Origin: a virus
Virus record (IMG/VR): IMGVR_UViG_3300031841_000433
Span: 1 to 23,336 of that record
Length of the DNA stretch: 23,336 nucleotides
Strand: one strand, 5' to 3'
Positions 1 through 23,336 of this stretch are shown here, in pieces. The position numbers were made by a program, and so were the translations under genes. Below the pieces are notes generated by a model, which worked only from the letters and a program-made list of their open reading frames with translations, did not search any database and had not been told where the DNA came from. Each line of letters opens with the position of its first letter. The first letter of the stretch is position 1.

Positions 1-2
1 AT

Positions 3-839
3 TACGACCTGCGTAGCGAAATCTCTCGTAAGATTGGTTATGCTCTCGCAGAAAAGTATGACCGTCTGATCTTCCGTGCTATCGCTAAGGGCGCACGTCA
101 GGCTTCTCCTGTGAGCAAGACTGGCTTCGTTGAGCCCGGCGGTACTCAGGTCCAGGTCGGTTCCGGCACTGGCGCTCTGTCTGACGCCTATGGTGCAACC
201 AACCTGATCAACGCCTTCTACGACGCTGCTGCTGCAATGGACGAGAAGGGCGTTAGCTCTGATGGTCGCGTGGGTGTTCTGAACCCCCGTCAGTACTACG
301 CTCTGATCCAAGAGGTTGGTAGCAACGGTCTGATCAACCGCGACGAGACCGGCACTGCGCTGCAAAGCGGCCAGGGCGTGATCTCCATCGCTGGTATCAA
401 GATCTACAAGTCCATGAACATTCCGTTCTTCAACCATTATGGTGTGGACTACGACAACCTGGCTGCTAATGACACCGATCCCGGCAACCGTGGTTCGTTC
501 GTGGGTGCTGACATGGAGCGTGCTACCAAGGATGAAACTGGTGGCAACCACTATGGTGAAATCACTGATGGTGATGACACCAATACCACCGTTGAGGGTC
601 AATTCAACACTTCCTGCGGTCTGATCTTCCAGCGTGAAGCTGCTGGCTGTGTGGAAGCTATTGCTCCTCAGGTCCAAGTGACCAGTGGTGACGTTTCTGT
701 GATCTACCAGGGCGATGTGATCCTGGGTCGTCTCGCCATGGGCGCTGACTTCCTGAATCCTGCTGCTGCTGTTGAGCTTCATGCTACCAGCACTGCACCT
801 GCTGCCTTCGGTACTTCTTATCCTGCTAACGACGCCTGA
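3..839 (+). CDS. gp10: Major capsid protein, T7 gp10-like (5' end missing)
   Basis: This is the shell protein of the T7-like head, an HK97-fold coat protein. The reading frame is open from base 3, upstream of any in-frame start, so the gene enters the window from the left. The 278 visible residues are most of a protein whose T7 relative (10A) is about 345 aa. Visible features are an amphipathic region near the left edge (YDLRSEISRKIGYALAEKYD), a Gly-rich and acidic middle (GGNHYGEITDGDDTN) and an Ala-rich C-terminus. Codon use is strongly biased to AAC, CTG, CGT and GGT, as expected for a highly expressed gene. Identification rests on resemblance to cyanopodovirus capsid proteins and on its position just before a terminator and the gp11/gp12 pair. 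The first ATG/GTG inside the window (GTG at 111) is internal and not the true start. Confidence 0.9.
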   Translation, partial: YDLRSEISRKIGYALAEKYDRLIFRAIAKGARQASPVSKTGFVEPGGTQVQVGSGTGALSDAYGATNLINAFYDAAAAMDEKGVSSDGRVGVLNPRQYYALIQEVGSNGLINRDETGTALQSGQGVISIAGIKIYKSMNIPFFNHYGVDYDNLAANDTDPGNRGSFVGADMERATKDETGGNHYGEITDGDDTNTTVEGQFNTSCGLIFQREAAGCVEAIAPQVQVTSGDVSVIYQGDVILGRLAMGADFLNPAAAVELHATSTAPAAFGTSYPANDA

Positions 840-857
840 TAATTAGTTATCTTTTCG

Positions 858-885
858 GGAGCTCCTTCGGGGGCTCCTTTTTTTT
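858..885 (+). terminator. Rho-independent terminator with UUCG tetraloop
   Basis: An 8-bp stem, GGAGCTCC (858-865) with GGGGCTCC (870-877) including one G-U pair, closes a TTCG loop (866-869) and is followed by eight T residues (878-885). This is a textbook intrinsic terminator. It lies 18 bases after the capsid stop codon, the same place as T-phi in T7, where partial read-through lowers expression of tail genes relative to capsid. Confidence 0.95.
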
Positions 886-910
886 ATTTCTTTATTGAGA
901 ATAAGAATCA

Positions 911-1813
911 ATGCCTTTTCCTACTACTGGCTCCAACACTGAGCTACAAGCTGTTAATCAGATCCTGGCGTCAGTTGGTCAGGCTCCTGTTACTACGTTG
1001 ACAACTGAAGAGACTCTTGTTATCAATGAGGTGAGTCGTTTCCGTGGACGTATCGACAACCTGGGTAGCCCCGCTGCTGCAGGTACAACCCTTACTACTG
1101 AGACTGCTAACATCCCTGTTGGTACGTACATTGGTGGTACAGGTGTTGCTAGTGGTACCTCTATTGCTACTGCTGGGGTCGAACAATCCACCACTCCTGT
1201 TACGTATCGCTACACTGTGAACATCTCACAACTTGTAGCTGAGCGTGCCCTGACTCAATCTATTGTGACAAGTAGAGTTGAAACCCAAACCAACCCGGAC
1301 GTTGCGATTGCACTCAACACCCTGAGAGAAGTGTCCCGCGAAGTACAGGCAGAAGGCTGGACTTTCAATAAAGAATATAGCTATCCTATTACACCTGATT
1401 CTAACGACGAAATCCAGATCCCTAATAACGTCCTACAGATGGACCTTAGCACTGGTAAGACCCAAAACATGAATCGGGATAGTGTGAACCGTGGAGGTAA
1501 ACTCTACAACCGTAATACCCACTCCTACAAGTGGACAGATGAAACTGTTTACGTAGATGTTATTTGGGAATGGGATTGGGGTAGTATTCCTGAACCTGTT
1601 CAAGCGTTTATCGTAGCACGAGCTGCTAGCATTGTGTCTAGCCGCATCATTGGTGATACTAACCAATATCAAATGCTTCAACAGAAAGAAGCCTTTGCAC
1701 GATCTATGGCGCTTGAGTATGAGTGCAACCAAGGAGATTATACTTTCTTTGGCAGCCCTGAAGGGGAGAACTACTATCAAAGCTATCAACCTTACCATGC
1801 ACTGTATCGCTAA
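911..1813 (+). CDS. gp11: Tail tubular protein A (T7 gp11-like adaptor) with insertion
   Basis: This is the adaptor ring between portal and nozzle. The N-terminus (residues 8-30, ELQAVNQILASVGQAPVTTL) and the stretch from about 127 on (NPDVAIALNTL, REVQAEGWTFN) align by eye with T7 gp11 (AVNDILASIGEPPVSTL; QSRGWTFN). The C-terminal part (WGSIPEPVQAFIVARAAS..., then ALEYECNQGDYTFFG) matches the T7 region around CFRYWIVTKASRQF and MEYEMDYGGYNM. At 300 aa it is about 100 residues longer than T7 gp11 (196 aa). The surplus is one block, residues about 33-126, containing VGTYIGGTGVASGTSIA, which looks like an inserted beta domain. The ATG at 911 has only a weak GAGA upstream. The stop overlaps the next start (TAATG). 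Confidence 0.9.
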   Translation: MPFPTTGSNTELQAVNQILASVGQAPVTTLTTEETLVINEVSRFRGRIDNLGSPAAAGTTLTTETANIPVGTYIGGTGVASGTSIATAGVEQSTTPVTYRYTVNISQLVAERALTQSIVTSRVETQTNPDVAIALNTLREVSREVQAEGWTFNKEYSYPITPDSNDEIQIPNNVLQMDLSTGKTQNMNRDSVNRGGKLYNRNTHSYKWTDETVYVDVIWEWDWGSIPEPVQAFIVARAASIVSSRIIGDTNQYQMLQQKEAFARSMALEYECNQGDYTFFGSPEGENYYQSYQPYHALYR

Positions 1814-4359
1814 TGCCAGCAGTAACTCAACTCACACCGAACTTTCTAGGCGGTGTATCCCGACAAAATGATGACAAAAAATTAGAAGGACAAGTTACAG
1901 AGTGTGTTAACGGTTATCCCGATCCGACTTTTGGTCTACTCAAACGTCCTGGGATGCAACACACCAGTGTCCTGAAGAAAGCTAATGGTGATGCCTTTAC
2001 TGAGTCCGAGTTAGAAGACGCTGTTTGGTTCTTTGTCGAACGTGGAGCTGCAGGTTCCTACATTGGTGCTATCAAAGGTACCAACATTTATGTATGGACT
2101 GCAGCTGATGGTACGTGGTGCCAGGTTACTAACAACGCTTCTAGCTATCTGAGTGGAACTAATTATCACTTCCGTAGCATCCAGGATACCACGATTATTA
2201 CTAACAGAGGTACTACCACTGCCATGCAGGCAAATGGTACGTTTACTGCTAACTCTGTTGCTACCCTTAAGCTGACTAAAATTGAAGCAGCTGCTTACAA
2301 TGTTACTATTCAGGGTGATACAGTTACTGTAAACGCCCAGTCTGGTACAACATTTGATGATATGCTGTTCTATGACAGCAGTGATACTAACACCAACCAT
2401 CACCTTGTTGATGCCCTGGTGGCTCATATCCAGGCACGTCAAACTGCCAACGATACTGACTACGATGGTACTTGGTGTATCGAAGGTTACACTAACAGCC
2501 TTGTTATTAAACGGTTTGACACCACCAACGATGAGGTGCTAACTGATTACGAACATGCTGATGGTACGTTTACAGACGACGGTACTCCGCTAATTTTTAC
2601 TATCAGTGCTAACGGTGGTCTCAGTAACGATGCTATTGAAGCTTCTCAGGATACCGTTGTTAACATTACTAAACTTCCTACAGAGTCTTTCCATGGTCAC
2701 AACCTGGAGATCCTGAATAGTGACAGTTCTGCTGACAACTACTTTGTAGAATTTATTGCTTACGATAGTGCACGAGGTCCTGGCTACTGGAACGAAACCG
2801 TAGCACGTGATGTGTCTCCTGGTTTAGATGCGTCTACTATGCCGCACCTTCTGGAGAACACTGGAGCAACCACCTTTACGTTTGGACAAGCTACATGGAA
2901 AGCACGAGGAGCAGGGGACAATGATACTAGCCCTGTACCTGCTTTTATTGGGGATCCTATTACTTCTACTTTCTTCTATAATAACCGACTCGGAATCCTA
3001 TCCACTGATAACATTAACTTCAGTGTTGCTAACGATCCCTATAACTTTTTTGTTAAGTCAGCTCTTACACAAATTGACTCCGATCCGGTTGATTTGAACG
3101 TGGCTAGCGTCAGACCTGTTACTTTGTCTGATGTTCTCCCGTCACCCCAAGGTCTGCTGGTGTTCTCTGAACGTCAACAGTTCCAAGTATATACCACTGA
3201 TGGTAGTACTCTGACCCCTACCTCTACTGTGGTAAGGAGCGTCTCTAACTATGAACTGAACACTGACATCGCACCTGTGGATGTCGGTACTACTTCTGCA
3301 TTTGTCAGTAATGTGGCAGGTTACAGCAAGCTGTTTACCATGCAGTTACGTGACGTTGAACAACCACCTATTGTGGTTGACATCAGTAAGGTAGTACTAG
3401 AATGGATACCTGAAACCGTAGACGGTCTAACTGTCAGCCCACAGAACTCTGTGATTATGTTGGTAGATAAGGACACGTCTTACCTGTACCTCTACCGTTA
3501 TTACAACAACGGAGAGAAAGATCTCTTCCAAGCTTGGACTAAATGGAAACTGCCAGGTACGATTCAAGATGCTAAGATTCTGAATGATTCTGTTATCATT
3601 GTTTCTCAGCACGAAGATGAGTACACTATCGGTTCGATTACCCTTGACGAGATCCCCACAGGAGACGTTGTAGCGACCGCTAGTGGCATCAACGGTAATT
3701 CATGCCTGGACATGGCTACACGCCCCGTCAAGCCCCACACAGACGTGGATGCGGTGGTGTATGACGAGACAAACGACATCACTAAGATCTATGTTCCTTA
3801 CACTCCGTTCCAGCAGACTGAGGCAGTGATGCTTCTCACTGTGCCAACAGCTGATGATGGTACAGATGACGAGATTGATGCTGATGCTGGTTATTATGCA
3901 ACCGCATATGAGCGTACAGAAAGTGGTACCAACTATCGGTACTTTGAAGTGAAGGGTGACTTTACTGACTATGCTGATGGCATTGTTGTCGGCTACCCGT
4001 ATGATTATGAAGTAACTCTACCTAGATTCTATTTCCGTAGGGATCAAAATACTACTGATTTTACCGCTGCTTTGACCATTTCTAGGGTCAAGTTCTCTGT
4101 AGGTAGGACAGGTGCAGTGACGTTTAAACTGAAAGCCAATGGTTCTAACGAGTGGCGAAATGTACAACACACTGCAGATGCTGACTACTACTCAGCTGAT
4201 AGTTCTCCTGTCAAGAGTGAGCGACAGTTTATTGTCCCTATTCATCAACGCAATACTAATTTTGATTTAAAAGTGACAAGTAATTTTCCATATCCTGTAT
4301 CGTTGGTGTCGATGATGTGGGAAGGTAACTATACTCCCCGATTCTATAGGAGGTCTTAA
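1813..4359 (+). CDS. gp12: Tail tubular protein B (T7 gp12-like nozzle)
   Basis: This protein forms the tail nozzle below the gp11 adaptor. The N-terminus (NFLGGVSRQNDDKKLEGQVTECVNGYPDPTFGLLKRPG, residues 10-46, in part) corresponds to the T7 gp12 pattern NLKGGISQQPDILRYPDQ...VNGWSSETEGLQKRPP. The next blocks also fit: IGAIKGTNIYVW as the first beta-propeller blade, and TTIITNR for T7 YTFIVNR. At 848 aa it is close to T7 gp12 (794 aa). The C-terminus ends in a Tyr/Arg-rich tail (MMWEGNYTPRFYRRS). No enzyme motif is seen. Its ATG overlaps the gp11-like stop by one base and no Shine-Dalgarno is visible, so translational coupling is likely. Confidence 0.93.
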   Translation: MPAVTQLTPNFLGGVSRQNDDKKLEGQVTECVNGYPDPTFGLLKRPGMQHTSVLKKANGDAFTESELEDAVWFFVERGAAGSYIGAIKGTNIYVWTAADGTWCQVTNNASSYLSGTNYHFRSIQDTTIITNRGTTTAMQANGTFTANSVATLKLTKIEAAAYNVTIQGDTVTVNAQSGTTFDDMLFYDSSDTNTNHHLVDALVAHIQARQTANDTDYDGTWCIEGYTNSLVIKRFDTTNDEVLTDYEHADGTFTDDGTPLIFTISANGGLSNDAIEASQDTVVNITKLPTESFHGHNLEILNSDSSADNYFVEFIAYDSARGPGYWNETVARDVSPGLDASTMPHLLENTGATTFTFGQATWKARGAGDNDTSPVPAFIGDPITSTFFYNNRLGILSTDNINFSVANDPYNFFVKSALTQIDSDPVDLNVASVRPVTLSDVLPSPQGLLVFSERQQFQVYTTDGSTLTPTSTVVRSVSNYELNTDIAPVDVGTTSAFVSNVAGYSKLFTMQLRDVEQPPIVVDISKVVLEWIPETVDGLTVSPQNSVIMLVDKDTSYLYLYRYYNNGEKDLFQAWTKWKLPGTIQDAKILNDSVIIVSQHEDEYTIGSITLDEIPTGDVVATASGINGNSCLDMATRPVKPHTDVDAVVYDETNDITKIYVPYTPFQQTEAVMLLTVPTADDGTDDEIDADAGYYATAYERTESGTNYRYFEVKGDFTDYADGIVVGYPYDYEVTLPRFYFRRDQNTTDFTAALTISRVKFSVGRTGAVTFKLKANGSNEWRNVQHTADADYYSADSSPVKSERQFIVPIHQRNTNFDLKVTSNFPYPVSLVSMMWEGNYTPRFYRRS
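4348..4354 (+). promoter_or_regulatory. Strong Shine-Dalgarno AGGAGGT
   Basis: A full AGGAGGT lies 7 bases before the ATG at 4362, inside the last codons of the gp12-like gene. It is the strongest ribosome binding site seen in the window. It stands out because most neighbouring genes start by overlap coupling with little or no such motif, suggesting independent high-level translation of the gp14-like protein. Confidence 0.8.
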
Positions 4360-4361
4360 TT

Positions 4362-5204
4362 ATGGCAGTAGCATGGTTAGCTGTTACAGCAGGTCTTAGT
4401 GCAGCCTCTTCGATTGCTGGTGGTATTTCCGGTTCTATGTCAGCAAGTGCTGCGAACAGGAATGCCCAACGAAACTATGAGGCACAGCAGCGAGCAGCAC
4501 AAAGAGCCGCTGAACTGCAAAACAGTTACAACAGACTTGTCTCTGAAGCCGATAAAATTAACTATCAGCGTCAACGGGACTATCAATGGGACACTGCTGT
4601 TCAAAATTGGCAGTACCAAACTCAGATCAAAGACTTTGAGTATTTACAAAGCGCTCGTGAATACCAAGGTTCTATTGAAAATACTCAACAGCAACTTACT
4701 TACAACACTATTGCCGCTCGTCAAGCGACAGAACAAGAGCAAGCATCTATTGCTGAAATTCTGAATGAAGCTGCCTTCCAGGAAGAAGGTATGATGATTG
4801 AGCGGTTGCAAAACGAAGGTCGTGCTGCAATGTTGCAAGCAGGTGGATCACGTGCAAAAGCTCTTCAAAGTACAGTAGCGGAACAAGGTCGAAACGCTGC
4901 TATTCTCAGTGCCAGTTTACTTAGTGCTGGTCAACAGTCACAACGTAACCTACGCGATATTGCTCTGAGTAAATACGCGGATGACCTCAAAGCACGGAAC
5001 GCTATGATGATTGAACCTCAACGTCTTCCCGATATTCCTAAACCTCTTAAAGCACCTGATCGTGTCTTTGTTGAACCTATGATGGCAACTGCTGGTTACA
5101 TTCCCGCACCTGCACGTCAGAATGTTTTCGCACCTGCTATTCAAGGTGTTGGACAAGCTTTCGGCACTGCTGCTAACACTATTGCTATGGGTATGGATTC
5201 GTAA
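4362..5204 (+). CDS. gp14: Internal virion protein, T7 gp14-like
   Basis: This is probably one of the ejection proteins of the inner core, which leave the head and build the conduit through the cell envelope. It is 280 aa. The small-residue-rich hydrophobic N-terminus (AVAWLAVTAGLSAASSIAGG, residues 2-21) fits membrane insertion. A long Gln/Ala/Arg-rich helical region follows (about 35-205), with coiled-coil character and repeated AQQRAAQRAAEL-type heptads. A Pro-rich tail begins near residue 217. T7 gp14 (196 aa) has the same plan: a hydrophobic Ala/Gly/Ile-rich N-terminus, then Gln-rich helices. The gene sits where gene 14 belongs; no gene 13 homologue is present between it and the gp12-like gene. 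Its last base is the A of the next ATG. Confidence 0.82.
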   Translation: MAVAWLAVTAGLSAASSIAGGISGSMSASAANRNAQRNYEAQQRAAQRAAELQNSYNRLVSEADKINYQRQRDYQWDTAVQNWQYQTQIKDFEYLQSAREYQGSIENTQQQLTYNTIAARQATEQEQASIAEILNEAAFQEEGMMIERLQNEGRAAMLQAGGSRAKALQSTVAEQGRNAAILSASLLSAGQQSQRNLRDIALSKYADDLKARNAMMIEPQRLPDIPKPLKAPDRVFVEPMMATAGYIPAPARQNVFAPAIQGVGQAFGTAANTIAMGMDS

Positions 5205-7807
5205 TGGCACGTTTACAATATCAGCGGTCCGCCAAACCTGGCGGCTACAGACCACAAACACAAGACGACACTAATATTGCTCGTCTAAGACAAGAGACTA
5301 CGCGCCAAATTGAAGGGATGCGTCAAGCAGCTAGTGCTGAAATTGAGAATCGTCGTGAAGTTTCACGTATGATGCAGGAAGATGCTGCTGCTACTTCTCG
5401 CCAGTTGGAACGTAATTATCAAATTCAAACACAAAACACAGACCGTGAATTACGTGGTCTTCAGGCACAAGCTGCTAGAGATCAACAGCAGTTTAACATT
5501 GATCAACAAGCTAACAAAGCTATCTTCGAAAGCCTTGCTACTCTGAGTGGTACTGCAGCAAAGACTGTAAACGCACTACAGAAGCAGAGAGAAGACGAGG
5601 ATTACGAAAAGGATACGTTTACACCTACTACGGTTGACGAGCAGATTGCTGATCGTAACCAAGAGTTGCTGATGAGGTCAGCTGATTTAAACAGACTGAC
5701 CGGTATCGAGATAGCTGAAATTAATGGTGCCGATCCTCTTGCTGCAACGACACTGAAACTTGAAAGCCCTGCTTTAGGTTTTGATGCTGCAGCTGGACAC
5801 TTTAATCAGTATGCTAATGAACAGCATGAAGATTCTCGTACTGCATTCTTCAGATCAGCTGAAGAGCGTTTACAGCGCCCACTTACCTATGAAGAAAAGA
5901 AACAGCTTCTAGGTCTCCACACAGCAGGTGTTGTTGCACTTGCTAGGGATGCTGGTGTGTCTCCCCGTTTCCTCAAAAGGATTATGGGTACTATCCAGCA
6001 AAAGGATAATGCCTTTTTAAGCGTTGAACGTAAGAGAAAGCTTGATGCTGATAATGAAATACTTGTCGATAAGTCTTTGAACAACGTTTTACACGCTGAT
6101 CCGACACGACGAAACGAAGTTTTTATTACATCTTTTAGAAACGTATCCAGTGTCAAAGGTCCTGAGGAAGCGTTAAATCTTTTCCAGAAAAAGGTGTTTA
6201 CGGCAATCAACCCGAAGACTGGCAAACCTTACATGTCAGACGAAGAGATTGCTCAACTTCCTTTCTTCCAGAACGGTGTTAGGACTACCATGGCAGAAAA
6301 GTATTCTGACAAACAAGGTAATCCTACTGGCAGGTATGCTGAGATTCAAGCAGAGCGTATTAAAGTCGATCTTGAATTTCGTAAACAGCGACAGCAAACT
6401 GATAACGTTGTAAACGCTGAGATAGAAGGAGAGCTTTTTCGAGCTTTTATGGCTAATCCTACAGCTAAAAATGCTGAAGAATCTCAAAGAATGTACGTCA
6501 CTTTAACTGGTAAAGAAAGTGTTAAACTGGCTAACGCTGCTAAGCATTTAACTTACGAAGCACAGCATAGGAACAATGTTATTAGTGCTGCTAGTAAATT
6601 GCGTGATTTTGAGTTAACTCCAGAAGTTGTTGCTGGCGTGTGTTCTATTGATCCCGTTGGATGTAAACCTATTAAAGATAGAGCTGATGCATTCAATGCT
6701 AAATGGAACAGTCAAGGTTTTAAAGACTCTAAAAAAGCACTTGACAAACTGGTCAGTGGTACTACCGAAATTGGTAGCATTAAAGCTGGCTCCAGTGAAG
6801 AGTTGCGTATGAGAGCATATCTTCATGCACAACTACAAACACGTACAGCTCAGTACGAAAAAACTTTAGGTTTTGAAGCTGCTCGGTTACAAGCTGGTGA
6901 AGAGTTGGAAAAAGAGTACACTGCAAATTACCGCAATAATGTTGAGGGTAATAAGTTTTTCCGTAAAGTAACAACCAGTGGAGTTAGTTATCCGTACTTG
7001 GATAGGGGAAATGTTTCAGCCGCTGAAGCAGTGAGAACCGAAATCGGAGATTTAAAGGCGACTTCTATAGTTAATGGCCTTGACCAGGCTATTGCAAATT
7101 ACTTTAAAGATAATCCAGAGCGGCTGGCATACATCAAAAATAATTATGGTAAACCTACATTCCAACCGACTCCTCAAGAACTAGCTTTAAAAAGTTTTGG
7201 AAACGGACTCCCCTTACATACTGTTTACAATAAAGGTTTGGCAAGTGCTGGGGACGAAACTGTTTTACAATCTCCACTACAATCAAACGGTAAAGAAGTT
7301 GTGTTAACTCCCGCCCAACTTGAAATTATCAATAATCCTAATAATGGGCCAGAAGCTAAGCTTTCTGTTATCCGAAGCGTATTTAACCCCAGCTCTTTCC
7401 AAGACCACGGTACTATGCGTCCCGGTCCTATCGCTAATGCGGTAAGAATACAGACGACTGTAAGTGGTGAAGGTTTTACTGCTGAGGGTTTAAATGATGC
7501 TTATGGTAGACCTATTGTCTTCGGTTCTACAGAGGCTTTGTCAGGTTTCCAGAAACTTATCCAACTGTCTAACGGTAAGGTCAAACCTTCAGACATTACT
7601 AGCTCACAACGCAGCCATGTCCATAATGAAAAAGTGGGAGGCTCAGATACTAGCTATCACCGGGAAGGTTCCGGACTTGCTTTTGATATAACTGCTGGTC
7701 CAGCTTTGGAATGGATGAAAGCTAACCCTGAACTAGTTAAACAAGCTGGTTTTAGCACTGAAGAAGGTTATACCAGTGCACATGGTCACTACGTCTTTGG
7801 ACTGTAA
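5204..7807 (+). CDS. gp15: Internal virion protein, T7 gp15-like, fused to M15-type peptidase
   Basis: This 867-aa ejection protein has a Gln/Arg-rich helical N-terminus (residues about 20-135), a long helical body and a distinct C-terminal domain from about 780. That domain reads HNEKVGG, then TSYHREG, LAFD and HGHYVFG at the end. This matches the peptidase M15_3 pattern: HN..VGG, S.H..G.A.D, terminal H.H. Likely zinc ligands are H819, D828 and H862 (or H860), with two extra residues between the Gly and Ala of the first motif. M15 enzymes cut peptide bonds in peptidoglycan, so the domain probably opens the wall during genome entry. T7 gp15 (747 aa) has no such domain. The start overlaps the upstream stop by one base. 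The gp15 assignment rests on position and size; the M15 call rests on motifs. Confidence 0.83.
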   Translation: MARLQYQRSAKPGGYRPQTQDDTNIARLRQETTRQIEGMRQAASAEIENRREVSRMMQEDAAATSRQLERNYQIQTQNTDRELRGLQAQAARDQQQFNIDQQANKAIFESLATLSGTAAKTVNALQKQREDEDYEKDTFTPTTVDEQIADRNQELLMRSADLNRLTGIEIAEINGADPLAATTLKLESPALGFDAAAGHFNQYANEQHEDSRTAFFRSAEERLQRPLTYEEKKQLLGLHTAGVVALARDAGVSPRFLKRIMGTIQQKDNAFLSVERKRKLDADNEILVDKSLNNVLHADPTRRNEVFITSFRNVSSVKGPEEALNLFQKKVFTAINPKTGKPYMSDEEIAQLPFFQNGVRTTMAEKYSDKQGNPTGRYAEIQAERIKVDLEFRKQRQQTDNVVNAEIEGELFRAFMANPTAKNAEESQRMYVTLTGKESVKLANAAKHLTYEAQHRNNVISAASKLRDFELTPEVVAGVCSIDPVGCKPIKDRADAFNAKWNSQGFKDSKKALDKLVSGTTEIGSIKAGSSEELRMRAYLHAQLQTRTAQYEKTLGFEAARLQAGEELEKEYTANYRNNVEGNKFFRKVTTSGVSYPYLDRGNVSAAEAVRTEIGDLKATSIVNGLDQAIANYFKDNPERLAYIKNNYGKPTFQPTPQELALKSFGNGLPLHTVYNKGLASAGDETVLQSPLQSNGKEVVLTPAQLEIINNPNNGPEAKLSVIRSVFNPSSFQDHGTMRPGPIANAVRIQTTVSGEGFTAEGLNDAYGRPIVFGSTEALSGFQKLIQLSNGKVKPSDITSSQRSHVHNEKVGGSDTSYHREGSGLAFDITAGPALEWMKANPELVKQAGFSTEEGYTSAHGHYVFGL

Positions 7808-7816
7808 TTTTTAACT

Positions 7817-10800
7817 ATGGAATACGATCTTGAAGAGGCGTTTAGGTTTGACCCTGGTGAAGACAGCCTATCACCTGAACTGCAAGCTGAAGCTGCCGCT
7901 GCGCAGAAACAGCAAGCTGAACAGAATGCAACGGCTGCTGAACTGAGTCCAACCGCCCCTACGGGGGTTCAACAAGCACCTCAACAACAACAAACACCTC
8001 CTACGGGTGGTGAAGAACCGGACCAACAATGGCCCTGGGAAGAAGGTTACGATCTTGGTGACTACGCTCGCAATACAGCAGAGTCAGCGCTTGCTGCTCC
8101 GACTGGTTTGCTAGACTTTGGTGTAGATGTTATTAACAAGTTCACCGGTCAACAATTTGCTAAACCTACTAAGTTTGAAAATGAAGTAGCACAGTCTGTC
8201 AGGGAACTCTCTGCGGTTGTGCTACCGACCATTGGTCTGACTCGTTTGGGTATGGGTGGCGCCGCTGCTGCCCAAACCCGAGTTGGATGGTCTCTAGGCA
8301 ACACTGCTTTCATGAAGTTTATTGGTAGTCGTGGTGTTGAAGCTGCTGCTGGTGTCGCTGTCGGCGCTGTCAGCAGTGAATACGAAAACGACAACCTTAC
8401 TGGTAGGTTAAAGCAGAAATGGCCAAAGACCTTTGACTTTATTCCTGACAGCCTTGCTACACTAAAGACTAACTCTCCTGATGAGAAACGTCAGAAGAAC
8501 ATCTACGAAGACCTTGGTATGGGCACCGTTATTGACATTGGTCAAGGTGTCGTCAAGTTTGTAGGTGCTCTTGCTAACGCAGCTGCTAGCTTGCGTAAGT
8601 CTAATAAACTTGTGGGTGAAACCGCTGAGGCACGTAAATGGCTAGAAGGAAACTCTCCTAAACCTAGTTCTGCTGATCCAGAAGAAGCAATCGTTGAATC
8701 TGCTTTGAAGCGTGAAGACGCTTTGGATGAGATTGGTTATTACAACCTTTCTGAAAATCCTGTTCTTGATCAACGAGTCAAAGGCGTTCACGACATGTTT
8801 GACTACACCGAACTTGGTGTTCGTACTGTAGACGATTTTGGTGTTGTGGGTGCTGCTCTTGACTCCGCACGTATCGCTAAGAACCTGGACACTACTTATG
8901 GTCGTCTGGGTAACATGTTGTCTGAACCTGCTCTTAAATATGCACTGAAGAGTGGTGACAACGCTCAGGACATTGTTCTTGGTCTTGCTGATCAACTCCA
9001 CAAAGCTGGTCCTATTGGTATGGAAGGTGCATCCGGTTGGAAGGTTACTTTCAACGATGTGCTAGATGCTAACGAAAACCTTGCTATTCAGTTGTTCGAT
9101 CCTCGGATGACTAAGAGTGAAGTTCGTATGGTTCTTGAACCGTTCATCACTCGTGATGCTTCTGGTAAAGAGATCCTTGCAGAAGAAGGCTTCGCTATGG
9201 CTGCTAAGGCTCTTCGTGGCTTTGGTAGTGAGCTTACCAGCATGGACGTTGCACGCGCTCAGTCGCTGCTTGCAGGCTCTCTTACGGGACGTATCTCCGA
9301 CCTTGCAGAAGGTGCACGGATGATGGAAGGAACTGCTGCTGTGAAGGAAGCTCAAGAAAAGATTATTGACCTGATGCAGTACGTCACTCAGTTGTCTGGT
9401 TCTGCTAAGTACTACAAGAATCGGAAGATGAATCTGGTTCAAATGGTTGCTAATGGATTCAAGAACATTGAAGGTTACAACGCTGCGTCTGTTGAGCAGG
9501 CTGGTGAAGTAGCACAAAAGGTGTTCCGTGATTCCCAACAGTTTGCTTCTACTATGAGGCAGATTGCTGATAACCAACCTGAGATCATGGATCAGTTCCT
9601 GATGGCTTATGAATTGACTGATGGTGCTATTGATACCATTGTCAAGATGAATAAGTACATCCACGGTATGACGGTTGACCTCGGTAAAGGCATCATTAAT
9701 TTAACCCCTGAAGTTGAAAACAAACTTATTGCTGGTGTGTGGTCAAACATTTATAATAATGTTCTGTCTGCATTTGTTACTCCAATTCAAGCATTGGTTG
9801 GTAACTTTGGTGGAATTATTTCTCAACCAATTTCACACTTTGCTGGAGCAGCAATGGCTGGCGATGTGCAAGCTATTCAACGTGGTTGGATTGCTTACAG
9901 CTCTGTCATTGACACCATGCAGAAGGCTATGCCTTACGCTGGTAACGTGTTTATGAAAGCATCTAGGGATCCTAATTCTGTACGTGGTGGTACTCGTCTT
10001 GACTTGCTCATGCAAAGCGAGAAAGAACTTGAGTTCCTGCGTAAAGCAGCTGATACCCAATCTGCAGCAGGTAATGATGGTTTGACTTATATTGTCAACC
10101 AAATTGAAATGCTGAATGACATGGGTAAAGATCCTGTGTTCCGCTTTGGTCCTAACGCTATGACGGCAATGGACGGATTCACTGGTGTGTTTAACGCATC
10201 TGCTGAAGCCCGTTTCCGTGCTATGGATGAACTTGTTGCTGCGGGTAAACCTATCAATAAGAAGTCCGTCCAACCGATTGCGGAGAAATACTACGCAAAG
10301 ATGTTTGATGAAAGTGGAATGCTTCAGGATGAGGCTGTCAAGTACGCTACTAATGAACTAGCACTTAACCTTGACACCCCACTGGCTTCCAATGTTTCTA
10401 GTCTTGTACAACTTCTACCTGGCATGAAACCGTTCCTTATGTTCTCGAACACTGGAATCAACGTGGTAGATATTGCTGGTAAGTACAACCCTTTGCTTAC
10501 TCCTTTCCAACGTGATGTCAATGAACTTGCTTACGTTAAACTTGAAGACCTGATGGCTCAGCCGGGTAGGGTTGACGAGCTTTTGAGAGCACGTAACATT
10601 GACACTCAAGGTATGGATGTTTTGGCTAAACTCAACAAAATTGCTGATCTTAAGTACACTACTCGTGGACGTAAGGCAGCTGGTGGTTTGGCTGTAACGA
10701 GTGCTATTGGTCTTTATTCACAAGGTCGTCTGCGTGGTGATGGTCTTTACGACAAAGAAGCGCAGCGGGCACGTGAAAAGAATACCAACTGGAAGAAACG

Positions 10801-11734
10801 GACCTACATGGGACTGGACGGTAGGTGGTACTCCTATGCATGGCTAGGACCGCTTGCTGACTGGGTAGCTTTTGTAGCAAACGTTGGCGACAACTTTGAC
10901 ATGCTTGGCTCTACCTACACTGAAAGGTTCTTTGAAAAGGCAGCTTTTGTCTTTGGTGCTGCAGTAACTGACCGTACTGGTCTGTCTACTATGAAGCCCC
11001 TGATGGACATGCTGTCTGGTAACGAAGGTGCTTTGACTCGTTGGAGTGCAGGTTTTGTTAATAGCCTAGGTCCTCTTGCAGGTCAACGTAATGAATGGGG
11101 ACGTATCTTCAGTGAAGGTCTCCGTGAAGTAGATAACGATTTCTTCTCTGTCCTGGCTAACCGTAATAAATTCCTTCCTACCGCTAACCCTGACAACCGT
11201 GCACCTTACGTCTACAGTCCTGTGACTGGTAAGAAAGCAAATGGTTATGGTTTCTTGCAACGTGTGTGGAACGCCTACAGCCCTCTGCAGGTCCACTCTG
11301 GACAATCGCCTGAAGAAAAGTTCCTAGAAGAGTTTGAGTTCGATGTCAACACCACGTTCCGTACTAAGAATGGTGTGAAGTTGACAGCTAATGAGCGCTC
11401 CGCCCTGTTCAAACTGATGGGTGAGCAAGGTAATTTCCAGCGCTCCATCAATGAGATCATGGGTGATGCAGGTGACTGGCAGAGTATTGCACGTCTACGT
11501 CGGATGCGCCGTTTGGGTGTACCCTCTGATGAAGCAGATCTGCGTAAGTGGGACCAGATTCATATTCGTTTGAGCCAAGCTCGCCGTGATGCGGAAGAGT
11601 TTGCTTACGCTGAAATGGATCAGGATATGTATGCCGAGATTGAACGTCGGCAAATTGAGCAACAACTTATCCAAGAAGCCAATGTTGTTGGCGAAACTCT
11701 TGATCCCACCATTCAAGAATTGTACCGTAAGTAA
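7817..11734 (+). CDS. gp16: Internal virion protein, T7 gp16-like, without visible transglycosylase
   Basis: This 1305-aa protein is the size and position match of T7 gp16 (1318 aa), the large ejection protein. The N-terminus is acidic, then Gln/Pro-rich and apparently disordered (residues about 20-75), followed by hydrophobic Ala/Gly stretches near 125-185 (MGGAAAAQTRVG; AAAGVAVGAVSSE). The rest looks largely helical, with a basic hydrophobic region near 955-980 (RKAAGGLAVTSAIGLYSQGR). T7 gp16 begins with a lytic transglycosylase; I find no ES..G..Q-type catalytic motif in this N-terminus. The ATG at 7817 is preceded by TTTTTAACT and has no Shine-Dalgarno. The C-terminus is charged and helical. 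The body is not recognisable by motif; the call rests on gene order and length. Confidence 0.8.
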   Translation: MEYDLEEAFRFDPGEDSLSPELQAEAAAAQKQQAEQNATAAELSPTAPTGVQQAPQQQQTPPTGGEEPDQQWPWEEGYDLGDYARNTAESALAAPTGLLDFGVDVINKFTGQQFAKPTKFENEVAQSVRELSAVVLPTIGLTRLGMGGAAAAQTRVGWSLGNTAFMKFIGSRGVEAAAGVAVGAVSSEYENDNLTGRLKQKWPKTFDFIPDSLATLKTNSPDEKRQKNIYEDLGMGTVIDIGQGVVKFVGALANAAASLRKSNKLVGETAEARKWLEGNSPKPSSADPEEAIVESALKREDALDEIGYYNLSENPVLDQRVKGVHDMFDYTELGVRTVDDFGVVGAALDSARIAKNLDTTYGRLGNMLSEPALKYALKSGDNAQDIVLGLADQLHKAGPIGMEGASGWKVTFNDVLDANENLAIQLFDPRMTKSEVRMVLEPFITRDASGKEILAEEGFAMAAKALRGFGSELTSMDVARAQSLLAGSLTGRISDLAEGARMMEGTAAVKEAQEKIIDLMQYVTQLSGSAKYYKNRKMNLVQMVANGFKNIEGYNAASVEQAGEVAQKVFRDSQQFASTMRQIADNQPEIMDQFLMAYELTDGAIDTIVKMNKYIHGMTVDLGKGIINLTPEVENKLIAGVWSNIYNNVLSAFVTPIQALVGNFGGIISQPISHFAGAAMAGDVQAIQRGWIAYSSVIDTMQKAMPYAGNVFMKASRDPNSVRGGTRLDLLMQSEKELEFLRKAADTQSAAGNDGLTYIVNQIEMLNDMGKDPVFRFGPNAMTAMDGFTGVFNASAEARFRAMDELVAAGKPINKKSVQPIAEKYYAKMFDESGMLQDEAVKYATNELALNLDTPLASNVSSLVQLLPGMKPFLMFSNTGINVVDIAGKYNPLLTPFQRDVNELAYVKLEDLMAQPGRVDELLRARNIDTQGMDVLAKLNKIADLKYTTRGRKAAGGLAVTSAIGLYSQGRLRGDGLYDKEAQRAREKNTNWKKRTYMGLDGRWYSYAWLGPLADWVAFVANVGDNFDMLGSTYTERFFEKAAFVFGAAVTDRTGLSTMKPLMDMLSGNEGALTRWSAGFVNSLGPLAGQRNEWGRIFSEGLREVDNDFFSVLANRNKFLPTANPDNRAPYVYSPVTGKKANGYGFLQRVWNAYSPLQVHSGQSPEEKFLEEFEFDVNTTFRTKNGVKLTANERSALFKLMGEQGNFQRSINEIMGDAGDWQSIARLRRMRRLGVPSDEADLRKWDQIHIRLSQARRDAEEFAYAEMDQDMYAEIERRQIEQQLIQEANVVGETLDPTIQELYRK

Positions 11735-11754
11735 ACTTACACCTTTAACTAATT

Positions 11755-14700
11755 ATGTCGTGTACTGACGTACAAACAATTCAAGCGGGTAATGGGACTA
11801 AGACACAGTTCTCATTTGACTTCCCGTACATTTTCAAATCTGAGATCCACGTTTATTTCTGGAACGCTACAACTAAAGAATGGGACGAAAAGCTCACGAC
11901 TGATGGTACCTATCCTTGGCGGGTCACAGATGCTAACCCTACTATTGTAGAGTTTACTAGCACTGCTCCGCCTTCTCCTACCACCCCTACCGATCCTGGT
12001 GAACCTACGGTTGACAATGTTCGGATTCGTCGGATTACTAATCTTGATGACATCCGGGCATTGTTTAGCCCTGGCTCTGCCATTCGTTCGGATGACCTGA
12101 ACAATAACTTTGAGCAGCTTCGTTATGCTATTCAGGAGGCTAATTGCCCTGGTGTGCCTGAAGATGTTCAGAGCTACCTAGAAGAATATTACTGGGATCG
12201 TTTCGACAACACTCTGTATGATGGTAACACTTGGGTCAGCGATGACACCAAGATTGCTACTACTGCAGCGTTGGATGATCGGTTCTGGGATAAAGATGGT
12301 GAAACTATTACCCAAGCTGAGCAGAACGCAGGTTCTCCTGCAGCAGCAGATACCAACGTCTTTACTGCACTAGCTGCAGCACGTCGTTTTGATACCCTTG
12401 TTCAAACCGCTACCCCTTCGGGTTCCGACTGGGAGAACGGTAAAACTTGGTATCAAAATGATGAAGATAAAACCGTTTATGTCTGGACTGGTTCTGAGTG
12501 GGATGCTATCACTTCTGGTGGTGCTTTTACTCGTCTTGATCAAGTCATCTATGTTGACGCTACTAACGGTGATGACAACAATAATGGTCACCGTATTAGT
12601 ACTCCTAAGAAAACCATTAAGTCTGCACTGGCTGCTATCAACTCCGACTCTACGTTCGGAAACGGTAGCACCATTCTAGTCGCTCCTGGTATCTATAAAG
12701 AAGCTGCACCTCTGGACATTGAAAAGACCGATGTCTCTATCATTGGTGCGTCTGTCCGTAACGTTATTGTTCACCCGACTGAAGCTACTGAAACTGGTAG
12801 TCTGTTCCGTGTGAACAGTGGTTCGTACCTGGCAAACATGACGTTTACCGGTATGAAGGCTAGCGGTACTCGTGGTGACACTGGATCCTTGTGGACTGAC
12901 TCTGAGTTCGGTCTTCCTCCTACTCAAGGTTGGAACGTCTCGTTCCTTCCCAATGCTAAGATCTTCAAATCTCCTTATATTCAGAATTGTACTAACTTCT
13001 CTGACTCGGAGATTGATAACGATGCTCTTGACTTCTACACGGGTGATTCCGATAGAGGTCAGGCTGGTGACCTTGACTCCGCACCTACTGGCGGTGGTCT
13101 GCTAGTCAACGGTGATACCGTTCATGATGATTCTCCTCTGCGTTCGATGGTGGCTGATAGCTACACGCACGTGGCTTTGGATGGTCCTGGTATCTTTGTG
13201 ACCAACAATGGTTACGCTCAGATTACTAGCTCTTACGCTTTCTTCAACCACTTCCACATTGGTTGTCTCAATGGTGGTCAGGCTAACCTTGCTGCTTCAA
13301 CAACTGACTTTGGTCGTTTCTCGTTGGTGGCTTCTGGACGTTCTACCAGTGCAATCTTTACTGCAACTGTAAACGGTGCTGCATCTTCTGGTGACGAAAC
13401 GTTTGACATTGACAACGTTACTGCTGGTACTGACTGGTTTGGTAATGCTCAGCGTCCTGCAGACAACATGCTTGTTGAGGTTGGAGGTAATACCTATCCA
13501 ATCTTGAGTGCTGAAGAGATTACTGGTGGTTTCCGAGTTAAGATTAGCCGTCCTGATACTGCTGACCGGACTAATAACCTTGGTCTTAACGGTGCTGTTG
13601 CTGACAACGCAGCTGTGTCATTCTTCCTTCGTTCGATGATTGCTTCTAGCGGTCACACGATGGAGTACGTGGGTGCTGGTACTGACTACCGTGCACTTCC
13701 TTACAACGCAACTGGTACTTATACTGTTGGTTCTGGTACTCAACCTAATGGTGTGCCTATTGAAGCACATCAGGTTAAAGAACTAAACAACGGTAAAGTC
13801 TGGGCAGCTATCACTGACCACAACGGTAAGTTCCGTGTGGGCGATACTTTTAGTGTTAATCAGCAAACTGGTTTCGTCAGCATCCCTGCCGGTGCACTGT
13901 CTGTCAGCACTCTGCTGGAAGACCTGGACGTTAACGGCAAAGAGATTAAAACTGACACTACTAACCAAGACATCGTTCTTAACCCGAACGGTACTGGTGT
14001 AGTTAACGTAAGTACTAGCCGTATTACTAACGTTGTTGATCCTACCGGTGCACAAGACGCTTCTACTAAGAACTACGTTGACACCGAACTTGACAACCTT
14101 ACCACGTCAAGCACTGCTGAGCTGAACATCCTTGACGGTGCAACGCTTAACACCAGTGAGCTGAACATTCTTGACGGTGCGACTCTGGACACTAATGAGC
14201 TGAACCAACTGGATGGTGCGTCTCTAACTGACAATCCTACTTGGACTTCTACTACTCAGTTCCCCAGTGCTGCATCTATCAACACTCGGTTCCTAGGGTT
14301 GCTGAATGCTCTTGGTGGTTTTGTTGCTATTGCTGATGAAAACAGCTTCCCGAACGACCATCCTGATCCTTCAAACAATGCTGGCACCGTTGTGTCGATT
14401 GCCGATGCTGGTGGTCTTGCAGTTAACGCAAGTGGTGAAGCAAGCGGTCAAACCGTTGGTGGTACGACTGTTACCATTACTGGTTTCCCGACCAGCTTTA
14501 ACAGCACTACACTTCCTGCACAGCAAGGTCTGCAAGTTCAGACTACTACAACTCAAAACAGCTATACCTACCACAAAGTTATCGCCCGTGATGACGATAT
14601 TATTCGTCTGAACGATGACGTTAACGACTTCTTCCAACGCTATCGTTTTGGTGCCTCTAACCCTACCACCGACAACGATGCTGGTGACCTGTTCTTTAAC

Positions 14701-16734
14701 ACGGGTTCCGGTACGATGCTGGTGTGGGATACTTCTGGTGCTACTGCCGAATGGAAAGAAGTTCAGTCTATTGGTGAGTTCTTTGTCATTCCTGCTAGCG
14801 ACTTCCCGACGTGGAACGGCACTATCAATGACATCACTATTACCGATAATGCACCTGCCAATGCTTCACAGATTATTCTGTCTATCAACGGTGTAGTTCA
14901 GGAACCTAACACGGGTACTGCACGTCCTACTGACGGCTTTGCTCTTGATGGTTCTGTTATTCGACTGTCTGACGCACCTGCTACTGGTTCAGAAGCTTGG
15001 GGTGTGATCATCGGTTCTACTGTGAACATTGGTGAACCCAGTGCAAACACGGTGAGCAGTGATAAGATCGTTGACGGAGCCGTGATTCGAGCCAAGCTCG
15101 GTTCGGACGCTGTGGACGGCACAAAGATTGCCGACGACTCTATCGACTCCGAGCACTACGTTGACGGGTCTATTGACACGGCTCACCTCGCTGACGATGC
15201 CGTCGATGGTACTAAGCTCGCTAACACGACTGTCACCGCTGGTAGCTACACCCTGTCCAGCATCACGGTTGACGCTCAGGGACGTATTACTGCTGCTTCT
15301 AGCGGCACTGCTGCTGACCCCGACATCATCACTGAGGGTAATACTTCAGTTGAGGTTGTTGATACTGGCAGCGACGGTGAAGTCCGCCTGACGACTGAAG
15401 GCACCCGTGCGATGACGGTTGACTCGTCTCAGCGGGTTGGCATAGGCACCACTGATCCTGGCAGTGGAACAAGTGGCAACGGTAATCAGCTTGTACTTAG
15501 AAACACTGCGGCTGCTAATTCACGTTCCGGCATGACCATCATGGGCGGAAATACAGGCTTTAGTAGTATTTATCTTGCAGATACCGATAGTTCTACTGTT
15601 GGTGGATTTGAATACAGTCACAACCTTAATCAGCTGCAAGTCCGTGTTAGTGATTTAATTAGGCAAGTCATTAACACTGATGGCAACACCGGGATTGGCA
15701 CCACGTCCCCCAGTGGAATATTAGACGTAAGGCGTGATGCAAACGGCGATGCCCCAATCTTCTTTAGGAACATGGACACTACGTCCGGTTCCTCGGCCAT
15801 GACCACCACGTTGAATTTTAACTTCAACAGAACTGGTGGTGGCCTAGATTTACCTGCCGCTCAAATTAGAGCAGGTAAAGAGCGAGAGTGGGTTGGAGCT
15901 GCTGCAAACCAAGATGGATTCCTGTCATTCTTTACGACTGGAAACGAAACATCGACGGAGCGGATGAGGCTTACAAGTGGAGGTATTACTCATATTGGTC
16001 CACTATCAGCAAATGCTGGTAGTTGGGCGTCCAACATGATTGGTGCCTTGTCACTTGCTGGTAATGCTAATACAGGCGAGCAGGCTTTAACAGTCTCAAT
16101 GATGAACAGCACGCATGTTACTGCCATCATGAGGGTGGCAAGCGAGAGAAGTGCTAGTTCAGTCTTTGATTTTGCTAGATATTTCTCTGATCGTCGTTTT
16201 GACGAATCATCTGGTGGAGACCAAGAATTCCGGTTGCGTGGCGATGGCGTCGCCTTCGCAGACGGATCTTGGAACGGTGGCGGTGCTGACTACGCAGAAT
16301 ACTTTGAGTGGTCTGATGGCAACACTGCTACAGAAGACCGTCGTGGCATCAGCGTTGTTTTAGACGGCGACAAGATCCGCGAAGCCGTTGTTGGTGAAGA
16401 GCCCATTGGTGTTATCTCTGGCAATCCCAGCGTTGTTGGTGATGCTGCTTGGAATAAGTGGAACGGTAAATACCTTCGCGATGACTTCGGTACTTACATC
16501 CAAGAAGATTACGAAGTTGAGGATGAGGATGGCAACACTGTTGTTCAGCAGCGCCGCAAACTTAATCCTGATTACAACCCAGACGTTGAATACGTTTCCC
16601 GCGAACAACGTCCAGAGTGGGATTGCGTCGGTTTAATGGGCAAACTGCGAATCCGTAAAGGTCAGGTCACTGGAGCGCGTTGGATCAAGATGCGCGACAT
16701 CAGCGATACTGTCGAAGAATGGCTTGTCCGCTAA
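11755..16734 (+). CDS. gp17: Giant tail fibre/tailspike, T7 gp17-type anchor, Peptidase_G2-type C-terminus
   Basis: This is the host-recognition fibre, 1659 aa against 553 in T7. Residues 1-130 form the virion-anchoring domain seen in T7 gp17 (FSFDFPYIFKSEIHVYF; VRIRRITNLDDIRALFSPGSAIRSDDLNNNF). Residues about 264-370 start a pectate-lyase-like beta-helix (IYVDATNGDDNNNG, then STPKKTIKSALA). Residues about 788-822 carry three ELN(I/Q)LDGA repeats. Residues 1100-1186 are a DGT/DGA linker module (KIADDSI, LADDAVDGTKLA, ITVDAQGRITAAS). Residues about 1225-1310 have two GIGTT(D/S)P motifs. From about 1502 to the end the sequence (ADYAEYFEWSDGN, PIGVISGNPSVVGDAAWNKW, then VGLMGKLRIRKGQVTGARW) resembles the Peptidase_G2 intramolecular chaperone, which cuts itself off after trimer folding. 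Arginine codon use changes sharply near 15480 and 16230, suggesting mosaic origin. Confidence 0.88.
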   Translation: MSCTDVQTIQAGNGTKTQFSFDFPYIFKSEIHVYFWNATTKEWDEKLTTDGTYPWRVTDANPTIVEFTSTAPPSPTTPTDPGEPTVDNVRIRRITNLDDIRALFSPGSAIRSDDLNNNFEQLRYAIQEANCPGVPEDVQSYLEEYYWDRFDNTLYDGNTWVSDDTKIATTAALDDRFWDKDGETITQAEQNAGSPAAADTNVFTALAAARRFDTLVQTATPSGSDWENGKTWYQNDEDKTVYVWTGSEWDAITSGGAFTRLDQVIYVDATNGDDNNNGHRISTPKKTIKSALAAINSDSTFGNGSTILVAPGIYKEAAPLDIEKTDVSIIGASVRNVIVHPTEATETGSLFRVNSGSYLANMTFTGMKASGTRGDTGSLWTDSEFGLPPTQGWNVSFLPNAKIFKSPYIQNCTNFSDSEIDNDALDFYTGDSDRGQAGDLDSAPTGGGLLVNGDTVHDDSPLRSMVADSYTHVALDGPGIFVTNNGYAQITSSYAFFNHFHIGCLNGGQANLAASTTDFGRFSLVASGRSTSAIFTATVNGAASSGDETFDIDNVTAGTDWFGNAQRPADNMLVEVGGNTYPILSAEEITGGFRVKISRPDTADRTNNLGLNGAVADNAAVSFFLRSMIASSGHTMEYVGAGTDYRALPYNATGTYTVGSGTQPNGVPIEAHQVKELNNGKVWAAITDHNGKFRVGDTFSVNQQTGFVSIPAGALSVSTLLEDLDVNGKEIKTDTTNQDIVLNPNGTGVVNVSTSRITNVVDPTGAQDASTKNYVDTELDNLTTSSTAELNILDGATLNTSELNILDGATLDTNELNQLDGASLTDNPTWTSTTQFPSAASINTRFLGLLNALGGFVAIADENSFPNDHPDPSNNAGTVVSIADAGGLAVNASGEASGQTVGGTTVTITGFPTSFNSTTLPAQQGLQVQTTTTQNSYTYHKVIARDDDIIRLNDDVNDFFQRYRFGASNPTTDNDAGDLFFNTGSGTMLVWDTSGATAEWKEVQSIGEFFVIPASDFPTWNGTINDITITDNAPANASQIILSINGVVQEPNTGTARPTDGFALDGSVIRLSDAPATGSEAWGVIIGSTVNIGEPSANTVSSDKIVDGAVIRAKLGSDAVDGTKIADDSIDSEHYVDGSIDTAHLADDAVDGTKLANTTVTAGSYTLSSITVDAQGRITAASSGTAADPDIITEGNTSVEVVDTGSDGEVRLTTEGTRAMTVDSSQRVGIGTTDPGSGTSGNGNQLVLRNTAAANSRSGMTIMGGNTGFSSIYLADTDSSTVGGFEYSHNLNQLQVRVSDLIRQVINTDGNTGIGTTSPSGILDVRRDANGDAPIFFRNMDTTSGSSAMTTTLNFNFNRTGGGLDLPAAQIRAGKEREWVGAAANQDGFLSFFTTGNETSTERMRLTSGGITHIGPLSANAGSWASNMIGALSLAGNANTGEQALTVSMMNSTHVTAIMRVASERSASSVFDFARYFSDRRFDESSGGDQEFRLRGDGVAFADGSWNGGGADYAEYFEWSDGNTATEDRRGISVVLDGDKIREAVVGEEPIGVISGNPSVVGDAAWNKWNGKYLRDDFGTYIQEDYEVEDEDGNTVVQQRRKLNPDYNPDVEYVSREQRPEWDCVGLMGKLRIRKGQVTGARWIKMRDISDTVEEWLVR
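14117..14222 (+). repeat. Three tandem ELN(I/Q)LDGA coding repeats in the tail fibre
   Basis: Three successive 36-base units encode ELNILDGATLNTS, ELNILDGATLDTN and ELNQLDGASL. This 12-residue repeat is familiar from long fibres of T4-like cyanophages, where it appears in tandem. Here the copies are near-identical at both the protein and DNA levels, so copy number could change by slippage or recombination. Confidence 0.8.
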
Positions 16735-16735
16735 G

Positions 16736-16740
16736 AAGGA
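16736..16740 (+). promoter_or_regulatory. Possible Shine-Dalgarno AAGGA before the second tail protein
   Basis: AAGGA lies 12 bases before the ATG at 16753, a longer spacing than usual. The gap between them (AACTAATTAACT) is AT-rich and shares TTAACT with the sequence before the genes at 7817 and 11755. Confidence 0.4.
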
Positions 16741-16752
16741 AACTAATTAACT

Positions 16753-18243
16753 ATGGCACTAACACAAGTAAGATCTGACGGCATCGCAACAGGTGCCGTC
16801 ACCGCAACACAGATTGCAGCTAATGCAGTTACTGTTGACGACATTTCTGACGGCAGTATTAGTACGGCTAAACTGGCCGATGCTAACGTTACTACAGCCA
16901 AAATTGCTGACGACGCTGTAACTGCCGATAAACTGGCTAACACTGCTGTTACCGCCGGTTCTTACGGTGATGCTACTAATATTCCCAGCATTACCGTTGA
17001 CGCTCAAGGGCGTGTTACCGCCGCATCTACTAACGCTGTAAGCATCCCACCGTCTGTCGGTGGCGCTAATGGCGTTGACTTTAACGACAGCGTTAAGGCA
17101 CGGTTTGGTACTGACAACGACCTGCAGGTGTATCACGACGGAACTAGCGCGTTTGTTGCAGCTGATGACGTAAGAATTACGAACAATGCTGTAACAGAGA
17201 CAATGGGCAAGTTCCTTGCAAATGGAGCTGCCAGTCTTTATTACGATAACTCTAAGAAGCTGGACACCACCTCCACCGGCATCAACGTAACCGGTGAAGC
17301 AGTGGTCGATGGGTTGGACCTCGGCAACGGAGAACTAGACGCAGGTACTGGATCTATATTCGGCGGAACCAGTAGGCAGACCTACATCTCAAAAGGCAAT
17401 GGCACGGTTCAAGTGTATGTCTCCAATAGCGGTAACGACAGTACTGGTACTGGAGAATCCAACAGCCCTGTCCGCACCATTAGCCGTGCCTGTGAACTGC
17501 TTCCCAAATTGGCAGGCAACCAAACCTTAGAGATTCGACTTCAAGGTAACTACACCACGACTAACGGTGGTCAAAATATCAAAGGATTTGGTTTTAATGG
17601 ATCCAATCAAATTGGTCCTTATTTGAGGATTCTTGCTGATAGTGGGACAGTTACAGTCAGCTTGCAACATGCATGGGAAATGCATAATGTTCATGGATTC
17701 CGTATTCAGAATATAGCTTTTGCTGTGGGTTCGGGGTATGCAGGAGGCGTATATTTCCATGACTGCTCCATGGGTCGCATTTACAGCAGCTGCTCATTTG
17801 AATCCAGCAGCAACTATGGCTGGTCTAACCGCATTAGCTTCTACAAGTGTTTCGACATTGATTGGCAGGCAGATATCGCTCTGACAGCTCAAGCGAGTGC
17901 CGGGCTTGGTGGATTTGTGACCATCCAAGGTGGGTTTATCCATTGGTCTGGCGATATTGACAAGTCTGGAACAAGATTTGGTAATCATGCTATTTGCGCT
18001 TTTGACAACGCTATGCTTCACATAAGCAGCTGCACTATTAACAACTTCCAAAACGGACTCACTGGAGGGAACAATCACTACAACAACGAAGCTGGAGCTA
18101 GGATTGTGACCAACTCCGTAACGATTCAAAACTGTGCTACTGGTTTGTATCTACGCAATATGAGTCACGTTAGAAAATACAGTATTTCCTACAGTGGTAA
18201 CTCAACTAATGAGCTTATCACCTCTAACTCTCAAACCGACTAA
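16753..18243 (+). CDS. Second tail fibre/spike-like protein with beta-helix
   Basis: A 496-aa protein probably acting as an accessory host-binding subunit or spike. Residues 8-96 are linker repeats (IADDAVTADKLANTAVTAGS and SITVDAQGRVTAAS) closely like residues 1100-1186 of the fibre just upstream. Residues about 106-135 (VDFNDSVKARFGTDND, then LQVYHDG) resemble cyanophage fibre modules. Residues about 219-490 look like a right-handed beta-helix, opening with VQVYVSNSGNDSTG and continuing with short turns such as GFRIQNIAF, MLHISSCTI and NSVTIQNCATGLYLRN. No T7 gp17-type anchor and no self-cleaving chaperone are present, so how it joins the virion is unclear; the shared linker may be a contact. 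The ATG at 16753 follows 18 bases after the fibre stop. Enzyme activity on polysaccharide is possible but no catalytic residues are evident. Confidence 0.75.
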   Translation: MALTQVRSDGIATGAVTATQIAANAVTVDDISDGSISTAKLADANVTTAKIADDAVTADKLANTAVTAGSYGDATNIPSITVDAQGRVTAASTNAVSIPPSVGGANGVDFNDSVKARFGTDNDLQVYHDGTSAFVAADDVRITNNAVTETMGKFLANGAASLYYDNSKKLDTTSTGINVTGEAVVDGLDLGNGELDAGTGSIFGGTSRQTYISKGNGTVQVYVSNSGNDSTGTGESNSPVRTISRACELLPKLAGNQTLEIRLQGNYTTTNGGQNIKGFGFNGSNQIGPYLRILADSGTVTVSLQHAWEMHNVHGFRIQNIAFAVGSGYAGGVYFHDCSMGRIYSSCSFESSSNYGWSNRISFYKCFDIDWQADIALTAQASAGLGGFVTIQGGFIHWSGDIDKSGTRFGNHAICAFDNAMLHISSCTINNFQNGLTGGNNHYNNEAGARIVTNSVTIQNCATGLYLRNMSHVRKYSISYSGNSTNELITSNSQTD

Positions 18244-18248
18244 TAGCC

Positions 18249-18608
18249 ATGAGAATTGATTACGCAACACCAACCTTTCACCTTTACGGTCCCGAATCAT
18301 TTGGTTGGTCTTATGGCGACCCCTTTGACTATTCAACTCTTGAGTGGAATCTTCCCGTTGACAAGCCGACCCAGTTGGAGCTAGCTGAAAAGTCAACCGA
18401 AATCTACTACGACAAAGAAGTCTTTGAATACAAAGAGCTTCGTCAGTACCCGCCTATTGCTGACCAGCTAGATCAGATTTACCACGAAGGAGTAGACGCT
18501 TGGAAGGCTTCCATTCAAGCTATTAAAGAGGCTAACCCTAAACAAACCTCTGACCCCGCTGAACTCGAACGGCGGAAACAGGAAGTTCGAGATTTTTTGA
18601 ACACCTAA
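18249..18608 (+). CDS. Fibre-associated small protein with YPxIxDQLDxIYH motif
   Basis: A 119-aa protein beginning five bases after the second tail protein's stop. Residues 67-78 read YPPIADQLDQIY, followed by a Trp/Ala helical stretch and IKEANPK. The YPxIxDQLDxIY core recurs in small proteins encoded next to fibre and baseplate genes of cyanophages and other tailed phages, some annotated as tail-assembly chaperones; I rely on memory of that pattern. The N-terminal half (FGWSYGDPFDYSTLEWNLP) is aromatic-rich and resembles nothing I can name. A role in fibre folding or attachment fits the position. No Shine-Dalgarno is visible, so reinitiation after the upstream stop is likely. Confidence 0.6.
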   Translation: MRIDYATPTFHLYGPESFGWSYGDPFDYSTLEWNLPVDKPTQLELAEKSTEIYYDKEVFEYKELRQYPPIADQLDQIYHEGVDAWKASIQAIKEANPKQTSDPAELERRKQEVRDFLNT

Positions 18609-18621
18609 CTTTTTTAGAACA

Positions 18622-18783
18622 ATGATTGCACTTATCCGTCCCGTTCTTATGTCGTTTCTTAACAGCGACAAAGTGAAGCGATTGATTGTTGACCTGCTCC
18701 GCAAACTGGCTGAGCAATCTGATAACACTGTTGATGACCAAGCCGTTGATTTCATCGAGCGTGGTCTTTTCGGTGATAAGTAA
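18622..18783 (+). CDS. Small conserved-looking protein, 53 aa, unknown function
   Basis: An ATG at 18622 opens a 53-codon frame ending in TAA at 18781-18783: MIALIRPVLMSFLNSDKVKR, then LIVDLLRKLAEQSDN, ending IERGLFGDK. It is predicted helical and amphipathic, with no transmembrane segment or signal peptide. It fills the space exactly between the fibre-associated gene (13 bases upstream) and the next gene, whose ATG uses its last base (TAATG). That tight fit and a sensible helical composition are why I call it real. I recall similar short proteins at this position in cyanophages but cannot assign a function. Confidence 0.65.
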   Translation: MIALIRPVLMSFLNSDKVKRLIVDLLRKLAEQSDNTVDDQAVDFIERGLFGDK

Positions 18784-19238
18784 TGGACTTGGGAGCACCA
18801 CCGGTACTGCCGGTTCTACGGCTCCCTGAGGCGCCTTTACTACCCCGTCCGGTACTGGAGGTACCACGAGCCACTTTACCCACCTACAAGCCGCTTGTAG
18901 TGCCTCCTAACGACCTTCGACCGCCTCCGGGAGTCAAGGGTACAACACAATCGGACGAAAAGAAGGAGGAGAAGCCTAAACCAGTGACTCCTCCACCACC
19001 TAAACCACCCCCAATACCTTCACAAGTTCGTTACGTTGACGTACCGGGTACAGATCTTACTGTTCCGCTACCGAGTAACGAAATCTTAGCTACGGCTACA
19101 ACGACAGCTACTGTCTCAGTTGCAGCCACCCTTACAGCTACTGCAGTCTTTAAAAAGACAGTTAGCGTCTTGAAACCAATTATCAAGAAACTGCTAACCA
19201 AGAAAAAGAAAAATGCACAGAACCAAGAGCTTTCTTAA
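18783..19238 (+). CDS. Proline-rich single-pass membrane protein
   Basis: A 151-aa protein with three zones. Residues 1-50 are Pro/Leu-rich (VLPVLRLPEAPLLPRPVLEV). Residues 58-80 are a Lys/Glu then Pro/Lys run (EKPKPVTPPPPKPPPIP), like the periplasm-spanning stretch of TonB. Residues about 101-123 form one hydrophobic, Ala/Thr-rich segment (ILATATTTATVSVAATLTAT), followed by a strongly basic tail (KKTVSVLKPIIKKLLTKKKKN). By the positive-inside rule the basic C-terminus should be cytoplasmic and the Pro-rich arm outside, with no signal peptide. It lies between fibre and holin-like genes and overlaps the latter by 26 bases, so a lysis or envelope role is plausible. It could instead be a virion protein. 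Function unknown. Confidence 0.6.
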   Translation: MDLGAPPVLPVLRLPEAPLLPRPVLEVPRATLPTYKPLVVPPNDLRPPPGVKGTTQSDEKKEEKPKPVTPPPPKPPPIPSQVRYVDVPGTDLTVPLPSNEILATATTTATVSVAATLTATAVFKKTVSVLKPIIKKLLTKKKKNAQNQELS

Positions 19239-19425
19239 CGAGTTCTTTAGTGAAATTGTTAAGGCACTTGTGCTCGTGTGGAGTGCTGGTGTTCTGACAG
19301 CTTCCTACATGGGAATGCTACAAAAGATGGATCCCACTTTTGTCGCCAGTTTGCTTAGCGGCACTCTAGCTTCCTACGGGATCAGTCGAATGGACACCAA
19401 GAAAACTTCGGAGCCACCTAAATGA
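19213..19425 (+). CDS. Candidate class II holin
   Basis: A 70-aa protein with two hydrophobic segments, about residues 13-35 (SEIVKALVLVWSAGVLTASY) and 42-58 (TFVASLLSGTLASYGI), joined by a short turn (QKMDP), with a charged N-terminus and a Lys-rich tail (DTKKTSEPPK). Size, two-TM hairpin and basic ends match class II holins, which puncture the inner membrane at lysis. In T7 the holin gene 17.5 also lies between the fibre and small terminase genes. The start overlaps the proline-rich gene by 26 bases, in an A-rich context without clear Shine-Dalgarno. Its stop overlaps the next ATG (ATGA). No catalytic motif exists to confirm; another small membrane protein is the alternative. Confidence 0.6.
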   Translation: MHRTKSFLNEFFSEIVKALVLVWSAGVLTASYMGMLQKMDPTFVASLLSGTLASYGISRMDTKKTSEPPK

Positions 19426-19772
19426 AGAAACTACTTCTACTGCTGTTGTTGGCTTCTCCTGCAGCAGCTCAAACTGTTACCCCACAGTTTACCCAGGGGT
19501 CAATGCAATCCACTACTACCACCACACAAACCATCACTGAGACCATTGCAACTGAGGTTTACGGTGGTGCATACTCATCATGGTCTGGAACAAACGTAAC
19601 CCCAAGTGGGGACATCACCGATTCCTCAACTACTTGGTCGGTGACCACAGCTGGCGAACAGTTTCAACTGGAGACTGTGACACGAGCAGCGGGAATCATC
19701 GAAACAATCGACATCACCCGCGACATCGAAACTACCTCTACTACTACCTCGCTTTCTGTCTTCTCGCAGTAA
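19422..19772 (+). CDS. Secreted Thr-rich protein with signal peptide
   Basis: A 116-aa protein opening with a textbook signal peptide (MKKLLLLLLLASPAAAQ; likely cleavage after the AAA region near residue 16). The mature part is very rich in Thr, Ser and Glu (STTTTTQTITETIATEVYGG; TTSTTTSLSVF) and looks beta-stranded. I recall similar exported proteins beside holin-like genes in cyanophages, with no proven function. A GGAG at 19410-19413 lies 8 bases before the ATG, and the start overlaps the holin candidate's stop by four bases. The second half overlaps the next gene in another frame. Export to periplasm or outer face is inferred from the signal peptide. Confidence 0.7.
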   Translation: MKKLLLLLLLASPAAAQTVTPQFTQGSMQSTTTTTQTITETIATEVYGGAYSSWSGTNVTPSGDITDSSTTWSVTTAGEQFQLETVTRAAGIIETIDITRDIETTSTTTSLSVFSQ

Positions 19773-20230
19773 CTCCCGTTAAAGCAGAAGAACCAACAGT
19801 TAGCAACAATGCATCGCCTATTGCGGCTGCTACAGGTAACGTAACGAATCAAGCTGTACAATTTCAAAATAATGGTGCCCCTAGTAGACAACAGTTTACT
19901 GGGGGTAACTCTTGTAACGGTACAACAATGACGTTCTCCCCGTTTTACATGGGGAACGATACGTTGCCTCAAGGCTACACCCGTAATAATAACTATGGTG
20001 CACAGCTCAACTTCTCCGTTCCTTTGGATGGTGGGATGATTGAGCAGTGTAAAGCTATTGCTAGACGACATGAGGAAAAGCTACGGCTGGACTATGAGCT
20101 TGTGAGAGCTTTGAAATGTACTGAGATCATGAAGGCTGGATTTACTTTCCGTCCTGGATCTCGGGTAGAGGTATTGTGTCACGACATTGTACCTATTGTG
20201 TCTTTGACAAATGAAGAAAAAGGCTACTGA
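19580..20230 (+). CDS. Exported Cys-containing protein overlapping the preceding gene; true start unclear
   Basis: The open frame gives 216 aa, but residues 1-50 look like shadow coding of the preceding gene (basic, His/Asn-rich). Protein-like sequence begins with a hydrophobic segment (YLYYYLAFCLLAVTPVKA, residues 52-69) resembling a signal peptide ending VKA/EE. The mature part has four Cys (112, 157, 180, 200), which could form two disulfides, a Gly/Asn-rich middle and a helical end (LRLDYELVRALKC; RPGSRVEVLC). I recall similar exported proteins in cyanophages paired with the previous gene. No ATG, GTG or TTG lies just before the hydrophobic stretch: candidates are ATG 19580 and TTG 19634, neither with a Shine-Dalgarno. 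The coordinates are therefore the maximum frame, and a frameshift from the preceding gene is possible. Confidence 0.6.
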   Translation: MVWNKRNPKWGHHRFLNYLVGDHSWRTVSTGDCDTSSGNHRNNRHHPRHRNYLYYYLAFCLLAVTPVKAEEPTVSNNASPIAAATGNVTNQAVQFQNNGAPSRQQFTGGNSCNGTTMTFSPFYMGNDTLPQGYTRNNNYGAQLNFSVPLDGGMIEQCKAIARRHEEKLRLDYELVRALKCTEIMKAGFTFRPGSRVEVLCHDIVPIVSLTNEEKGY

Positions 20231-20456
20231 GGACCAGTTTAACGAGCTTCACAATCTCGTGACTACTGAGTTCCTCAATCGTATCAAATCCGGTGAAGCC
20301 TCTACGCAGGATCTTAAAGCTGCGTGTGACTGGCTCGCCAAAAACGACATTAGTGGTGTTGCCCTTGAGGGTAACCAACTAGACAAACTGGCAAGTGTCT
20401 TGCCTACTATTGATCCAGAACTAGTACAGCGGAGATTGTATGGCCCGAAAGTCTAA
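20211..20456 (+). CDS. terS: Small terminase subunit (T7 gp18-like)
   Basis: An 81-aa acidic/basic mixed helical protein, MKKKATEDQFNELHNLVTTE onward, with LKAACDWLAKNDISG in the middle and DPELVQRRLYGPKV at the end. This matches the short small-terminase proteins of cyanopodoviruses as I remember them, and the size fits T7 gp18 (89 aa). The small subunit forms a ring that assists the large terminase during DNA packaging. It sits at the T7 gene-18 position, after the holin candidate. The ATG overlaps the preceding gene by 20 bases, with no clear Shine-Dalgarno. Unlike T7, four genes separate it from the large subunit. Confidence 0.72.
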   Translation: MKKKATEDQFNELHNLVTTEFLNRIKSGEASTQDLKAACDWLAKNDISGVALEGNQLDKLASVLPTIDPELVQRRLYGPKV

Positions 20457-20679
20457 ATACAGCGGTCCAAAGTACGCTAACGGTAACTATAAATCATACC
20501 AAAAAAAGTATGATAGTAGTTCTTTGCAAATACGAAAACGTACCGAACTCAACAAAGAGAATCGGAAACGTGGCACCTATGGCAATGGAGACGGTAAAGA
20601 TGTATCCCACAAAAAGGATGGATCTACAACCCTTGAAATTGCATCTAAAAATAGAGCCCGTAAAGGCAAGAAAGCATGA
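20440..20679 (+). CDS. Small basic protein with reduced HNH-like motif
   Basis: A 79-aa, very basic protein (many Lys and Arg). Residues 50-57 read GDGKDVSH and the end reads SKNRARKGKK. Small phage proteins with GDGKDVDH, then a run with Asn and R, then ANRxRKG, are related to HNH endonucleases; here the first Asp-His step is Ser-His (DVSH) and the middle Asn-rich loop is shortened (KKDGSTTLEIAS). It may be a minimal or inactive HNH-type DNA-binding protein. A GGAG at 20431-20434 lies 5 bases before the ATG. It overlaps terS by 17 bases and the next gene by 4 (ATGA). The HNH relation is inference from a short motif. Confidence 0.55.
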   Translation: MARKSKYSGPKYANGNYKSYQKKYDSSSLQIRKRTELNKENRKRGTYGNGDGKDVSHKKDGSTTLEIASKNRARKGKKA

Positions 20680-21002
20680 CCCCGCTGCTCCCCAGTCCTG
20701 ATCACTACCTGCAAAATCTAATAACCATGACTAGCCCTGAAGCGAAACGGCTATGGCGACGTGCCATTAAGGAACACTTCAACTGTCAATGTGTCTATTG
20801 TGGAGAAACTTATGAATTACACGAACTTACTCTTGATCATGTTGTACCTCGTTTTTATGGAGGACAGACGATCACGCGAAATTTGGTTCCATCCTGCAGG
20901 AAATGTAATCAGAACAAAGGAACGAATAACTGGCTCACGTGGATGAGGCAGACTTTTGGCACTACGCCTAGAGAACAACTTATTTTATCGCATATTAAGT
21001 AA
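20676..21002 (+). CDS. HNH endonuclease
   Basis: A 108-aa HNH nuclease. Zinc knuckle pairs are C39-x2-C42 (CVYC) and C74-x2-C77 (CRKC). The catalytic core is LDHVVPRFYGG with D54-H55, then N69 (RNLVPSC) and N78 in CNQNKG, where many family members also have Asn in place of the last His. All expected residues are present, so it should be active. Its place between small and large terminase genes matches phages in which an HNH protein works with the terminase in genome cutting and packaging; it could alternatively be a free-standing homing enzyme. It overlaps its neighbours by 4 bases upstream and 1 base downstream, so it is part of the operon rather than a loose insertion. Confidence 0.88.
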   Translation: MTPLLPSPDHYLQNLITMTSPEAKRLWRRAIKEHFNCQCVYCGETYELHELTLDHVVPRFYGGQTITRNLVPSCRKCNQNKGTNNWLTWMRQTFGTTPREQLILSHIK

Positions 21003-22081
21003 TGTTTGAAGACGATCCCGGTTTTATGCCGGACTACAACGCACCAATCAGTATAGGTGAACAATTTCGTGCACTACAAAATTTAGGATCTAAAGCTGTT
21101 AATTTTGTTGGCGGTGCTGTCCGCATGGTTCCGGGGTTTTTGGGTCAGCTTCGCCAGGACATTAAAACAGAAGCCCAAGCTCCTTTAAAACCAAAAGCAC
21201 CAACTGTTGCTAGTCCTGTTGTAAGCGGTGTGCAATCTACACTAGGTTTAGCAGAAACTCAAGCTAAAACTGAAGCTCAGTTAATGAACTTAGCTGCAAC
21301 TGGAGTAGAACGTGCTGGACAAATGTTTGGTATTAACGTGCCTGCTCCTGTGTCTGGTGCAGCAGCTTTATTAGTTGGAGCAGTGTTACCTGGACCTGGA
21401 GAAGGGATTAGTTTTGCTAAAGGATCAGCATCATTTGGTAAACAGTTTGTTAGCCGTAGCCGTGAGGTAGAAAAACTATCCAGTAAAATTACTGAATATA
21501 GAGCTATTGGTAAAACTTCTAGAATTGGTAAAACTGAAGCTAAACTTTCTAGCGCACAATCTAACGTTTTACCATTTACTCCAGAAGATCCTAAAGCTTA
21601 TCCTCCTAATTTAACTGCTGCAAAAGAAATAGTTACTTCTGAGCAACTTAAGCGACAAACTACTGACACACTGCATCTACACCACAAACTTCCTAAAGGT
21701 ATGTCTGCTGCATTCTTTGATAGAATGGATCAGTTTATCAGTAAAGGAGTTGCTGGTCCAGACGACTTGGCTGACATGGCTGATGAAGCTACTAAAGCTG
21801 GAGTACGCCCTGGTGACGCTAGGTCAAACATTCTAGCCATCGCAGATAGACCACACACTACTTTGCACACTGAAATGCGTGCTATGGGTAGTGGTATGTT
21901 TGGCAGAATGGAGCTAGGTAAAAAAGAATTGATGGCTGCTATGAAAGAAGCCAAAGATCCTACCTCATTAAAAGCTTTGTGGAAAGCGTGGCTTAATGAT
22001 GATGCCAAATATTTGGTCGAAACGGCTGAAGTTTGGGAACCTCTTGACGCTCTCCTTAAAGAAGTACGGAATATGAAATGA
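21002..22081 (+). CDS. Unknown protein with C-terminal toxin-like His-rich nuclease motif
   Basis: A 359-aa protein I cannot name. Residues 1-60 contain a Val/Gly-rich stretch (SKAVNFVGGAVRMVPGFLG). Residues 60-75 are Pro/Lys-rich. Residues 112-133 are hydrophobic (PAPVSGAAALLVGAVLPGPG), perhaps membrane-active. Residues 150-185 are basic. The C-terminal part has LHLHHKLPKG (H225, H227, H228), then N276 in SNILAIADRPH and H285-x3-H289 (HTTLH). The order HH, N, H-x3-H is that of the HNH/colicin-like nuclease fold of LHH- and AHH-type toxin domains. It uses far more TTA leucine codons (about 10 of 33) than the structural genes, hinting at a different origin. The ATG overlaps the HNH stop by one base. 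A nuclease or effector role is inferred only. Confidence 0.55.
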   Translation: MFEDDPGFMPDYNAPISIGEQFRALQNLGSKAVNFVGGAVRMVPGFLGQLRQDIKTEAQAPLKPKAPTVASPVVSGVQSTLGLAETQAKTEAQLMNLAATGVERAGQMFGINVPAPVSGAAALLVGAVLPGPGEGISFAKGSASFGKQFVSRSREVEKLSSKITEYRAIGKTSRIGKTEAKLSSAQSNVLPFTPEDPKAYPPNLTAAKEIVTSEQLKRQTTDTLHLHHKLPKGMSAAFFDRMDQFISKGVAGPDDLADMADEATKAGVRPGDARSNILAIADRPHTTLHTEMRAMGSGMFGRMELGKKELMAAMKEAKDPTSLKALWKAWLNDDAKYLVETAEVWEPLDALLKEVRNMK

Positions 22082-22590
22082 CCCACCCTATCATCGTTAC
22101 AGGACCGCAACGATCTGGCACTACTATAGCTGCCCGTATTATTGCTGAACAAACTGGCGGTGTGTACGTTGATGAGCTTGACTACTGTCTTCCTTTACCG
22201 GATAAGGCAGTAGTTCAGGCTCCTTTTCTTTTACACCAAGTATTAGAAGCATCTTACATGATACCTAATGTTAGGTTTGCTTTTATGTATCGCGCACCTG
22301 GAGACATTGTAGCCAGTATGGAGCGTGTCGAATGGTATGCTGACTGGTATGAAGATCCTGATTTCTACCCACATTACGTTAAGCACTGCTACGAATATAT
22401 TGATTTACTAAAGCGGACGCTACGGAAAGATCAATGGTTTGATGTGCAATACGAATCGTTAGTACACCACCCACTGTTTGTCCAGGAACGAACTGGATTT
22501 ACAGTTAAACAATATTTACCCAACGTCCCTGAGGGACCAGCTACTTGGAGAGACAATGACTATGACTACATTGGACTTGTTAAGAGATGA
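22078..22590 (+). CDS. Short sulfotransferase-like protein
   Basis: A 170-aa protein starting with a P-loop, residues 8-16 (TGPQRSGTT), the 5'-phosphosulfate-binding form of sulfotransferases. Residues 67-80 (RFAFMYRAPGDIVAS) give the second signature, with R72 and S80 placed to bind the 3'-phosphate of PAPS. The end (WFDVQYESLVHHPLFV) matches the usual sulfotransferase YE-x-Lxx-P element. The family is normally about 250-300 aa, so this is a compact version, lacking much of the acceptor-binding part. If active it would move sulfate from PAPS to a sugar, lipid or protein; the acceptor is unknown. It overlaps the previous gene by 4 bases (ATGA) and terL by 29 bases. A P-loop kinase is the alternative. 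Confidence 0.68.
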   Translation: MTHPIIVTGPQRSGTTIAARIIAEQTGGVYVDELDYCLPLPDKAVVQAPFLLHQVLEASYMIPNVRFAFMYRAPGDIVASMERVEWYADWYEDPDFYPHYVKHCYEYIDLLKRTLRKDQWFDVQYESLVHHPLFVQERTGFTVKQYLPNVPEGPATWRDNDYDYIGLVKR

Positions 22591-23336
22591 TTTTAAATTG
22601 TTCTTACAAGCCCTGTGGGCTCAGCTAGACCTACCATCCCCTACTCGTGCTCAGTATGCTATTGCTGATTACTTACAGTACGGTCCTAAGCGTCTACAGA
22701 TCCAGGCTTTCCGAGGAGTTGGTAAATCTTGGATTACTGGCGCTTTTGTCCTTTGGACTCTCTTTAAAGACAACGAAAAGAAGATCATGATTATCTCCGC
22801 CTCTAAGGAGAGAGCTGATAACATGTCTATCTTTCTTCAGAAACTTATCATCGAGACTCCCTGGCTGAATCATATGCAACCTGCTGATGACTCAGCTCGG
22901 TGGTCTCGTATCTCCTTCGACATCAAATGTCCGCCTCACCAGGCACCGTCAGTTAAGTCTGTAGGTATCACTGGTCAGCTCACGGGTAGCCGTGCTGATC
23001 TAATGATTCTGGACGACATTGAGGTTCCCGGAAACAGCATGACTGAGCTGATGAGGGAGAAACTTCTACAACTTTGTACTGAGGCAGAATCTATTCTTAC
23101 ACCAAAAGAGGATAGTAGGATTATGTACCTTGGTACGCCACAAACCGTTTTTACTATCTACCGTAAACTTGCAGAACGTAACTACCGCCCCTTTGTATGG
23201 CCTGCTCGTGTACCTCGTAAGCTATCAAGCTACGAAGGACTCATTGCTCCCCAGCTCCAGGAAGACATCGACCAAGGTGCCGATCCGTGGAGCGTAACTG
23301 ACCCGGATAGATTTGACCATGAAGACCTTATCGAAC
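22562..23336 (+). CDS. terL: Large terminase subunit, T7 gp19-like (3' end missing)
   Basis: This is the packaging motor ATPase and nuclease. The 258 residues in the window cover the ATPase domain and run off the right edge. The start (MTTLDLLRDDFKLFLQALWA) matches T7 gp19, and the Walker A region is QAFRGVGKSW (T7: QAFRGIGKSF). Walker B is LMILDDIE (D151, D152, E154), and the coupling motif is YLGTPQT (189-195). Shared stretches ISASKERAD and SVKSVGITGQLTGSRAD are almost identical to T7. The C-terminal RNase H-like nuclease is outside the window. The ATG at 22562 lies inside the sulfotransferase gene, with a GGAGA at 22547-22551 ten bases upstream, and gives the right N-terminal length; later ATGs would lose the conserved N-terminus. 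Confidence 0.95.
   Translation, partial: MTTLDLLRDDFKLFLQALWAQLDLPSPTRAQYAIADYLQYGPKRLQIQAFRGVGKSWITGAFVLWTLFKDNEKKIMIISASKERADNMSIFLQKLIIETPWLNHMQPADDSARWSRISFDIKCPPHQAPSVKSVGITGQLTGSRADLMILDDIEVPGNSMTELMREKLLQLCTEAESILTPKEDSRIMYLGTPQTVFTIYRKLAERNYRPFVWPARVPRKLSSYEGLIAPQLQEDIDQGADPWSVTDPDRFDHEDLIE

Follow-up and report, generated by a model that had tools for sequence, protein, structure and literature searches.

An M15_3-type peptidase domain at the C-terminus of a gp15-like protein of a marine cyanobacterial virus, at a site where dissimilar modules replace one another

The DNA studied is a 23.3-kb record of a marine cyanobacterial virus (IMGVR_UViG_3300031841_000433; 23,336 nucleotides), which is called the window below. 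Its first 17 kb form a T7-like virion module with the end of the capsid gene, two tail-tube genes, genes for gp14-, gp15- and gp16-like proteins and the fibre genes. The three internal genes and all features described within the gp15-like gene lie on the plus strand. The gp14-like protein (4362..5204, 280 aa) was assigned by a match to phrog_20153 (251 bits) and by synteny. Between it and the gp16-like internal virion protein (7817..11734, 1305 aa; phrog_6651, internal virion protein, 1084 bits) lies the gp15-like ejection (internal virion) protein of 867 aa (5204..7807), the ATG of which overlaps the stop codon of the gp14-like gene. The same order of gp14, gp15 and gp16 is found in isolate records and in IMG/VR relatives. 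NCBIfam gave no match for any of these three proteins or for two further ORFs of the window.

The core of the gp15-like protein comprises residues ~1–740. Residues 1–741 can be aligned to the same gene in IMG/VR relatives, and a weak match to phrog_24152 covers residues 1–188. A profile of 14 core sequences matched no phage protein among the PDB sequences, T7 gp15 included. Since the core is without detectable similarity to T7 gp15 structures, the identity of the protein rests on synteny; recognition of gp15 homologues by size and synteny has been described (PMC8954989).

The compared loci, IMG/VR relatives as well as isolates, are labelled with L-numbers (L001, L009 and so on). L004 (IMGVR_UViG_3300032087_000526) shows 99.5% identity to the window over 10.3 kb and its gp15 is 100% identical. 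The nearest isolate is Synechococcus phage S-RIP1 (L001; Autographiviridae, Kajamvirus), with a gp16 that is 66% and a gp15 that is only ~25% identical. In the S-RIP1 record gp15 is split into two ORFs (5603-5887 and 5977-8340), as is gp16 (8349-9140 and 9143-12346), and gp15 of L009 is split too; sequencing errors and real breaks are the candidate explanations. Elsewhere in the window, two adjacent fibre-like ORFs (11755-18243) share repeated segments, e.g. TKLANTTVTAGSYTLSSITVDAQGRITAAS, and a 170-aa ORF overlapping the terminase frame (22078-22590) starts with a P-loop-like GPQRSGTT and appears sulfotransferase-like by eye.

An earlier note on this DNA had proposed a peptidoglycan peptidase of the M15_3 type fused to the end of the gp15-like protein, and four lines of evidence, namely Pfam, tblastn, a profile match to 1lbu and structural alignment, agree on such a domain. 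Pfam Peptidase_M15_3 (PF08291, cut-off 23.2 bits) was matched with 25.8 bits by the whole protein and with 30.5 bits (E 4.2e-7) by the tail alone. Using tblastn we found domains with 38–45% identity in T4-like cyanophages (E 5e-11 for the whole protein, 5e-13 for the tail), the only carriers of the domain in the phage collection searched; homology to their proteins begins at residue ~754. A profile of 13 sequences matched 1lbu (E 7e-4), the Streptomyces albus G DD-peptidase (muramoyl-pentapeptide carboxypeptidase), with the first-ligand motif in register with SRHMYGHAAD of 1lbu. Residues ~750–867 (~118 aa; 7451..7804) are thus an M15_3-type zinc metallopeptidase domain, as identified by PF08291, cyanophage homology and predicted fold. 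The domain lies at the very end of the protein as proposed, but it starts near residue 750 (nucleotide ~7450), earlier than the residue ~780 that had been given.

Hydrolase domain and gp15-like core form a single ORF with no frame break. When the M15 module of the window was compared with that of an 88%-identical relative (L034), dN was 0.078 and dS 0.589 (dN/dS ~0.13). The domain is under purifying selection, and the low dN in comparison to dS argues for a working domain. A bacterial origin of the module was also considered: bacterial genomes scanned with the module's patterns yielded no relative, which excludes only close kin there.

The AlphaFold model of the domain is of moderate confidence (pLDDT 71.6, pTM 0.67) and weakest at an inserted GSG (pLDDT under 50). 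Aligned with VIA-align, the predicted fold was closest to M15/VanY/VanX/LdcB enzymes: rows 1–22 were all M15 or hedgehog (LAS) structures with Z from 6.0 to 3.4 (4jid LdcB 6.0, VanXYg 5.8, VanYB 5.6, 1lbu 5.0), and the first unrelated row had 3.3. The structural match to M15 on which the earlier proposal had been staked was therefore found. Foldseek alone gave no PDB match with E<=0.001 for the same model, which would suit a mere chance resemblance of the motifs to M15; given the agreement of the four lines of evidence this explanation is practically refuted.

The motifs HNEKVGG (residues 807–813), SYHREG (817–822), LAFD (825–828) and HGHY (860–863) occur in this order, and the predicted zinc ligands are those named before: H819 (7658..7660), which aligns with the His of the 1lbu motif, D828 (7685..7687) and H862 (7787..7789, in A859-H860-G861-H862). 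All three are invariant in the 13 sequences, H862 within an invariant GH(Y/F) column. R803 (7610..7612), matched to the Arg of ‘GGFRSV’ in 1lbu, is likewise invariant and counts as a substrate-type Arg.

The first two ligands are unusually spaced. SYHREGSGLAFD in the window corresponds to SxHxxGxAxD plus two residues; the pattern H-x2-G-x3-A-x-D with two extra residues, to which the earlier note had drawn attention, is real, but restricted to the window and L025/L034. The usual H-x6-D spacing is present in the other podoviral homologues (L144, L157, L195) and in every myoviral one examined, e.g. as SYHLVGRALD in L144 and SYHMVGRALD in L157, which lack the two-residue insertion. The PF08291 profile tolerates a longer H-to-D spacing. 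Counting back from D828, the usual position of the His is occupied by E821. Judging from these residues, H819 is the ligand in a lengthened loop or else E821 has assumed its role; the model is least certain exactly at the insertion between H819 and D828.

M15 enzymes have a catalytic acid three residues ahead of the last zinc ligand, namely D194 in 1lbu and E181 in VanX. No Asp or Glu is present at this place in the window, where A859 is located at −3 and H860 at −2, with E852/E853 nearby. The corresponding region reads E-W-H in L144 and D-W-H in L157, and the cyanophage homologues in the 13-row alignment have no consistent acid before the third ligand either. M23 enzymes, and 1lbu as well, have an HxH pair, the first His of which participates in catalysis. 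H860 may therefore stand in for the catalytic acid. Since no acid occupies the usual position ahead of the third ligand, catalytic activity of the domain is predicted as no more than likely.

Because of A859 the main rival explanation is a dead wall-binding domain, i.e. the M15 fold and metal site would be kept, catalysis would be lost, and the domain would bind peptidoglycan and anchor the ejection conduit. The altered H-D spacing and the cyanophage homologues without a consistent acid would fit such a loss. On the other hand the three zinc ligands and R803 are all invariant, dN/dS is as low as ~0.13, H860-x-H862 resembles the M23/1lbu pair with its catalytic first His, and the modules that replace the domain at the same site are mostly recognised hydrolases. 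We regard a purely binding domain as unlikely.

The replacing modules were surveyed in relatives found via gp16 and in isolates, altogether 100 loci, which yielded 74 different gp15 tails. When the last 115 residues of these tails were clustered by single linkage, 14 mutually dissimilar clusters resulted: M15-like (12 tails), M23 (11), CHAP-like (9), permuted M23-like (9), decayed SLT with an M15-like end (8), SleB-like Hydrolase_2 (7), M15_3 (5), SLT (4), phage-tail lysozyme (3), lysozyme-like of the S-RIP1 type (2) and four singletons. The Pfam cut-off was passed by SLT, M23, Glucosaminidase, Phage_lysozyme2, M15_3 and one Hydrolase_2, while CHAP and some other groups score below it; no Pfam match was obtained for the M15-like, decayed-SLT and S-RIP1 groups, whose names come from motifs only. 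In close relatives the position of the window's M15 domain is taken by nine or more other types of tail end, and hydrolase domains are also present on gp15 of the isolates S-CBP4, KBS-P-1A, S-CBP1 and S-SRP01. The gp15 end is a site where dissimilar modules, mostly wall hydrolases, replace one another. The fusion of M15 to a gp15-like protein consequently stands, but the uniqueness it seemed to have in comparison with T7 does not: hydrolases at the gp15 end are common in cyanopodoviruses and have a precedent in K1E/K1-5.

Two further observations concern the tails. In gp15 of L144, L157, L142 and L145 an SLT-like stretch, its catalytic motif seemingly lost, precedes the M15 or M15-like end, as if the peptidase had made the decayed SLT glycosidase dispensable. 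The C-terminus of P-SSP7 gp15 (L056:3222-5735) contains two repeats of a ~45-residue WxKIPNxIGY unit with no Pfam hydrolase.

The C-terminal module of L022 (7630-7995) looks like a circularly permuted M23, in which SGNxGxTSTGxHLD, normally the last motif, comes first and is followed by RGSHGIDYG...FLHG. The same kind of module was seen in L024, L015, L028, S-CBP1 (L054:4842-5234), P60 (L060:3748-4173) and L061-L140, and it occurs in at least 163 places in IMG/VR. In an hmmsearch against 5kqb its halves match in swapped order. Pfam M23 was matched by 13 of the 31 members, by the first of them only over profile positions 3-51. The model of the module is confident (pLDDT 92.9); with Foldseek alone no match reached E<=0.001, and an order-dependent structure search returned one weak M23 row (2hsi, Z 3.3) covering part of the module only. 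The module is probably a circularly permuted M23, the permutation being read from the profile order.

Replacement of the tails can be followed in the DNA of related pairs. L009 and L010 show 95.5% identity up to L009:7479, no similarity over the next ~500 bp, and 97.6% identity over 4.4 kb from 7979, the end of gene 15; the unrelated stretch encodes M23 in one phage and a CHAP-like domain in the other. Identity before and after the break was 84.8% and 89.5% for L022/L025 (permuted M23 versus M15_3), 73% and 81% for L029/S-RIP1, 95.9% and 98.7% for L142/L012, and 84.7% and 94.4% for L161/L162. The same break was found in L202/L158, L171/L173 and L163/L187. Between L022 and L034 the gp15 core is 74% and gp16 91% identical and the tails are unrelated; L022 and S-CBP1 share a 61% identical tail, with core and gp16 only 21–23% identical. 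At least 30 module changes are required on a tree of 66 gp16 proteins built with FastTree. Both this tree and the single-linkage clusters are rough, and the pairwise DNA swaps are independent of both. The gp15 core is mosaic as well: window positions 5504-6403 (residues ~101–400) are only 6–30% identical to L034, compared with 89% for gp16 and 88% for the M15 tail outside this mosaic core.

At the junction between core and M15 domain the window has the motif MRPGP (7415..7429, residues 738–742), and MRxG(SP) stands ahead of dissimilar modules in relatives. Of the 74 gp15 proteins, 34 have MRxG within their last 330 aa versus ~2.5 expected, an expectation that ignores kinship. The motif, which is often followed by SP, stands before modules of eight classes, and within a class its distance from the C-terminus is nearly constant. 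A linker, a recombination joint and a processing site are candidate roles. Release of a free enzyme from an internal start at the Met of MRxG was rejected, as by eye no Shine-Dalgarno-like sequence was present in the 24 upstream bases of any class. As a tentative wider proposal, the gp15 C-terminus of cyanopodoviruses could be a dedicated exchange socket with a conserved MRxGSP joint, at which wall-penetration chemistry is swapped as readily as tail-fibre tips, with modules drawn from podo- and myoviruses and host walls or defences selecting on cleavage chemistry.

In T7, gp14, gp15 and gp16 exit the head and form a conduit that crosses the outer membrane, the periplasm and the inner membrane. 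By analogy with T7 gp15 the gp15-like protein would be packaged in the head and ejected into the periplasm, where its C-terminal tip would cleave stem peptides of the cyanobacterial peptidoglycan and thereby let the ejection conduit through. Passage of T7 through the wall is assisted by the transglycosylase of gp16 (PMC8954989). Pfam detected no glycosidase in the gp14-, gp15- and gp16-like proteins of the window; the gp16-like protein matched no Pfam family at E<=1 and has no recognisable transglycosylase, and gp16 of P60, P-SSP7, Syn5, 9515-10a and S-CBP1 carries no Pfam hydrolase. With no glycosidase in these three proteins, cleavage of stem peptides rather than glycan at entry, which had been predicted beforehand, is the natural reading. 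In S-RIM50 the M15 gene adjoins the baseplate hub genes gp26 and gp51, which points to an entry role, and the sequence comparisons suggest an exchange of M15 domains between phage groups. The hydrolase would be a covalent part of a virion structural protein, its virion status being assigned by synteny. Altogether we think it fairly probable that the M15_3 tip of a packaged and ejected gp15-like protein cleaves stem peptides at DNA entry and that the gp15 end acts as a socket. If homologous recombination took place in the conserved gp15 core or at the joint, and also at the start of gp16, which is nearly identical, the complete enzyme would be exchanged in a single step; phages almost the same elsewhere would then attack the wall with different chemistry.

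The domain might instead be mainly the phage endolysin, acting late in infection and not at entry. PHROGs labels related gp15 proteins ‘endolysin’ (phrog_90), among the genes of the 23-kb window (about half of the genome) none was recognised as a separate endolysin, and several relatives of near-genome length have no Phage_lysozyme, Amidase_2 or GH108 gene. However, the other half of the genome lies outside the window, and the domain, which ends a large gp15-like protein, has no start site of its own. Moreover L151 (gp16 68% identical) possesses two hydrolase domains on gp15 in addition to a separate glucosaminidase-like gene after the fibre, and separate genes for a lysozyme or a glycoside hydrolase are likewise present in P60, S-CBP1 and S-SRP01. 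We consider an endolysin role improbable and prefer action at entry. The glucosaminidase-like protein of L151 (15108-15668) is 95% identical to that of the freshwater phage S-SRP01, and the two phages are otherwise distant, a probable case of recent exchange.

Entry hydrolases are usually viewed as a fixed, conserved piece of the T7-like ejection machine. Here one position carries at least ten dissimilar tails, mostly recognised hydrolases, in nearly identical phages. Wall chemistry at entry thereby becomes open to testing as a trait of host range or fitness, and the phages offer natural chimeras for dissection of the ejectosome as well as modules for cutting Gram-negative walls. Automatic ‘endolysin’ labels (phrog_90) on gp15 genes probably hide ejection proteins.

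Compared with known enzymes, the window domain shares fold, ordered ligands, the Arg and the SxHxxG motif with 1lbu and VanX/VanY/LdcB, and differs by two more residues between ligands 1 and 2 and by an Ala where those enzymes have the acid preceding ligand 3. The T4-like cyanophages S-RIM50, S-SSM5, P-RSM4 and S-SM1 have the same M15_3 subfamily (38–45% identical) with all ligands conserved, but within a different, larger protein of a contractile-tailed phage and with normal H-x6-D spacing; these proteins are labelled ‘lysozyme murein’ or ‘endolysin’ and encoded in virion clusters. S-RIP1 has homologous gp14, gp15 and gp16, but its gp15 tail is an unrelated lysozyme-like domain. T7 gp16 likewise carries a wall hydrolase and is an internal virion protein that a T7-like phage ejects; its enzyme is an N-terminal cutter of glycan strands (lytic transglycosylase), whereas here a predicted peptidase is located at the C-terminus of gp15 and gp16 has none. 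For K1E/K1-5 lysozyme activity of the gp15-like protein (gp35) has been reported, and domain swapping between the ejection proteins gp15 and gp16 has been described (PMC8954989). HTVC010P-like pelagiphages have a hypervariable region with an internal virion protein (PMC10504331). Among the open papers searched, we found no report of many-family replacement of the gp15 end in cyanopodoviruses. Hydrolases on gp15 homologues and gp15/gp16 swapping are hence known already; apparently new is that, unlike the lysozyme of K1E/K1-5, the module here is M15 and belongs to a replacement by many families within one lineage.
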